Positions 1 through 64,000 of a stretch of 64,000 nt of DNA are shown here, one piece after another. Position numbers and translations under genes: made by a program. Numbering within the stretch: position 1 is the first letter of the stretch; every line of letters begins with the position of its first letter. The notes under the pieces were generated by a model. The model was given only the letters and a program-made list of their open reading frames with translations. It had not been told where the DNA came from and did not search any database. The stretch spans positions 732,001 through 796,000 of the forward strand of contig WVSP01000001.1 of assembly GCA_015689735.1 (NCBI GenBank). Reading direction: 5' to 3'. Source of the DNA: Rhodobacterales bacterium LSUCC0031. Lineage in GTDB: Bacteria; Pseudomonadota; Alphaproteobacteria; Rhodobacterales; Rhodobacteraceae.

Positions 1-843
1 GGGCATGACACCCAGCGCGGCACAGACATCGCGAGTCAGTTCGGGGGCGTTCAGCGTGTAGAAATGCAGATCTTCCACGCCGCCTGTGATCAGATCGGTG
101 CAAAGCTCGGTCGCCAGCGCCGTGGACAAGAGCTGTTCGCGCCCATCGCGGATGGCCTTGTCATAGGCTTCATCGAGCCATGCGGGGATCAAGGTGCCGC
201 AGCTTTGCGCGAATTTGCGCACGCCCGACCAGCTATTGATCGGCAAGATGCCGGGGATGATCGGCGCATGGATGCCCGCTGCGGCGCAGGCATCGCGGAA
301 GCGGAAAAAGGTCTCGGCCTCGAAGAAGAACTGGGTGATGGCCGAGGACGCGCCGACATCGATCTTGCGCTTGAGGTAGTCAACGCAGTCTTGCATCGAT
401 CCCGCCTCGGGGTGCGGGTCGGGATAGGCGCCGACACGCAGCTGGAACTTGCCTGTTTCGGCCAGCGCCGCGATCAAGCCAATCGAGTCGGCAAAGCCAT
501 CTGGATGTGGGGTAAAGCGGCCTGTGCCTTTCGGCGGGTCGCCACGCAGCGCCACGATCTGGGTGACACCGGCGGCCGCATAGCTTTCGGCGATGGCCAA
601 GGTTTCCTGCCGCGTGGCATCGACGCAGGTCAGATGCGCGGCAACTGGCACACCATAATTGGCGTGGATCGTTTTGACCGCGTCATGGGTCAGCGTGCGT
701 GTCGTGCCACCCGCGCCATAGGTGACCGAGACGAATTCTGGCCCAAGCGGGGCGAGAACGCCCAAGGTTTCCCAAAGCCGAAAGGACGCCTCAAGGGATT
801 TAGGCGGAAAGAACTCGAAGGAAACGCGGGGCGGGCGGGTCAT
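1..843 (-). CDS. metF: Methylenetetrahydrofolate reductase, 3' end outside window
   Basis: Reduces 5,10-methylene-THF to 5-methyl-THF with a flavin cofactor, supplying the methyl group for methionine synthesis in the cytosol. The ATG is at 841-843 and the protein begins MTRPPRVSFEFFPPKS, the usual MetF opening. 281 codons are visible and the frame is still open at base 1, so only a few residues are missing compared with the roughly 290-residue family. Family stretches seen: VTYGAGG, LRGDPPKG and an ITQFFFEAETFFRF segment. It is divergent from a MetR-like regulator, the classical arrangement. Identity is secure; only the C-terminus is unseen. Confidence 0.95.
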   Translation of the reverse strand, partial: MTRPPRVSFEFFPPKSLEASFRLWETLGVLAPLGPEFVSVTYGAGGTTRTLTHDAVKTIHANYGVPVAAHLTCVDATRQETLAIAESYAAAGVTQIVALRGDPPKGTGRFTPHPDGFADSIGLIAALAETGKFQLRVGAYPDPHPEAGSMQDCVDYLKRKIDVGASSAITQFFFEAETFFRFRDACAAAGIHAPIIPGILPINSWSGVRKFAQSCGTLIPAWLDEAYDKAIRDGREQLLSTALATELCTDLITGGVEDLHFYTLNAPELTRDVCAALGVMP

Positions 844-904
844 GATACATCCAATGCTTGATCTCTTGGGCAGTGATGTCGCATAGAGTGGTGCTTGCGG
901 CAAA

Positions 905-917
905 TTCATAATCTTCA
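905..917. promoter_or_regulatory. Possible MetR-type site between metF and metR
   Basis: TTCA occurs twice with five bases between (905-908 and 914-917) in the 93-bp divergent intergenic region. Known MetR sites carry TGAA-N5-TTCA, an inverted arrangement; here the half-sites are direct, so this is only a candidate. No SAM riboswitch structure was apparent in this gap. Confidence 0.25.
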
Positions 918-936
918 AGATCAATATGAGTCTCAC

Positions 937-1842
937 ATGCATCTTGAGTTTCGGCACCTGCGCACGATCAAGGCTATCCACGAGGAAGGGGGGCTCGCAC
1001 GGGCTGCTGATCGGCTGCATATTACGCAAAGTGCGCTGAGCCATCAGATCAAGGGGTTGGAGGATCAGGCGGGGCTGGAATTGTTCGTCCGCCGGTCCAA
1101 GCCGATGAAGCTGTCACCCGCAGGGTTGAAGTTGTTGCGCTTGGCCGAGGAGGTCTTGCCGCGCATCGCGGCCCTCGAGGACGAGTTTGATAATCTGCGC
1201 AAGGGCAAATCGGGGCGGCTGCATATCGCCATCGAGTGTCACGCCTGTTTCGATTGGCTGTTGCCGGTCCTTGACGCGTTTCGGGTGGGTTGGCCCGATA
1301 TTGATGTCGATATTCGCCCCGGCCTGCAATTCGAGGCCCTGCCCGCGCTGTTGCGTGAAGAGTTGGATCTGGTGATTTCCTCAGATCCCGAAGACCTGCC
1401 CGATGTCGATTTCACCCCGCTTTTTGATTATGAGCCGGTGTTCGTCTGCGCCGCTGATCATCCCCTGGCAACCAAACCCTATATCGAGGCGGCCGATTTT
1501 GCCGATCAGGCGCTCATCACCTATCCGGTCGAACGCGCGCGGCTCGATGTGTTTTCGCAGCTGTTGTTTCCCGCGGGTATCGAGCCGAAATCGATTCGTC
1601 AGGTCGAGCTTTCGGCGGTGATTTTGCTATTGGTCGCCTCGGGGCGCGGGGTGGCGGTCTTGCCTGATTGGGTGGTGCGCGACACGGCCAAGCATCCCTC
1701 GCTGGTGACGCGGCGGTTGACCGAGAAGGGGATCACGCGGCGGCTCTACGGGGCGACGCGGGTGGCCGATACGGCCAAGCCCTTCATGGCGCAGATGCTC
1801 AAGCTGAGCCGGAGCGAACCGCCCAAGCTGCAACGCCGATGA
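937..1842 (+). CDS. metR: LysR-family transcriptional regulator, MetR type
   Basis: Likely activator of methionine-pathway genes including the divergent metF, with homocysteine as co-inducer in the known family. 301 residues from ATG 937: N-terminal winged helix-turn-helix (about residues 1-60, with ARAADRLHITQSALSHQIKG), then a periplasmic-binding-protein-like effector domain. An in-frame TTG at 895 would add 14 residues, but ATG 937 places MHLEFRHLRT at the N-terminus as in other LysR proteins. Its stop overlaps the next start by four bases (ATGA), so the phosphodiesterase gene is probably translationally coupled. The MetR assignment rests on both sequence and position. Confidence 0.88.
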   Translation: MHLEFRHLRTIKAIHEEGGLARAADRLHITQSALSHQIKGLEDQAGLELFVRRSKPMKLSPAGLKLLRLAEEVLPRIAALEDEFDNLRKGKSGRLHIAIECHACFDWLLPVLDAFRVGWPDIDVDIRPGLQFEALPALLREELDLVISSDPEDLPDVDFTPLFDYEPVFVCAADHPLATKPYIEAADFADQALITYPVERARLDVFSQLLFPAGIEPKSIRQVELSAVILLLVASGRGVAVLPDWVVRDTAKHPSLVTRRLTEKGITRRLYGATRVADTAKPFMAQMLKLSRSEPPKLQRR

Positions 1843-2600
1843 ACGCGCGGCACCCGTTTCTCGACCATCCCCGCCCCTTGGCGGTGGCGCATCGCGGCGG
1901 GTCGCTGGAGGCCGAGGAAAACACGATGCCAGCTTTTGCCCATGCGGTCGCGCTGGGATATACCCATGTCGAGACCGATGTGCATGCGACCCGCGACGGG
2001 GTGGCGGTGATCCATCATGACGAGACGCTGGCGCGGATGACGGGCGATCCGCGCGCCATTGGCGATCTGGATTGGGCGGAACTGGCCCGGCTGCGCACCA
2101 AGGGTGGGGCGGCGATCCCGCGGGTGGATCAATTTTTGGCCGAATTCCCCGAAATCAAGATCACCTTCGAGTTGAAATGCGACCGTGTGGCCGCCCCCTT
2201 GGCTGATGTGATCGGCCAAGCGGGTGCTTTGGGTCGGGTCTGTGTTGGGTCGTTTTCGGCCGCGCGCACGGCGGCGATCCGGGGGCTGTTGGGTCCGGCG
2301 CTTTGTTGGTCGCCCGCGCATGTGGGGGTGGCGGCACTTTGGGTGGCGGGGTTCGGCCTGCCCCTGCCGCGCCCCGATTTTGCCGTGGTGCAGGTGCCGC
2401 CTGTGTTTCGCGGCATGCCCGTTGTCACGCGGCGGTTCATGACGGCGGCCAAGCGGCACGGTGTCGATGTGCAGGTCTGGACGGTCAATGAGGCCGATCA
2501 GATGACCCGGCTTCTTGATCTGGGGGTGGGGGCGATCATGACCGACCGTCCCAGCCTGTTGCGCGATGTGCTGGCCGCGCGGGGGCAATGGCCGGGATGA
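1839..2600 (+). CDS. Glycerophosphodiester phosphodiesterase family protein
   Basis: 253 residues. Hydrolyses glycerophosphodiesters (deacylated phospholipids) to glycerol-3-phosphate and an alcohol; metal-dependent TIM barrel. The GDPD hallmarks are clear: AHRGGSLEAEENTMPAF near the N-terminus (catalytic His, metal-binding Glu), ETDVHATRDGVAVIHHDE (second His, Glu/Asp) and the C-terminal VQVWTVNE with IMTDRP. No signal peptide, so cytoplasmic. Start chosen at ATG 1839, overlapping the metR stop. A phosphatidylcholine synthase lies 0.9 kb downstream on the other strand, so a role in phospholipid turnover is plausible but inferred. Confidence 0.9.
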   Translation: MNARHPFLDHPRPLAVAHRGGSLEAEENTMPAFAHAVALGYTHVETDVHATRDGVAVIHHDETLARMTGDPRAIGDLDWAELARLRTKGGAAIPRVDQFLAEFPEIKITFELKCDRVAAPLADVIGQAGALGRVCVGSFSAARTAAIRGLLGPALCWSPAHVGVAALWVAGFGLPLPRPDFAVVQVPPVFRGMPVVTRRFMTAAKRHGVDVQVWTVNEADQMTRLLDLGVGAIMTDRPSLLRDVLAARGQWPG

Positions 2601-2678
2601 GCCTGGCCGGATCAAGCCGCTTGGCATTCGCGGGTGCGCCCCTTATACGCGCCACCTGATCGCTCGGAGACCGAAGAC

Positions 2679-3473
2679 ATGCAGGGCAGCGCCAATCTCA
2701 ACATCATGCTCAAGGCTGCCCGCAAGGCGGGGCGCAGCCTGGTCAAGGATTTCCGCGAGGTCGAGAACCTTCAGGTCTCGTCCAAGGGGCCGGGCGATTT
2801 CGTCAGCCGGGCGGATCGCGCCGCCGAAGAGATCCTCAAGACCGAGCTGATGACCGCGCGCCCCAATTACGGCTTTCTGGGCGAGGAAGGCACGCGGATC
2901 GAAGGCACCGACCCAACCCGGCGCTGGATCGTCGATCCGCTGGATGGGACCACGAATTTCCTGCACGGCATGCCCCATTGGGCGGTGTCGATCGCGCTGG
3001 AGCACAAGGGCGAGATCGTGGCGGGCGTGGTCTATGACCCCGCCAAGGACGAAATGTTTTATGCCGAGAAAGGTGCCGGTTGCTGGCTGAACGACAGCCA
3101 GCGGTTGCGCGTCTCGGGCCGCAACAAGATGATCGAATGCGTTTTTGCGACGGGCGTTCCTTTTGGTGGGGCGAAATACCTGCCTGCGACGTTGCAGGAT
3201 TTGGCGCGCCTGATGCCAGCTTGCGCCGGTGTGCGGCGCTGGGGATCGGCGGCGCTCGATTTGGCCTATGTCGCGGCAGGGCGCTATGATGGCTATTGGG
3301 AGCGTGGGTTGAACGCGTGGGATATCGCGGCCGGTATCTTGCTGGTGCGCGAGGCGGGTGGTTTGGTGCAACCGATCCGTGACGGCCAAGACATGTTAAG
3401 CGACGGTCAGCTTGTCGCCGCGTCCGAGCCGATCTTTGACCAGTTTGCCGCCGTGATCCGCGACCGCGCCTAA
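2679..3473 (+). CDS. suhB: Inositol-1-monophosphatase family protein (SuhB-like)
   Basis: 264 residues; Mg2+/Li+-sensitive phosphatase fold acting on inositol monophosphate or related sugar phosphates; E. coli SuhB also has a role in rRNA transcription. Visible motifs: GEEG (metal-binding Glu), WIVDPLDGTTNFLHG (DPLDGT signature) and WDIAAGILLVREAGG (second signature). Start at ATG 2679 gives MQGSANLNIMLKAARKAG, the usual start in this lineage; upstream in-frame codons look non-coding. Its stop overlaps the stop of the convergent pcs gene by four bases, so the two transcripts must overlap at their 3' ends. Confidence 0.9.
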   Translation: MQGSANLNIMLKAARKAGRSLVKDFREVENLQVSSKGPGDFVSRADRAAEEILKTELMTARPNYGFLGEEGTRIEGTDPTRRWIVDPLDGTTNFLHGMPHWAVSIALEHKGEIVAGVVYDPAKDEMFYAEKGAGCWLNDSQRLRVSGRNKMIECVFATGVPFGGAKYLPATLQDLARLMPACAGVRRWGSAALDLAYVAAGRYDGYWERGLNAWDIAAGILLVREAGGLVQPIRDGQDMLSDGQLVAASEPIFDQFAAVIRDRA

Positions 3474-4156
3474 GCGCGGGCGGGGATCCATTGCTGGGCG
3501 ATCCCGGCCAGCAGTAGGTAGAGAGAGCTTGCTGTCACCACAACGGTGAGTGTCGGGTTCGCGGCGAATTCCGTTGCCGCCGCCAAGGCGATGGCCCCCG
3601 TCCAGATCAGCGCCACCGGCAAGGTGAACCAGCGCCAACGTGCAGTGCGGACGGGATGGACGAATTTCAGGTTCAGAAATTGCGCCACGCAAAGCGCCAC
3701 GACCAGCCCCAAGATGATCTCCCATGGGGGCAAGATCACCAGCATCGCCAGGGCGACCATGTTCCAGCAGGCCGGAAAACCCCGAAAGCTCTTGTCTTCG
3801 GTTTTCATCCGCGTATCGGCGAAATAAAGCGCCGAGGCAAAGGGGATGAGCAAGACCACGATCCAACCGGACCAGCCCGGCAACAGCCCCGATTCGTAAA
3901 GCGCATAAGCCGGGATCATCACATAGGTCAGGAAATCGACGATCAGGTCCAACAGCACACCATCGATGATCGGTGCATTCTCGGTCACCGCGTAGCGGCG
4001 CGCCAATGGGCCATCAATGCCATCGACCACCAAGGCCACGGTTAGCCAGATCGTCATCATGGCCCAATCGTGATTGCCCGCGGCCAGCAAGGCCAGCATG
4101 GCAAGCGATGCGCCGATCGCGGTGAAAAGGTGAACGCTGTAGGCCCGTTTTTGCAT
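3470..4156 (-). CDS. pcs: Phosphatidylcholine synthase (CDP-alcohol phosphatidyltransferase)
   Basis: 228-residue inner-membrane enzyme that condenses CDP-diacylglycerol with choline to make phosphatidylcholine in one step, a route typical of alphaproteobacteria. The CDP-alcohol motif is present around residues 44-74: DGIDGPLARR followed by DGVLLDLIVD (DG-x2-AR ... G-x3-D-x3-D). About seven hydrophobic segments are visible, for example near residues 10-30, 75-90, 95-110 and 130-160. The start at 4156 gives MQKRAYSVHLFTAIGA. The choline-type rather than serine-type assignment rests on overall resemblance and the WIKP-free N-terminus; moderate certainty. Confidence 0.85.
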   Translation of the reverse strand: MQKRAYSVHLFTAIGASLAMLALLAAGNHDWAMMTIWLTVALVVDGIDGPLARRYAVTENAPIIDGVLLDLIVDFLTYVMIPAYALYESGLLPGWSGWIVVLLIPFASALYFADTRMKTEDKSFRGFPACWNMVALAMLVILPPWEIILGLVVALCVAQFLNLKFVHPVRTARWRWFTLPVALIWTGAIALAAATEFAANPTLTVVVTASSLYLLLAGIAQQWIPARA

Positions 4157-4216
4157 AAAAGTCAGATGACGGGTTCCGCGCGACTTGGCAACCGAAGATG
4201 TGACAGTTTGATGACG

Positions 4217-5140
4217 CTAGGCTTTTGGGTGGGCGGCGGCATAGACCGCCATCAGGCGCGCGGTATCGACGGCCGTATAGGCCTGTGTCGTGGACAGCGA
4301 GGCATGGCCCAGCAATTCTTGGATTGCCCGCAGATCGCCCCCCGCATCAAGCAGATGGGTGGCAAAGCTGTGGCGCAGCGCATGCGGTGTGGCGGTTGCC
4401 GGTAGGCCAAGCTGCATCCGCACCTGTTCCATCACCCCCGCCACGAGCCGCGGGTTGAGCGGCCCGCCGCGGATACCGCGAAATAGCGGCGAGCCGGGGG
4501 TAAGCGGATGGGGGCAAAGACGTGCGTAGCGCGTGACAGCGGCGATGGTCGCGGGCAGCACTGGAACCTCGCGTTCTTTTCCGCCTTTGCCGCGAATACG
4601 CAGCTTGTCGGACAGCGGCAAAAGCCCTGCGTCAAGGCCAAGCGCCTCGGACCGGCGAAGGCCCGCGCCGTAAAGCAGCATCATGATCGCTACATCGCGC
4701 GCGGCGACCCAATCGCGCTCATCATGTTCGCCCACAGCGGCGATCAGCGCCTTGGCGCCATCGACCGATAAAGGCCGTGGCAGGCGGCGGCCATGCTTGG
4801 GGCTACGCATCGACAAGATCGCGGTCGCATCAAAGCCATCGCGCTCGGACCACCAGCGCAAGAAGGATTTCACCGCCGACAGCCGCCGCGCGAGCGAGCG
4901 CGACCCAACACCCCGCCCGCGCTGGGCCGCCATCCATGCGCGCATCTCGCTGAGTGACAGGTCGCGCAGCATTGCGGGGCTGAGGACGTCACCGGCATGG
5001 CTTGCCTGAAAATCGAGGAAATCCGTCAGATCCCGCCCATAGGCGTCGATGGTCGTTGCGGCGCGGTTCTCCAAGCTGCCCAGATGGATCAGCCAGTTTT
5101 CCAAAAGGTCGCGCACCGCGGGGCTGAGCGCGAGGGTCAT
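4217..5140 (-). CDS. xerC: Tyrosine recombinase XerC
   Basis: 307 residues from ATG 5140; an in-frame TTG two codons earlier is possible. Resolves chromosome dimers at dif with XerD and FtsK. The N-terminal SAM-like core-binding domain spans about 8-95, the catalytic domain 120-300. All active-site residues are visible: Arg162 (YGAGLRRSEAL), Lys185 (GKGGKER), His253 and Arg256 (HALRHSFATH), His279 (LGHASLSTTQ) and nucleophile Tyr288 (QAYTAVD). It directly follows the DUF484 gene, whose stop lies just upstream; this xerC-DUF484 adjacency is widespread in Proteobacteria. Confidence 0.95.
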   Translation of the reverse strand: MTLALSPAVRDLLENWLIHLGSLENRAATTIDAYGRDLTDFLDFQASHAGDVLSPAMLRDLSLSEMRAWMAAQRGRGVGSRSLARRLSAVKSFLRWWSERDGFDATAILSMRSPKHGRRLPRPLSVDGAKALIAAVGEHDERDWVAARDVAIMMLLYGAGLRRSEALGLDAGLLPLSDKLRIRGKGGKEREVPVLPATIAAVTRYARLCPHPLTPGSPLFRGIRGGPLNPRLVAGVMEQVRMQLGLPATATPHALRHSFATHLLDAGGDLRAIQELLGHASLSTTQAYTAVDTARLMAVYAAAHPKA

Positions 5141-5146
5141 GGCCAA

Positions 5147-5920
5147 TCAATCCAGCCAGCGCTGCATCTGGCGTTCAAAGACACCGGCAAAAAATGTCAG
5201 CAAATCAGTGCCTTGACTTGGTCGGAACTGATGCGGATCCTCGGAGCCCATGACCAGCATGGCGGGCAAGCGGGCAGCGCCCAGATCAAGCAGCATCAGC
5301 GCCTCGGATTTGATCCAAGCGGCATCCGCGCCGAAGATTAACGTGCTGCCATCGCTCACTTGGCGCAATGTCACCTGACGGTGCGGGACCGCGCGGCCCA
5401 ATGTGATATAGCTATCCACGAAGCCCGGCGCGACGATGGTCAATACATCCTCGAGCTTTTGGACATGGGGTGCGGCGGTTGCTGTTGCCTCGGCGCTTTC
5501 CAGCACAAGGCGGATACGATCGACGCGCAGCGTGCTGGCCACATCTGTACCGAGGGCCTTAAGGAAGCTTTCGAAATCGGTCTGATCGAGGAGCCGCAAG
5601 ATCGCCCGGTGGATCTGGTTTGTGCCAGCCAAGTTTTCATAGGCAGCCGCGATGACCGAGCGGTGGGTATCCTCCAGCCGGTCGAGGCGGTTTTCCAGCC
5701 GCTCCATCGCGATGCCGCGCATATCGACGATATTGCCGCCCATCTGCCGGTCATTTGCGGTGATGAGCGCCCGCATCAAGTCGCGGTCGTCAAGGATCAG
5801 ATCGGGGTCCGCAAGCGCGCGGGCCCGCCAATCATCGTTGGAATCGGTCGAGAAATCGTTGGCTTCAACGCTGCTCACGGGGGGTGGCCTCATCGTTTTG
5901 TTATCGTTGCCCCCGACCAT
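5147..5920 (-). CDS. DUF484 family protein
   Basis: 257 residues. The family has a GAF-like fold of unknown biochemical role and usually sits next to xerC, as here. Visible: a short charged N-terminal helix region (DDWRARALADPDLILDDRDLM), an amphipathic linker and a C-terminal GAF-like domain ending HQFRPSQGTDLLTFFAGVFERQMQRWL. No signal peptide or membrane segment. ATG 5920 and ATG 5893 (MRPPPVSS) are both possible starts; neither has a strong ribosome site. Its stop abuts xerC, implying co-transcription. Confidence 0.85.
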   Translation of the reverse strand: MVGGNDNKTMRPPPVSSVEANDFSTDSNDDWRARALADPDLILDDRDLMRALITANDRQMGGNIVDMRGIAMERLENRLDRLEDTHRSVIAAAYENLAGTNQIHRAILRLLDQTDFESFLKALGTDVASTLRVDRIRLVLESAEATATAAPHVQKLEDVLTIVAPGFVDSYITLGRAVPHRQVTLRQVSDGSTLIFGADAAWIKSEALMLLDLGAARLPAMLVMGSEDPHQFRPSQGTDLLTFFAGVFERQMQRWLD

Positions 5921-5929
5921 ATACCAAAG

Positions 5930-6586
5930 TCAGAGGATTTTCTGCCCTGTTTTTGCCCAATCCTTGAGGAATGCGTCCAGCCCCTTATCGGTCAGCACGT
6001 GATTTGCCATGGATTTGATCACGGCGGGTGGCGCAGTTGCCACATCCGCGCCCAAGAGTGCGGCCTCTTTCATGTGGTTCACGGTGCGGATCGAAGCGGT
6101 CAGGATCTCGGTGGGGAAATCGTAATTGTCATAGATCTGGCGGATCTCGGCGATCAGTTCCATGCCGTCGATATTGATATCATCGAGGCGCCCGACGAAG
6201 GGCGAGATAAAGGTCGCGCCTGCCTTGGCCGCCAATAGCGCCTGATTGGCTGAAAAGCACAGCGTGACATTGACCATGCGCCCCTCGCCGGTCAGCACCT
6301 TGCAGGCTTTCAGCCCTTCCCATGTCAGCGGCACCTTGATCGCGATGTTGTCGGCGATCTTGGCCAGCTCCCGCCCTTCGGCGATCATGCCCTCGGCGTC
6401 GAGTGCCACGGTTTCGGCCGAAACGGGCTTGCCGGGGATCATGGCGCAGATCTCGGCCGTCACGTCCTTGATGTCACGGCCCGACTTGGCGATGATCGAG
6501 GGGTTGGTGGTGACCCCATCGACCATGCCCAGATCGTTGAGTTCACGGATCGCATCGACATCGGCGGTATCCACAAAGAATTTCAT
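5930..6586 (-). CDS. fsa: Fructose-6-phosphate aldolase / small transaldolase (TalC-type)
   Basis: 218 residues, the length of the single-domain TalC/FSA subfamily rather than the ~320-residue classical transaldolase. Class I aldolase of central carbon metabolism; transfers dihydroxyacetone units or cleaves fructose-6-phosphate. The Schiff-base lysine lies in NIAIKVPLT (about residue 85). Other family marks: [15 protein letters not shown] and [15 protein letters not shown] at the N-terminus, [13 protein letters not shown] and ILTASIRT. Whether it acts as transaldolase or aldolase cannot be told from sequence alone. Divergent from priA, 75 bp apart. Confidence 0.9.
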
Positions 6587-6661
6587 GGCGGCCCTTCCTT
6601 TCTGGCGGAGGTCATGGTGTGTTGAGTGGCTTCTAGCGCAGCGACCCCCGGGCGGGAAGGC

Positions 6662-8854
6662 ATGACCGACAGCTATTTCGAGGAAGGCGCCCTTGTCGGC
6701 GTTCTGACGCCTGAGCCCATCGACCGGGTGTTGAATTACCGTGCGCCTGAGGGGGGCTGTTTCTTGGGCGCATTTGTCGAAGTGCCGCTTGGGCCGCGGA
6801 AGGTGTTGGGCGTGGTCTGGGGGCCGGGTCGCGGTGATTGGGATGCGGCCAAGATCCGTGCCATCGCCCGCGTGCTTGACGCCGCCCCCATGCGCGAAGA
6901 GTTGCGGGTTTTCCTAGAGAAAGCAGGGGCCTATACGCTTACGCCGCTGTCGCAGATGTTGCGGCTGGCCACACGGGTGCCGGGTCTGTCCGATCCGCCC
7001 TCGATGCGCAAGATCTATCGCTTGGGCCAAGGACAGCCGGACCGCATGACTGATGCGCGCGCCCGCGTCATTGCCACGCTGGTCGAATATGGCGGGCTTG
7101 GCTTTACGCTGAAAGAACTGGCCGACCTGGCGGGTGTCACATCGTCGGTTGTCAAGGGTTTGGCCACCCAAGGCGCGGTGGTCGAGGTGGACACGCCGCG
7201 CGATACGCCCTTTCTGCCGCTTGATCCCGATAGGTCGGGCAAGGCGCTGACCGAGGATCAACAGGCCGCCGCCGATGCGCTGGGCGCCGCTGTGCGAAGC
7301 GGTCGCTACGGCACGACGCTGCTGAAGGGCGTCACCGGGTCGGGCAAGACCGAGGTCTATCTCGAGGCGGTGGCCGATTGCTTGCGCAAGGGACGGCAGG
7401 CGCTGGTGCTTTTGCCCGAGATCGCGCTGACGTCGGAATTCCTGACGCGGGTCGAGGCGCGCTTTGGTGCCAAGCCCGCCGAATGGCATTCGGGCGTGAC
7501 GATGACCGAACGCCGCCGCGCATGGCGGATGATCGGGCAGGGTGAGGCGCAATTGATCGTCGGTGCGCGTTCGGCGTTGTTCCTGCCCTTTCGCGATCTG
7601 GGGTTGATCGTCGTCGATGAGGAGCACGACACCTCTTACAAGCAGGAGGAGGGCGCGCTCTATAATGCACGCGACATGGCCGTGCTGCGTGCCTCGCTCA
7701 ACAGCGCACAGGTGGTGTTGGCGTCTGCTACGCCCTCGCTCGAGACATGGGCCAATGCGCAGGCGGGCAAATATGGTCGGCTTGATCTGCGCGCGCGGTT
7801 CGGGGCGGCGGTGCTGCCGGATATGCGCGCGATCGACATGCGGGCCGAAGATTTGCCGGGGCAGGCGTGGATTTCACCCACCCTACAGGCGGAGGTGCGC
7901 GGGCGGCTGGCGCGGGGCGAGCAGGCGCTCTTGTTTCTCAACCGTCGCGGCTATGCGCCTGTGACGCTCTGCCGGGCCTGCGGGGTGCAGGTGGGCTGCG
8001 ATCACTGCGATGCGCGTATGGTCGAGCATCGCTTTCAAAAGCGGCTTGTCTGCCACCAATGCGGCGAGACCAAGCCCCTGCCCGAAACCTGCCCGGCTTG
8101 CGGCGTCACCGGCAAGATGGCTGCGATCGGGCCGGGGGTCGAACGTATCGCCGAGGAGGCCGCAAGCCTGTTTCCCGAGGCCAAGCTTGCGATCCTGTCA
8201 TCCGATCTGTTCGGCTCGGCGCGGGCGCTGAAAGCGCAGATCGAAGAGATCGCGCATGGCCAGACCGATATCATCATCGGCACCCAGCTTGTCGCCAAGG
8301 GACATAATTTCCCGCGCCTCACGCTGGTGGGGGTGATCGATGCCGATCTGGGGCTGCAAGGCAGCGATCTGCGCGCGGCGGAGCGGACGTTTCAGTTGAT
8401 GCGGCAGGTCTCGGGCCGGGCAGGGCGGGCCGAGGCGCCGGGCGTGGCGCTGTTGCAGACCTTTCAGCCGGAACACCCGGTGGTGCGTGCCATTCTCGCC
8501 GGTGATGAGGAGGGGTTTTGGCGCGCCGAGGCTACCGAGCGGGAGGCAACGGGCATGCCCCCCTATGGGCGGTTGGCGGGGATCATCATCTCGGGCGACG
8601 ACGCGGCGGCGGCCTTTGATCTCGGCACAAGGCTTGCGCGCAATGATGGCGCGCTGCGCGCGATTGGCGCGATGGTTTATGGCCCGGCACCGGCCCCCAT
8701 CGCACGGGTGCGCGGCCGCCACCGGGTGCGGCTTTTGGTCAAGGCACCCAAGGGCGCAGCGCTGCAAGGGGCGATTGCGCAATGGATTGCGCCCATCCGG
8801 CAAAGCGCAAAGTTGCGGCTAGCCGTCGATATCGACCCGCAAAGCTTTTACTGA
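6662..8854 (+). CDS. priA: Primosomal replication restart helicase PriA
   Basis: 730 residues. Recognises abandoned replication forks and reloads the replisome using 3'-5' helicase activity. Visible: N-terminal 3'DNA-binding domain, Walker [12 protein letters not shown] (about 222-232), DEEH box (about 319), and the zinc-binding insertion with eight cysteines at about residues 436-483 ([13 protein letters not shown] ... CHQCG ... CPACG). Motif GRAGR is near 590. ATG 6662 gives [17 protein letters not shown]; codons upstream in the same frame lack similarity to the family. Preceded by a GGGAAGG stretch suitable as ribosome site. Confidence 0.95.
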
Positions 8855-8920
8855 TTGCGGTTTTCATGGGCTGCGAAGCCCGCTAGAGAATGCGCAACAA
8901 CCCCATGCCCGGTGTCGCCA

Positions 8921-10006
8921 ATGTCTGCCCTGATCCGCCCACAGCCCGGTATCCTCGAGATCGCGCTTTATCAGGGCGGACAATCGGCATTGGCGGGTCA
9001 TGCCGAACCGCTCAAGCTGAGTTCAAACGAAAACCCCTTTGGCCCATCGCCAAAGGCGGTGGCGGCCATGGCGGCGGCGCTAGGCGACAGTCACCGCTAC
9101 CCATCGACCGATCATGGCCCATTGCGCGCGGCGATTGCCGCGGTCGAGGGGTTGGACGCGGATCGGATCATCTGTGGTGTCGGCTCGGACGAGATCATTC
9201 ATTTCCTGTGCCAAGCCTATGCCGGACCGGGGCAAGAGGTGATGCATACCGCGCACGGCTTTGCCATGTATCGCATCAGTGCGCTGGCGGCAGGGGCCAC
9301 GCCCGTCGAGGTGCCGGAGCGCGAGCGTGTCGTCGATGTGGATGCGATCCTTGAGCGTGCCGGGCCGGCAACGGCGCTGGTCTTTATCGCCAACCCCGCC
9401 AATCCGACGGCGACCTTTCTGGGCATGGATCAGATCACGCGGTTGGCCGATGGGTTGCCGAAAAGCTGTATCTTGGTGCTCGACGGGGCCTATGCGGAAT
9501 TCGTCGATGGCTACGATGGCGGGGCGGGACTGGCGGGCAGCCGCGCCAATGTCGTGATGACGCGGACATTCTCCAAGGCTTACGGTCTGGGCGGGTTGCG
9601 GGTGGGCTATGGTTATGGGCCGCGCGAAATCATCGATGTGCTCAATCGTATCCGTGGCCCCTTCAACCTGTCGGGTGTGGCACTGGCAGGGGCCGAGGCT
9701 GCGGTGGGCGATCGCGATTGGGTCGCTGATTGTTTGCGCGTCAATGCAGATGAGCGCGCGCGGCTGGTGGGTGGTTTGCGCCAGTTGGGCATCGCTTGCG
9801 ATGAAAGCCATGCAAATTTCGTGCTGGCCCGTTTCGCCGACGAGGCCGCGGCGCTGGCCGCGGATGCCCATCTGAAAGACCAAGGTATCATCGTGCGTCA
9901 CCCCAAGAGTTACGGCTTTGCCCATGCTCTGCGCATCACCGTGGGGCGCGCGCAGGATAACGACCGGGTACTGGCCGCACTCGCCCAATTGCGGGGGGCG
10001 GCATGA
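8921..10006 (+). CDS. hisC: Histidinol-phosphate / aromatic aminotransferase (HisC)
   Basis: 361 residues, PLP-dependent fold I. Converts imidazole-acetol phosphate to histidinol phosphate; several alphaproteobacterial HisC proteins also transaminate prephenate or aromatic keto acids. Visible: [24 protein letters not shown], and the PLP lysine in [19 protein letters not shown] 8921 gives [14 protein letters not shown], matching the family start. The stop overlaps by four bases with a prephenate dehydrogenase gene, so a role in tyrosine/phenylalanine synthesis in addition to histidine is suggested by context. Confidence 0.92.
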
Positions 10007-10938
10007 GCGTGATTTACCAGCGCGTCGCTTTGATCGGGTTGGGGCTGATCGCGGGCTCGATGGCCCATGCGATGCGGCGTGGCGGGCTTGCGGGTGAGAT
10101 CGTGGGGACTGCGCGCTCGGCCGAGACGCGCAAGATCGCCGCCGAGATCGGGCTGTGCGATCGGATCGTCGATACGGCGGCTGAGGCGGTCATGGGCGCC
10201 GATCTGGTCGTGCTGTGCGTGCCGCCGGGCGCGATGGGGGCGGTCGCCGCCGAGATCGCGCCGCATCTGGCACAAGGGGCGTGCGTCAGCGATGTGGGAT
10301 CGGTCAAGCGTGACGTGATCAGCCAAGTCGGCCCGCATATTCCGGCAGGTGTGCATTTCGTGCCAGCCCACCCTTTGGCGGGGACCGAGCATTCCGGGCC
10401 GCGCGCGGGTTTTGCCGAGTTGTTCGATAACCGCTATGTGCTTTTGACACCCGAAGCAGATACCGATCCCGCAGCCACAGCCAAGCTGCGTGCATTTTGG
10501 GAAGGTTGCGGCGCGCGCGTCGAGGAAATGGACGCCGATCACCATGATCTGGTGCTCGCGGTGACCAGCCACACGCCGCATCTGATCGCCTACACGATGG
10601 TGGGCGTGGCCGACGATCTGCGCCGCGTGACCGATAGCGAGGTCATCAAGTATTCAGCCGCGGGGTTCCGCGACTTTACCCGGATCGCCGCCAGCGATCC
10701 GACCATGTGGCGGGATGTGTTCCTGACCAACAAGGAGGCGACCCTCGAGATCCTGGGTCGTTTCACCGAAGAACTCTTCGCCCTCCAGCGCGCCATCAGG
10801 CGCGGGGATGGTGAGCACCTTCATGCGTATTTTACCCGTACTCGCGCTATACGTCGCGGCATCATCGAGGCTGGTCAGGATACGGACGCCCCCGATTTCG
10901 GGCGTGTGAAGGTGAAGCGCGAACCGACCGCAGGGTGA
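10003..10938 (+). CDS. tyrC: Prephenate/arogenate dehydrogenase
   Basis: 311 residues. NAD(P)-dependent oxidative decarboxylation in tyrosine synthesis. Rossmann motif [17 protein letters not shown] at the N-terminus, then [20 protein letters not shown] (catalytic His region) and [11 protein letters not shown]. Whether prephenate or arogenate is the true substrate cannot be seen; its coupling to a HisC-like aminotransferase fits either. It overlaps hisC by four bases at its 5' end and the extensin-like gene by four bases at its 3' end (GTGA), so all three are probably one operon. Confidence 0.92.
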
Positions 10939-11852
10939 GGTGCGTTGCAAGAAACGCAGCGCTTGCGCTTGCGCTTGCGGTCTTGTGGGTACATCCGGCG
11001 ATGTCCAATGCCCCCGATCGGTCGCTCCGCCCGGAATTGCGACCCATGGCGCCTGAAATGATCGCCCCCTTGCCGCGGATGGCCGCTATCGTCGTGCAAG
11101 CCGGGGTGCATGCACCCGCGAGATCGGCAAGGCCGGTGTTGCGGCCGATCCAGCCCCCGACCCATGTACAGCCGCCTGCGGTGGTGCTGGTCGCAATCGC
11201 AACGGATGCGAGCGCGCTGGCGGTTGCGCAATCCTTGCGGCCCAGCTTGCGCCCTGCGGGCCTTTCGCGGCCCGATAGCGGCACCGCACCGCGCCAAACC
11301 GTTGCATCACAGGTGTCAGGGGCGCAAGGTGGGCGGCTATGCGGCCGGAGCGGGCTTGTCGGTGACAGGCTTGCACCGATCCGGGCGACGCGCAACGGTT
11401 GTGGCATCGCCGAACCCGTCCGCCTACGCGAGGTCGAGGGGATTGCGCTTAGCACGCCTGCCACGCTGAATTGCGAAACGGCGCGCGCGCTACAGCAATG
11501 GGTGCGCCAAAGCCTTGTGCCTGATGTGGGCCGCTACGGCGGTGGCGTGCGGTCCTTGCGGGTCGTGGCCTCCTATGCCTGCCGGACGCGCAACAACCAG
11601 CCCGGCGCGCGGATTTCCGAACATGGGCGCGGCAATGCCATCGATATAGCGGGGATCGGGCTGGCGGATGGGACCGAGTTGACGGTGCTCAGTGATTGGC
11701 GCACGCGGCGCGAGGGGCGCATCTTGCGCGAACTGCATCGTGGCGCCTGCGGGCCGTTTGGCACGGTGCTCGGGCCTGATTCCGACCGCTTTCACCGAGA
11801 TCATTTTCATTTCGACGTGGCGCGCCATAGGAGCGGTGCCTTTTGTCGTTAG
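10935..11852 (+). CDS. Extensin-like domain protein, secreted
   Basis: 305 residues starting at GTG 10935, overlapping the tyrC stop. An N-terminal signal peptide is visible (hydrophobic run AALALALAVLWVHPA, cleavage near residue 25). A proline- and arginine-rich linker (about 30-130) is followed by the extensin-like C-terminal domain found in many alphaproteobacteria (about 135-305), with CGIAEPVRL, ACRTRNN, SEHGRGNAIDI and FHRDHFHFDVARH. The His/Asp pattern resembles D-Ala-D-Ala metallopeptidase folds, so a periplasmic cell-wall role is inferred, not shown. The coupling to aromatic amino acid genes is probably positional only. Confidence 0.82.
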   Translation: MRCVARNAALALALAVLWVHPAMSNAPDRSLRPELRPMAPEMIAPLPRMAAIVVQAGVHAPARSARPVLRPIQPPTHVQPPAVVLVAIATDASALAVAQSLRPSLRPAGLSRPDSGTAPRQTVASQVSGAQGGRLCGRSGLVGDRLAPIRATRNGCGIAEPVRLREVEGIALSTPATLNCETARALQQWVRQSLVPDVGRYGGGVRSLRVVASYACRTRNNQPGARISEHGRGNAIDIAGIGLADGTELTVLSDWRTRREGRILRELHRGACGPFGTVLGPDSDRFHRDHFHFDVARHRSGAFCR

Positions 11853-11907
11853 GGCATGGTGGCCTTCGTTTTTCGCGTGGCCTTCCCGTGGGGCTGGTGT
11901 GCGGGCG

Positions 11908-12909
11908 TTAGCGTAGCCTGATGCGCGGGCCTTGGCCCACGGGGAGGGGGCCGAGAAAGACGAAGCCTTGATCAAGACGCAAGCTGACATCGAGATCTTC
12001 GCGCCGCCCCGACAACCCTGCGAGAAAACCAAGCGCGCTCTCTGCCGTTTGACGTAAGCCGGGGGGCAACAGCCCTGCGCGCTCGGCCATCGCGAGCATT
12101 TCCGGCCAATTTTGCGCACGGATGGCAATCTCTCCGGTCGGTTGCCCTTGGGCGTCGATATCGACCGTGCCAGACAAGCGCAGCATCAAGGCCCCCCATT
12201 CGGCGCGCGCCTCGGAGAGCGCGATGCGGGTGGGTTGTGGACGCGCATCCTCGATCGCGGTGATATCCCATGGCCGGTCGAAATCGACCACACCCGCGGC
12301 GCTGACCACGGGGATAGCGGCTGGCAATACCCCTGCCGGATCAAGCAGGCGTGTCACCTGTTCGGCAGGCACCAGATCGGTGGCCGAAAAACGCATCTCG
12401 TAGCGCGCATCTGTGCCGTCTTGGCGGATCATGACGATCTGGCCTTGGGCAAGCTGGCTTTCCCAGCCAAGCGAGCTGGCAATGACAAGCCCCTGCATCC
12501 GGGTTTGCGATGCTTCGAGCGCCATTTGCGCGCCCGGCCTGACATCGAGGGTTGAGGACAGCGTATCTGCGCTGATCGTCAGCCGCTCAACCGGCGAGGC
12601 GATCATGTGGCGTTCGGGCCAAATCGCGGTGATCTGTGACAGATCCCATGACGGGTGGCGCAAGGTGAAATAAGGCGCGGTCCATGCAAGCCCTGTCGCG
12701 GGATCAGCCAGCGTCACGCCCACAAGCCGTGTCTCGAAGGCGGAGGGGAAGCCGGTGACGAGAATGTCATCGACGCCAACCTGCCAGCCCTCGGCCATGC
12801 GCGCGGCAAACCAGCTTTCGACCGTGCGTTTGCTGAACGCGGCCCATCCGAACCAAGCGGCCACGCCAAGCGCACCGATGAGCGAAAGAATGACGAATGC
12901 GCGCTTCAT
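11908..12909 (-). CDS. DUF2125 domain-containing protein, exported or anchored
   Basis: 333 residues from ATG 12909 (MKRAFVILSLIGALGV), which opens a clear signal peptide or N-terminal anchor (hydrophobic residues 4-24). The rest looks like the beta-rich DUF2125 family of alphaproteobacteria: DILVTGFPSAFETRL, HPSWDLSQI and VVDFDRPWDITAIED. Function is unknown; probably periplasmic. The frame stays open upstream to 13635, but that stretch lies opposite the ChaC-like gene and has no coding character, so the start at 12909 is preferred. Its 3' end converges on the extensin-like gene 55 bp away. Confidence 0.8.
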   Translation of the reverse strand: MKRAFVILSLIGALGVAAWFGWAAFSKRTVESWFAARMAEGWQVGVDDILVTGFPSAFETRLVGVTLADPATGLAWTAPYFTLRHPSWDLSQITAIWPERHMIASPVERLTISADTLSSTLDVRPGAQMALEASQTRMQGLVIASSLGWESQLAQGQIVMIRQDGTDARYEMRFSATDLVPAEQVTRLLDPAGVLPAAIPVVSAAGVVDFDRPWDITAIEDARPQPTRIALSEARAEWGALMLRLSGTVDIDAQGQPTGEIAIRAQNWPEMLAMAERAGLLPPGLRQTAESALGFLAGLSGRREDLDVSLRLDQGFVFLGPLPVGQGPRIRLR

Positions 12910-12984
12910 GCAAGACCTACCAACCCAATTTCGCATTGGGTATAGCCGCCAGGGTGGCGGCTGACCATGCGGGAGAACACTGCG

Positions 12985-13521
12985 ATGAACGATCTTTGGG
13001 TCTTCGGCTATGGCTCGCTTTTGTGGAATCCCGGTTTTGCCGTGGCTGAAACGCGGCAAGCACGCCTTTTTGGTTGGCGGCGCAGCTTTTGCATGACCTC
13101 GATCCATCATCGCGGCACCCCTGATGCGCCTGGCTTGGTTTTGGCGCTTGACCAGGCCGAGGGGGCCGTTTGTCACGGGGTCGCGTTCCGTGTGGCCGCG
13201 GGCGATGTGCGAGCAAGCTTGGCCTATCTGCGGGAACGTGAGTTGGTCTCGTCTGCCTATCTTGAGACACGCCAGAGCGTCACGTTGGATTGCGGGCGCA
13301 TGTTGGATGATGTGCTGACCTACGTCATTGACCCCGGCCATGCCCAATATTGCGAATGGCCGCTTGAGACGCAGGCCAGGATCATCGCCCATGCCGTCGG
13401 CGGGCGTGGGCCGAATGATGAATATCTCGAGAATACCGCGCGACAGCTGCATCTTTTGGGATTGCCCGATCCTGATCTGGATTGGTTGGTTGCACGGGTG
13501 CGTCAGATCAAGGCAGGGTAG
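12985..13521 (+). CDS. Gamma-glutamylcyclotransferase, ChaC-like
   Basis: 178 residues. The ChaC family degrades glutathione to 5-oxoproline and Cys-Gly. The substrate-binding loop VFGYGSLLWNPGF lies at the N-terminus and is diagnostic; the later acidic segment with YLRERELVSSAY holds the likely catalytic Glu. ATG 12985 is preceded by GGGAG 10 bases upstream and preferred over an in-frame ATG at 12967. Divergent from the DUF2125 gene. Preference for glutathione is inferred from family. Confidence 0.88.
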   Translation: MNDLWVFGYGSLLWNPGFAVAETRQARLFGWRRSFCMTSIHHRGTPDAPGLVLALDQAEGAVCHGVAFRVAAGDVRASLAYLRERELVSSAYLETRQSVTLDCGRMLDDVLTYVIDPGHAQYCEWPLETQARIIAHAVGGRGPNDEYLENTARQLHLLGLPDPDLDWLVARVRQIKAG

Positions 13522-13592
13522 GCGTGTCGTGCATTGGCATATCCTGCCCATCCTTGTAGATTGATGTGACACTGAAAGAACCGGGCCTGACC

Positions 13593-14801
13593 ATGGCGAG
13601 CAGAGAAGACATCGGCACAGACAAGCCGGCGACACATATCACGCGACCCATACGCCAAATCGTGCTGATGTTGTTGATTTGTGCCGCCGTGATTGCGGGG
13701 GGCGTTGTGATCTGGCCTGCGGTGCAGCCGGTCTTTCTGGCCTCGCCCGTGCTGAACGGGACCATCGGGATCGTCTTTATCATCGGTGTATTGGCCTGTT
13801 ACATGCAGGTTTTCCAACTGTTCTCGTCGATCACGTGGATCGAGGCGATTGCCAGGAACGCGCCGCAAGATGCGACCGAACGGCCACCGCGGCTTTTGGC
13901 GGCAATGACCGGGATCGCGCGGGTGCGTGGACGGACGATTCAGGTGACAGGGCCGGCCGCGCGCTCGATCCTCGATTCTGTCGGCTCGCGGATGGAAGAA
14001 AGCCGCGACATCACCCGTTACCTTGCGAATCTGCTGATTTTCTTGGGCCTTCTTGGCACTTTCTTTGGCTTGGCGACCACGGTTCCGGCGGTTGTGGATA
14101 CGATCCGCTCCTTGCAGCCTGCTGAAGGCGAGGAAGGTTTGGCCGTTTTCGGACGGCTCATGAATGGGCTTGAGGATCAGCTCGGCGGCATGGGCACGGC
14201 CTTTGCCTCGTCGCTGTTGGGGCTTGCGGGTTCACTTGTGGTGGGTTTGCTGGAACTTTACGCAGGCCATGGGCAGAACCGCTTTTACCGCGAATTGGAG
14301 GAATGGCTGGCCTCGATTACACGGGTCAGCCTTGGCGGCGGCGAGGGTGAGGGTAGCGTTGACCGCAGCGCGATTGCCACCGTGCTTGATCATATGGTCG
14401 ATCAGGTCGAAACGCTGCAATCGCTGTTCGCCCAATCCGAGGCGCGCCGTGCCGAGACGGAAGCGCGCATGCTGCATTTGGCAAACGCGATCGAGGGGTT
14501 GGCGGGACAGTTCGGACAGGCCCCCTTTGCCGCGACCGAACGCTTGGCCGCAGGGCAAGAACAGTTGATCGAGGTTTTGGCCGCCATGCAGGGCAAGCCC
14601 GCGATCGACGAAGAAAGCCGCGCGAGGCTGCGCTCGATCGATGTGCAATTGCTCAAAATCTACGAGGATCTTGGCACGACGCGCGATGCCGAGATCTTGC
14701 TGTTGCGCCGCGATATCACCGATTTGACCCAAGCCTTGCGCGATCTCGTCGCGGCCGCGCGCGCGCCTGCCCGCCAGCCGCGCGGGCCAAGCGGGGGCTG
14801 A
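13593..14801 (+). CDS. MotA/TolQ/ExbB-like proton channel protein
   Basis: 402 residues from ATG 13593 (a GTG at 13566 would add nine). Four membrane segments: about 22-41, 55-77, 143-169 and 201-225, the last two forming the MotA/TolQ channel pair (IFLGLLGTFFGLATTVPAVV and GTAFASSLLGLAGSLVVGLL). A long cytoplasmic tail of about 170 residues with coiled-coil character follows. It precedes a MotB/OmpA-like gene by six bases; together they should form an inner-membrane, proton-driven stator-like complex. No flagellar, Tol or TonB genes are nearby. It resembles ZorA of Zorya defence systems in layout, but no ZorC/D/E partners are present. What it energises is unknown. Confidence 0.82.
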   Translation: MASREDIGTDKPATHITRPIRQIVLMLLICAAVIAGGVVIWPAVQPVFLASPVLNGTIGIVFIIGVLACYMQVFQLFSSITWIEAIARNAPQDATERPPRLLAAMTGIARVRGRTIQVTGPAARSILDSVGSRMEESRDITRYLANLLIFLGLLGTFFGLATTVPAVVDTIRSLQPAEGEEGLAVFGRLMNGLEDQLGGMGTAFASSLLGLAGSLVVGLLELYAGHGQNRFYRELEEWLASITRVSLGGGEGEGSVDRSAIATVLDHMVDQVETLQSLFAQSEARRAETEARMLHLANAIEGLAGQFGQAPFAATERLAAGQEQLIEVLAAMQGKPAIDEESRARLRSIDVQLLKIYEDLGTTRDAEILLLRRDITDLTQALRDLVAAARAPARQPRGPSGG

Positions 14802-14807
14802 TCCAAG

Positions 14808-16397
14808 ATGGCTTTCCAGCGCCGCGCCGGTAACCGTGTCTCGGGCGCCATCTGGCCGGGCTTTGTGGATGCGATCACCGCCCTTTTGATGGTGATGATC
14901 TTCGTCTTGACTATCTTCATGGTGGTGCAATTCGTCCTGTCGGAAGAAATCAACAACCAAGACGACGAGTTGAACAGTCTGAACGCGCAGCTGAACGCAT
15001 TGTCGCAAGCCTTGGGCCTTGAGACGGCGCGCGCGTCAACCCTTGAGAGCCGGGTCGCAACGCTTGCGAGCAGTTTGACCACGGCGCAGGGGGAATTGGC
15101 CGCCCAAGCCGCGCTGATTGCCGATTTCGAAGCACAGGTTGCCTCGCTGATCGCGGCCAACACAACGCTTACCGCCGAACGCGATGCGGCTGATGCGGCG
15201 CTTGCCGAAAGCCTGAGCGCCGCTGAGGCTTTGGAACTGGCTGTGGCAACAGCGCGCAGTGAATTGGATGCCGCCGCAGAAGAGGCCCGCCTTGCCGCGG
15301 CTCGCCGCGCGGCACTCGAAGCCTTGATCGCCGATCTGGAACGTGACGCCACAAGCCGAGACACACGGATCGCCACACTGGAAGACAGCCTGTCCGAGGC
15401 CGAGGCTGCCCGTCTGGTCGAGGCCGCCGCAGCCGAGGCGCTGCGCGCGCGGCTGGAAGATGCCGATGCGGAGCTGACGGCAATGACCTTGGCCTTGGAG
15501 GAACAGCGCCGCCGTGCCGAAGAGACACTGACGCTTCTGGCCGCGGCGCAAGCAGCCGCCGATGATTTGGCCGAGGCTGACGCCGCCCGCGCCGCCGCCA
15601 TGTCGCAGGCCGAGCGGCAAGCGGCTCTCTTGGCTGTTGCCAATGCCCAGCTTGCCACCGCCGAGGCGGCAAGCGCCGAAAGCCAGCGGCAGGTAGCGCT
15701 GTTGAATGAACAGGTAGCGGCACTGCGCCAGCAATTGGGGGCGCTGCAAGGTTTGCTTGATGCCTCTGCCGAACGCGATGCGGCGGCCGAGGTGCAGATC
15801 GCCAATCTGGGCGCGCAGTTGAACGCCGCCCTTGCCCGTGTCGCGGCTGAGCAACAGCAGCTTGCGCGCGAGCAAACCCGCGTGGCCGAGCTTGAGGCCG
15901 CAGAGGCCGCCCGCCTTGCCGCCGAGGCGCAGGAATTGGCGCGCTATCGCTCGGAATTCTTTGGGCGGCTGCGGACGCTGCTTGAAGGGCGCGAAGGTGT
16001 GAAGATCGAAGGCGACCGCTTTGTCTTTTCGTCCGAAGTGTTGTTCGAAGTGGGTTCGGCCGATCTCGCCCCTGCCGGGCTTGAGCAGATCGCCAATGTG
16101 GCAAGCTTATTGAACGAGGTGGCGGGTGAGATCCCCGATACGATCGACTGGATCTTGCGCGTGGATGGCCATACCGACGACCGCCCGTTGCGCGGTGATG
16201 GGGATTTCGCCTCGAATTGGGAGTTGAGCCAAGCCCGCGCGCTGTCGGTGGTACAATATCTGGCGGGAGAGTTGGGCTTTCCCTCGGATCGTTTGGCCGC
16301 GACGGGCTTTGGCGAATATAACCCGGTCGCGACCAATGACACCGCGCAGGGACGGGCGCAGAACCGGCGAATCGAATTGAAACTGACCGAGCGCTGA
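14808..16397 (+). CDS. MotB/OmpA-like protein with long periplasmic coiled coil
   Basis: 529 residues. One N-terminal membrane helix (about 17-44) with an aspartate at residue 21 in WPGFVDAITALL, placed like the proton-carrying Asp of MotB. Then about 330 residues of Ala/Glu/Leu-rich heptads (about 48-385), much longer than MotB, and a C-terminal OmpA-like peptidoglycan-binding domain (about 400-529) with LFEVGSADL, VDGHTDD and GEYNPVATN...RAQNRRIELKL. It starts six bases after the channel gene. The long coil could span much of the periplasm. Function unproven; convergent with an M23 peptidase gene 12 bp away. Confidence 0.85.
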   Translation: MAFQRRAGNRVSGAIWPGFVDAITALLMVMIFVLTIFMVVQFVLSEEINNQDDELNSLNAQLNALSQALGLETARASTLESRVATLASSLTTAQGELAAQAALIADFEAQVASLIAANTTLTAERDAADAALAESLSAAEALELAVATARSELDAAAEEARLAAARRAALEALIADLERDATSRDTRIATLEDSLSEAEAARLVEAAAAEALRARLEDADAELTAMTLALEEQRRRAEETLTLLAAAQAAADDLAEADAARAAAMSQAERQAALLAVANAQLATAEAASAESQRQVALLNEQVAALRQQLGALQGLLDASAERDAAAEVQIANLGAQLNAALARVAAEQQQLAREQTRVAELEAAEAARLAAEAQELARYRSEFFGRLRTLLEGREGVKIEGDRFVFSSEVLFEVGSADLAPAGLEQIANVASLLNEVAGEIPDTIDWILRVDGHTDDRPLRGDGDFASNWELSQARALSVVQYLAGELGFPSDRLAATGFGEYNPVATNDTAQGRAQNRRIELKLTER

Positions 16398-16409
16398 GCG
16401 CCTGGCGGG

Positions 16410-17369
16410 TCAGGGGGTGATCACCACGCGGGTGGTCAGGCTGTCGATCACGGTTGCACCATCGCGGATCAGGCTCACCGCCCCGGTGTAAAGGCCGGGT
16501 GGCCAACCCGCCGGTGGGCTGCGCCGCCCTGTTGCGCGGAAAAGCTGGGCTTGGTTGCGCTCCAAGGTGACATCTTGGGCATGCACCATGTCACCGGCGG
16601 CATTGGTAATGCTCAGCCGCAAGATATCGCCGCCGCGCGCGCTATGGAGATAGGCCCAAAGCACAAGCGCCGGGTCGGTTGGGCCGATCTGGCCGTGATC
16701 GGCGGCCCCGGTCTTGATCGCTTCATAGCTGGGCATCTCGGGGGCAAAACCTGCGGCCAGGATCTCGCCCGGCACATGGGGCAGGGGATCTTGCCACAGC
16801 GTTGGTTCGCCCGAGCCGCACGTGCCGGCGGCGGATGGCGCGAAAGGGTCGATCACGCGCCCGGCATGGCGCAGGATGAATTCCAGATGCGGAAATTCGG
16901 TCCGGCCGGAATAGCCGATCAGGCCAAGCGGTGTTCCGGCGGTCATTGTTTGACCTAGCGTGACGGAAATCGATCCCTGCATCAGGTGGCAATATTGGGT
17001 TTCCCAGCCATCGGCATGGGTCAGCGCCACACCATTGCCGCAGCCCTGCCCATCGGCCATTGTCGTCGTACCGCCATCTGGCACGCCGTCGCGCAAGGCC
17101 CGCACGACCCCATCGGCGGCGGCAACCACGACCATGCCCGCAACCATCCCCGCCATATCGACGGTGCGGATATCGGTGCCGGTATGGCCATCATAGCTTT
17201 GCGGGCCACAGGCGAAATCGCGCGCCCCCGGTCCGGGGTCGTGATCGACGAATTGCTGCAAGAAACAGGTTTCGCCCAAGGTGCAATCGACCGGGAAGAC
17301 AAGCGGCGGCCCGTCTTGGGCTGACACCGGCAGTGCGCAGAGACAAAACACCAACGGCAACACACGCAT
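16410..17369 (-). CDS. M23 (LytM-type) metallopeptidase, secreted
   Basis: 319 residues from ATG 17369; signal peptide MRVLPLVFCLCALPVSAQ. The LytM zinc fold is at about residues 60-170: HTGTDIR (metal His and Asp), HADGWETQYCHL and FPHLEFILR. The usual HxH is here HLE, as in several divergent M23 proteins, so catalysis may be intact or lost. A C-terminal beta domain (about 215-319) follows. Six or more cysteines suggest disulfides. It faces the MotB/OmpA-like gene and is plausibly a peptidoglycan hydrolase of the same envelope theme; that link is inferred. Confidence 0.82.
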   Translation of the reverse strand: MRVLPLVFCLCALPVSAQDGPPLVFPVDCTLGETCFLQQFVDHDPGPGARDFACGPQSYDGHTGTDIRTVDMAGMVAGMVVVAAADGVVRALRDGVPDGGTTTMADGQGCGNGVALTHADGWETQYCHLMQGSISVTLGQTMTAGTPLGLIGYSGRTEFPHLEFILRHAGRVIDPFAPSAAGTCGSGEPTLWQDPLPHVPGEILAAGFAPEMPSYEAIKTGAADHGQIGPTDPALVLWAYLHSARGGDILRLSITNAAGDMVHAQDVTLERNQAQLFRATGRRSPPAGWPPGLYTGAVSLIRDGATVIDSLTTRVVITP

Positions 17370-17398
17370 CGCCACACCTTACCCTATCCTCACGAAAG

Positions 17399-17433
17399 AA
17401 AAAGGCCCGGCGCAAGTGAGGCCGGACCTTTTG
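17399..17433 (-). terminator. Rho-independent terminator of clpA
   Basis: AAAGG-C-CCGGC pairs with GCCGG-A-CCTTT around a nine-base loop, with one internal mismatch. Read on the minus strand the stem is followed by TTTTTCTTT. It lies 20 bases beyond the clpA stop and just upstream of the M23 peptidase gene. Confidence 0.8.
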
Positions 17434-17450
17434 TCCCTTACCCTACACAG

Positions 17451-19787
17451 TCAATCGGCAGTCAGAAGCGGCGGCTTCTTGGCCGTGATGCGGGGCGTTC
17501 CGGCCGCCTCGATCTGAAGGTCGATCTTGTCGTCCTTGACCGTGACCCGCACATTGCCACCCTTGGCAAGCTTGCCGAAGAGCAATTCCTCGGCCAAGGG
17601 CTTTTTGATGTGTTCCTGGATCACGCGGCCAAGCGGGCGCGCGCCCATCCGGTCGTCATAGCCCGCGTCACCCAGCCATGCGGCGGCCTCGGGCGTCAGC
17701 TCTATGGTCACGTTGCGATCCATCAGCTGCGCCTCAAGCTGGAGGACGAATTTCTCGACCACCTGCATGATCACCTCTTTGGGGAGTGCTGCAAAGCTGA
17801 TCACTGCATCCAGACGGTTACGGAACTCCGGCGTAAAGGTGCGTTCGATGGCGGCAGTATCTTCGCCTTCGCGCTTGTCGCGGCCAAAACCGATCGCGGC
17901 TTTTTGCATGTCGGCCGCGCCTGCGTTGGATGTCATGATCAAGATCACGTTGCGAAAATCGACCTTGCGCCCGTTATGGTCGGTCAGCGTGCCGTGGTCC
18001 ATGACCTGCAACAAGATGTTGAAGACATCGGGATGGGCCTTTTCGATTTCGTCGAGCAGAAGCACACAATGCGGGTGCTGGTCGATCCCGTCGGTCAACA
18101 GCCCGCCCTGGTCGAAGCCGACATAGCCGGGCGGTGCGCCGATCAGGCGGCTGACGGCATGCTTTTCCATGTATTCCGACATGTCGAAGCGCAAAAGCTG
18201 CACGCCCAGCGTATCGGCGAGCTGTTTGGCCACCTCGGTCTTGCCGACGCCGGTGGGGCCGGCGAACAGGTAGTTGCCGATGGGCTTTTCCGGCTCGCGC
18301 AGGCCCGCGCGGGCAAGCTTGATGGCGCTTGCCAAAGCCTCGATCGCGGTGTCTTGGCCAAAGACGACACGCTTGAGCGTCACCTCGAGATCCTTGAGCA
18401 CGCTGGCGTCATCCTTGGAGACATTCTTGGGGGGGATGCGGGCGATCTTGGCCACGACCTCCTCGATCTCCTTGGCGCCAAGGGTCTTGCGGCGCTTGCT
18501 TTCGGCGACAAGGTGCTGGGCGGCGCCCGCCTCGTCGATCACATCGATGGCCTTGTCGGGCAGCTTGCGGTCGTTGATGTAGCGCACCGACAGTTCCACC
18601 GCCGCCTTGATCGCATCGGCGGTGTATTTCAGGCCGTGATGCTCTTCGAAATAGGGCTTGAGGCCCTTGAGGATCTTGATCGTATCCTCGACCGACGGCT
18701 CGTTCACATCGATTTTCTGGAATCGGCGCGAGAGTGCGCGATCCTTTTCGAAATGCTGGCGAAACTCCTTGTAGGTGGTCGAGCCCATGCAGCGCAGCTT
18801 GCCGCCCTGAAGCGCGGGCTTGAGCAGGTTTGACGCATCCATCGCCCCGCCGCTTGTCGCACCCGCACCGATGACAGTGTGGATCTCGTCGATGAAGAGA
18901 ATCGCATCGGGATGCTCTTCCAATTCGGTCACCACGGCCTTGAGACGTTCCTCGAAATCGCCGCGATAGCGGGTACCGGCCAAAAGCGCGCCCATGTCGA
19001 GGGAATATATGGTGGAATTGGCCAGCACCTCGGGCGTTTCGCCTTCGACGATCTTTTTGGCCAGACCTTCGGCGATGGCGGTTTTGCCGACGCCGGGATC
19101 GCCCACCAAGAGCGGGTTGTTCTTGCGGCGGCGGCACAGCACCTGGATGCAGCGCTCAACCTCTTCGTGGCGGCCGATCAGCGGGTCGATATCGCCCTTG
19201 CGGGATTTCACGTTGAGATCGACACAATACTTGGCCAGCGCCGAATCCTTGGCATCGCCGCTTTCGGCACTGCCTGCGCTGCTCGTGCCGGTTTCATCTT
19301 CGAGATCGGTGGCACCCGTGACCGGGCGGCTTTCGCCATAGGACGGATCCTTGGCCACGCCATGGGCGATGAAATTCACCGCGTCATAGCGGGTCATGTC
19401 CTGTTCTTGCAGGAAATAGGCGGCGTTCGATTCGCGCTCGGCGAAGATGGCGACCAGCACATTGGCGCCTGTCACCTCGGTCCGGCCGGAGGATTGCACA
19501 TGGATGGCCGCGCGCTGGATCACCCGCTGAAAGGCGGCGGTCGGCACGGCCTCGGACCCTTCGACATCGGTTTCCAAGGTTGACAAATCATCGTCGATGA
19601 AGGCGACGAGGGTTTCGCGCAGCGCGTCGATATCGACCGAACAGGCCAGCATGACCTTGCGCGCCTCGGGCTCATCCAAGAGCGCCAAAAGCAGATGTTC
19701 AAGCGTGGCGAGTTCGTGGCGGCGCGCATTCGCGTTGGCGAGTGCAGCGTGGATGGCCTGCTCGAGTGTGGTCGAAAAAGATGGCAC
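17451..19787 (-). CDS. clpA: ATP-dependent Clp protease ATP-binding subunit ClpA
   Basis: 778 residues; AAA+ unfoldase that feeds substrates to ClpP. N-domain repeats at about 1-145, first AAA domain with GDPGVGKT (about 228-235) and FIDEIHT, second with GPTGVGKT (about 509-516) and LLDEIEKAHPDV. The ClpP-docking loop IGFGR is present. Start codon is GTG at 19785-19787, preceded by AAGGAG nine bases upstream. clpS, which usually lies directly upstream of clpA, is not here; the 195-bp gap before gloB holds no gene I can support. Confidence 0.95.
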   Translation of the reverse strand: MPSFSTTLEQAIHAALANANARRHELATLEHLLLALLDEPEARKVMLACSVDIDALRETLVAFIDDDLSTLETDVEGSEAVPTAAFQRVIQRAAIHVQSSGRTEVTGANVLVAIFAERESNAAYFLQEQDMTRYDAVNFIAHGVAKDPSYGESRPVTGATDLEDETGTSSAGSAESGDAKDSALAKYCVDLNVKSRKGDIDPLIGRHEEVERCIQVLCRRRKNNPLLVGDPGVGKTAIAEGLAKKIVEGETPEVLANSTIYSLDMGALLAGTRYRGDFEERLKAVVTELEEHPDAILFIDEIHTVIGAGATSGGAMDASNLLKPALQGGKLRCMGSTTYKEFRQHFEKDRALSRRFQKIDVNEPSVEDTIKILKGLKPYFEEHHGLKYTADAIKAAVELSVRYINDRKLPDKAIDVIDEAGAAQHLVAESKRRKTLGAKEIEEVVAKIARIPPKNVSKDDASVLKDLEVTLKRVVFGQDTAIEALASAIKLARAGLREPEKPIGNYLFAGPTGVGKTEVAKQLADTLGVQLLRFDMSEYMEKHAVSRLIGAPPGYVGFDQGGLLTDGIDQHPHCVLLLDEIEKAHPDVFNILLQVMDHGTLTDHNGRKVDFRNVILIMTSNAGAADMQKAAIGFGRDKREGEDTAAIERTFTPEFRNRLDAVISFAALPKEVIMQVVEKFVLQLEAQLMDRNVTIELTPEAAAWLGDAGYDDRMGARPLGRVIQEHIKKPLAEELLFGKLAKGGNVRVTVKDDKIDLQIEAAGTPRITAKKPPLLTAD

Positions 19788-19982
19788 GGTCGTGCTCCTT
19801 TACGCGTGCATCGGGGCCTGTGGGGGCATCGCCGATGATGGCCTCATGGTATTAAGCTTCGCTTTCTGTGCGTCCGTTTCAAGGGGAAACTGCACAAGGT
19901 TTCGTGTGCGGGGCTTTGATAGCCCTCTAGGTTTTGCCTGACTGCTGCGCGCAACGTTTCGATGCACAGCTTTGCAGCGTTT

Positions 19983-20765
19983 TCAAAACGAATCCTTGAG
20001 GCTGCGGATTCGTGCGAAAACAACGGCGGGTTCTTGCCCATCGAGCCCAAGTCGCTGCGCGATGCCGCTCTGGTTGGCGCGCAAGAAAGGGTTCGTGGCC
20101 AATTCCGTGGCCAAGATCGACGGCACCGTGGGCCTGTTCGCGGCCCGCGCCGACGCAATCTCTTCGCACCGAGAGATAAGTGCCGGATTGTCGGGTTCAA
20201 TGGTCAGGGCGAAACGCGCATTTGACGCGGTATATTCATGGCCCGAACAGACCAGCGTGTCGGGCGGGAGCGCGGCCAGTTTTTGCAGGCTGTCCCACAT
20301 CTGCGCGGCGCTGCCTTCGAACAGGCGGCCACAGCCAAGCGCCATCAGGCTATCGGCGGTAAAGACCGCTTTGGCGGCAGGCAGATGATAGGCGACATGG
20401 CCGACCGTGTGGCCCGGCACATCGATCACATGGACCACAAGCTGGCCGATGGCGACGCGATCGCCCTCGGCCAGCGCGTGATCGAGCGGCGGCAGGCGAT
20501 GGGCATCGGCCCGCGCCCCCCAGACCTTGGCCCCGGTCGCCGCGCGCAGTTCCGCCACCCCGTCGATGTGATCGCCATGGTGATGGGTGATCACGATATC
20601 GGAAAGCTGCCAGCCGCGCGCGGCAAGGGCGGCCATGATCGGCGCCGCCTCAGGCACGTCGAAAACGGCCGTGGCACCGCTGAGATGGTCATGGACGAGG
20701 AAGGCGTAATTGTCGGCAAGGCAGGCGACGGTGACGATTTCGGGGCTGACTTGGGTATCGGGCAT
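19983..20765 (-). CDS. gloB: Hydroxyacylglutathione hydrolase (glyoxalase II)
   Basis: 260 residues from ATG 20765. Metallo-beta-lactamase fold; hydrolyses S-lactoylglutathione to lactate and glutathione. Metal-binding motif THHHGDHIDG, then PGHTVGHVAYH, FTADSLMALGCGRLFEG and the glutathione-binding C-terminal helix region with CSGHEYTASNARFAL. A GTG four codons earlier is in frame but less likely. Divergent from a methyltransferase gene. Confidence 0.93.
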   Translation of the reverse strand: MPDTQVSPEIVTVACLADNYAFLVHDHLSGATAVFDVPEAAPIMAALAARGWQLSDIVITHHHGDHIDGVAELRAATGAKVWGARADAHRLPPLDHALAEGDRVAIGQLVVHVIDVPGHTVGHVAYHLPAAKAVFTADSLMALGCGRLFEGSAAQMWDSLQKLAALPPDTLVCSGHEYTASNARFALTIEPDNPALISRCEEIASARAANRPTVPSILATELATNPFLRANQSGIAQRLGLDGQEPAVVFARIRSLKDSF

Positions 20766-20839
20766 GGAAATTGTCACATCCTTAGGTCACACTCGGGGCG
20801 CGCGCGCGCAGAGCCTCGCGCAGGATATAAGCTAGTGCA

Positions 20840-21601
20840 ATGCATCTCGACGTCACCGATTTACGCCAATTCTATTATCGCACCCGGCTGGGCCGCATCG
20901 CCCAAAAGGCGGTGCGCGACCGCATGTTGGCCCTTTGGCCAGAGGCGCAGGGGCAGACAGTCGTCGGTTTTGGTTTTGCTGTGCCGCTGTTGCGCCCCTA
21001 TTTGGGTCAGGCGCGCCGCGTGATCGGGGTCATGCCCGCGGAGCAAGGCGTGATGCCGTGGCCCGCAGGGATGGAGAATGTCGCGCTTTTGTGCCGCGAG
21101 GGGTTGTGGCCCTTGGCCACCGGCGTGGCCGACAAGATCGTTTGCCTGCACGGGCTGGAGACATCCGAGCATCCCAGCGCCGTGCTTGAGGAATGCGCCC
21201 GCGTGTTGGGGCCGGGGGGCAAAGCGTTGTTTATCGTGCCAAACCGCTCGGGTCTTTGGGCGCGGCGCGATGCGACACCTTTTGGTTTTGGGCGACCTTA
21301 TTCACTGGGCCAGCTCGAAATGCAGATGCGGCGCCATGATTTCACCCCTGAACGTCATGCGGCCGCACTTTTCGCGCCGCCTTCGCATCATCGTTTTTGG
21401 CTGCGCTCGGCGGAATTGGTCGAAAAGATGGGCGCCCGCCTGTCGCGCCATTACGCGGGTGGGGTGATCATGCTTGAGGTCTCAAAACGCGTGCCTGCCC
21501 CCAATCGTACCGGCCTTGCCGAACGGATGCGCCAACCGCTCAAGGTGCTGGAGGGGGTGCCGATGCCTGCTGGAGCCTCGAACAGGTGCGACCTGGACTA
21601 G
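20840..21601 (+). CDS. Class I SAM-dependent methyltransferase, substrate unknown
   Basis: 253 residues. Rossmann-like fold; glycine-rich SAM site is weak ([17 protein letters not shown]), followed by [40 protein letters not shown], where LxxxxRVLxPGG is typical of methyltransferase_11 proteins. C-terminal helices (residues 160-253) look like a substrate lid. Divergent from gloB, a neighbourhood I associate with Rhodobacteraceae. Substrate cannot be assigned. Confidence 0.78.
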
Positions 21602-21950
21602 CTGACAGGCACCCCGCGGTCGCCCTGCGCTTGCATGCGCGCGGATGACGGAGGTCGATTGCCGGGTGCAGGCGGGCCAAAGGGAGTGGGAATCTCCGTT
21701 GCCCGCGTTGCGCCATTGGCTGGTCGCGCCTGCGGTCAAAGCGTCGCAGATCGCCGCAAGGGGATTTCCCCCCTTTTTTGTTGCGGATTTCTATCCTGAG
21801 CGCAGGACATATCGCGGTTGCAGCATGGCGGGTGCTCTGTTAGATGATCCGCAATTTATACGACACCGGCGGCATATTGCAGCCAATACGCGACTTGCCC
21901 GGGGGTGGAGCTTCGCCCTTGCCGGGTCACCTATATGAGAAAGGGTGGAC
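21602..21950. other. Intergenic region before the atp operon
   Basis: 349 bases without a supported gene. It holds the hairpin listed at 21757-21780 and, closer to atpH, an AT-richer stretch (GCAATTTATACGAC near 21850) that may carry the operon promoter; no clear -35/-10 pair could be fixed by eye. A 97-codon open frame at 21645-21938 has no family features and no ribosome site. Confidence 0.5.
21757..21780 (+). terminator. Terminator upstream of the atp operon
   Basis: AAGGGG (21758-21763) pairs with CCCCTT ending at 21775, followed by TTTTTTG. It is about 155 bases past the methyltransferase stop, so it probably ends that transcript before the atp promoter. Confidence 0.65.
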
Positions 21951-22511
21951 GTGAGCGAACCTGCTTCAATCTCGACCGGCATTGCCGCGCGCTATGCGAC
22001 GGCGGTGTTTGACCTTGCCGCTAGCGAAGGCGCGCTCAAGGCGTTGGAGTCCGATGTCGCCGCCATCGAGGCTGCCTTGGATGCAAGCGCCGATCTGCGC
22101 GACGTGATCGTATCGCCGCTTTATGGGCGCGACATGACCGAGGCCGCGATGGGCAAGCTGGCGGCTGCGATGAAGCTGAACCCGATCACGGGCAACACGC
22201 TGCGCTTGATGGCGCAAAAGCGCCGCCTGTTCGTTCTTCCTGCCCTGCTGCGCGCCCTGCGCGCGAAAATCGCCGCGCACAAGGGCGAAATCACCGCTGA
22301 TGTCGTGTCTGCCAAGGCGCTGACCAAGACCCAGGCCGACAAACTGGCAAAGGTCTTGGCTGCGTCGGTCGGGCGCGATGTCAAATTGAATGCGAGCGTC
22401 GATGAAAGCCTCATCGGCGGTCTTGTCGTCAAGCTGGGCTCGACCATGATCGACACTTCGGTCAAGGCAAAGCTCAATGCACTCCAGAACACGATGAAAG
22501 AGGTCGGTTAA
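21951..22511 (+). CDS. atpH: F1 ATP synthase delta subunit
   Basis: 186 residues; links F1 to the peripheral stalk (OSCP equivalent). Family marks: [18 protein letters not shown] at the N-terminus, and the C-terminal [26 protein letters not shown]. Start chosen as GTG 21951 (VSEPAS), six bases after AGAAAGG; an in-frame GTG two codons earlier is too close to that ribosome site. First gene of atpHAGDC; the F0 genes are not adjacent, as is normal in alphaproteobacteria. Confidence 0.95.
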
Positions 22512-22512
22512 C

Positions 22513-24051
22513 ATGGCGATCCAAGCTGCAGAAATCTCTGCGATCCTGAAGGACCAGATCAAGAATTTCGGCCAGGATGCCGAAGTGGCCGAAGTGGGCC
22601 GTGTGCTGTCGGTCGGCGACGGTATCGCGCGCGTCTATGGTCTCGACAATGTGCAGGCCGGTGAGATGGTCGAATTCCCCGGCGGGATCCGGGGCATGGC
22701 GCTGAACCTCGAAGCCGACAATGTCGGCGTCGTGATCTTCGGTTCGGACCGGGACATCAAGGAAGGCGACACCGTCAAGCGCACCAAGGCGATCGTGGAT
22801 GTGCCTGCGGGCAACGCGCTGCTGGGTCGCGTGGTCGACGGTCTTGGCAATCCGCTTGACGGCAAGGGGCCGATCGCGGCATCCGAGCGTCGCGTGGCCG
22901 ACGTGAAGGCGCCGGGCATCATCCCGCGCAAATCCGTGCATGAGCCGATGGCCACCGGCCTCAAGGCGATCGACGCGATGATCCCGATCGGTCGCGGCCA
23001 GCGCGAATTGATCATCGGCGACCGCCAGACCGGCAAGACCGCCGTGGCGCTCGACACGATCCTGAACCAGAAATCCTACAACGATGCTGCCGGCGACGAT
23101 GAGAGCAAGAAGCTCTATTGCGTCTATGTCGCTGTCGGTCAGAAGCGCTCGACCGTGGCGCAGCTGGTCAAGAAGCTCGAAGAGGCGGGCGCGCTGGAAT
23201 ATACGATCGTCGTCGCGGCTACCGCATCCGACCCTGCGCCGATGCAGTTCTTGGCACCCTATGCCGCGACCGCGATGGCTGAGTTTTTCCGCGACAATGG
23301 CCGCCATGCGCTGATCATCTATGACGATTTGTCGAAACAGGCCGTTGCTTATCGCCAGATGTCGCTTTTGCTGCGCCGCCCGCCGGGCCGCGAAGCCTAT
23401 CCCGGCGACGTGTTCTACCTGCACTCCCGCCTGCTCGAGCGTTCGGCCAAGCTGAACGAGGACAATGGCTCGGGCTCGCTGACCGCACTGCCCGTCATCG
23501 AAACCCAGGGCGGCGACGTGTCGGCCTTTATCCCGACCAACGTGATCTCGATCACCGATGGTCAGATCTTCCTCGAAACGGAACTCTTCTTCCAGGGTAT
23601 CCGCCCCGCCGTGAACACCGGCCTGTCTGTGAGCCGCGTGGGCTCGAGCGCGCAGACCAAGGCGATGTCATCGGTCGCGGGCCCGGTGAAGCTGTCGCTG
23701 GCACAGTATCGCGAAATGGCGGCATTCGCGCAGTTCGGCTCGGACCTCGACGCCTCGACCCAGCAGTTGTTGGCCCGCGGTGCGCGTCTGACCGAGATGA
23801 TGAAGCAGCCGCAGTATTCGCCGCTGACCAATGCCGAGATCGTTACCATGATCTTTGCCGGCACCAATGGCTATCTCGACAAGCTTCCCGTTTCGGATGT
23901 GGGTCGTTTCGAGACCGCGCTTCTGACCTTCATGCGCACGAAAAAGGCTGATGTGCTGGATTGGATCACCAAGAGCGATCCCAAGATCAAGGGTGCAGAT
24001 GCCGAGAAACTGAAGGCTGCAATCGACGAATTCGCCGCCGATTTCGCCTGA
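22513..24051 (+). CDS. atpA: F1 ATP synthase alpha subunit
   Basis: 512 residues. Non-catalytic nucleotide-binding subunit of the F1 hexamer. Walker A GDRQTGKT at 169-176, the alpha/beta signature [14 protein letters not shown] near residue 366, and [22 protein letters not shown]. Starts one base after the atpH stop, implying tight coupling. Codon use is strongly GC-ending as expected of a highly expressed gene here. Confidence 0.98.
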
Positions 24052-24063
24052 AGGGTCTGACAG

Positions 24064-26383
<2,320 letters not shown>

Positions 26384-26389
26384 TTCATC

Positions 26390-26442
26390 GGTGGGTTTCA
26401 CCCACCCTACGGGCAGGCTTTCGTAGGGTGGGTGAAACCCAC
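26390..26442. repeat. Palindromic repeat between atpD and atpC
   Basis: Perfect inverted repeat with 21-base arms: 26391-26411 and 26422-26442, ten-base loop between. Each arm itself contains a small palindrome (GTGGGT-TTC-ACCCAC at 26391-26405; GTGGGT-GAA-ACCCAC at 26428-26442), so two short hairpins or one long one can form. The motif CGTAGGGTGGGT...ACCC resembles widespread REP-type repeats. It sits seven bases after the atpD stop and 24 bases before the atpC start, inside the operon. Confidence 0.92.
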
Positions 26443-26466
26443 AATCTGCCCAAAGGAGAGCCGCGA

Positions 26467-26886
26467 ATGGCTGCCAAGATGCAATTCGACCTGGTCTCGC
26501 CCGAGCGGCGCCTTGCCTCGATGGCGGTGGAGGCCGTGCAGATCCCCGCTGCGGAGGGAGATTTGACCGCGATGGCCGATCATGCGCCGCTGATCACGAC
26601 GCTGCGGCCCGGCGTGTTGCGGATCGATGGCGGTGATGCGGGCGCGGAAGCGGCCTATTTCATCACCGGCGGTTTTGCCGACGTAGCAGGGCCTAGCGTC
26701 ACTGTATTGGCCGAGCAGGCCATGCCGGTGAGCGAAGTCACCGCAACGCTGATGGACGGGTTGATTAGCGATGCGCGCACGGCGCAAGACAAGCTCAACA
26801 GCGCCGAGCCGGGCCAGCCCGCCGCGGCGGCTGCTGCCAAGCTGGTTGCCGACTTGGAGATGGTAAAGGCGCAACTGGTCGGTTGA
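26467..26886 (+). CDS. atpC: F1 ATP synthase epsilon subunit
   Basis: 139 residues; regulatory rotor subunit with N-terminal beta sandwich (MQFDLVSPERRLASM, LTAMADHAPLITTLRPGVL) and C-terminal helices. ATG 26467 follows AAGGAGAG by seven bases, a strong ribosome site of its own, consistent with expression despite the palindrome upstream. A longer in-frame reading from 26428 starts inside the palindrome and is rejected. Confidence 0.96.
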   Translation: MAAKMQFDLVSPERRLASMAVEAVQIPAAEGDLTAMADHAPLITTLRPGVLRIDGGDAGAEAAYFITGGFADVAGPSVTVLAEQAMPVSEVTATLMDGLISDARTAQDKLNSAEPGQPAAAAAAKLVADLEMVKAQLVG

Positions 26887-26908
26887 TCCCGCGCGGCATG
26901 TCTTGACA

Positions 26909-26938
26909 AAGGCCCCTGCACAGATGTGTTGGGGCCTT
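26909..26938 (+). terminator. atp operon terminator
   Basis: AAGGCCCC (26909-26916) pairs perfectly with GGGGCCTT (26931-26938), with an inner CAC/GTG pairing in the loop, then TCAGTTT. It lies 22 bases past the atpC stop. Confidence 0.75.
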
Positions 26939-27029
26939 CAGTTTGCTGGTATGCGGGGGTGATTGGCGTGTGCGTGGTTGGGTGCGATGCGCAATTTAGC
27001 GCATGTGATCGTGCGGATTTTAGACGCCA

Positions 27030-27383
27030 ATGATCAAACGTTTTCGCCATCACGCGATCGGTGCCGACCAAGGCTCGCTGCTGTTGTTCAGCGATTTTGC
27101 CGATAACGGCCCGATGTGGGCAGGGGATGGCCCGCGTGAAAGGCGCCGCAAGATCACATTCGCGCAAGCCTTTCAAAGCCCGCCCCTCGTGCATGTCGGG
27201 ATTGCCATGTGGGATATGGACGGCGGCACCAACCAGCGTGCCGATCTCAGGGCCGAGGCCGTCAGCCCCACGGGTTTCGAGCTTGTCTTTCGCACATGGG
27301 GCGATAGCCGTGTCGCCCGTATCCGCGCCGATTGGATAGCGCTGGGCGAGGTGTTGTCCGAGGACGATTGGGACATTCGGTGA
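27030..27383 (+). CDS. H-type lectin domain protein
   Basis: 117 residues, no signal peptide. The body matches the H-type lectin fold known from snail agglutinins: RRKITFAQAFQSPPLVHVGI, WDMDGGTNQRADL and FELVFRTWGDSRVARIRADWIALGE. These domains bind N-acetylgalactosamine-like sugars as trimers. The gene stands alone after the atp terminator, 143 bp past atpC. Role in this organism is unknown; a cytoplasmic location is implied by the lack of a leader. Domain call fairly sure, ligand not. Confidence 0.78.
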   Translation: MIKRFRHHAIGADQGSLLLFSDFADNGPMWAGDGPRERRRKITFAQAFQSPPLVHVGIAMWDMDGGTNQRADLRAEAVSPTGFELVFRTWGDSRVARIRADWIALGEVLSEDDWDIR

Positions 27384-27473
27384 GCGCTGTCGCGCACCCT
27401 GGCTGATGTGCGTCAGCTGTCCAAGCATGCGAGCTGTCTTGCCAATGTTACCCGTGCCGAAGATATGGGGCGC

Positions 27474-28688
27474 ATGACCCGTCCGACTGGCCCTTTCCTG
27501 TTCATTCTCGCGACCCTGATGATCGATGCGATCGGCATCGGGATCGTTTTCCCGATCATGCCCGAGTTGATGGATCGTGTCGGTGCTACAGGGGCAGGGG
27601 AGGGGGCGTTCTGGGCGGGCGTCTTGCTGGCCTCATATGCGGCGGCGCAGTTCATCTTTGCGCCGATCGTGGGCGCGATTTCGGATGCCTATGGGCGCAA
27701 GCCCGTGCTTTTGGCCGCCTTGGGCTTTCTCGCGCTTGATTACGTCATCATGGCGTTGGCCGATAGTTTCTGGCTGCTGCTTTTGGGGCGCACGCTCGCG
27801 GGGCTGGCGGGAGCGACCTATATCACCGCGACGGCCTATGTCTCGGACATCACCCCGCCCGAGGGACGCGCGGCGCGGTTTGGCCTGATCGGTGCCGCCT
27901 TTGGCATCGGCTTTGTTCTCGGTCCAGCCTTGGGGGGCGTGGCGGCAGCTTGGCATATCGCGGCACCATTTTGGCTGGCCGCGGGGCTTGCGGCTCTCAA
28001 TCTTGCCTTTGGGCTGTTCGTGTTGCCCGAATCGCTGGCGCCCACGTATCGCCGCCCGTTCGCACTGCGCGATCTGAACCCTTTCGCCACGATCGGGCGA
28101 GCGTTCCGTCTGCCGGGGCTTGCGGTGCCGCTGATCTGTCTTGGGCTCTTCGAATTCGCCAACATGGTCTATGTGACGCTCTGGAGCTTTTGGGGGCGCG
28201 AGGTGTTCGGCTGGTCAACGCTGGTCATCGGCCTGTCGCTTTCGGCCTATGGCATCATGGCCGCCCTGACGCAGATCTTCGTGATGCCACGGGCCATTGC
28301 CCTGTTGGGCGAGCGGCGCTTGCTCATCACGGGGTTGATGCTGGCCGTGATCGCCTTTGCCGGGTTCAGCGTTTCAACAGCGCTGTGGATGGTCGCGATT
28401 TTCTTGCCGCTTTCGGCGCTGACCGATCTGGTGCCGCCAACTTTGACCGCCATTGCCGCCAACAGCGTGGACGAAGACCGGCAGGGCATGGTGCAAGGGG
28501 TGATCGCGGCACTGGCCTCGCTCGCGGCGATCCTTGCGCCCTTGGTCTTCACGCCGGTGTTCGGGGCTTTCGTGAACGGAGACGCGCCGCTCTACTGGCC
28601 GGGCGCACCCTTTGCGCTGGCCGGGGTGATCGTTGGCGCGATCTTGATCCTCGCGTGGCGGTACGCGCACCGCGGCAGGGGCGCTTAG
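27474..28688 (+). CDS. MFS transporter, TetA-like efflux family
   Basis: 404 residues, 12 predicted membrane segments; drug/proton antiporter class. Motif A GAISDAYGRKPVLL between segments 2 and 3 and the N-terminal FLFILATLMIDAIGIGIVFPIMP are typical of the TCR/Tet group. ATG 27474 is preferred; an ATG three codons earlier and a more distant start at 27408 are possible. The drug specificity cannot be read from sequence, and many chromosomal members do not give tetracycline resistance. Its stop overlaps the prs stop by four bases on the other strand. Confidence 0.85.
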   Translation: MTRPTGPFLFILATLMIDAIGIGIVFPIMPELMDRVGATGAGEGAFWAGVLLASYAAAQFIFAPIVGAISDAYGRKPVLLAALGFLALDYVIMALADSFWLLLLGRTLAGLAGATYITATAYVSDITPPEGRAARFGLIGAAFGIGFVLGPALGGVAAAWHIAAPFWLAAGLAALNLAFGLFVLPESLAPTYRRPFALRDLNPFATIGRAFRLPGLAVPLICLGLFEFANMVYVTLWSFWGREVFGWSTLVIGLSLSAYGIMAALTQIFVMPRAIALLGERRLLITGLMLAVIAFAGFSVSTALWMVAIFLPLSALTDLVPPTLTAIAANSVDEDRQGMVQGVIAALASLAAILAPLVFTPVFGAFVNGDAPLYWPGAPFALAGVIVGAILILAWRYAHRGRGA

Positions 28689-29713
28689 CGCCCCCACATT
28701 CCCTTGGGGTAAAGCCCTTCGTAGATCGGTACGAGGCTGGCGGTATCAAACAGCGATGAGACGCTGGTGCCGTTCCAGATATTGACAATGGCTTGGGCAA
28801 ACATCGGCGCGGTCGGCACCACGCGCACCCGCGAACAGGCCTTGGTCGCCGCGGTCGCCTCGATCGTGTCGGTGGTGACGAGCGATTTCAGCACCGAGCC
28901 CGAGAGCCGTTCGATCGCGGGGCCAGACAGCACGCCGTGGGTGGTATAGGCATGCACCTCGGTCGCGCCTGCCTCCATCAGCACATCGGCGGCTTTGCAG
29001 AGCGTGCCGGCCGTGTCGCAGATATCGTCAACGATGATGCATTTGTGGCCCGTCACATCGCCGATCACGGTCATGCCCGCCACTTCGCCTGCCTTTTCAC
29101 GGCGCTTGTCCACGATGGCCAAGGGCGCGCCGATACGGGTTGCCAATTCGCGTGCGCGCGCCACGCCGCCCACATCAGGTGACACCACCATCACATCGGA
29201 CATGTCGCCGCCGAACTGGTGCAAGATGTCGAGCGCGAAGATCGGGCTGGCATAAAGGTTATCCACGGGAATATCGAAGAAACCCTGAATCTGGGCGGCG
29301 TGCAGATCCATGGTCAAGACCCGCTCGATCCCGGCGGCGACCATCATGTTGGCCACCAGCTTGGCCGAGATGGGCGTGCGCGCCTTGGTGCGGCGGTCTT
29401 GGCGGGCATAGCCGAAATAGGGAATCACCGCCGTGATCCGGGACGCAGAAGACCGGCGCAGGGCATCGGCAATGATCAGCAATTCCATCAGGTTGTCATT
29501 GGCGGGCTTGGAGGTGCCTTGCACGATGAACATGTCCTCGCCGCGGACATTCTCATAGACTTCGACAAAGATTTCTTGATCGTTGAAGCGCTCGACGCGG
29601 GCATCGACAAGGCCCACCTGCATGCCGCGGTGCATCGACATCCGCCGCGAGATCGCCTCGGCCAGACTGCGGTTGGCGTTGCCGGAAATCAGTTTCGGAT
29701 CTTGAGCAGGCAT
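28685..29713 (-). CDS. prs: Ribose-phosphate pyrophosphokinase
   Basis: 342 residues; makes PRPP from ribose-5-phosphate and ATP for purine, pyrimidine, histidine and NAD synthesis. Visible: KLISGNANRSLAEAI, FNDQEIFVEVYENVRGED, YFGYARQDRR, MDLHAAQIQGFFD and the PRPP-binding loop VDDICDTAGTL. ATG 29713 gives MPAQDPKLISGN, the expected start. Slightly longer than the ~315-residue norm owing to short insertions. Divergent from the isomerase gene. Confidence 0.96.
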   Translation of the reverse strand: MPAQDPKLISGNANRSLAEAISRRMSMHRGMQVGLVDARVERFNDQEIFVEVYENVRGEDMFIVQGTSKPANDNLMELLIIADALRRSSASRITAVIPYFGYARQDRRTKARTPISAKLVANMMVAAGIERVLTMDLHAAQIQGFFDIPVDNLYASPIFALDILHQFGGDMSDVMVVSPDVGGVARARELATRIGAPLAIVDKRREKAGEVAGMTVIGDVTGHKCIIVDDICDTAGTLCKAADVLMEAGATEVHAYTTHGVLSGPAIERLSGSVLKSLVTTDTIEATAATKACSRVRVVPTAPMFAQAIVNIWNGTSVSSLFDTASLVPIYEGLYPKGMWGR

Positions 29714-29826
29714 GGCGATTTGGTCCCCTTTGGCAGCATCGTCATCCGCGGTCCCCACCGCGCATTATTGACACCCCCTAGCACCCGGCTAGTGTCGCGC
29801 AAAGCCGAAAAGGAAAGGGCTGTCCA

Positions 29827-30429
29827 ATGGCGCATATCGACTACTATTTCTCGACCATGTCCCCTTTTACCTATCTTGCGGGGATGCGGATGGAGGCGGT
29901 GGCCGCGCGCCATGGTGCCACGATCAGCTACAAGCCGGTTGACCTAATGGGCAGCGTTCTGCCGCGCACGGGTGGTGTCCCCCCGAAAGAGCGGCATCCA
30001 GCAAGGCTTGCGCTGCGCGCGCAGGAATTGCGCCGCTTGTCCGCCAAGCACGGGTTGCCCATGCATCTCGACCCGCCCTTTCGCGCGGTCAATGCTGCCC
30101 CGTCGGCCTATGCCTTCATCGCGGCCACCCATGCGGGGGTCGGCGATCTGGGCAAGCTGGTGCATGCCATTACCGGTGCGCTTTGGCGCGACCGGCGTGA
30201 CATCGCCGAAGATGATGTGATCGCAGATTGCCTCGAGGAGGCGGGTTTTAACCGCGCGCTTGCGGGCATGGCGATGCTGGCCGGGGCCGAGGAATATGTG
30301 CGCAACTCCGAAGATGCGGTGGCCGCCGGTGTATTCGGCGCGCCCTTCTATATCGTCGATGGCACCGAGATGTTCTGGGGACAGGATCGGATCGAGGATC
30401 TGGACCTGTTCCTTGCCGGGAAATTGTGA
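29827..30429 (+). CDS. 2-hydroxychromene-2-carboxylate isomerase-like (DsbA/GST-kappa fold)
   Basis: 200 residues. The family (NahD/GST-kappa) performs glutathione-dependent isomerisation in aromatic degradation, but most members in genomes like this have unknown substrates. Visible: HIDYYFSTMSPFTYLAG with the Ser-Pro active-site position, RAVNAAPSAYAFIAA and VFGAPFYIVDGTEMFWGQDRIEDL, the last typical of the family. No naphthalene-pathway genes are nearby. Its stop overlaps the start of the alpha/beta hydrolase gene (GTGA). Confidence 0.85.
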   Translation: MAHIDYYFSTMSPFTYLAGMRMEAVAARHGATISYKPVDLMGSVLPRTGGVPPKERHPARLALRAQELRRLSAKHGLPMHLDPPFRAVNAAPSAYAFIAATHAGVGDLGKLVHAITGALWRDRRDIAEDDVIADCLEEAGFNRALAGMAMLAGAEEYVRNSEDAVAAGVFGAPFYIVDGTEMFWGQDRIEDLDLFLAGKL

Positions 30430-31193
30430 CCGGCTTTGCCCGGACGTGGGGGCAGGGGGGTGAGGCGGCACTCCTCCTCCATTGCTCGCTCGCGCATTCC
30501 GGGGCGTGGGACGGCGTCGCGCGTGCGCTGTCGGACCGGCTACGCCTGACTGCGCCCGACCTTGTCGGCCATGGCCGCGGCCCCGCCCGCGACCCCGCGC
30601 GCGATTATCACGAACATTGCACTGATGTTGCCTTGGCGCATCTGCCGGATGGGCCATGCCATCTGATCGGCCACAGCTTCGGGGCCACTGTCGCGCTGCG
30701 GCTTGCGCTCGACCATCCTGGGAATGTGGCAAGCCTGACCCTCATCGAGCCGGTGCTATTTGCTGCCGCCCGCGCCAATCCCGGATGGCAAAGCAATCAA
30801 GCAGTCATGTCAAAGCTTGACCCTATACTGGCGGCTGGGGATCTGGATGCTGCCACAGCGCTATTTCTGTCGGCATGGGGTGGCGATGTGCCTTTTGCGT
30901 CCATGTCGCAAGCCCAACGCGCCTATATGGCCGCGCGTATCTGGGTCGTGCAGGCCAGCGCCCCCGCGCTTGAAGACGATCTTGCGGCACTGCTGCCGCG
31001 GTTGAGCGGACTGACTTGCCCAACCCTTCTCATCGAAGGTGAGCGCTCACCGCCCGTGATTACGGAAATCCAGGCGAGCCTGGCCGCCGCCATCCCCAAT
31101 GCACAGCGTTCGGTCATCGCGGGCGCGGGCCATATGGCGCCGATGACCCACCCCACCGACGTCGCAGCCGAGATCACAACGCTCTGGGGTTAA
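30426..31193 (+). CDS. Alpha/beta hydrolase
   Basis: 255 residues starting at GTG 30426 within the previous stop. Nucleophile elbow GHSFGA (Ser about residue 82), oxyanion region LLLHCSLAHSGAWDG, acid in LLIEGERSPP and catalytic His in GAGHMAPMTHP. Likely an esterase or C-C hydrolase; coupling with a glutathione-type isomerase suggests joint work on a small organic substrate, which is only an inference. Confidence 0.83.
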   Translation: MTGFARTWGQGGEAALLLHCSLAHSGAWDGVARALSDRLRLTAPDLVGHGRGPARDPARDYHEHCTDVALAHLPDGPCHLIGHSFGATVALRLALDHPGNVASLTLIEPVLFAAARANPGWQSNQAVMSKLDPILAAGDLDAATALFLSAWGGDVPFASMSQAQRAYMAARIWVVQASAPALEDDLAALLPRLSGLTCPTLLIEGERSPPVITEIQASLAAAIPNAQRSVIAGAGHMAPMTHPTDVAAEITTLWG

Positions 31194-31207
31194 GTCGCGG
31201 CGAAACG

Positions 31208-32254
31208 CTATCCTCCCCAAGTCGCCAGCAAGCGCGCAACATCGTCGGATGTCTTGGCCCAGTCGCAGACGATGCGGCAGCGCAGGGGCGCATCAGGTGG
31301 CCCGTCCTCGACCGTTCCGCCAAAGGTATAATATTGCGCCCCGGCCGCGAAAGCCCGCGCATGGGCCGCGCGCGGCAGATCGATAAAGGCGAGATTGCCT
31401 GCCGCCGGATGGGCGAGCCGCGCGCCATCGACCTGCGCCAAGCCCTGCACCAGTTGGGCCAACCGCGCATTGGCGGTCTGTGCCATCTCCAGCCACAACC
31501 CATCGCTGCAATAGGGCAGCATTTGCGCCGAGAGGTAGCGATGCTTGGAAAACAGATGCCCCCCGCGCTTGCGGCGGAGTGCCAATTCGCGCCCATGCGC
31601 AGGGTCGAACATCACCACCGCCTCGACCCCCATGCAGCCATTCTTGGTGCCGCCGAAGCTGACCGCATCGATGCCCGCCTTCCATGTCATTTCGGCCGGG
31701 CTGCACCCAAGCGCCGCACAGGCATTGGCGAAGCGCGCCCCATCAAGATGGGTGGCAAGCCCATGGGCGCGGGCGACCGCGGTGATCGTGCGAATCTCGT
31801 CAAGGGAATAGACCGTACCGCGCTCGGTGATGTTGGTGATCGTCACCGGCCCCGGCTGCGCCCCATGCACGCCGCGCGCCTTGCACTGGACGATCGCGGC
31901 CTCCAGCGCCGCCGGGGTGAACTTGGCGTCCGCCCCGTCGATCAGGATCGTCTTTGCCCCGGAATAGAAATCGGGGGCGCCGCACTCATCCTCCTCGACA
32001 TGGGCGATGCGATGGCAAAAGACACCATCCCACGGCTTGGCCAGACAGGCCAAGGCCAGCGCATTGGCAACGCTTCCCGTGGCCACGAATTCCACCACCG
32101 CATCGGGGGCCTCGAACAGTCCACGTACCGCCTGCCGCGCGGCGGCGGTAATGTCGTCATTGCCATAGGGCATCGCGTAGCCGTCATTGGCCGACATGAC
32201 CGCATCCATGATCTTGGGATGCACTGGCCCAGTATTGTCGCTGGCAAAGATCAT
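31208..32254 (-). CDS. ltaE: Low-specificity threonine aldolase family
   Basis: 348 residues from ATG 32254. PLP enzyme splitting L-threonine/allo-threonine to glycine and acetaldehyde. Visible: FASDNTGPVHPKIMDAV, EFVATGSVANALAL, THLDGARFANACAAL and the PLP lysine in SFGGTKNGCMG. The start overlaps the YcgN stop (ATGA). Stereo-preference cannot be deduced. It ends 14 bp from the convergent hydrolase gene. Confidence 0.9.
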   Translation of the reverse strand: MIFASDNTGPVHPKIMDAVMSANDGYAMPYGNDDITAAARQAVRGLFEAPDAVVEFVATGSVANALALACLAKPWDGVFCHRIAHVEEDECGAPDFYSGAKTILIDGADAKFTPAALEAAIVQCKARGVHGAQPGPVTITNITERGTVYSLDEIRTITAVARAHGLATHLDGARFANACAALGCSPAEMTWKAGIDAVSFGGTKNGCMGVEAVVMFDPAHGRELALRRKRGGHLFSKHRYLSAQMLPYCSDGLWLEMAQTANARLAQLVQGLAQVDGARLAHPAAGNLAFIDLPRAAHARAFAAGAQYYTFGGTVEDGPPDAPLRCRIVCDWAKTSDDVARLLATWGG

Positions 32255-32697
32255 GTTCCCGGTTCCTCGATGATGTAATCTTCCCATTCCTCTTCCGGCA
32301 CCTCGAATTCCGGCACGGTCACGCCCCGCATGCTGACGCCCGCGCGATGCACGGTTTCGGGATCACCCGACACCAGCGGGTGCCAGTCGTAAAGTGGCTT
32401 TCCCTCGTAAAGCAGCCGATAGGCGCAAGTTTGCGGCATGAAATAGGCCACATCGCCCATCGTCTGCGGTGTGAGACGAATACATTCCGGCACCAGCGTC
32501 TTGCGGATCGCATATTGCCCGCAACGGCAGCTCTCATCGTCGAGCAGGCGACAGGCGATGCGCGTTAGTGCGACTTCGCCGGTCTCCTCATCCTCGAGTT
32601 TGTTGAGACAGCACTTGCCGCAGCCATCGCACAGCGCCTCCCATTCTTCGGGCGTCATGCGGTCCATCGCCACACGCTCCCAAAAGCGCGGCCTCAT
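32251..32697 (-). CDS. ycgN: YcgN family cysteine-cluster protein (UPF0260)
   Basis: 148 residues. Cysteine pattern CDGCGKCCLNKL near residues 23-34 followed by DESCRCGQYAIRK and PECIRLTP matches YcgN/YkgJ-type zinc- or iron-sulfur-binding proteins of unknown function. Cytoplasmic. Sits in a run of overlapping genes: its start overlaps the ribF stop and its stop overlaps the threonine aldolase start, so ribF-ycgN-ltaE are likely one transcript. Confidence 0.88.
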   Translation of the reverse strand: MRPRFWERVAMDRMTPEEWEALCDGCGKCCLNKLEDEETGEVALTRIACRLLDDESCRCGQYAIRKTLVPECIRLTPQTMGDVAYFMPQTCAYRLLYEGKPLYDWHPLVSGDPETVHRAGVSMRGVTVPEFEVPEEEWEDYIIEEPGT

Positions 32698-33620
32698 GAT
32701 GTCGCCAAGGCCGCGCGCGCCGCCGCGCTGTCTTGGTCCATCTGTGCGATCAGTGCATCAAGCCCGTCGAACCGCATTTCACCGCGCAGATATTCCACCA
32801 ACCCGACCGACAGCTGACACCCGTAAAGGTCGCCCTTGAAGTCGAAGAGAAAGGTCTCAAGGTTCGGTGTCTTGCGCGCGAACATTGGCCGGATGCCCAG
32901 ATTGGCCACCCCCCGAAAGGTGCCGCGATGCGGCCCGTCCAACACATCGACAAGCACCGCGTAAACACCAAGCTTTGGCACATGCAGCCCCTCAAGCGAC
33001 ATGTTCGCCGTGGGATAGCCCAGTACGCGGCCCCGCTTGTCGCCATGAAGCACCGGCCCCTCGATCCGGTGCCAATGCCCGAGCATCTGGGCCGCATCAC
33101 GTGGGCGGCCTTCGCTCAAGGACGCGCGGATGGCAGTCGATGACACCGCCCCCGTCTCGGCGGTCAAAAGATCGGCAATGGTGACATCAAACCCAAAGCG
33201 CGCCCCGAATGTGCGCAGCATCGTGGCCGTCCCGCGCCGCCCCTGCCCAAAGCAAAAATCGGCCCCGACGACCACATGCCGCAACCCCAGCCCTTCGGAC
33301 AAGATATCGCGCGCAAAGGCCTCGGCCGATAGGCCGGCCAAATGCGCATCAAACGGCAATTCCGCCAAGAGATCGACACCGAGCTTTTCCAAGCGATGGG
33401 CGCGCGCACTGGCATTCATCAGCCGAAACGGCGCAAGATCAGGCATGAAATACTCGCGAGGATGCGGTTCAAAGGTGACAACGGCCAACGGCATGCCATC
33501 CCTTCGCGCGAGATCGATCACATGACAATGCCCGCGATGCACGCCATCGAAATTGCCGATGGCCGCCGATGCGCCGCGATCTTGCGGGCGAGTATAGTGT
33601 GGGTCTCGCAAAATATGCAT
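32694..33620 (-). CDS. ribF: Bifunctional riboflavin kinase / FAD synthetase
   Basis: 308 residues. Phosphorylates riboflavin to FMN and adenylates FMN to FAD. N-terminal nucleotidyltransferase domain (about 1-180) with GNFDGVHRGH, TFEPHPREYF and VVGADFCFGQGRRG; C-terminal kinase domain with GDKRGRVLGYPTANMSL and RGVANLGIRPMF. Start at ATG 33620 (MHILRDPHY), better supported than 33659. Possibly in the same transcript as the MaoC-like gene 45 bp upstream. Confidence 0.95.
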   Translation of the reverse strand: MHILRDPHYTRPQDRGASAAIGNFDGVHRGHCHVIDLARRDGMPLAVVTFEPHPREYFMPDLAPFRLMNASARAHRLEKLGVDLLAELPFDAHLAGLSAEAFARDILSEGLGLRHVVVGADFCFGQGRRGTATMLRTFGARFGFDVTIADLLTAETGAVSSTAIRASLSEGRPRDAAQMLGHWHRIEGPVLHGDKRGRVLGYPTANMSLEGLHVPKLGVYAVLVDVLDGPHRGTFRGVANLGIRPMFARKTPNLETFLFDFKGDLYGCQLSVGLVEYLRGEMRFDGLDALIAQMDQDSAAARAALATS

Positions 33621-33665
33621 GAAGCTGGCGTAGCCGCACCCGCGTAGATGCGCAAGCACCGCCCG

Positions 33666-34109
33666 TCAGTCGAACTTCCGCGAGGGGGCCAAAACCACCG
33701 CTTCACCCTTGAGCACCACGGTCTTGCCGACACGGCAATGTGTGGCCAGCGTCACGCGCCTGCGGCCATGATCGATCTCGATCACCTCGACCTCGGCCAC
33801 GACCATGTCGCCGGGTCGCACCGGCGCCATGAATTTCAGCGTCTGGCCCAAATAGACCGTGCCATGGCCGGGCAATTGCTCGCCGATCACCGCCGAGATC
33901 AGGCCGGCGGTCAGCATCCCATGCGCGATCCGCCCCTCGAAAATCGTGTCGCGCGCATAATCATCATCCAGATGCACCGGGTTATGATCGGTCGAAATCT
34001 GCGCAAAGAGCGCGATATCCTGATCGGTGATCAGTTTTTGAAGCGAACGCGTCATCCCGATCTCGAGATCCTCGATAACGATCGTGCCGGTGGTGATGTT
34101 GTCGAGCAT
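33666..34109 (-). CDS. MaoC/PhaJ-like (R)-specific enoyl-CoA hydratase
   Basis: 147 residues, single hot-dog domain. Hydratase-2 motif is intact: DHNPVHLDDDYA (catalytic Asp and His) followed by GRIAHGMLTAGL. PhaJ-type enzymes convert enoyl-CoA from beta-oxidation to (R)-3-hydroxyacyl-CoA, the precursor of polyhydroxyalkanoate. A CTGC-N3-GCAG palindrome about 50 bp upstream resembles PhaR sites and supports this reading. Alternative: a general MaoC dehydratase without PHA role. Confidence 0.85.
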   Translation of the reverse strand: MLDNITTGTIVIEDLEIGMTRSLQKLITDQDIALFAQISTDHNPVHLDDDYARDTIFEGRIAHGMLTAGLISAVIGEQLPGHGTVYLGQTLKFMAPVRPGDMVVAEVEVIEIDHGRRRVTLATHCRVGKTVVLKGEAVVLAPSRKFD

Positions 34110-34155
34110 GGTGCCGATTCCTGCATTACGCGCCTACGTTATACCGCGACCGGCT

Positions 34156-34172
34156 TTTCTGCAATGCAGAAA
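34156..34172. promoter_or_regulatory. Candidate PhaR box upstream of the PhaJ-like gene
   Basis: TTTCTGC-AAT-GCAGAAA, a perfect 7-3-7 palindrome, contains CTGC-N3-GCAG, the TGC-rich pattern reported for PhaR of Paracoccus and Rhodobacter. It is centred 55 bp upstream of the start at 34109. A second inverted repeat (TTGTCGC/GCGACAA, 34199-34223) lies further up and is unexplained. Confidence 0.5.
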
Positions 34173-34238
34173 GACATAAAATAATCGTTTCTTACAGATT
34201 GTCGCAATTATGTTTCGCGACAAACGCACCCCTTCTCT

Positions 34239-34283
34239 GTTTCACAAATATCCCAGGGGGGTACGGGGGGACAGCGTCCCCCC
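34239..34283 (-). repeat. 3'-end module copy A
   Basis: On the minus strand: hairpin GGGGGGAC-GCT-GTCCCCCC (34283-34265), a C-rich spacer, then the core GGGATATTTGTGAAAC (34254-34239) and AGAGAAG. It lies 38 bases past the HAD gene stop, on that gene's strand. Same core as the copies at 48745, 60699 and 60748. Confidence 0.85.
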
Positions 34284-34320
34284 GCGGGTCGGCGCGCGCA
34301 GCGCGGCGAAACCCCGCTTG

Positions 34321-35193
34321 TCAGCGCAGCATGCCGATTGTGAAGCGCGGCTCCAGCTGGGCCGTGGTCAGGAACTCCGCCAGCTTTCTCGGATCGGGTT
34401 GGTGCAGCGTGCCCGTTTCCGCCCGCGCAAGCCCACCCGAGATAAAGAGCGCGTCGATATTCTCGCCCATCGCGCCTTGCACATCGGTGAAGATCCCATC
34501 GCCCACTGCCAGGATGCGCCCATCGCCCACATCGCGGCCAAGCTGCGCGAGCCGCCGCCGGGCCAGATCATAGATCGGTGGATGCGGCTTGCCGAAATAG
34601 AGGCTCTCGCCCCCCATCTCGGTGTAAAGCGCGGCCAGGGCGCCCGCGCACCATTCCCTTGTCTCGCCACGATCGACCACGATATCAGGATTGGCGCACA
34701 AAAGCTTCAGCCCCCGCGCCTTGGCCAACAAGAATTGCGGTCGCATCACGCTGGGGTCGGCCTGCGGATCGAACGGGCCGGTGCAGACGATCCCTTCGGC
34801 CTCATCCAGCGTCACACGCGTGATCGGTGCGGGGTTGTCCAACATCTGGAGCGGCTCGAAGAACGACGCATCTTGCGGCTCGCCGATATGCCAGACTTTG
34901 TTGCCGACGACGCCCCCGAACATCGCCGCGCGCGCGCTGTCGCCTGATGTGGCGATCACATCCCAGCTGTCGCGCGCCACGCCGATCCGCGCGAGTTGCC
35001 GTTCCACGCTCGCGCGCGGGCGGGGTGAGTTGGTCACCAGCACCACCGTGCCGCCGTTGGCACGATAGGTTTGCAGTGCTGCTACCGCCGCGGGAAAGGC
35101 GCGCAGCCCGTCATGCACACAGCCCCACAAATCACAAAACAGCGCGTCGTAATCGGCGGAAATCTCGGCAAGGCTGTCGATGATGCGGGTCAT
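34321..35193 (-). CDS. HAD superfamily class IIA hydrolase
   Basis: 290 residues from ATG 35193. NagD/phosphoglycolate-phosphatase-like subgroup: motif I DALFCDLWGCVHDGL (nucleophile Asp about residue 16), motif II VLVTNSPRP, cap domain, motif III YFGKPHPPIYDLA and motif IV ILAVGDGIFTDVQGA. Motif I reads DLWG rather than the usual DxDG/DxYG, which is normal for this TIGR01459-like group. Substrate unknown. No membrane segments. Confidence 0.85.
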   Translation of the reverse strand: MTRIIDSLAEISADYDALFCDLWGCVHDGLRAFPAAVAALQTYRANGGTVVLVTNSPRPRASVERQLARIGVARDSWDVIATSGDSARAAMFGGVVGNKVWHIGEPQDASFFEPLQMLDNPAPITRVTLDEAEGIVCTGPFDPQADPSVMRPQFLLAKARGLKLLCANPDIVVDRGETREWCAGALAALYTEMGGESLYFGKPHPPIYDLARRRLAQLGRDVGDGRILAVGDGIFTDVQGAMGENIDALFISGGLARAETGTLHQPDPRKLAEFLTTAQLEPRFTIGMLR

Positions 35194-35260
35194 GCGGGGG
35201 CTCCGTCGCTGGGATGCCCTCCCATACGACACCCTGGTGCCAACGGCCAGATGCGCGCAG

Positions 35261-35303
35261 CGAAAAGGGGCGACACCTTGGTGTCTCCCTGATGCGCAGC
35301 CCC
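35261..35303 (-). terminator. Terminator of the pyrophosphatase gene
   Basis: On the minus strand GACACC-AA-GGTGTC (35285-35272) nested within GGGGC...GCCCC, then TTTTCG. It begins a few bases past the ppaC stop. Confidence 0.65.
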
Positions 35304-35305
35304 TC

Positions 35306-36229
35306 TCAGAGGGCCAGCGCGGGGATGATCTGCTTCTTGCGGCTCATGATGCCGGGCAGCACGACCAAATCTTGACCCTTGGCATCGGCGTCAAAGCTCT
35401 TGGCCGCGATCCGGGCGACCAGATCATTCGGCACCAGAAGCGTCGCCTCCTCGCGCAGGATATCGACCACGAACAACAAGACCTGATCGGCCCCGTCTTC
35501 TGCGGCGACACCCGGCATTGCGGCCATCAGCGCATCCTTGCGCGACAGAACCGTGGCGGGCGAGGTGGTTTCCAGCACGCTCACGCGCAACTGCTTGCCG
35601 CCGACCTCATATTCCTTGCTGTCCATGCGCAAAAGCTCCGCCTCTGAAAACGCCGAGACATCGGATTTCGCCGCGAACATCTCGGCGGCGTAGTGTGGAA
35701 TATCGAGGCCAAGCTCGGCGGCCAGCGCCTCGGCCACGGCGCGATCCTCAGGCGTGGTGGTGGGCGAGCGGAATTCCAGCGTATCGGACAGGATGCAGGT
35801 CAGGATCGTGGCCTTGATCCAATCGGGCGCGCGGGACATGTCCGCCCCGATCATCTTGTGCATGATCGTGGCGGTGCAGGCCAAGGGCTCCATGCGGATC
35901 GCGATCGGCCCCTTGGTCTCCAGGCCGCCGACCAGCTTGTGATGGTCGATAATGGCGGTGATGTCGGCCGCGTTGATCCCATCGGGCAATTCGGCGGGAT
36001 TGTTGGTATCGACGATCACGACTCTCTGGCCTGCATCCACGCCGGCGATGATGCGCGGCTTGGGCAGATCCCAGCGCTTGAGCAAAAAGGCGGCTTCGGT
36101 ATTGGGTTCACCCAACAGCACCGCCTCGGCTGCCTCGCCGATGATCTCGTTGAGATACCACGCCCAGATGATCGGCGAGCCGGTGGAATCGGTGTCGGGC
36201 GATTTATGGCCGAATACGAGCGTTGTCAT
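35306..36229 (-). CDS. ppaC: Manganese-dependent inorganic pyrophosphatase
   Basis: 307 residues; family II (DHH) pyrophosphatase that pulls biosynthetic reactions forward by hydrolysing PPi. N-terminal FGHKSPDTDSTGS holds metal ligands; VDTNNPAE and IIDHHKLVGG form the DHH motif; C-terminal SRKKQIIP is the substrate-binding SRKKQ signature. ATG 36229 is chosen; the codons up to 36247 are in frame but look untranslated. Divergent from groES across 229 bp. Confidence 0.95.
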   Translation of the reverse strand: MTTLVFGHKSPDTDSTGSPIIWAWYLNEIIGEAAEAVLLGEPNTEAAFLLKRWDLPKPRIIAGVDAGQRVVIVDTNNPAELPDGINAADITAIIDHHKLVGGLETKGPIAIRMEPLACTATIMHKMIGADMSRAPDWIKATILTCILSDTLEFRSPTTTPEDRAVAEALAAELGLDIPHYAAEMFAAKSDVSAFSEAELLRMDSKEYEVGGKQLRVSVLETTSPATVLSRKDALMAAMPGVAAEDGADQVLLFVVDILREEATLLVPNDLVARIAAKSFDADAKGQDLVVLPGIMSRKKQIIPALAL

Positions 36230-36357
36230 GGCATCCTCTAGAAACAAAGCAGTGAATAACTGCGGTCCTCATATCTTTGGCTTTGCCGCTTGTCACGGGG
36301 CAGTCGGTCGCGGCGGTGGATAGCCGCCATGTCCAACAAAATTCCACACGATGCCCG

Positions 36358-36386
36358 TTGACACCCCTGCTGTGCCTGCCTATCTG
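36358..36386 (+). promoter_or_regulatory. Heat-shock (RpoH-type) promoter of groESL
   Basis: TTGACA at 36358-36363, 17-base spacer, TATCTG at 36381-36386 within CCTATCTGCC. This matches the alphaproteobacterial sigma-32 pattern CTTGAC-N17-CYTATNT well and would also serve sigma-70. Confidence 0.7.
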
Positions 36387-36393
36387 CCAGGCG

Positions 36394-36420
36394 TTATCAC
36401 TCACCATAGGCGAGTGCTAA
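36394..36420. promoter_or_regulatory. CIRCE element (HrcA operator)
   Basis: TTATCACTC-N9-GAGTGCTAA, one mismatch from the canonical TTAGCACTC-N9-GAGTGCTAA. It lies just downstream of the promoter and 39 bases before the groES start, the standard HrcA repression site. Confidence 0.93.
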
Positions 36421-36458
36421 CGCATGAATTAACCGAACCCGAGAGGAGAGTTCGAGAG

Positions 36459-36746
36459 ATGGCATTCAAACCGCTGCATGACCGTGTGCTGGTCCGCCGC
36501 ATCCAGTCCGATGAAAAGACCAAGGGTGGTCTGATCATTCCCGACAGCGCCAAGGAAAAGCCCTCCGAAGGCGAAGTGATCGCTTGTGGCCCCGGCGCAC
36601 GCAAGGATTCGGGCGAGCTGATCGAAATGGCCGTCAAGGCCGGTGACCGTATCTTGTTCGGCAAATGGTCGGGCACCGAGGTCACCATCGATGGCGAAGA
36701 GCTGCTGATCATGAAGGAATCGGACATCCTCGGCGTCACAGCCTGA
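36459..36746 (+). CDS. groES: Co-chaperonin GroES
   Basis: 95 residues; heptameric lid of Gro[21 protein letters not shown], the mobile loop [16 protein letters not shown], and the C-terminal MKESDILGV are all present. ATG 36459 follows GAGAGGAGAG by about seven bases. Controlled by the RpoH-like promoter and CIRCE upstream, and co-transcribed with groEL 66 bp downstream. Confidence 0.97.
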
Positions 36747-36752
36747 GCATGA

Positions 36753-38453
<1,701 letters not shown>

Positions 38454-38477
38454 TCGCAGCCCGATTACTCTGATCGG

Positions 38478-38505
38478 AAGGGGCCGCAACCTGCGGCCCC
38501 TTTTG
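38478..38505 (+). terminator. groESL terminator
   Basis: AAGGGGCCGC (38478-38487) pairs with GCGGCCCCTT (38493-38502) over a five-base loop, then TTGTTTTTT. Twenty-four bases after the groEL stop. Confidence 0.93.
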
Positions 38506-38580
38506 TTTTTTCTGGCGTGCCTTTGGTTGTTCCTGCTCGGGCCGCATGGCATGGTCCATGCGCCAAGAATGGGGGTCATT

Positions 38581-39426
38581 ATGGATCGGATCGGCGTCAT
38601 CGGTTTGGGCCGGATGGGAAGTGCCATCGCGACGCGTTTCGCCGCACACGGCGTGATCGTCACCGGTTGGACGCGCAGCGGGCAGGCATGCGCCGATGTG
38701 CCATGCGCCCCAGACCTGCTGTCGCTTGTCGCACGCGCCGATATTCTCGTGCTCAGCCTTTTCGACGATGCCGCCGTCAGCGAGATCCTTGCCGCATTGG
38801 TGGATTGCCCACTTGCCGGGAAACTCGTCATCGATACCAGCACCATCACTCCCGGAACGGTGTTGGCCCATGCGGCCCGGATCGAGGCAGCAGGGGCGTA
38901 TCTGGCCGATGCGCCGATCTCGGGTGGGCCGGAAATGGTCGCCAATGGCACCTGTGGGGTCTTTCTCGGCGGTTGCCATAATGCGGCGCGCCGCGCGCAA
39001 GCCGCCCTTGCCCCGCTTTCGGGCCGGATTTTCCATGTCGGTCCGCTTGGCACGGGCTTGGTGATGAAGGCCGTCAACAATGCCATGATGCAAAGCTATT
39101 TCGCGGCACTGGCCGAACAGATGCGCGTGGCGCGTCACGCGGGCCTGTCGCTCGAGATGGCGCTTTCGATCCTTGCCGGCGGGCCTGCGGGTGCGCCGGT
39201 GCTCGCGGATCGGATGCCGCGCATCTTGGGTCACGACGCGAGCGTGGGCTTTCCCATACGTGGTGCGGCCAAGGACAATGCCGTTTTCCGCCGCATCGCC
39301 GCCGAGGCAGGTGTCGCAACACCCACGCTTGATGCAGCCGGTGCGCTGATCGGGGCGGCGATTAACGCTGGTCTTGCCGAGGCCGATGTCGCCGCGATGA
39401 TTGCCATGGCCTATGCCGATGTCTGA
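38581..39426 (+). CDS. Beta-hydroxyacid dehydrogenase (3-hydroxyisobutyrate/tartronate semialdehyde type)
   Basis: 281 residues from ATG 38581. NAD(P)-binding IGVIGLGRMGSAIATRF, then STITPGT, ADAPISGGPEMVANGT (substrate loop) and the catalytic lysine in MKAVNNAMM (about residue 168). C-terminal helical domain complete. Substrate not assignable: hydroxyisobutyrate, glycerate or a phosphonate-derived acid are all possible. It overlaps the phnM start by eight bases, suggesting a functional pairing. Confidence 0.85.
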   Translation: MDRIGVIGLGRMGSAIATRFAAHGVIVTGWTRSGQACADVPCAPDLLSLVARADILVLSLFDDAAVSEILAALVDCPLAGKLVIDTSTITPGTVLAHAARIEAAGAYLADAPISGGPEMVANGTCGVFLGGCHNAARRAQAALAPLSGRIFHVGPLGTGLVMKAVNNAMMQSYFAALAEQMRVARHAGLSLEMALSILAGGPAGAPVLADRMPRILGHDASVGFPIRGAAKDNAVFRRIAAEAGVATPTLDAAGALIGAAINAGLAEADVAAMIAMAYADV

Positions 39427-40552
39427 ACTGCGCCCTTTGCGCCTCACCGGGGCCGAGATCTTGATCGCCGATGGCCTGCGCCGCGAGGCGATCAGCCTCG
39501 CAGGCGGGCTGATCACTGCCGAGGGCGGACGCGAAATCGACCTCTCGGGCTTTCGCATCCTGCCCGGCATCATCGATCTGCATGGTGACGGGTTCGAGCG
39601 CCACATGGCCCCGCGCCGGGGGGCCGTTGATAGCCCTGTGGCGGGTTTGGCGGGGCTCGACGCTGAATGTGCTGCAAGCGGGATCACCACAGCCGTTCTC
39701 GCCCAATTCTGGAGCTGGGAGGGCGGCATGCGCAGCCCGGAATTCGCTCAAATCCTTGCCCAAACTCTCCAAAATTCCGACAGTTTGACCGCAATGCATC
39801 TGCAATTGCGTGTTGAAACGCATATGATCGACACGCTGGACGCCATGCTCGGTCTGGTCGAGCGCGCGGGCATTTCCTATGTCGTGTGGAACGATCACCT
39901 GCCGCATAAGCATTTGGCCGCAGGCAAGCGCCCTCCCGGTCTGACGGGGCAGGCCCTCAAGGCGGGGCGCGCGCCTGATGATCATGCCAAGCTGCTTGCC
40001 GCGCTTCATGCCAATAGGCCAAGGCTTGCGGCCGCGCTGGCCCCGGTCGCGGCCAAGCTGGCTTCGCTCGGCGTCCGCATGGGCAGCCATGATGACAATA
40101 CCGCCGCCCAACGCGCGCAATTTCGCGCGCTTGGCGCTGATTTGTGCGAATTCCCCGAAACTGCGGCTGCCGCCCGCGCTGCCAAGGCGGCAGGCGAGCC
40201 AGTGATCATGGGCGCGCCCAATGTCGTGCGCGGAGGCTCGCATAGCGGGAAGGTCGCCGCCGAGGCGCTGATTGCGGATGGGTTGGTTGATGCGCTGGTG
40301 TCGGATTATCATTATCCGACGCTTGCACGCGCTGCCATGAAGCTCGTGCCGCGGATGGGGTGGGCCGCGGCGTGGGGGCTGGTTTCCGCTGGGCCTGCGC
40401 GCGTCATGGGTTGGCATGATCGTGGGCGCATCGCGCCTGGTGCGCGGGCAGATCTGGTGATCGTGGATGACCAAGGCCGGATCGGTGGCACGATCGCGGG
40501 GGGGCGGGTTTCATATTTGTCGGGTGCGCTGGCCGCGCGGATGCTGGCATGA
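39419..40552 (+). CDS. phnM: PhnM-like ribose methylphosphonate triphosphate diphosphatase
   Basis: 377 residues; amidohydrolase that in the C-P lyase pathway removes pyrophosphate from alpha-D-ribose-1-methylphosphonate 5-triphosphate. Visible: ILPGIIDLHGDGFERH (metal-binding HxD-like site), HLQLRVETHMID, VWNDHLPHKH, GSHDDNTAAQR and VSDYHYPTL, all typical of PhnM. ATG 39419 is preferred over 39401/39413. No other phn gene is in the window, so either the pathway is elsewhere or this PhnM-like protein has another substrate. Confidence 0.85.
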   Translation: MSELRPLRLTGAEILIADGLRREAISLAGGLITAEGGREIDLSGFRILPGIIDLHGDGFERHMAPRRGAVDSPVAGLAGLDAECAASGITTAVLAQFWSWEGGMRSPEFAQILAQTLQNSDSLTAMHLQLRVETHMIDTLDAMLGLVERAGISYVVWNDHLPHKHLAAGKRPPGLTGQALKAGRAPDDHAKLLAALHANRPRLAAALAPVAAKLASLGVRMGSHDDNTAAQRAQFRALGADLCEFPETAAAARAAKAAGEPVIMGAPNVVRGGSHSGKVAAEALIADGLVDALVSDYHYPTLARAAMKLVPRMGWAAAWGLVSAGPARVMGWHDRGRIAPGARADLVIVDDQGRIGGTIAGGRVSYLSGALAARMLA

Positions 40553-41415
40553 AGCTCATCGCCCTGAGCACACTGGTGATGGTGGCCTTTGCGGCCAATT
40601 CGGTCTTGAACCGTGCCGCGGTGGGTGCGGGGTTGATCGCCGCGCTCGATTTCGCACTGTTGCGCGCAGTGGCGGGTGCCGCGGTGCTTGTCGTGTTGAT
40701 CCGTTTGCGGGGAGGGTGGTTGCCCTTGCTTGTGCCGCGGCGTGTCTTGGGTGGGGCGATGCTCGCTACCTACCTGATTGGTTTTTCGCTTGCCTATCGC
40801 GCGATGGATGCGGGGCTTGGCGCCTTGATCCTGTTTGGCGGTGTACAAATCACGATGTTTGTTGGTGGGTTAATCATGGGCGAGCGGCCCCCTGCACGGC
40901 GCTGGTGGGGCGCAGCGCTCGCGCTGGCCGGTCTGGTCTGGCTGGTCTGGCCGGGGGCAGGGGCCATGGCACCGCTCTGGGCGGTCGCGGCGATGGGCAG
41001 TGCGGCCTTTGGCTGGGGGATTTATTCGCTGATCGGGCGCGGATCGGCCGATCCGCTGGGCGATACAGGTGCGGCCTTTGTTTGGGCGACCGTCGTCGTC
41101 TTTGTCGCGGTGCTGGTGCAGACGCAGGCCAGCATGGCCAATGATGCGGCATGGCAGGGGATGATGCTGGCCGTGATCTCAGGGGCGGTATCATCGGGCT
41201 TGGGCTATGCGCTGTGGTACCGGGTCTTGCCGCTGATCGGCGCATCGGTCGCAGGCTTGATGCAGCTTTCGGTGCCGGTCATCGCGGGCTTGGGTGGCAC
41301 GGTCTTGCTGGCCGAGACCCCGACACGCGCAATGCTCTTTGCAGGTGCCGTGGTCTTGGGCGGGATCGGGTGGGGGTTGTGGCCTCAGCGTACCAAGGGT
41401 TCGAGCGGATCATAG
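40549..41415 (+). CDS. DMT-family (EamA) transporter
   Basis: 288 residues with ten hydrophobic segments in two EamA halves (about 1-135 and 145-285). Inner-membrane metabolite exporter or importer of unknown substrate. ATG overlaps the phnM stop (ATGA), so the dehydrogenase, phnM and this gene form an operon. Its 3' end overlaps the convergent Nudix gene by 31 bp. Confidence 0.85.
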   Translation: MKLIALSTLVMVAFAANSVLNRAAVGAGLIAALDFALLRAVAGAAVLVVLIRLRGGWLPLLVPRRVLGGAMLATYLIGFSLAYRAMDAGLGALILFGGVQITMFVGGLIMGERPPARRWWGAALALAGLVWLVWPGAGAMAPLWAVAAMGSAAFGWGIYSLIGRGSADPLGDTGAAFVWATVVVFVAVLVQTQASMANDAAWQGMMLAVISGAVSSGLGYALWYRVLPLIGASVAGLMQLSVPVIAGLGGTVLLAETPTRAMLFAGAVVLGGIGWGLWPQRTKGSSGS

Positions 41416-41831
41416 AGCAGGCTCTCGCCCCATGCCGCATCGGTCAGGCTGTCGGGCTTGTAGCGGTAGCGGTGCATGTCGTGGCGGGCAATCAGGTGGC
41501 GCTCGGTCACGATGCCTTCGGGGTCGGTCCATGGGGCCAAGGGATCACCTGCGACAAGCGTAACACGGAAGTAAACATCGACCTGATGGAAATCATGGTG
41601 CGGGGCATGAAACTCGTTCACAAGGCAAGGCGCGCCGACAGCCACGGTCAGACCGGTTTCCTCATGAAATTCGCGGATCAGGTTGTCGTGGAGCGAGCTA
41701 TGCAATTCCACCCCACCGCCGGGTGCGCACAGAAGGTCGCTCTTGCCACCGGCCCATGCATTCACCAAGAGTAGGCGATCATCGATCAGCAAGATGCCGC
41801 GAACGGCGAGACGGGGGCGGGCTGTGGTCAT
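41385..41831 (-). CDS. Nudix hydrolase
   Basis: 148 residues from ATG 41831. Nudix box around residues 40-62: GGGVELHSSL then LIREFHEETGL. REFHEE metal-binding core is intact, but the upstream conserved Glu (G-x5-E) is Ser. Substrate unknown; nucleoside diphosphate derivatives are usual. The last 31 bp overlap antiparallel with the EamA gene. Confidence 0.83.
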   Translation of the reverse strand: MTTARPRLAVRGILLIDDRLLLVNAWAGGKSDLLCAPGGGVELHSSLHDNLIREFHEETGLTVAVGAPCLVNEFHAPHHDFHQVDVYFRVTLVAGDPLAPWTDPEGIVTERHLIARHDMHRYRYKPDSLTDAAWGESLLYDPLEPLVR

Positions 41832-41909
41832 GGCATGCAATCTGGCCTGTGACGAGCCGTGCCGCAATCCCCCCTCGCAGCGCGGCCAATGCATGCTTAT
41901 TTATCAGCT

Positions 41910-42641
41910 ATGTGGACCCGTGTGCTGCTTGTCTTGTTTTGCCTGTTTTTCGCCGCCCCCCTTCGGGCGGCCGATTGCGTGATCTTGTTGCATGGTTTGG
42001 CGCGCAGCGAGAACTCGCTCTTCCTGATCGAAGAGGTCTTGAAGGCCGAAGGTTACCGTGTCGTCAATCGTGGCTACCCTTCTCGGCGCGCAGCCATCGC
42101 GGAATTGGCACCCATGGCGCTGTTGCCGGGCTTTGTGCGCTGCGCAGGTCAGCGGGTGCATGTCGTTACCCATTCGATGGGGGGCATTTTGCTGCGCTAT
42201 TGGCTTGCCTATCACCGGCCGGCCGATTTGGGTCGGGTGGTGATGCTTGCCCCGCCCAATGCGGGATCTGAGCTGGTCGATGTCTTCGGTCCGCTTGAGC
42301 CGTTTGAATGGTTGAACGGCCCTGCGGGCAAGCAGCTTGGCACCGCTGCGACCGATTTGCCAAACCGCTTGCCGCCGGTCGATTTCGAATTGGGGGTCAT
42401 CGCCGGCAACCAATCGCTGAACCCCGTCTATTCCGCGATGATCCCTGGCGATGATGATGGCAAGGTCGCTGTTGATAGCACCCGCGTGGCGGGTATGGCT
42501 GATCATATCGTCTTGCCGGTGACCCATACCTTCATGATGAATAACCCCCTTGTCATCGCACAGGTCACGGCCTTTTTGCGCGATGGGCGTTTTGATCGCG
42601 ATCTGAGCTATATCGGAGCAATCGAGCAGATCATAGAATAG
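41910..42641 (+). CDS. Exported alpha/beta hydrolase, lipase/esterase-like
   Basis: 243 residues. Signal peptide [20 protein letters not shown], then [14 protein letters not shown] (oxyanion region), nucleophile elbow THSMGGIL and [12 protein letters not shown], the last typical of PGAP1/LipA-like proteins. The C-terminal HTFMMNN supplies the probable catalytic His. ATG 41910 is chosen since it places the leader at the N-terminus; 41889 is possible. Likely periplasmic; substrate unknown. Confidence 0.82.
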
Positions 42642-42681
42642 CGCCTGCGATGCCCATATGCGCAAAGCCGAAGCCGAAGCC

Positions 42682-43752
42682 TTAAGCAGGGCCAGTCACG
42701 CGGTTGACATGGCCCATCTTGCGGTCGGGGCGGGTGTCGGATTTGCCATAAAGATGGATCTGCACGCCGGCGTCGGCCGCCAAGGTGCTGGCCCGGTCCA
42801 CATCGGCACCGATGAGGTTCTCCATCACAACATTGGCATGACGCCCCCCGTTGCCCAAGGGCCAACCGGTAATCGCACGGATATGTTGTTCGAACTGGTC
42901 CACGGCGCAGCCCGCTTGCGTCCAATGGCCGGAATTATGCACGCGCGGCGCAATCTCGTTCACGACAAGACCTTGGGGTGTCACGAAAAGCTCCACCCCC
43001 ATCACGCCGACATAGTCGAGTGCGGTCAAGATGCGCGAGGCGATCAAGACCGCATCGGTGCGGTCCTTGAGCGAAAGCGCTGCGGGAACCGTCGTCGTGG
43101 CCAGGATGCCATTGTTATGCACATTCTCACCGGGATCATAGGCGGCGACACGGCCATCGCGCCCTCGGGCGGCGATGACGCTGATCTCGCGGGAGAAACG
43201 CACGAATCCTTCGGCAATCGCGGGTGCATCGTTGAGTGTTGCGAGGGCCGCTGGCCCTTCGGCGTGGGACATCACGCGGGCTTGGCCTTTGCCGTCATAG
43301 CCAAAGCGCCGGGTCTTCAAGATCGCGGGTGTGCCGGTCGCGGCGAGCGCCGCGTCAAGATCGTCCGGCCCGTCGATCGGCGCGAACGGGGCGGTCGCCA
43401 GCCCCAGATTAGCGAGAAAGCGTTTCTCGATCAGCCGGTCCTGGCTTGTCTCCAGCGCGCGGCGATCGGGGAAAAGCGGCGTGGTGCGCGCCAATACATC
43501 CAATGCCGGCGCCGGGATATTTTCGAATTCGAAGGTGATCAGATCGCAACTCGCCGCGAACCGGCCAAGCGCATCGAGATCATCATAAGGGGCTTGCGTC
43601 CATGCATATGCGACGTCGGCGGCGGGCGCGCTGCCTGGCTCGTAGATATGGCTGCGATAGCCCAAACGTGCGGCCGCCATGGCCAACATGCGGCCGAGCT
43701 GGCCACCGCCGAGGATACCGATGGTCGCGCCCGGATGCAGGGGCTCAGTCAT
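42682..43752 (-). CDS. purK: N5-carboxyaminoimidazole ribonucleotide synthase
   Basis: 356 residues; ATP-grasp enzyme making N5-CAIR from AIR, bicarbonate and ATP in purine synthesis. [17 protein letters not shown] at the N-terminus, [11 protein letters not shown] (ATP-binding loop), [24 protein letters not shown] split across the metal site. ATG 43752 overlaps the purE 3' end by eight bases. Confidence 0.95.
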
Positions 43753-44242
43753 CTTGCGGCACCTCGGGGATAGAGGCCGAGAGCGCCGCGCGCCACGCAT
43801 CGAGGCGTTCGGCCAGCGCCGGATCGGAAAGGCCGAGGATCGCGGCCGCCATCAGCCCGGCATTGGCCGCGCCTGCTGCCCCGATCGCCATGGTCGCGAC
43901 CGGGTAGCCCTTGGGCATCTGGACAATGGAGTAAAGCGAATCGACCCCCGACAGCGCCTTGGTCTGCACGGGAACGCCGATCACAGGGATACGTGTCTTT
44001 GACGCCATCATGCCCGGCAAATGGGCGGCACCGCCTGCGCCCGCGATAATCACCTTCAGGCCGCGGTCCGCCGCGGCCCGCCCGTAGTCCCACAGCCGAT
44101 CCGGCGTCCGGTGGGCCGAGACGATGCGCGCTTCATAGCTGATACCAAGTTCGTCAAGAATGGTTGCCGCTTCGCGCATGGTTGGCCAGTCAGACTGGCT
44201 GCCCATGATGATGCCAACCTCGACAGCCATCTTGTTTTCCAT
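43745..44242 (-). CDS. purE: N5-carboxyaminoimidazole ribonucleotide mutase
   Basis: 165 residues, class I Pur[21 protein letters not shown] (catalytic His), [11 protein letters not shown] and [18 protein letters not shown]. Start at ATG 44242, eight bases after GAGGA; ATG 44230 (MAVEVGI) is an alternative. Upstream partner of purK in one operon. Confidence 0.95.
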
Positions 44243-44326
44243 CTGTCGCGTCCTCGCCGCCCTCGATTGAGCGGCGCACTATAGCCACGCGGCGGCGCGG
44301 CGCAATGCAGCTTTGATCCTGTGCGC

Positions 44327-44554
44327 CTAGGCGAGGATATCGGGGATCAACTCATCCTCGATCCGAGCGATCTGGTCTTTGAGCATCAGCTTTTGCTTTT
44401 TTAGGCGCCGCAACATCAGCTGGTCGGGGTTGACCGCCATGTGCAGCGCCTCGATCGCCGTGTCGAGATCGCGATGCTCGCGGCGCAAAACTTCAAGGCG
44501 CACACGCAAGACATCTTCGTGGTTCATCTCGGTGGGGCCGGAGGGGGCGTTCAT
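44327..44554 (-). CDS. YdcH/DUF465 family small protein
   Basis: 75 residues from ATG 44554 (MNAPSGPTEM); ATG 44527 would give 66. Two-helix coiled-coil protein: LEVLRREHRDLDTAIEAL and LKKQKLMLKDQIARIED, the family signature. Function unknown; common near cell-envelope and purine genes in alphaproteobacteria. Divergent from hsp20. Confidence 0.82.
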   Translation of the reverse strand: MNAPSGPTEMNHEDVLRVRLEVLRREHRDLDTAIEALHMAVNPDQLMLRRLKKQKLMLKDQIARIEDELIPDILA

Positions 44555-44632
44555 GGCCTTGCGTATCCGATCGCTGCTATGGTCCGAGGTTTCGACACCG
44601 CAGTCTAGCGCGCAGAGATGATGCCGCCAAGT

Positions 44633-44661
44633 CTTGCACATGGGCATTGCGCCCCCATATC
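44633..44661 (+). promoter_or_regulatory. Probable RpoH promoter of hsp20
   Basis: CTTGCA at 44633-44638, 17-base spacer, CATATC at 44656-44661 preceded by CCCC. The CTTG...CCCCATAT pattern is that of sigma-32 promoters. It predicts a 5' leader of about 65 bases. Confidence 0.55.
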
Positions 44662-44702
44662 GTGGGCAAGGCTGCGTCGCCGCTACCGGGGCGCACCGAA
44701 AC

Positions 44703-44729
44703 GCAGATCGCTTTTTCGCAAGGATGTGC
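44703..44729 (+). ncRNA. ROSE-like RNA thermometer hairpin before hsp20
   Basis: In the leader, AUC-G-CUU (44707-44713) pairs with the ribosome site AAGGAU (44720-44725), leaving G44710 bulged; the loop is UUUCGC. Below a G-G mismatch, GCA (44703-44705) pairs with UGC (44727-44729). UCGCU (44708-44712) matches the ROSE consensus UYGCU with its bulged G opposite the Shine-Dalgarno sequence. This would hide the ribosome site at low temperature. Confidence 0.62.
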
Positions 44730-44734
44730 ATTGA

Positions 44735-45181
44735 ATGACCAAATTAAGCTTTGGCGCGCACCCCTTCTTGTTGGGTTTTGACCAATTGGAGCGGCTAGTT
44801 GAGCGCACCGCCAAGACCGGGAATGAGGGTTATCCGCCCTATAATATCGAACAGATTGGCGAAACAGCCTATCGCATCACGCTTGCTGTGGCCGGCTTTT
44901 CCGAGGATGAGCTGTCCATCACCGAGGAAGATCGCCAGTTGGTGATCCGTGGCCGACAGGTCGATGACAGCGCGCGCCGCGTCTTTCTGCATCGCGGGAT
45001 CGCAGCGCGTCAATTCCAGCGAAGCTTTGTCTTGGCCGATGGGGTCGAGGTCGCAGGCGCAGTCCTGCAAAACGGGCTTTTGCATATCGCCTTGCAGCGT
45101 AGCCTACCCGACAGCGTTGTGCGCAAGATCGAAATTTCAGTCCCAAAGTCAGATGCGGGGAGGGTAAAGAATGGCCAGTGA
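44735..45181 (+). CDS. Small heat-shock protein Hsp20 (IbpA-like)
   Basis: 148 residues; ATP-independent holdase. Alpha-crystallin domain about 38-130 with YNIEQIGETAYRITLAVAGF, ELSITEEDRQLVIRG and the GVEVAGAVLQNGLLHIAL strand; C-terminal IEISVP is the I-x-I anchor. Ribosome site AAGGA ten bases upstream is sequestered in a ROSE-like hairpin, and an RpoH-like promoter lies further up. Overlaps the DUF1150 gene by 11 bases. Confidence 0.92.
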   Translation: MTKLSFGAHPFLLGFDQLERLVERTAKTGNEGYPPYNIEQIGETAYRITLAVAGFSEDELSITEEDRQLVIRGRQVDDSARRVFLHRGIAARQFQRSFVLADGVEVAGAVLQNGLLHIALQRSLPDSVVRKIEISVPKSDAGRVKNGQ

Positions 45182-45398
45182 AAACAATGCGCAAATGGCG
45201 CAGGGCGGTCGTGTCGTCTATATCCGGCCCATAGATGTGGCCGAGCTGCCCGATGCCCTGCGCCAACAGGTCCATGGCGTCACGACGCTTTATGCCATTG
45301 GCAGCGAAACGGGCGAGCGCTTGGCCTTGGTGCGTGATCGCGAGCTGGCTTTCGTGGTGGCGCGCCAAAACGATCTGACCCCCGTTAGCGTCCATTGA
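45171..45398 (+). CDS. DUF1150 family protein
   Basis: 75 residues. RVVYIRPIDVAELPDALR and LYAIGSETGERLALVRDRELAFVVARQNDL match the DUF1150 family, found beside hsp20 genes in alphaproteobacteria. Function unknown; co-translation with Hsp20 suggests a stress role. Ends ten bases from the convergent nadE gene. Confidence 0.88.
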   Translation: MASENNAQMAQGGRVVYIRPIDVAELPDALRQQVHGVTTLYAIGSETGERLALVRDRELAFVVARQNDLTPVSVH

Positions 45399-45408
45399 TC
45401 GCGATAGC

Positions 45409-47067
45409 CTAGCCTTCGTCGCGCCAGCGGTTCACGATCGGATAACGGCGGTCGAGCCAAAAGGCGCGTTCGGTCAGCCGCGCACCCGGCGCGGACTGAA
45501 ACCGTTTGTACTCGCTGATATAGATCAGGCTTTCGATCTTTTTCACCACCGCCCGGTCGTGGCCCATGGCAACGACGTCTGCGACCGATGCCTCCTTGTC
45601 GATCAGCATCTCGAGGATCTCGTCCAGGACCGGGTAAGGTGGCAGGCTATCTTCGTCCTTCTGGTTTTCGCGTAACTCCGCCGTTGGTGGCTTGTCGATG
45701 ACTGCGGGCGGGATGACCTCGCCGCTTGGGCCGTGCATCCAATCGGCGTGATGTGCGTTGCGCCAGCGGCAGGTCTCGAACACGCGGGTCTTGTAGAGAT
45801 CCTTGATCGGGTTATAACCGCCCGCCATGTCGCCATAAATCGTGGCATAGCCCACCGCGACTTCGGATTTGTTGCCGGTGGTCAAGAGCATCTCGCCGAA
45901 CTTGTTCGACAGCGCCATCAGCATCACGCCGCGCAGGCGGGATTGGATGTTTTCCTCGGTCAGATCAGGGCTTTTGCCCGCGAAAAGGGGGGCAAGCGTG
46001 TTGATCACTGCCGCATGCGCCGCCCCGATCGGTGCGGTGTCAAGGGCAACGCCCAAGCGCCGCGCTACATCCGCTGCATCGTCAAGCGAGGCTTGCGAGG
46101 TGAAACGCGACGGCAGCATCACGCAGCGCACCTTGTCTGCCCCCAGCGCATCGACGGCGATGGCGGCGACCAATGCGCTGTCAATCCCGCCCGAGAGGCC
46201 CAACAGCACGCGTGAAAACCCCGTCTTGCTGACGTAATCGCGCAAGGCCATGACCATCGCGTGATAATCGGCCTCCCATGTGTCGGGCAAATGTGACTTG
46301 TCGCCTGCAACCGCGCGCCAACCATCGGGACCTTGCACGAAATCGACATGGAACAGCCCCGTCGCGAAGGCGGGCATCTGGTGGGTCAACACCCCATGCG
46401 GGTTCAGAACAAAGCTGGCCCCGTCAAAGATCTGGTCATCCTGTCCGCCGGCAAGGTTGAGATAGGCCAAGGGCAGCCCGGTTTCGATAACACGCGCGAC
46501 CATGATCGCTTGGCGTGTATCCATCTTGCCCCGGTGGTAGGGCGAGCCGTTTGGCACCAGCAGGATCTCGGCCCCGGTCTCGGCCAAGGTTTCGGTTACA
46601 TCGTCGAACCACGCATCCTCACAGACCGGCACACCGATGCGCAAAGCTCCGACCCGAACCGGCCCCGAGGGGTCGCCCGCATGGTAATAGCGCTGCTCGT
46701 CGAACACTTTGTAAGTGGGCAAATGATGCTTCGACACCTGCGCCGCGATCTTGCCATCTTGCAGCACGAAATAGGCGTTGAAGGGCTTGTCCCCGCCGGG
46801 CAGGGGTGCGCCGATCCCAATCGCGGGACCATCGGCGCAGTCCTGCGCCAATTGTGCCAAGACCCGTTGCACATCTGCTGCGAATGCCGGTTTGCCGACC
46901 AAATCTTGTAGCTGGTAGCCCGTCAAGAACATCTCGGGAAAGGCGACCATGTCAGCCCCGGCTGCCTTGGCCATCGCCCATGCATCGCGCACCTGCGCTG
47001 CATTCCCACGCAGATCACCCACCGTCGGGTTCAATTGTGCAAGGCTCAGGCGGAAACGCTCGGCCAT
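45409..47067 (-). CDS. nadE: Glutamine-dependent NAD+ synthetase
   Basis: 552 residues. N-terminal nitrilase-type glutaminase domain (about 1-260) with Glu in FPEMFLTGY, Lys in VSKHHLPTYK and Cys in GVPVCEDAW; C-terminal amidating domain with LGLSGGIDSALVAAIA (about residues 287-302) and GNKSEVAVGYATIYGD. Converts deamido-NAD to NAD. ATG 47067 is chosen; the in-frame extension to 47139 lacks family similarity. Confidence 0.95.
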   Translation of the reverse strand: MAERFRLSLAQLNPTVGDLRGNAAQVRDAWAMAKAAGADMVAFPEMFLTGYQLQDLVGKPAFAADVQRVLAQLAQDCADGPAIGIGAPLPGGDKPFNAYFVLQDGKIAAQVSKHHLPTYKVFDEQRYYHAGDPSGPVRVGALRIGVPVCEDAWFDDVTETLAETGAEILLVPNGSPYHRGKMDTRQAIMVARVIETGLPLAYLNLAGGQDDQIFDGASFVLNPHGVLTHQMPAFATGLFHVDFVQGPDGWRAVAGDKSHLPDTWEADYHAMVMALRDYVSKTGFSRVLLGLSGGIDSALVAAIAVDALGADKVRCVMLPSRFTSQASLDDAADVARRLGVALDTAPIGAAHAAVINTLAPLFAGKSPDLTEENIQSRLRGVMLMALSNKFGEMLLTTGNKSEVAVGYATIYGDMAGGYNPIKDLYKTRVFETCRWRNAHHADWMHGPSGEVIPPAVIDKPPTAELRENQKDEDSLPPYPVLDEILEMLIDKEASVADVVAMGHDRAVVKKIESLIYISEYKRFQSAPGARLTERAFWLDRRYPIVNRWRDEG

Positions 47068-47242
47068 GATGCGCCCTTTCACATGCTCGCGGTCATCGCT
47101 TGCCCCATGTAACAGAATGCGCTCCGAGGCCAAGGGCAAGCGACACAGTCATTTGGCAAAAGCGTTGCGCCCGCGCGATTGACCCCCTAACTTTGCAACG
47201 CTGAAAGATGCCACGCTTTTTCCCCAAAGAGGGCCGTTTACC

Positions 47243-48730
47243 GTGACCAAGACACACGCCGCCTTGGCAATTTGCGCCGCGATCATCTGGGCATCGGGCG
47301 CAGACGCGCAGCAAGCTGACACGATCACCACCAGCATCCAACAATATGATAATGGTGGCATCTACGAAGGTGAGTTTCGCAACGGCCTTCAGCACGGCCA
47401 AGGGATATATCGCCTTCCCAATGGGTTCGAATATACGGGCGCTTGGGTTGATGGCGAAATGCGCGGCCAAGGTCGCGCCATCTTTCCCGACCGATCCATC
47501 TATGAGGGGGAATTCCTTGCCGGTCGGCCACACGGCATGGGCAAGGTTACCTATGCCGATGGTTCAACCTATGAGGGCGATTGGGTGGATGGCAGCATCC
47601 AAGGTAGCGGTACAGCCATCTACTCCAACGGTTTGAGTTATACCGGCGCTTTCCAAAATGGTCTGCATCATGGCGAAGGTATCATCACCGGCCCAGGCGG
47701 CTATCGCTACGCGGGGACATGGGTCAACGGCGTGATGGAGGGGCAAGGCGCCATCACTTATCCCGATGGCGCAACGTATGAAGGCGGCTTCATTGCGGGA
47801 TTGCGTGCAGGCAACGGGCGGCTCGATATGCCCGATGGTGCGCGTTACGAGGGTGAATGGGCCGATGGCCAAATCAATGGCACGGGCGTACTGACGCAAT
47901 CCAATGGTGACGTTTATTCCGGCGGCTTCGTCGCAGGCCAACGCGCGGGGCGTGGCACTGTCCGCTACGCCAATGGCGATATCTACGAGGGCGATTTTGC
48001 CAATGACCAGCGCCATGGTATCGGGACGCTGACGGCTACCGATGGGTTCAGATATACCGGCGACTGGGTCGAAGGCCGTATCCGTGGCAATGGCAAGATC
48101 ACCTATCCCGATGGATCGATTTATGAGGGCGCTTTTGTCGATGATCTGGCCCATGGTACCGGCACGATCACCTATCCAGATGGTGCATCCTATACAGGCG
48201 ACTGGGTCGAAGGTGTAATCCAAGGGACCGGCACTGCCATCTATGCCAATGGGCTCACCTATGTTGGACAGTTCCTCAATGCGCGCCAACATGGCCAAGG
48301 CATCATGACCCATCCCGATGGCTACCGCTACGAAGGGGAGTGGCAAGATGGGCTGCGCCATGGTCAAGGGCGGGCCACCTATCTTGATGGTTCAGTCTAT
48401 GATGGCACCTTCGTTGCAGGCGAGCGTGCAGGCCAAGGCCGGCTGACCATGCCTGCGCCAAATGCCTTTTCCTATGTCGGCGAATGGGCCGATGGCGAGA
48501 TCAACGGCTTTGGCATCGCCACCTATGCCAACGGCGATATCTACGAAGGCCGCTTTGTCGAGGGACGCCGCGAGGGCGAAGGCACCATGCGCTATGCCAC
48601 TGGCGAGGTGCTGCGCGGCACATGGGAAAACGGTCTGCCAACCGAGGGCGCGGCGGTCGATGGTCCAACTCCCGCCGCCGATCCCGATACGACCGAGGCA
48701 AATCCAGGCGCCCCGGTGCAACAACCCTAG
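47243..48730 (+). CDS. Exported MORN-repeat protein
   Basis: 495 residues from GTG 47243. Signal peptide about 1-22 (AALAICAAIIWASGADA). Eighteen full 23-residue MORN units (YxGxF/WxxGxxxGxG) run from residue 41 to 456, plus a partial nineteenth; a Pro/Ala/Thr tail ends the protein. Units 1-9 (41-247) and 10-18 (248-456) match one for one, so the array is a duplicated nine-unit block; unit 16 has two extra residues. MORN sheets commonly bind lipids or proteins. Presumably periplasmic. Role unknown. Confidence 0.9.
   Translation: MTKTHAALAICAAIIWASGADAQQADTITTSIQQYDNGGIYEGEFRNGLQHGQGIYRLPNGFEYTGAWVDGEMRGQGRAIFPDRSIYEGEFLAGRPHGMGKVTYADGSTYEGDWVDGSIQGSGTAIYSNGLSYTGAFQNGLHHGEGIITGPGGYRYAGTWVNGVMEGQGAITYPDGATYEGGFIAGLRAGNGRLDMPDGARYEGEWADGQINGTGVLTQSNGDVYSGGFVAGQRAGRGTVRYANGDIYEGDFANDQRHGIGTLTATDGFRYTGDWVEGRIRGNGKITYPDGSIYEGAFVDDLAHGTGTITYPDGASYTGDWVEGVIQGTGTAIYANGLTYVGQFLNARQHGQGIMTHPDGYRYEGEWQDGLRHGQGRATYLDGSVYDGTFVAGERAGQGRLTMPAPNAFSYVGEWADGEINGFGIATYANGDIYEGRFVEGRREGEGTMRYATGEVLRGTWENGLPTEGAAVDGPTPAADPDTTEANPGAPVQQP
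47363..48610 (+). repeat. Two tandem nine-unit MORN blocks
   Basis: Block 1 is 47363-47983, block 2 is 47984-48610. Aromatic residue at position 5 of each unit alternates F/W through units 1-9 and again 10-18, and the alternation breaks (F-F) exactly at the 9/10 junction. Units 4/13, 5/14, 7/16, 8/17 and 9/18 are most alike. Confidence 0.85.
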
Positions 48731-48744
48731 CGATCGGCTTCTTC

Positions 48745-48782
48745 GTTTCAGAAATATCCCGGGGTCCGGGGCAGAGCCCCGG
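48745..48782 (-). repeat. 3'-end module copy B
   Basis: Minus strand: hairpin CCGGGG-CTCTG-CCCCGG (48782-48766), then core GGGATATTTCTGAAAC (48760-48745) and GAAGAAG. It starts about 12 bases past the NmrA-like gene stop, on that gene's strand. Confidence 0.85.
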
Positions 48783-48794
48783 TCCCTTCGCGCC

Positions 48795-49676
48795 TCACCC
48801 GCGCAAGCGGTGGGCGTTCGCGCCCAGCCAGTCCGCTAGCGTCTGCGGCTTGCGTCCCGACAAACGCTCCACATGGCCGGTGACCTTATCCATCCGCCCC
48901 TCGCGTGCGGCCCGGTCAGCACCGACCAACAGTGCCGCCAATGGTGCCGGCACACCCGCACCCGTCAGCGTGGCCTCTAGCGCCGCATCCTCCATCGGCA
49001 CGACTGTGATGGCACTGCCCAACGCGGCGTTGATCGCCGCGATCTGGTCCTGCACACTCTGCGCCTCGGGACCCGATAGGTCATAGGTGGCGCTCTGTGT
49101 CTCTCCGAGCAGCGCACCGGCGGCGGCAGCGGCAAAATCGGCCCGCGCGCCGTGGGCGATGCGGCCTTCGCCCGCGGCGGTCAGCTGCGCGCCATGCGCC
49201 AGCGCCCCCGGCACGCTGAGGGCGAGGTTCTCGAAATACCAGTTATTGCGCAGGATCGTGTAGCCCATGCCGCTGGCCTTGATCGCCTCCTCGGTGGCCA
49301 GATGGTCGGGCGCGAAATAGATTGGGTGGTCCAGCGCGGGCGCCGGCATCGAGGTATAGACCACATGGGCCACGCCCGCACGCGTCGCGGCGGCCACGGC
49401 GGCCAGATGCTGGCGTTGCCGTGTGCCTGCGCCGTCCAGCGCATCGGTCGAGATGATGAGAACGCGCTCGACCCCGGCGAAAGCGGCATCAAGGCTGGCT
49501 TCATCGTTGAAATCCACCCGCACAGGCGTGGCCCCTGCGATCGCCAGCGCCTCGGGCCTGCGGCTGCCCGCACGCAGGTCGGCGCTGCCGCGCGCGATCA
49601 ATTCCGCCAGCACAAGACGCCCAAGCGCGCCATTTGCGCCGGTAACAAGGATCGGGGACGTACGGTCGTCAGTCAT
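48795..49676 (-). CDS. NmrA-like NAD(P)-binding protein (QorB-type)
   Basis: 293 residues. Atypical short-chain dehydrogenase fold: [18 protein letters not shown] (Rossmann), [19 protein letters not shown] and [11 protein letters not shown]. QorB-like quinone reductases and NmrA redox sensors share these marks; catalysis is not certain. Divergent from an HxlR regulator across 105 bp, the usual pairing for a redox- or electrophile-responsive enzyme. Confidence 0.85.
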
Positions 49677-49705
49677 GAGAATCTCCAGTCTTGTTTGAAA
49701 TGCTG

Positions 49706-49720
49706 GTCTCTGGTAGAGAC
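49706..49720. promoter_or_regulatory. Palindrome between NmrA-like and hxlR genes
   Basis: GTCTCT-GGT-AGAGAC, perfect 6-3-6, in the shared divergent promoter region; CAGTCT/AGACTG repeat halves also flank it. Candidate HxlR operator. Confidence 0.45.
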
Positions 49721-49781
49721 TGCAACCGTCCTTCGCCAGAAGGCACGTTCACCGCCCATGGTTACATCGGGGAAACCACCC

Positions 49782-50159
49782 ATGACGCCCACGCCACAGC
49801 CCGCCCGCCCCCCGGAGTGGTCCGGCGACCTTCAGACCTGCCCGATCCGGCAGGTGCTTGACCGGATCGGCGACCGCTGGTCGCTATTGCTGCTGCTGAC
49901 GCTCAAGGACGGCCCGCAGCGGTTCAACGCGCTGGGCCGCGCGGTGCCGGACATCTCGCGGCGGATGCTGTCGGGAACGCTCAAGACGCTGGAGGCGGAT
50001 GGATTGATCTGGCGGTCGGTCGAGGCGACGACGCCGCCCGCAGTGACCTACGGCCTGACCGCGCGCGGCCTGTCGCTGATCGCTGCCCTGCGGCCGCTGG
50101 TCGATTGGGCCGCTGCCCATACGCCTGCGATCCTTGCGGGCCGCAGGCGGGCAGGCTGA
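49782..50159 (+). CDS. HxlR-family transcriptional regulator
   Basis: 125 residues from ATG 49782, eight bases after GGGGAAA; ATG 49758 is an alternative. Winged helix: [20 protein letters not shown] with the N-terminal cysteine used as redox/electrophile sensor in relatives, [21 protein letters not shown] as recognition segment. Probably represses the divergent NmrA-like gene. Confidence 0.87.
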
Positions 50160-50163
50160 CACC

Positions 50164-52224
50164 TCAAGCCGCGATGAGCCCCATGCTCTCCAGCTTCAAG
50201 AGCACTTGGTGGGCGCAGTAATCCACATCCATGCCTTCGGTATCGACGACCAATTCGGCTGTGGTCGGCGCCTCGTAGGGGTCAGAAATTCCGGTGAATT
50301 CCTTGATCTTGCCCTCGCGCGCCAGCTTGTAGAGCCCCTTGCGGTCGCGGCGTTCGCATTCCTCGATGGGCGTGGCCACATGCACCTCGATGAAGGCGCC
50401 GAAGGCCTCGATCATCTCGCGCACGGCGCGGCGGGTGGCGGTATAGGGCGCGATGGGCGCGCAGATCGCGATGCCGCCATTCTTGGTGATTTCACTAGCC
50501 ACATAGCCGATGCGGCGGATGTTGATGTCGCGATGCTCTTTCGAAAAGCCAAGCTCCGATGACAGGTGCTTGCGCACCACGTCGCCATCGAGAAGCGTCA
50601 CGGGCCGCCCGCCCATCTCCATCAGCTTGACCATCAGCGCGTTGGCGATGGTCGATTTGCCGGACCCCGACAGGCCCGTGAAAAACACGGTGAACCCCTG
50701 CTGGCTGCGCGGCGGCGAGGTGCGGCGCAACTCGCGCACGACCTCGGGGAAGGAGAACCATTCGGGAATTTCCAAGCCCTCGCGCAAGCGGCGGCGCAGT
50801 TCGGTGCCGGAGATATCGAGGATCGTATCGCCCTCGGGCACCTCGTTGGCGGGGTAATACTGCGCCTTTTCCTGCACATAGACCATGTGCTTGAAATCGA
50901 CCATCTCGATGCCGATCTCGGCCTCGTGCTTTTTGAACAGTTCCTGCGCGTCATAGGGGCCGTAGAAATCCTGCCCCTGGCTGTTCTTGCCGGGGCCCGC
51001 ATGGTCGCGGCCAACGATGAAATGGGTGCAGCCGTGGTTGCGGCGGATCAGCCCGTGCCAGACCGCCTCGCGCGGGCCCGCCATGCGCATGGCAAGGTTC
51101 AAGAGGCTCATGGTCGTGGTGGCCGAGGGATACTTGTCCAAGACCGCCTCGTAGCAGCGCACGCGGGTGAAATGGTCGACATCGCCGGGCTTGGTCATGC
51201 CGACGACGGGGTGGATCAAGAGGTTCGCCTGCGCTTCCTTGGCGGCGCGGAAGGTCAGTTCCTGATGCGCGCGGTGCAGCGGGTTGCGGGTCTGAAACGC
51301 CACGATGCGCCGCCAGCCGAGCTTGCGGAAATAGGCGCGCAACTCGTTGGGCGTGTCGCGCCGCGCGCGGAAATCGTAATGCACGGGCGGCTGGATACCG
51401 GTGATGGCGCCGCCGAGGTAAATCGGCCCCGCGACATGGTGCAGGTAGTTGACCGCCGGATGCGCCAGATCATCGGCGCCGAACACCATCTGCGCTTCGC
51501 GCGCCTTGTTGGGGATGTATTTGTCTGAAATCGACAAGATCGCAAGGATCACCCCTTCGGCATCGCGCAGCGCGATATCTTGGCCGGGTTCGACCTTGGC
51601 CGCGAAGTCTTCGGACACATCAAGCGTGATGGGCATGGGCCAGAGCGTGCCGTCGGCAAGGCGCATGGTCTCGACCACACTTTCGTAATCGGCTTGGCCC
51701 AAGAAGCCCTTGAGCGGCGAGAAGCCGCCATTCATCAACAGTTCCAGATCGCAGGTCTGACGCGCGCTCAGGTCCCATGACACGAGGTCGGCTGCCTCGC
51801 GCTTGAGTTTCTGCGCGCTATCGGGCGAGACATAGAGTTCCTGGATCGGGGAGAGATGGGTCTGCATATGCGGGGTCCTGGTCTTGAGGGGGGAAACACC
51901 GCTCGCCGTGCCGGTCAATTCGGCATGGAGAGCGTCGTACTCGGCAAGCTTTCGTAACAAGAAGTTGTCGGTGAGGCGGGTCTTGAGGGCGGCACCCTGT
52001 GGGGTCAAAGCATAAGCCGTGCGTTGGCGGCGGTCGCTGCTGTCACGGTTGGTTGAGCGCACAAGCCCTACCTCCATCACTGCGCGCAAGACCGCGTTCA
52101 GGCGCCCGAGGCTAATATCCAACGCCTGTGCCGTGGCCCGCTGCGGTGCGTCTGGTGCGAGGTCGATCTGACGGAGCAGCCGAAACATCAGGTCTTCATC
52201 AGGCAGGTTTTGCGTATCTGGCAT
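50164..52224 (-). CDS. cysC: HTH domain fused to Sat-CysC (ATP sulfurylase/APS kinase)
   Basis: 686 residues from ATG 52224. Residues 1-103 form a winged helix like the EPS-associated MarR group (PQRATAQALDISLGRLNAVL as HTH; KLAEYDALHAEL as end helix). A 16-residue linker leads to Met120 (51867), the canonical Sat-CysC start. Sat follows (FQTRNPLHRAHQELTF, VGRDHAG), then APS kinase with P-loop TGLSGSGKST. The enzyme makes APS then PAPS for sulfate assimilation. AGGA lies eight bases before Met120, so a separate 567-residue enzyme may also be made. Downstream HxlR is convergent. Confidence 0.85.
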   Translation of the reverse strand: MPDTQNLPDEDLMFRLLRQIDLAPDAPQRATAQALDISLGRLNAVLRAVMEVGLVRSTNRDSSDRRQRTAYALTPQGAALKTRLTDNFLLRKLAEYDALHAELTGTASGVSPLKTRTPHMQTHLSPIQELYVSPDSAQKLKREAADLVSWDLSARQTCDLELLMNGGFSPLKGFLGQADYESVVETMRLADGTLWPMPITLDVSEDFAAKVEPGQDIALRDAEGVILAILSISDKYIPNKAREAQMVFGADDLAHPAVNYLHHVAGPIYLGGAITGIQPPVHYDFRARRDTPNELRAYFRKLGWRRIVAFQTRNPLHRAHQELTFRAAKEAQANLLIHPVVGMTKPGDVDHFTRVRCYEAVLDKYPSATTTMSLLNLAMRMAGPREAVWHGLIRRNHGCTHFIVGRDHAGPGKNSQGQDFYGPYDAQELFKKHEAEIGIEMVDFKHMVYVQEKAQYYPANEVPEGDTILDISGTELRRRLREGLEIPEWFSFPEVVRELRRTSPPRSQQGFTVFFTGLSGSGKSTIANALMVKLMEMGGRPVTLLDGDVVRKHLSSELGFSKEHRDINIRRIGYVASEITKNGGIAICAPIAPYTATRRAVREMIEAFGAFIEVHVATPIEECERRDRKGLYKLAREGKIKEFTGISDPYEAPTTAELVVDTEGMDVDYCAHQVLLKLESMGLIAA

Positions 52225-52240
52225 GGCGAGCTCTTACTTG

Positions 52241-52306
52241 TTCAAAGTTGAACGTATTTCTCGAAAGTTGCAAAGTAAAGAGTTTTGTTCATGTCTGAAC
52301 GTATTT
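52241..52306 (-). promoter_or_regulatory. Two operator-like repeats upstream of HTH-Sat-CysC
   Basis: TTCAAAGTTGAACGTATTT (52241-52259) and TTCATGTCTGAACGTATTT (52288-52306) match at 15 of 19 positions, 47 bp apart. Each holds TTCA...TGAA dyads; the region is AT-rich against a GC-rich background. Likely promoter and autoregulatory site of the fused regulator. Confidence 0.6.
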
Positions 52307-52314
52307 TTTCAGAC

Positions 52315-52348
52315 AAAAAAGCCCGCCACAATGGCTGTGGCGGGCTTT
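52315..52348 (-). terminator. trxB terminator
   Basis: AAAGCCCGCCACA (52318-52330) pairs perfectly with TGTGGCGGGCTTT (52336-52348), followed on the minus strand by a T-run (52320-52315). It insulates trxB from the sat-cysC promoter. Confidence 0.92.
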
Positions 52349-52379
52349 CCCAAAGCTTGCTGAAAATAGGGACAGAGGT

Positions 52380-53330
52380 TCAGGCGGCCCCGTGTTCGGC
52401 CAACCATTTTTCCGCATCAAGGGCCGCCATGCAGCCCATTCCGGCGCTGGTCACAGCTTGGCGATAGACGTGATCGGTCAAATCGCCTGCCGCAAAGACA
52501 CCGGGAATTGAGGTTTTGGTCGTACCCGGCTCGACCTTGACATAGCCGCCGCTGTGCAATTCCAGTTGGTTCTTGACCAAATCGCTGGCGGGTGCGTGGC
52601 CGATGGCCACGAAAAAGCCCTTGCAGGGGATTTCCGTGATCTCGCCGGTTTCCACATGCTTGGCGCGCACCCCTTCGACGCCGCGCGGGTTGTCGCCGCC
52701 GATGACTTCGTCAATTTCATGGTTCCACAAGACGGCGACCTTGGGGTTATTGAACAGGCGCTCTTGCATGATCTTTTCGGCGCGCAAGCTGTCGCGGCGG
52801 TGGATCAGCGTGACCTTGGAGGCGAAATTGGTCAAAAACAGCGCTTCTTCGACAGCCGTATTGCCGCCGCCGACCACGACGATTTCCTGACCGCGGTAAA
52901 AGAACCCGTCGCAGGTGGCGCAGGCCGAGACCCCAAAGCCCTTGAAATGCTCCTCTGACGGAAGGCCCAGCCATTTCGCCTGCGCGCCGGTCGCAAGGAT
53001 GACCGCATCGGCGGTATAGATCGTGCCGCTGTCGCCCTCGGCCCGAAAGGGCCGCGCTGACAGGTCAAGCGACTGGATATGGTCGGAAATGATCTCGCAG
53101 CCCATTTCTTTGGCGTGATGCTCCATTCGCACCATCAGGTCAGGCCCCATGACGCTCGCGTCGCCTGGCCAGTTCTCGACATCGGTGGTGATGGTCAATT
53201 GCCCACCGGGTTGGATCCCTTGCACCAAAATCGGGGAGAGCATAGCGCGGCTGGCATAGACCCCTGCGGTATATCCGGCCGGGCCTGATCCGATGATCAA
53301 CAAGCGGGTATGGCGGGCGGTTTGGCTCAT
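52380..53330 (-). CDS. trxB: Thioredoxin reductase
   Basis: 316 residues from ATG 53330. FAD/NADPH flavoprotein that reduces thioredoxin. [17 protein letters not shown] (FAD), redox-active CATCDG (about 136-139), [16 protein letters not shown] (NADPH) and [10 protein letters not shown]. Placement next to sat-cysC fits supply of reductant for PAPS reduction, though the genes have separate transcripts. Divergent from an Lrp regulator. Confidence 0.96.
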
Positions 53331-53460
53331 GGGTTTGCTCCTTGGATGCTGCGCCTGCCGCCTTGATCGCGGCACATTGGGCTTTGGCATATAATCGGGA
53401 CGGGTTCCGGGTAAAAGCCCTACGGCATGGGGTTGCGCGCGGGGTGGGAATGATACATTT

Positions 53461-53489
53461 ATTGCGCAAGTGTGAAATAATATTGCGCA
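53461..53489. promoter_or_regulatory. ATTGCGCA direct repeats, possible Lrp site
   Basis: ATTGCGCA at 53461-53468 and again at 53482-53489, exactly 21 bp apart (two helical turns), in the AT-rich divergent trxB/lrp promoter. The first is part of palindrome TTGCGCAA. TAATAT between them could be a -10 element. Confidence 0.5.
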
Positions 53490-53541
53490 GATATTTGTGA
53501 CGCGGTTCGAAAAGCAATCCGCGTTTGGGGAAATGCAGCAG

Positions 53542-54042
53542 ATGGCTCAGACAAAGCTCGACCCGATCGATCGTAAGATCTTGTCAGAATTGCAAGATGA
53601 CGGGCGGATGACCAATGTGGAGCTGGCCAAGCGCGTGGGCATCTCGGCCCCGCCTTGCCTGCGCCGGGTTCGCACGCTGGAGGAGGCCGGCTATATCCGC
53701 GGCTACCACGCCGATGTTGACCCGCGCATGCTGGGTTTCGAGGTGCAGGTTTTCGCGATGGTGGGCCTTCATAGCCAAGCCGAGGCCGATCTCGTCGCTT
53801 TTGAGGAACGTTGCCGGAATTGGCAGCTTGTGCGCGAGTGCCATATGCTCAACGGCGAGATTGATTTCATCCTGAAATGCGTGGCTCCCGATCTCTCGAC
53901 GTTTCAAAGCTTTCTGACAGGTCAGCTTACAGCCGCGCCCAACGTGGCCAGTGTGCGCACCTCCCTCGTGATCCGTGGGTCCAAGGACATACCCGGGGTG
54001 CCGTTCGATATCGTCGAGGATCGGGTGGCGCAAACCAGCTAA
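53542..54042 (+). CDS. Lrp/AsnC-family transcriptional regulator
   Basis: 166 residues from ATG 53542 ([10 protein letters not shown]). N-terminal HTH ([40 protein letters not shown]) and C-terminal RAM ligand-binding domain (about 70-150). Typical autoregulated octameric regulators sense amino acids. Divergent from trxB; direct repeats in the gap may be its operator. Confidence 0.92.
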
Positions 54043-54060
54043 GGCAAGCGGCCCCGTGAC

Positions 54061-54095
54061 GCAAAAAGGGCGGCCATTCTGGCCGCCCTTTTTGC
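54061..54095. terminator. Bidirectional terminator after lrp
   Basis: Perfect 15-base arms GCAAAAAGGGCGGCC (54061-54075) and GGCCGCCCTTTTTGC (54081-54095), loop ATTCT. Serves lrp on the plus strand and the 43-residue gene on the minus strand. Confidence 0.93.
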
Positions 54096-54130
54096 AAGCA
54101 CATGCATTGCTGATGCTGATGCGGTCCGCG

Positions 54131-54262
54131 TTATCCGGCGGCCTTCAGCAAGACCGGCTTTGCCGACTGTTGCTTGGCGCGCTTGGTGCGCGACCAAGGC
54201 ATTTCAACCTGGTCCTTCTTCGCTTCGACCAGAACCGTTTTCATCCAACGACGCGTTTTCAT
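54131..54262 (-). CDS. 43-residue basic protein, unknown function
   Basis: Short gene from ATG 54262 to TAA at 54133-54131. It begins MKTRRWMKTVLVEAKKDQ, continues with VEMPWSRTKRAKQQ and ends PVLLKAAG. Thirteen Lys/Arg residues make it strongly basic. AAGGACAAGGCAG sits before the start as ribosome site and the lrp terminator closes it. I recall similar MKTRRW-starting small proteins annotated as hypothetical in Rhodobacteraceae, but could not check. Nucleic-acid or membrane binding is possible; no function is claimed. Confidence 0.65.
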   Translation of the reverse strand: MKTRRWMKTVLVEAKKDQVEMPWSRTKRAKQQSAKPVLLKAAG

Positions 54263-54552
54263 CTGCCTTGTCCTTTGCCTGTGGGTTCTCTTGCCCGCTT
54301 CCGGGCTTGAGACGTAATGTGCAGGGTCTTTCCGGCAGACTTACGGCAAAATCATCAACGCAGGGTAAATCTGCGGGGCGTTTTTGTGGCATCGGGATTT
54401 GACACTTCATCCAATTTTTCTTGACGGTCACAGGGCGATCCGCGTCAAGGGTTGGTTGATCAGGGCAAAGTTGGGGCAAAGCGTGGCCAAAAACTGCCCG
54501 ATTTTCCCGCTTGCAGAGACAATTCGGGCGCCCACGCCCAATTTCGCATGAA
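54263..54552. other. Intergenic region upstream of the 43-residue gene
   Basis: 290 bases between the small gene and pgeF. It must hold the small gene's promoter; TTGACA-like text occurs only weakly. An open frame at 54204-54479 on the minus strand has no family features. Nothing else is supported. Confidence 0.4.
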
Positions 54553-55320
54553 TCAGAGACGAATCACCGAAATCAGCCGCCCATAATCGGCTTCGCCCCG
54601 ATGGGTGGCGCGTCGATACGAGAAAAAGCGCGCTTCTTCGCTGTAAGTGCAATGGCGGGTCCATTCCGCGGTGGCGATCCCTGCTGCCCGCAGACGCATG
54701 AGCCCATAGCCGGGCAAGTCGAACAGATATCGGTCGCCTGCGCCATTGATGAAAAAGCGAGCGCTGTCGCGGTCTTCGTCGAGGAAGCGTTCGAGAAATT
54801 CCTGACCGACCTCGTAGGCGCGTTGGCTGATCGTCGGGCCGATCACGGCATGGATTTGATCCCGCCGCGCCCCAAGGGTGATCATCTGGTCAATCGTGGC
54901 CTCAAGCACACCGTCCAGCGCGCCGCGCCACCCGGCATGTGCGGCCCCGATGACCCCTGCGGCGCGGTCGGCAAAGAGCACCGGCTGGCAATCGGCGGTG
55001 AGGATCGCAAGGGCAAGTCCGTGTGTATTTGTCACCAGCGCATCGGCGCGCGGTCGATCAGCTGGCCGTTCATGCACGGTCACAGCGGTGGCAGAATGAA
55101 CCTGATGTACCGTCACCAGACCTTCGGGCGGCACGCCCATGGCATCGGCGACCCGGTCACGGTTCATCGCGACGATTTCGACTTGGTCGGATGAGCCGCC
55201 GCCGCAGTTCAATCCTTCGAATATCCCTGAGGATGCGCCGCCGCGCCGCCCGAAAAAGCCATGCGCCACGCCATCGAGCAGCGGCGAAGTCACGATGTCG
55301 AGGGTCAAGGTCACGGTCAT
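54553..55320 (-). CDS. pgeF: Polyphenol oxidase/purine nucleoside phosphorylase family (PgeF/YfiH)
   Basis: 255 residues. LACC1/YfiH family: HGFFGRRGGASSGIFEGLN, VHQVHSATAV, TADCQPVLFAD and AAHAGWRG carry the zinc-binding His and Cys. Relatives have purine nucleoside phosphorylase/adenosine deaminase activity and help peptidoglycan editing. Start overlaps the midA stop (ATGA) in the lgt-midA-pgeF operon. Confidence 0.92.
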   Translation of the reverse strand: MTVTLTLDIVTSPLLDGVAHGFFGRRGGASSGIFEGLNCGGGSSDQVEIVAMNRDRVADAMGVPPEGLVTVHQVHSATAVTVHERPADRPRADALVTNTHGLALAILTADCQPVLFADRAAGVIGAAHAGWRGALDGVLEATIDQMITLGARRDQIHAVIGPTISQRAYEVGQEFLERFLDEDRDSARFFINGAGDRYLFDLPGYGLMRLRAAGIATAEWTRHCTYSEEARFFSYRRATHRGEADYGRLISVIRL

Positions 55321-56390
55321 GGCGGGCCGGGGTCGAGGGCAGGGGGTAGCGGGCTGCCCATCGGTGTCAGGGCAAGCACTTTGAAAAGGTGGCCCATCTC
55401 ATCGGGGTGCGTCAACCGCCTGTGCGCGGCGATATGCGATTGGCGTGCGTCGCCATGCAACGAAAGCGCCAATCTCTCGGCACGTTGTGTGATCCCGAGC
55501 CGTTCGAGAAACACACCTTGCGGGCAAAGCGCGCTTGCGCGGGCGGGCCTTGCCGCTGTGGCGATGGGGTCAAAGGCGACATGGGCGGTCAGATCGGCTT
55601 GGCCGGGATCGGCCAGCGGATCGACATGGGCATGGGCGGCGAGTGCCTGAAAGGTGTCGCCACAACTCTCGCGGTCGCCATAATCGATGATCAGCGCAGC
55701 CCCGCCTTGGGCTGCGATGCGGCGGCCGATCTCGCCTGCCAGGGCTGTGGCCGGGGCGCAGGTTTCGATGATTTGGCCGGGTTGCACATCGCCAAAACCC
55801 GCCAAGGCCGCGATCGGGGCAGGCGGAGCAAGGCCCCAGACCAACCTGTCACCCAAAGCCCCGATCATGCGTTCGGACCAATCGCCGTTCACCTGCTTTT
55901 GGAATTGCCGGATCGGCAGCGCATCGAAGAATTCATTGGCGATCAGGAACAGCGGCCCTTCGGGCAGATCGGTCAGCTGATTGCAAAACTGGGGCTGATA
56001 GGCAGTAAGCGCTTTGGCTTGCAGGGCGCGCAAGGGAGGCGAGGCTTCGACCAGGTGCAGACGCATCGCAGCATGAAAGCCAGGCACCGCAAGCGTAGCG
56101 CGCAAGGCATCGGCCAACAGCGTGCCGCGCCCCGGCCCAAGCTCGGCCAGGCAAAAAGGGGTGGGTGTGCCTTGATCCATCCAGACCTGCGCCAGCCACA
56201 GGCCCAGCAATTCGCCGAACATCTGGCTGATCTCTGGGGCGGTGATGAAATCGCCGGCACGGCCCAACGGATCGCGGGTGGTGTAGTAGCCATCCGTCGG
56301 ATGCAGCAAGCATTCGGCCATATAGTCAGCCACGCTTAGCGGGCCAAGCCGCGCGATGCGCGCGATCAACCGATCCTTCAAACCTGTCAT
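55317..56390 (-). CDS. MidA/NDUFAF7-like SAM-dependent methyltransferase
   Basis: 357 residues from ATG 56390. DUF185 family, relative of mitochondrial NDUFAF7, which methylates an arginine of complex I. PLSVADYMAECLLHPTDGYY, GDFITAPEISQMFGELLGLW, LAELGPGRGTLLADALRA (SAM site) and LFLIANEFFDALP are diagnostic. Overlaps lgt upstream and pgeF downstream by four bases each. A complex I target in this organism is inferred from family. Confidence 0.9.
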   Translation of the reverse strand: MTGLKDRLIARIARLGPLSVADYMAECLLHPTDGYYTTRDPLGRAGDFITAPEISQMFGELLGLWLAQVWMDQGTPTPFCLAELGPGRGTLLADALRATLAVPGFHAAMRLHLVEASPPLRALQAKALTAYQPQFCNQLTDLPEGPLFLIANEFFDALPIRQFQKQVNGDWSERMIGALGDRLVWGLAPPAPIAALAGFGDVQPGQIIETCAPATALAGEIGRRIAAQGGAALIIDYGDRESCGDTFQALAAHAHVDPLADPGQADLTAHVAFDPIATAARPARASALCPQGVFLERLGITQRAERLALSLHGDARQSHIAAHRRLTHPDEMGHLFKVLALTPMGSPLPPALDPGPP

Positions 56391-57304
56391 GCCGCCTGCC
56401 TTTTGCTGGACCAGATGATCAGGAACAGGCCCAAAGCAATCATCGGCAGCGACAGGATTTGTCCCATGGTCAGTCCCCAATCTGACGAGAATGCCACGGC
56501 AAATCCGATCGGGTTGCCCGCTGTCACGAATTGTGCATCTGGCTGGCGAAAGAATTCCACGACAAAACGGGCCAATCCATAAAGGGTAAAAAACATCCCC
56601 GTAAGCGCGCCCGGTCGTTTCAGCCAGCCGCACCCCCATGCCAGCCACAGCAAGATCGCGCCCATCACCAGCCCCTCGAGCGCGGCTTGATAAAGCTGGG
56701 AGGGGTGTCGGGCGCACTGCATGCCGATCTCGGTCATCACGAGGCCCACAGGCCCCGCGCAAGCCTGTGCCGCCTCGCCCGGAAAGATCACCGCCCATGG
56801 CGCATCGCTGGGGCGGCCCCATAATTCGGCATTGATGAAATTAGCCAGCCGCCCGAGCCCAAGCCCGATTGCCACCACCATCGACATGGCATCAGCCACG
56901 GCAAGCGGCGCGACCTTGTTGATCCGGCAAAACAGCCAGCCTGCCACCGCGACCCCGATCAGCCCGCCGTGAAAGGCCATGCCGCCTTGCCAGATGGCCA
57001 AAACCTCGGTTGGATGCTGGAGGTAGTAGCTTGGCTGGTAAAACAGCACATATCCCAGCCGGCCACCCAAAACGACACCCAGCACCACGGCAGTCAACAG
57101 TGCTTCGGCCTTTTCGGGCGGCATCGGGGCCACATGACCCGCCCAAAGCGCGGGCCGCGCCAATGCGCGCACAATCAACCACCAGCCCGCCAAAAGGCCC
57201 ACGATATAGGCCAAGGCATACCAACGCAGTGCAAAGGTGAAATCGCCGATCGTGATCGAAAACAGCGCAGGTGAAAGATCGGGAAAGGGAATCGCAAACA
57301 ACAT
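56387..57304 (-). CDS. lgt: Prolipoprotein diacylglyceryl transferase
   Basis: 305 residues; inner-membrane enzyme adding diacylglycerol to the lipobox cysteine, first step of lipoprotein maturation. About seven membrane segments; signature GLGRLANFINAELWGRPSD and MAFHGGLIGV with the essential His are visible. First gene of the lgt-midA-pgeF operon. The lipoproteins it makes are exported by the LolCDE system, of which lolC is at the end of this window. Confidence 0.95.
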   Translation of the reverse strand: MLFAIPFPDLSPALFSITIGDFTFALRWYALAYIVGLLAGWWLIVRALARPALWAGHVAPMPPEKAEALLTAVVLGVVLGGRLGYVLFYQPSYYLQHPTEVLAIWQGGMAFHGGLIGVAVAGWLFCRINKVAPLAVADAMSMVVAIGLGLGRLANFINAELWGRPSDAPWAVIFPGEAAQACAGPVGLVMTEIGMQCARHPSQLYQAALEGLVMGAILLWLAWGCGWLKRPGALTGMFFTLYGLARFVVEFFRQPDAQFVTAGNPIGFAVAFSSDWGLTMGQILSLPMIALGLFLIIWSSKRQAA

Positions 57305-57423
57305 CGGGCGCTTTCATGGATCAAAGCAAGGTAGGCCATGGGTGGTCTTGCCCTGCGGCGAAGTCAACCTTGATCCGGCAGGCGTGGGGGGCCATATCCG
57401 ACACAGCAAGACAGGAGCGCGCC

Positions 57424-57666
57424 ATGCAGACCCGCAACAAGTTCATGGAAGATATCAGCCAGCTGATGACCAACGCGATGGGCGTTGCGCAAGGCGCCAA
57501 GGAAGAGGCCGAGACGGCGATGAAATCGCTGCTCGATCGTTGGCTGGCCGATCGCGATTTTGTCACGCGCGAAGAATTCGATGCCGTGCGCGCCATGGCG
57601 CAAAAAGCCCGCGAAGAAAACGAGGCGCTGAAAGCGCGCATCGCGGCGCTTGAGGCCAAGGGCTGA
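57424..57666 (+). CDS. ubiK: UbiK-like accessory factor (BMFP domain)
   Basis: 80 residues. N-terminal amphipathic helix and C-terminal coiled coil: FMEDISQLMTNAMGVAQGAK, FVTREEFDAVRAMAQKAREE and NEALKARIAALEAK match the YqiC/UbiK family, which assists aerobic ubiquinone synthesis and can fuse membranes in vitro. ATG 57424 is chosen; extensions to 57271 run into the lgt promoter. Divergent from lgt. Confidence 0.85.
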   Translation: MQTRNKFMEDISQLMTNAMGVAQGAKEEAETAMKSLLDRWLADRDFVTREEFDAVRAMAQKAREENEALKARIAALEAKG

Positions 57667-57986
57667 AGACTTTCCCCCCTCCCTTTTGCGATGTGCCGTA
57701 AGGCGCATCACCATGCGCATGTGCGGTGGGCTTGACGGCACGCCCTACACAATGCCGTGACGATCTACCCACAACCCCCAATATCTTGTGGATACCCCAG
57801 CGCCTTGTGGGGCGCGCTCTTTCCGTCACAAAAATATCTCTTTACACAACGCCCCAAGCACAGCACCATATTTGGTAGGTGGGGGCGTCATGCCCGCACT
57901 CAATTGTGAAGACACCCAGCCAATAGCGGGCGTCTTGGTCCCGAGGCCCAAGGTCCGCACGGCTGCCATAACAAGAGGCCTGGGCT
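57667..57986. other. Intergenic region between ubiK and ybjN
   Basis: 320 bases. A hairpin GATGTGCC-GTAA-GGCGCATC (57690-57709) follows ubiK; a related CGGTGGGCTTGACGGCACGCCC stretch (near 57725) looks like a worn copy of the GTAGGGTGGG-type palindrome family seen at 26390 (shown here in part). The later AT-richer half probably carries the ybjN promoter. No gene supported. Confidence 0.45.
57690..57709. repeat. Hairpin after ubiK
   Basis: Eight-base arms GATGTGCC/GGCGCATC with one T-G pair and a GTAA tetraloop, 23 bases past the ubiK stop. No T-run follows, so it may be a transcript-end hairpin or a REP-like remnant. Confidence 0.5.
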
Positions 57987-58490
57987 ATGTCGCATTCCGA
58001 GCAGTATCTCGACATCGATGACCTGCATCCCATCGACATCGTGGAAACATTGGCATCCCATCATGAATGGGATTTCGACCGCGTCACCGATGACCAGATC
58101 GCCATGGCGATCGAGGGGCAATGGCGCACCTATTCCGTCACCTTGGCGTGGTCAGCCTATGACGAGACGCTGCGGATGATCTGCACCTTCGAGATGGAGC
58201 CACCTGCCGAAACCCTTCCCGTGCTCTACGAGACACTCAACCTCGCCAATGATCGCTGCTGGGCCGGGGCCTTCACCTATTGGCCCGGCCAAAAGCTGAT
58301 GGTCTACCGCTACGGCCTTGTGTTGGCTGGTGAGCAATTGGCCAGCCCCGACCAGATCGCCTGTATGGTGGAAACCGCGGTTCTGGCCGCCGAGCGTTAC
58401 TACCCGGCCTTCCAACTCGCCTGCTGGGGCAATCGCACCCCCAAGGATGCGTTGCAGGTCGCCATTGCAGAGAGCTACGGCCGCGCCTAA
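57987..58490 (+). CDS. YbjN domain-containing protein
   Basis: 167 residues. YbjN domain (type III secretion chaperone-like fold): FDRVTDDQIAMAIEGQW, LRMICTFEME, NLANDRCWAGAFTYWPGQ and MVYRYGLVLAG. Cytoplasmic. E. coli YbjN affects motility and stress tolerance; here role unknown. Twenty-nine bases before proC, so probably co-transcribed. Confidence 0.87.
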   Translation: MSHSEQYLDIDDLHPIDIVETLASHHEWDFDRVTDDQIAMAIEGQWRTYSVTLAWSAYDETLRMICTFEMEPPAETLPVLYETLNLANDRCWAGAFTYWPGQKLMVYRYGLVLAGEQLASPDQIACMVETAVLAAERYYPAFQLACWGNRTPKDALQVAIAESYGRA

Positions 58491-58519
58491 CCTCTGGCCC
58501 CGGAAGAACGGGGGCAAAG

Positions 58520-59332
58520 ATGGATTTCAGCGAGATTTCACGCCGTGGGCTGGTGATGCTGGGCTGCGGCAAAATGGGCTCGGCCATGTTGGCGGGTTGG
58601 CTGGAACGTGGGCTTGCGCCCGCCGCGGTGCATGTGATTGATCCGCACCCCTCGGATTGGCTTCGCGCGCAAAATGTGACGATCAATGCCCGTTTGCCCA
58701 CTGACCCCGCCGTGCTGATGATCGCGGTCAAACCTCAGATGATGGCAGCGGCCCTGCCACAGGTCGCAGGTTTCGGCGGTGGGGCGACCCTGATCCTGTC
58801 GATCGCCGCCGGTACCCCCATCGCCGCCTATGAGGCCGCTTTTGGCCCCGGCACCCCCGTGATCCGTTCCATGCCCAACACGCCTGCTGCGGTCGGTAAG
58901 GGGATCACAGCGATCATCGGCAATGCCGGCGCGCGCCCCGCTGACCTCGATATGGCCGAGGGGCTCTTGTCAGCCATCGGGCAGGTCGTGCGCCTCTCGG
59001 ACGAGGGTCAGATCGATGCTGTCACCGGCGTTTCGGGGTCCGGCCCCGCCTATATCTTTTACATGATCGATGCGCTTGCTGCCGCGGCCGAGGCCGAGGG
59101 GCTGCCCAAGGACCTTGCCATGCAGCTTGCCAAGGCAACCGTCGCAGGTGCGGGCATCTTGGCCGAAGAGGCCGCCGAGACGCCCGAACAGCTACGCATC
59201 AATGTGACATCGCCCAAGGGCACGACCGAGGCAGGGCTCAAAGTGTTGATGGATGAGGCATCGGGCCTCATGCCGCTCATGCGTGCCACGGTCGCTGCCG
59301 CCACCCATCGCAGCCGGGAGCTCAAGGGATGA
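58520..59332 (+). CDS. proC: Pyrroline-5-carboxylate reductase
   Basis: 270 residues; last step of proline synthesis with NAD(P)H. LGCGKMGSAMLAGWLERG (Rossmann), AVKPQMMAAALP, VIRSMPNTPAAVGKGITAI and the C-terminal signature VTSPKGTTEAGLKVL. Stop overlaps the next start by four bases. Confidence 0.95.
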   Translation: MDFSEISRRGLVMLGCGKMGSAMLAGWLERGLAPAAVHVIDPHPSDWLRAQNVTINARLPTDPAVLMIAVKPQMMAAALPQVAGFGGGATLILSIAAGTPIAAYEAAFGPGTPVIRSMPNTPAAVGKGITAIIGNAGARPADLDMAEGLLSAIGQVVRLSDEGQIDAVTGVSGSGPAYIFYMIDALAAAAEAEGLPKDLAMQLAKATVAGAGILAEEAAETPEQLRINVTSPKGTTEAGLKVLMDEASGLMPLMRATVAAATHRSRELKG

Positions 59333-59670
59333 GCGATAAGATCGGTTTCGAAGATTTCGCCCGCGTCGATATCCGCGTCGGCACCGTCACCCATGCCGAA
59401 CCCTTCCCCGAAGCGAAGAAACCCGCGGTCAAGCTCTGGGTCGATTACGGCCCCGAGATCGGGGTCAAGAAAAGCTCGGCCCAGATCACCACTCATTACA
59501 CCCCCGAGGCCCTGATCGGGCGGCAGGTTCTGGGCGTAGTGAATTTCCCGCCCCGCCAGATCGGCCCTTTCATGTCCGAAGCGCTGGTGCTGGGCTTGCA
59601 TGATGCAGGCGGCAAGGTCGTTCTGATCGGCCCCGATCTGCCTGTCCCGAACGGAGAAAAGATGTGCTGA
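59329..59670 (+). CDS. tRNA-binding domain protein (CsaA/YgjH-like)
   Basis: 113 residues. OB-fold EMAP-II-type domain: FEDFARVDIRVGTVTHAEPF, KLWVDYGPEIGVKKSSAQIT, VVNFPPRQIGPFMSEALVLG. CsaA relatives bind tRNA and act as export chaperones. Overlaps proC by four bases at its start and the 2-hydroxyacid dehydrogenase by seven at its end, forming a tight operon. Confidence 0.9.
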   Translation: MSDKIGFEDFARVDIRVGTVTHAEPFPEAKKPAVKLWVDYGPEIGVKKSSAQITTHYTPEALIGRQVLGVVNFPPRQIGPFMSEALVLGLHDAGGKVVLIGPDLPVPNGEKMC

Positions 59671-60614
59671 AACTGCTGATTTCCCGCCGCCTGCCCGAGA
59701 GCGTGATGGCGGCGGCCGCTGCGCGCTTCGACGTCACCTGCCGCCCTGTTACGACACCCATGGACCACGCCGCATGCGTGGCTGCCTTGCGCGATTACGA
59801 CATCATCCTGCCCACGCTCGGCGATGCCTTCCGCGCCCCGGCCTTTGCCGAGGCGGGCAAACCCCGCGCGAGGCTCCTTGCCAATTTCGGGGTGGGCTAC
59901 AACCATATCGATGTAGCGGCCGCCCGTGCGGCAGGGCTTGCCGTGACCAACACGCCCGGTGCCGTGACCGATGCCACCGCCGATATCGCGATGACGCTGA
60001 TCCTGATGACCGCGCGCCGCGCGGGCGAGGGGGAGCGGATGCTCCGCGCAGGCAAATGGGAAGGTTGGCACCCGACCCAGATGCTCGGTATGCATCTCTC
60101 GGGCCGGACAGTCTGCATCATTGGCATGGGCCGCATTGGTCAAGCCATCGCGCGGCGCTGTCACTTCGGCTTTGGCTGCAAGATTGTCTATGCCAACCGT
60201 TCGCCCAAAGCCGTAGATTTCCCAGCGGCGCAACTGGATTTGCCTGAAGCGATCTCTGCCGCCGATATCGTCGTGCTTGCCACCCCCGGCGGGGCCGAGA
60301 CCCACCATCTGATGGGCGAAGCCGCATTTGCGGCCATGCAGACCCATGCAATTTTCGTCAATATTTCGCGCGGTGATGTCGTCAATGAGGCAGCCTTGAT
60401 CACGGCGCTGCAAACGGGCCAGATCGCTGGCGCTGGCCTCGATGTCTATGAATTCGAACCTGCCGTGCCGCCCGAATTGATAGCGATGGAAAACGTCACC
60501 CTCCTGCCGCATCTGGGCACGGCCGCGCTCGATGTGCGCGAGGATATGGGGCGCATGGCGCTTGCGAATTGTATCGCCTACGCTGAAGGGTGCGCCCTGC
60601 CCAACCCTGTCTAG
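59664..60614 (+). CDS. 2-hydroxyacid dehydrogenase (glyoxylate/hydroxypyruvate reductase type)
   Basis: 316 residues from GTG 59664, preceded by CGGAGAAAAG. D-isomer-specific dehydrogenase: NFGVGYNHIDVAAA, NTPGAVTDATADIAMTL, NAD site CIIGMGRIGQAIARR, VNISRGDVVNEAAL and the catalytic His in LLPHLGTAA. Most like glyoxylate/D-glycerate dehydrogenases. Substrate preference inferred. Confidence 0.9.
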   Translation: MLKLLISRRLPESVMAAAAARFDVTCRPVTTPMDHAACVAALRDYDIILPTLGDAFRAPAFAEAGKPRARLLANFGVGYNHIDVAAARAAGLAVTNTPGAVTDATADIAMTLILMTARRAGEGERMLRAGKWEGWHPTQMLGMHLSGRTVCIIGMGRIGQAIARRCHFGFGCKIVYANRSPKAVDFPAAQLDLPEAISAADIVVLATPGGAETHHLMGEAAFAAMQTHAIFVNISRGDVVNEAALITALQTGQIAGAGLDVYEFEPAVPPELIAMENVTLLPHLGTAALDVREDMGRMALANCIAYAEGCALPNPV

Positions 60615-60628
60615 CCTTTCCGCAATCA

Positions 60629-60660
60629 AAAGGCGCGCGTGCCGCGCACGCCCTTTGTTT
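60629..60660 (+). terminator. Terminator of the 2-hydroxyacid dehydrogenase gene
   Basis: AAAAGGCGCGCGTG and CCGCGCACGCCCTTTG can pair with a small bulge, followed by TTTG. First of two hairpin structures after this gene; the second is module copy C. Confidence 0.55.
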
Positions 60661-60720
60661 GGGGGGCGCTGCCCCCGTCGGCTGATGCCGACCCCCCCGG
60701 GATATTTTTGAAACGAAGAA
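60661..60720 (+). repeat. 3'-end module copy C
   Basis: Hairpin GGGGGC-GCT-GCCCCC, second hairpin GTCGGC-TGAT-GCCGAC (60677-60692), C-run, then core GGGATATTTTTGAAAC (60699-60714) and GAAGAA. Plus-strand orientation, after the plus-strand 2-hydroxyacid dehydrogenase gene. Confidence 0.88.
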
Positions 60721-60738
60721 CGACAAGATGTCGGTCAA

Positions 60739-60799
60739 TTCTTCTCTGTTTCATAAATATCCCGGGGGTGAGGCCGTAGGCCGAGGGGGCAGCGCCCCC
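60739..60799 (-). repeat. 3'-end module copy D
   Basis: Minus strand: hairpin GGGGGC-GCT-GCCCCC (60799-60785) starting right after the tdk stop, second hairpin GGCC-TAC-GGCC (60782-60772), then core GGGATATTTATGAAAC (60763-60748) and AGAGAAGAA. Mirror image of copy C about a small palindrome CGACA-AGA-TGTCG (60721-60733). Confidence 0.88.
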
Positions 60800-60800
60800 T

Positions 60801-61406
60801 TTATTCTCGGGCTAAGATGCGTGCTGTGTCGTCGCCTGTTGCTTGCCTGAAATGCCGCCGGCAAAGGCTGATGTAGCGGTCATTGCCGCCGACCTCGATC
60901 TGCGCACCTTCGGTCAGGGCGCGGCCATCTGTCCCGACACGGATCACCATTGTGGCTTTGCGCCCACAATGGCAGATCGTGCGCACCTCGCGCATTTCAT
61001 CTGCCAGGGCCAGAAGGGCCGCCGAACCGGGGAAAAGCTCGCCCCGGAAATCGACGCGGAGGCCATAGCACATCACCGGCACGTCCAAATCATCGACCGC
61101 GCACGCTAATTGCCAGACTTGGTCGCGGGTCAGCCATTGCGCCTCGTCGATCAAGACGCAGGCACAAGGCCCCTGATCAAGGCGCGCCTTGATCTTGGCG
61201 AAAAGATTGCAGTTCTGACTGTAGGTGTCGGCCTCGGCGGAAATCCCGATGCGGCTGCCGATCTGGCCCTTGCCCGCGCGGTCGTCGAAATTCGCGGTCA
61301 TCAGATAGGTCTGCATGCCGCGTTCGATGTAGTTGTAGGACGCCTGCAAAAGCAGGGTCGATTTCCCTGCATTCATGGTCGAGTAGTGGAAGTAGAGCTT
61401 GGCCAT
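60801..61406 (-). CDS. tdk: Thymidine kinase
   Basis: 201 residues, type II (tetrameric, zinc) thymidine kinase of nucleotide salvage. P-loop STMNAGKSTLLLQ, VLIDEAQWL (Walker B), YGLRVDFRGELFPGS (lasso/substrate) and zinc ligands ICHCGRKATM plus CRRHF. Complete. The fabH-like gene lies upstream on the same strand. Confidence 0.93.
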   Translation of the reverse strand: MAKLYFHYSTMNAGKSTLLLQASYNYIERGMQTYLMTANFDDRAGKGQIGSRIGISAEADTYSQNCNLFAKIKARLDQGPCACVLIDEAQWLTRDQVWQLACAVDDLDVPVMCYGLRVDFRGELFPGSAALLALADEMREVRTICHCGRKATMVIRVGTDGRALTEGAQIEVGGNDRYISLCRRHFRQATGDDTARILARE

Positions 61407-61443
61407 GACCTGCTTTTGCCCCAGTCCGCGCGGCGCGGCAAGC

Positions 61444-62568
61444 TTAGCCGCGGCGCTCCACGATGACCGATCCCACCGAATAGCCTGCCCCGAAGGAACA
61501 GATCAGCCCCATCGCGCCCGGGGCGAGATCGGCGGAATGCTTGGCAAAGGCGATGATCGACCCGGCCGAGGAGGTATTTGCGTAATCTTGCAGAATATTG
61601 GGCTGCTCACCCTGTTCGGGGTCGCGGCCCAAGACCTTGCGCCCGATATAGTCGTTCATCGTCTTGTTAGCCTGATGCAGCCACAGGCGGGCCAGATCAT
61701 CTGATCCGACCCCCTCGGCTGCCATGTGATCGGCGATATGGGCCGAGACCATGGGCAGCACCTCCTTGAAGACCTTGCGCCCGTTTTGCATGAACTGCAT
61801 GTCGCGCCGGTCTTGCATATGGCCCGCCCGCGTGCGGCGCAGGAACCCGTTGTTGTTGCGGATATTGTTGGAAAACGCTGTCGCGCAGCGGGTCGAGCGG
61901 ATGGCGAAATGCGGCCCACTGGCCAGATCCGCGCGTTCGATCACCAATGCAGTCGCCACATCACCGAAGATGAAATGGCAATCGCGGTCGCGCCATTCCA
62001 GATGCGCCGAGCAGATCTCGGGGTTGACCACCAATGCGCGGCGGATCGAGCCTGCGCGGATCATGTCGGTCGCGGTCTGGATACCGAAGGTGGCCGAGGA
62101 GCAGGCCACGTTCATGTCAAAGGCAAAACCGCCCGCGCCTAGCAATTGTTGGATTTCGATGGCAATGGCGGGATAGGCGCGTTCGTGGTTGGAGGCCGCA
62201 CAGATCACCAGATCGATCTCGCTTGTATCAACGCCTGCCATGGCAAGCGCCGCCCGGCTTGCGGCGACGCCCATCTCAGCCATGATCCCCGGTTCCTCAT
62301 CGGTACGTTCGGGCAACCAGGGATGCATGACCGCCGGATCGAGGATGCCTGACTTATCCATCACGAAGCGCCGTTCGATTCCCGAGGCGGCAGTGATGAA
62401 TTCGGCCGAGGAGTGGGCTATCGCCGCCACGCTGCCCGAAGCGATCGCTTCGGCGTGCTCGGCGTTCCATTGATCGGCATAGGCGTTGAAGCTCGCCACA
62501 AGCGCATCATTGGTGATGACATGCGCGGGCGTGAAGACACCCGATCCGGTAATGGCGGCTGGTTGCAT
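61444..62568 (-). CDS. Beta-ketoacyl-ACP synthase III-like (FabH family, long form)
   Basis: 374 residues, longer than classical FabH (about 320). Catalytic Cys in DMNVACSSATFGIQTA, His in LWLHQANKTMNDYIG, Asn in ILQDYANTSSAGSI. The insertions resemble Pseudomonas PA3286-type enzymes that prime with medium-chain acyl-CoA, so the canonical acetyl-CoA role is uncertain. Divergent from lolC across 138 bp. Confidence 0.87.
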   Translation of the reverse strand: MQPAAITGSGVFTPAHVITNDALVASFNAYADQWNAEHAEAIASGSVAAIAHSSAEFITAASGIERRFVMDKSGILDPAVMHPWLPERTDEEPGIMAEMGVAASRAALAMAGVDTSEIDLVICAASNHERAYPAIAIEIQQLLGAGGFAFDMNVACSSATFGIQTATDMIRAGSIRRALVVNPEICSAHLEWRDRDCHFIFGDVATALVIERADLASGPHFAIRSTRCATAFSNNIRNNNGFLRRTRAGHMQDRRDMQFMQNGRKVFKEVLPMVSAHIADHMAAEGVGSDDLARLWLHQANKTMNDYIGRKVLGRDPEQGEQPNILQDYANTSSAGSIIAFAKHSADLAPGAMGLICSFGAGYSVGSVIVERRG

Positions 62569-62706
62569 GGTGGTCCTCCCTTGGCAGGCACAGTTGGGCG
62601 GGCCGATGCCCGTGGGTCAAGCCGGGCCGTTGCGTCAAGGGGGGCGGCGCATGCTTGACAGCGCCGCCAAACTGGCCACCCTTCCCCACGTTGATAGGAG
62701 AGGCCA

Positions 62707-63996
62707 TTGTCCCGCATTCCCCCCCCGTTCTCGCGCTTCGAGTTCCTGATCGCGTGGCGTTACCTGCGCGCGCGGCGTGCCGAGGGGGGTGTCAGCACCA
62801 TGACCGTGATCAGCTTTCTGGGCATCATGCTGGCGGTGGCGGCGTTGATTGCAACGCTCGCCGTGCGCGCGGGCTTTCGGCATGAATTCGTCGGCACGAT
62901 CCTTGGCGCCAATGCCCATATCAGCGTCTATGACCGCACTGTTTTCGATGCGGAAGGGCGTGCTGACCGGCGGTTCGAAGATTACGAAGAAGCCGCTTCA
63001 GCGATTGCGATGCTGCCGGGTGTGACCCATGCTGCCGCGGTCATTCGCGGTCAGGTCATGGCAAGCCATGCAGGACGTCATGCAGGCGTCGAAGTCTTCG
63101 GTATAACCGCCGATGATCTCGCCAATGTGCCGCTTGTAGCCAACCCCGAACGCGCGCTGGGCGATTTCGCGGCCTTTGGCGCGGGCGAGGGGATCGCGAT
63201 CGGCATGGGGGTGGCGCGCGAATTGGGGCTGCAAGTGGGTGATCGGCTTAGGCTGATCTCGCCTGATGGCGCGCGCACGCCTTTTGGAACCAGCCCCCGC
63301 GTTTCGGCCTATGAGGTGGTCTATATCTTTCAAGTCGGGCGCTGGGATATCGACCGGGTGCGCGTCTATATGCCTTTTGATCTGGCGCAGGGCTATTTCA
63401 ACCGCGACGGTGTGGCCGACGAGATCGAGGTGTTCCTCGATGATCCTGAACGGGTCGATCAGATGGTACTGCCGGTGATGATGGCGGCGGGCGATGTCAC
63501 GATCTGGACATGGCGCGATAGTTCGGGTGCCTTCCTGCAAGCCTTGCAGATGGAGGACAATATCATGTTCATCATCCTCTCGATCCTTGTCTTGATCGCC
63601 ACGCTCAACATTGTTTCGGGGCTGATCATGCTGGTGAAAAACAAGTCGCGTGACATCGGCATCTTGCGGACCATGGGCCTCTCCGAGGGGTCGATCTTGC
63701 GCGTGTTTTTCATCTGTGGGTCATCGATCGGGGTGGCAGGCACGTTGATGGGTGTGGCCTTGGGCTGCGCCTTCGCGGTCTGGATCGACCCGATCTTTTC
63801 TTTCGTCAATTTCCTTGCGGGCGGGGGCGTGTGGGACCCGTCAGTGCGGCTGATCTCCAGCTTGCCTGCACGGTTGGAATGGGGTGATGTCGGATCGGCG
63901 GTGGCGCTGTCGCTGGGGCTGTCCTTTGTCGTTACTATCTTTCCCGCACGCCGTGCTGCGCGGATGAACCCGGTCGAGGCCTTGCGCTATGAATGA
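62707..63996 (+). CDS. lolC: Lipoprotein-releasing ABC transporter permease LolC/E
   Basis: 429 residues from TTG 62707 (SRIPPPFSRFEFLIAWRYL). MacB/FtsX topology: first membrane helix about 28-55, large periplasmic domain about 60-275, three helices at about 283-310, 330-365 and 390-420. FEFLIAWRYLRARRAEGGVS and KNKSRDIGILRTMGLSEGSI are family marks. Extracts lipoproteins from the inner membrane for LolA. Overlaps the next start, presumably lolD. Confidence 0.93.
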   Translation: MSRIPPPFSRFEFLIAWRYLRARRAEGGVSTMTVISFLGIMLAVAALIATLAVRAGFRHEFVGTILGANAHISVYDRTVFDAEGRADRRFEDYEEAASAIAMLPGVTHAAAVIRGQVMASHAGRHAGVEVFGITADDLANVPLVANPERALGDFAAFGAGEGIAIGMGVARELGLQVGDRLRLISPDGARTPFGTSPRVSAYEVVYIFQVGRWDIDRVRVYMPFDLAQGYFNRDGVADEIEVFLDDPERVDQMVLPVMMAAGDVTIWTWRDSSGAFLQALQMEDNIMFIILSILVLIATLNIVSGLIMLVKNKSRDIGILRTMGLSEGSILRVFFICGSSIGVAGTLMGVALGCAFAVWIDPIFSFVNFLAGGGVWDPSVRLISSLPARLEWGDVGSAVALSLGLSFVVTIFPARRAARMNPVEALRYE

Positions 63997-64000
63997 GGCG
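63989..64000 (+). CDS. Start of next gene, presumably lolD
   Basis: ATG AAT GAG GCG at 63989-64000 (MNEA) overlaps the lolC stop; an alternative ATG at 63993 gives an ATGA overlap in a different frame. lolD (the ATPase) follows lolC in most Proteobacteria. Only four codons are visible, so the identity is positional. Confidence 0.45.

Follow-up and report, generated by a model that had tools for sequence, protein, structure and literature searches.

A putative trigger enzyme in Rhodobacteraceae: Sat-CysC fused to a MarR_EPS-type winged helix, with a predicted operator and nested start

The gene at positions 50164 to 52224 of the window (the whole stretch of DNA that was analyzed, 64,000 nucleotides from Rhodobacterales bacterium LSUCC0031) joins a winged-helix head, a short linker and the sulfate-activation enzyme Sat-CysC in one frame. 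Its product is proposed to be a trigger enzyme, a reading to which we assign a probability of roughly 75%: the head would bind the promoter of its own gene and repress it, and a nested start would add a headless Sat-CysC. Trigger enzymes are enzymes that also bind DNA or RNA for gene control, as PutA, BirA and NadR do. Judged from the sequence, the fused protein has both a DNA-binding part and a cognate operator, and we infer DNA binding, repression and the two products by sequence comparison. The features referred to below are the following.

50164–52224, minus strand: fused gene (winged-helix head, linker and Sat-CysC), 686 aa, 76.5 kDa predicted
51913–52200, minus strand: MarR_EPS-type winged-helix domain, aa 9–104, from the TIGR04176 match, the structure model and Foldseek
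51868–51912, minus strand: linker, aa 105–119, with low model confidence and a dN/dS of 0.83
50164–51867, minus strand: nested open reading frame from Met120, Sat-CysC, 567 aa, 63.4 kDa predicted
51876–51879, minus strand: Shine-Dalgarno-like AGGA inside the gene, 12 nt ahead of codon 120
52240–52253, no strand assigned: proximal candidate operator GTTCA-N4-TGAAC, overlapping the presumed −10 region
52287–52300, no strand assigned: distal candidate operator GTTCA-N4-TGAAC, at a distance of 47 bp from its proximal counterpart
52311–52345, minus strand: terminator-like hairpin with a U-tract behind trxB (−26.8 kcal/mol, z −5.0)

The fused gene and its occurrence in the family

The open reading frame starts with ATG and contains no internal stop. 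Residues 119–685 matched the NCBIfam family NF004040 (Sat-CysC) with 1062.5 bits, above its cut-off of 669, and carry Sat followed by APS kinase in a single chain, as this family requires; in Pfam, PUA_2, ATP-sulfurylase and APS_kinase all scored above their cut-offs. With these full-length matches and the Sat-CysC motifs RNPLHRAH and GLSGSGKST, the enzyme part is predicted to be complete. The fused gene was the sole APS-kinase match in the window's genome (96% complete), where one PAPS-reductase match was detected, at C2:68317.

The head matched TIGR04176 (MarR_EPS) over residues 9–104, with 89.3 bits when isolated and 84.6 bits within the whole protein, around a cut-off of 88; its winged-helix matches in Pfam were all below threshold. 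The structure model of the head is a winged helix that ends in a long helix (mean pLDDT 81.7, blocks of 77–95 over residues 11–100), and the top 50 Foldseek hits of this model were mostly MarR-family regulators (best E 9.8e-5). By profile, the closest solved relative was CouR (E 0.0003). The recognition helix, SLGRLN, corresponds to residues 38–43 and the long C-terminal helix to residues 75–104. MarR_EPS proteins are usually small and stand alone near exopolysaccharide genes. Since this head is fused to Sat-CysC and its gene lies behind trxB in the window, the head probably derives from the MarR_EPS family and the fused protein falls outside the TIGR04176 equivalog. The model of the full-length protein was poor (pLDDT 65.5, pTM 0.42), and the low model confidence over the linker suggests that it is probably disordered.

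The fusion was present, with an open frame, in all 13 genomes of the window's genus and in single genomes from 56 further genera. These occurrences ruled out a frameshift or sequencing artefact, and the in-frame fusion of a regulator with Sat-CysC described by the first-pass annotation is real. The search for the same architecture in the family, sampled at one genome per genus, returned at least 57 fused cases among 295 genomes when the alignment had to start at residue 10 or earlier. A head-only query of the order gave matches of at least 54% identity inside open frames of at least 689 aa in 83 of 292 genomes, all from the window's own family; this order-wide count was deduced from frame length, the loci not being verified one by one. 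The other head relatives in the order genomes (E 2e-12 or better) lay in frames of 111–199 aa. Among 385 genomes of the class, the only fused-looking matches were two from the same family, and outside it the longest frame around a head match had 343 aa, with no fusion seen. Additionally, all 79 evaluable loci among the best 80 of 319 named loci were fused, including those of Roseicyclus, Roseibacterium, Nioella, Roseovarius, Shimia, Phaeobacter italicus, Thalassovita, Jannaschia and others; the named loci partly duplicate the genus and family genomes, so the counts of the two sets are not additive.

For locus comparisons, a set of 69 fused loci (L301, at a contig end, was left out) was set against 54 unfused loci, a non-random choice of 53 of the 95 listed unfused rows plus L015; these 53 were the 48 best-scoring rows and five selected for a stop-crossing match or a longer reach into the head. 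Separate neighboring genes with a stop in the linker, which would have spoken against the first-pass annotation, were ruled out as the usual arrangement: none of the 69 fused loci has a stop there, and the one flagged in L038 is at the extreme C-terminus. From ELTG to codon 120 the linker has 14 residues in 68 of the 69 loci and 13 in the other. No recognizable head was detected within up to 900 bases upstream of the unfused loci, where three matches were at chance level (E ≥3).

Median dN/dS values within the genus, each taken over 78 pairs, were 0.067 in Sat, 0.066 in CysC and 0.14 in the head. The linker, compared over 76 pairs, reached 0.83, and its amino acids are nearly free to change. 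The head, by these ratios, is under purifying selection, and a recent accident was ruled out by the presence of the head in 69 loci together with its dN/dS. On the Sat-CysC tree, a quick build with SH-aLRT support only and no mixture model, the fused and unfused states changed into each other 15 times, at least six of them on supported branches.

Genome G009 (84% complete, 3% contamination) holds a fused locus, L012, together with the unfused L015, and contamination is possible there. A headless Sat-CysC copy, L321, is located in a rhamnose/polysaccharide cluster of the Roseobacter litoralis plasmid pRLO149_63, and plasmids of Sulfitobacter, Roseobacter and others carry similar copies in which the match begins at residue 114–123.

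The palindrome upstream of fused genes

The palindrome GTTCA-N4-TGAAC occurs exactly twice in the whole window, both times just upstream of the fused gene, where repeats had already been noticed; 0.05 copies are expected by chance, and none of 100 shuffles contained two. Among the fused loci, 67 of 68 (L075 was left out because of a contig end) have an exact copy upstream, and the remaining one differs by a single mismatch, whereas none of the 54 examined unfused orthologues has it (best, 2–5 mismatches). When every one of the 1024 half-sites was scanned at a 4-bp spacing, GTTCA was recovered in 67 of 69 upstream regions and the runner-up in 3. The palindrome was also present in each of the best 80 of 319 named loci. 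In six independent pairs on supported branches of the Sat-CysC tree it tracked the head (median p 0.031): nearly all of 200 pairings gave six out of six, the rest gave five with one undecided, and the reverse never occurred. GTTCA-N4-TGAAC is thus very probably the operator of the head. This association favors the earlier proposal that the enzyme controls its own gene through DNA binding. The predicted control is dispensable, since the 54 examined unfused orthologues do without both head and palindrome.

The wider consensus of the palindrome at the fused genes is TGTGTTCA-N4-TGAACACA. From the palindrome to the first in-frame start codon the distance is 4–25 nt in 65 of 67 loci; the other two have 43 and 59 nt. 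A conserved AT precedes the consensus, and a CTTT-like element lies about 29 nt upstream; these are read as a putative −10 and −35, respectively. Because no consensus sigma-70 promoter was found between 52150 and 52500, the overlap of the palindrome with the −10 is taken from column conservation. Two exact sites spaced by 47 or 49 bp were found in 14 of the 69 fused loci, 11 of them from the window's own genus. In the window, the presumed −35 sits between the proximal and the distal palindromes (52240–52300).

The hairpin and U-tract separate trxB from the fused gene and therefore suggest that the latter has its own promoter; a scan for terminator patterns gave no hit at this junction. A trxB-end motif, short and set by eye, was counted directly upstream in 27 of the 69 fused loci (within 810 nt of the Sat start) and in 29 of the 54 unfused ones (within 390 nt), and many of the fused and unfused genes therefore occupy the same place. 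Elsewhere in the window, at 47243–48730 on the plus strand, a 495-aa open reading frame of MORN-like repeats adjoins an NAD-synthetase-like gene (both named by eye).

The third exact palindrome of the window's genome is inside a 764-codon open frame, and sites with at most one mismatch were at background level (45 versus 42 in the reversed control). The fused gene's own promoter is therefore the only likely target that the sequence offers in this genome, to which the single-target reading applies. Of the earlier suggestion that the protein controls its own gene or others, the first part is favored and the second found no support in this genome. A site shared with cysH was ruled out, the nearest one with at most one mismatch on C2 being about 24 kb from the PAPS-reductase match. 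The 13 genus genomes have 2–6 exact palindromes each, against 0–2 in the control. Genomes G002 and G007 each have four away from the fused gene, more than the window's genome.

The palindrome was also looked for upstream of stand-alone relatives of the head. In the family, it was present in exact form within 330 bp upstream of all 15 relatives with an SLGxxN-like helix and of none of the six with other helices, five of which had GCTCA-type variants (L019 counted); the helix grouping was made after the sites had been seen, and L020, L217 and L218 were dropped for lack of a match to the head. The loci behind this pattern are L016, L017, L206–L216 and L219–L225. Outside the family, none of seven stand-alone relatives had an exact copy, two of them (L183 and L184) having an SLGxxN helix. 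Within the family, the operator of a stand-alone MarR_EPS relative appears to be readable from its helix.

Nine of the 54 unfused orthologues (L096, L097, L110, L114, L118, L131, L142, L145 and L147) share CTAGACTTT or CTTGAATTT 80–102 nt upstream of sat, perhaps a promoter or the site of another regulator.

The nested start at codon 120

An AGGA ahead of Met120 had been proposed to allow a second product. In the window it occupies 51879–51876 and Met120 occupies 51867–51865, and the −12 position of AGGA relative to codon 120 is kept exactly in 68 of the 69 fused loci. The Arg that it encodes was written AGG in 67 of 68 loci, whereas at all other places in these genes AGG accounted for 25 of 3,633 Arg codons. 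The residue that follows may be T, S, N or M, yet the base after AGG stayed A. Codon 120 was ATG in 67 and GTG in two of the 69 loci. In the 79 evaluable loci among the best 80 of 319 named ones it was ATG in 65, GTG in 13 and TTG in one, with AGGA in 77 and CGGA in the other two. The linker amino acids are nearly neutral and the start signals constant, which therefore points to selection on translation initiation. Hence the conserved nested start probably also yields the headless enzyme, and so two products. The two alternatives offered earlier, self-control and two products, are not mutually exclusive, and the comparative evidence favors both.

Proposed mechanism, alternatives and known systems

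In the proposed mechanism, the heads of full-length chains would pair through their long C-terminal helix and bind GTTCA-N4-TGAAC over their own promoter, so that the gene would be repressed; repression is suggested by the place of the operator. The amount of PAPS-making enzyme, and perhaps also its ligand state, would in this way limit its own synthesis. The nested ribosome-binding site in the linker would provide headless Sat-CysC from the same mRNA, and not every enzyme chain would then need to carry a head. Two further points are speculative: an effect of PAPS, APS or sulfate on the binding of DNA, and oligomers that contain both long and short chains. PAPS binding to an APS-kinase-like domain is known from fungal ATP sulfurylase, and the best PDB match of the enzyme was 1i2d, which we take to be that protein; such binding is, by analogy, a candidate signal. 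A fuller version, in which the chains form mixed oligomers, filling with PAPS or APS changes the pairing of the heads, the enzyme thereby reports sulfur status and the nested start determines the feedback gain, is tentative, and the odds are against it.

The palindrome might instead be the site of a separate, trans-acting MarR_EPS regulator that stands alone, in which case the head of the fusion would be a leftover or an oligomerization piece. The same palindrome does occur at stand-alone relatives, and two genus genomes hold such a regulator (L016 and L017). However, some fused genomes, G003 and G004 among them, lack any further relative of the head at E 0.001, the closest paralogue of the head in the window's genome (L019, 34–35% identical) differs in its helix and lacks an exact site, and the palindrome is missing from the 54 unfused loci, wherever the head is missing. 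We therefore regard a regulator in trans as very improbable. It is also conceivable, although unlikely, that the fusion is the sole product, with AGG-A acting as a rare-codon pause for folding of the head and Met120 as a relic: AGG is indeed rare (92 of 3,701 Arg codons of the fused genes, 67 of them at the nested site) and is placed between the two domains. Nevertheless, a pause would not account for the A kept after AGG when the residue changes, for the exact −12 spacing in 68 of 69 loci, or for a codon 120 that is always a start codon while Met, Val and Leu are all used.

A stronger competitor, though itself doubtful, is that the head activates instead of repressing, or binds without any enzyme-derived signal, as simple amount-dependent feedback. 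Metabolite sensing is a supposition, and 14 of 69 loci have a second, distal site beyond the presumed −35, both of which would suit it; the proximal site, over the presumed −10 and 4–25 nt before the start in 65 of 67 loci, is in the place of a repressor, which speaks against activation. Repression by the enzyme's own head, together with the nested start, remains the preferred reading.

The DNA-binding part of PutA is a ribbon-helix-helix. PMC8249747 describes PutA of E. coli as a trigger enzyme that binds only at its own promoter region. The fused Sat-CysC resembles it in that an enzyme of metabolism carries a DNA-binding part, here one that is predicted to act at the promoter of its own gene. 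Unlike PutA, it combines a Sat-CysC enzyme, a MarR_EPS winged helix and a conserved nested start for a predicted headless enzyme. By analogy, PutA is the closest precedent. We know of no fused winged helix in the PAPS reductase of Tuber melanosporum, which unlike the fused Sat-CysC is another enzyme and eukaryotic. That reductase is reported in PMC4848566 to be a moonlighting transcriptional activator; like the fused protein, for which this is predicted, it is an enzyme of sulfate assimilation that acts in transcription.

The head has GTTCA-N4-TGAAC upstream, like the stand-alone MarR_EPS regulators of the family with an SLGxxN-like helix, and differs from MarR_EPS regulators in being fused to an enzyme, the window's locus lying behind trxB and not in an exopolysaccharide locus. 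The enzyme part, like the bifunctional Sat-CysC of NF004040 (PDB 2gks and 3cr8), is predicted to be complete, with RNPLHRAH and GLSGSGKST; unlike 2gks and 3cr8, it has an extra N-terminal head predicted to bind DNA. In a literature search covering titles and the starts of abstracts, with most subscription journals lying outside, nothing was found on the fusion, its operator or the nested start, nor on a transcriptional regulator of Sat-CysC in Rhodobacteraceae; the accessible parts of PMC4103551, PMC3678758 and PMC5343134 name no regulator of Sat-CysC.

The regulator of Sat-CysC proposed here would be a part of the enzyme, and this in many genera of a marine family; sulfate activation would, if this is true, join the short list of trigger enzymes. 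The loci would provide a series of natural transitions, with head and operator coming and going in step, and would offer a testable operator for the little-described MarR_EPS regulators. The fusion may have originated in polysaccharide loci, where genes for MarR_EPS regulators are found as well as additional copies of Sat-CysC, and where PAPS may serve sulfation; examples of such loci are that of R. litoralis pRLO149_63 and L020, which lies beside a phosphomannomutase-like gene (named by eye).
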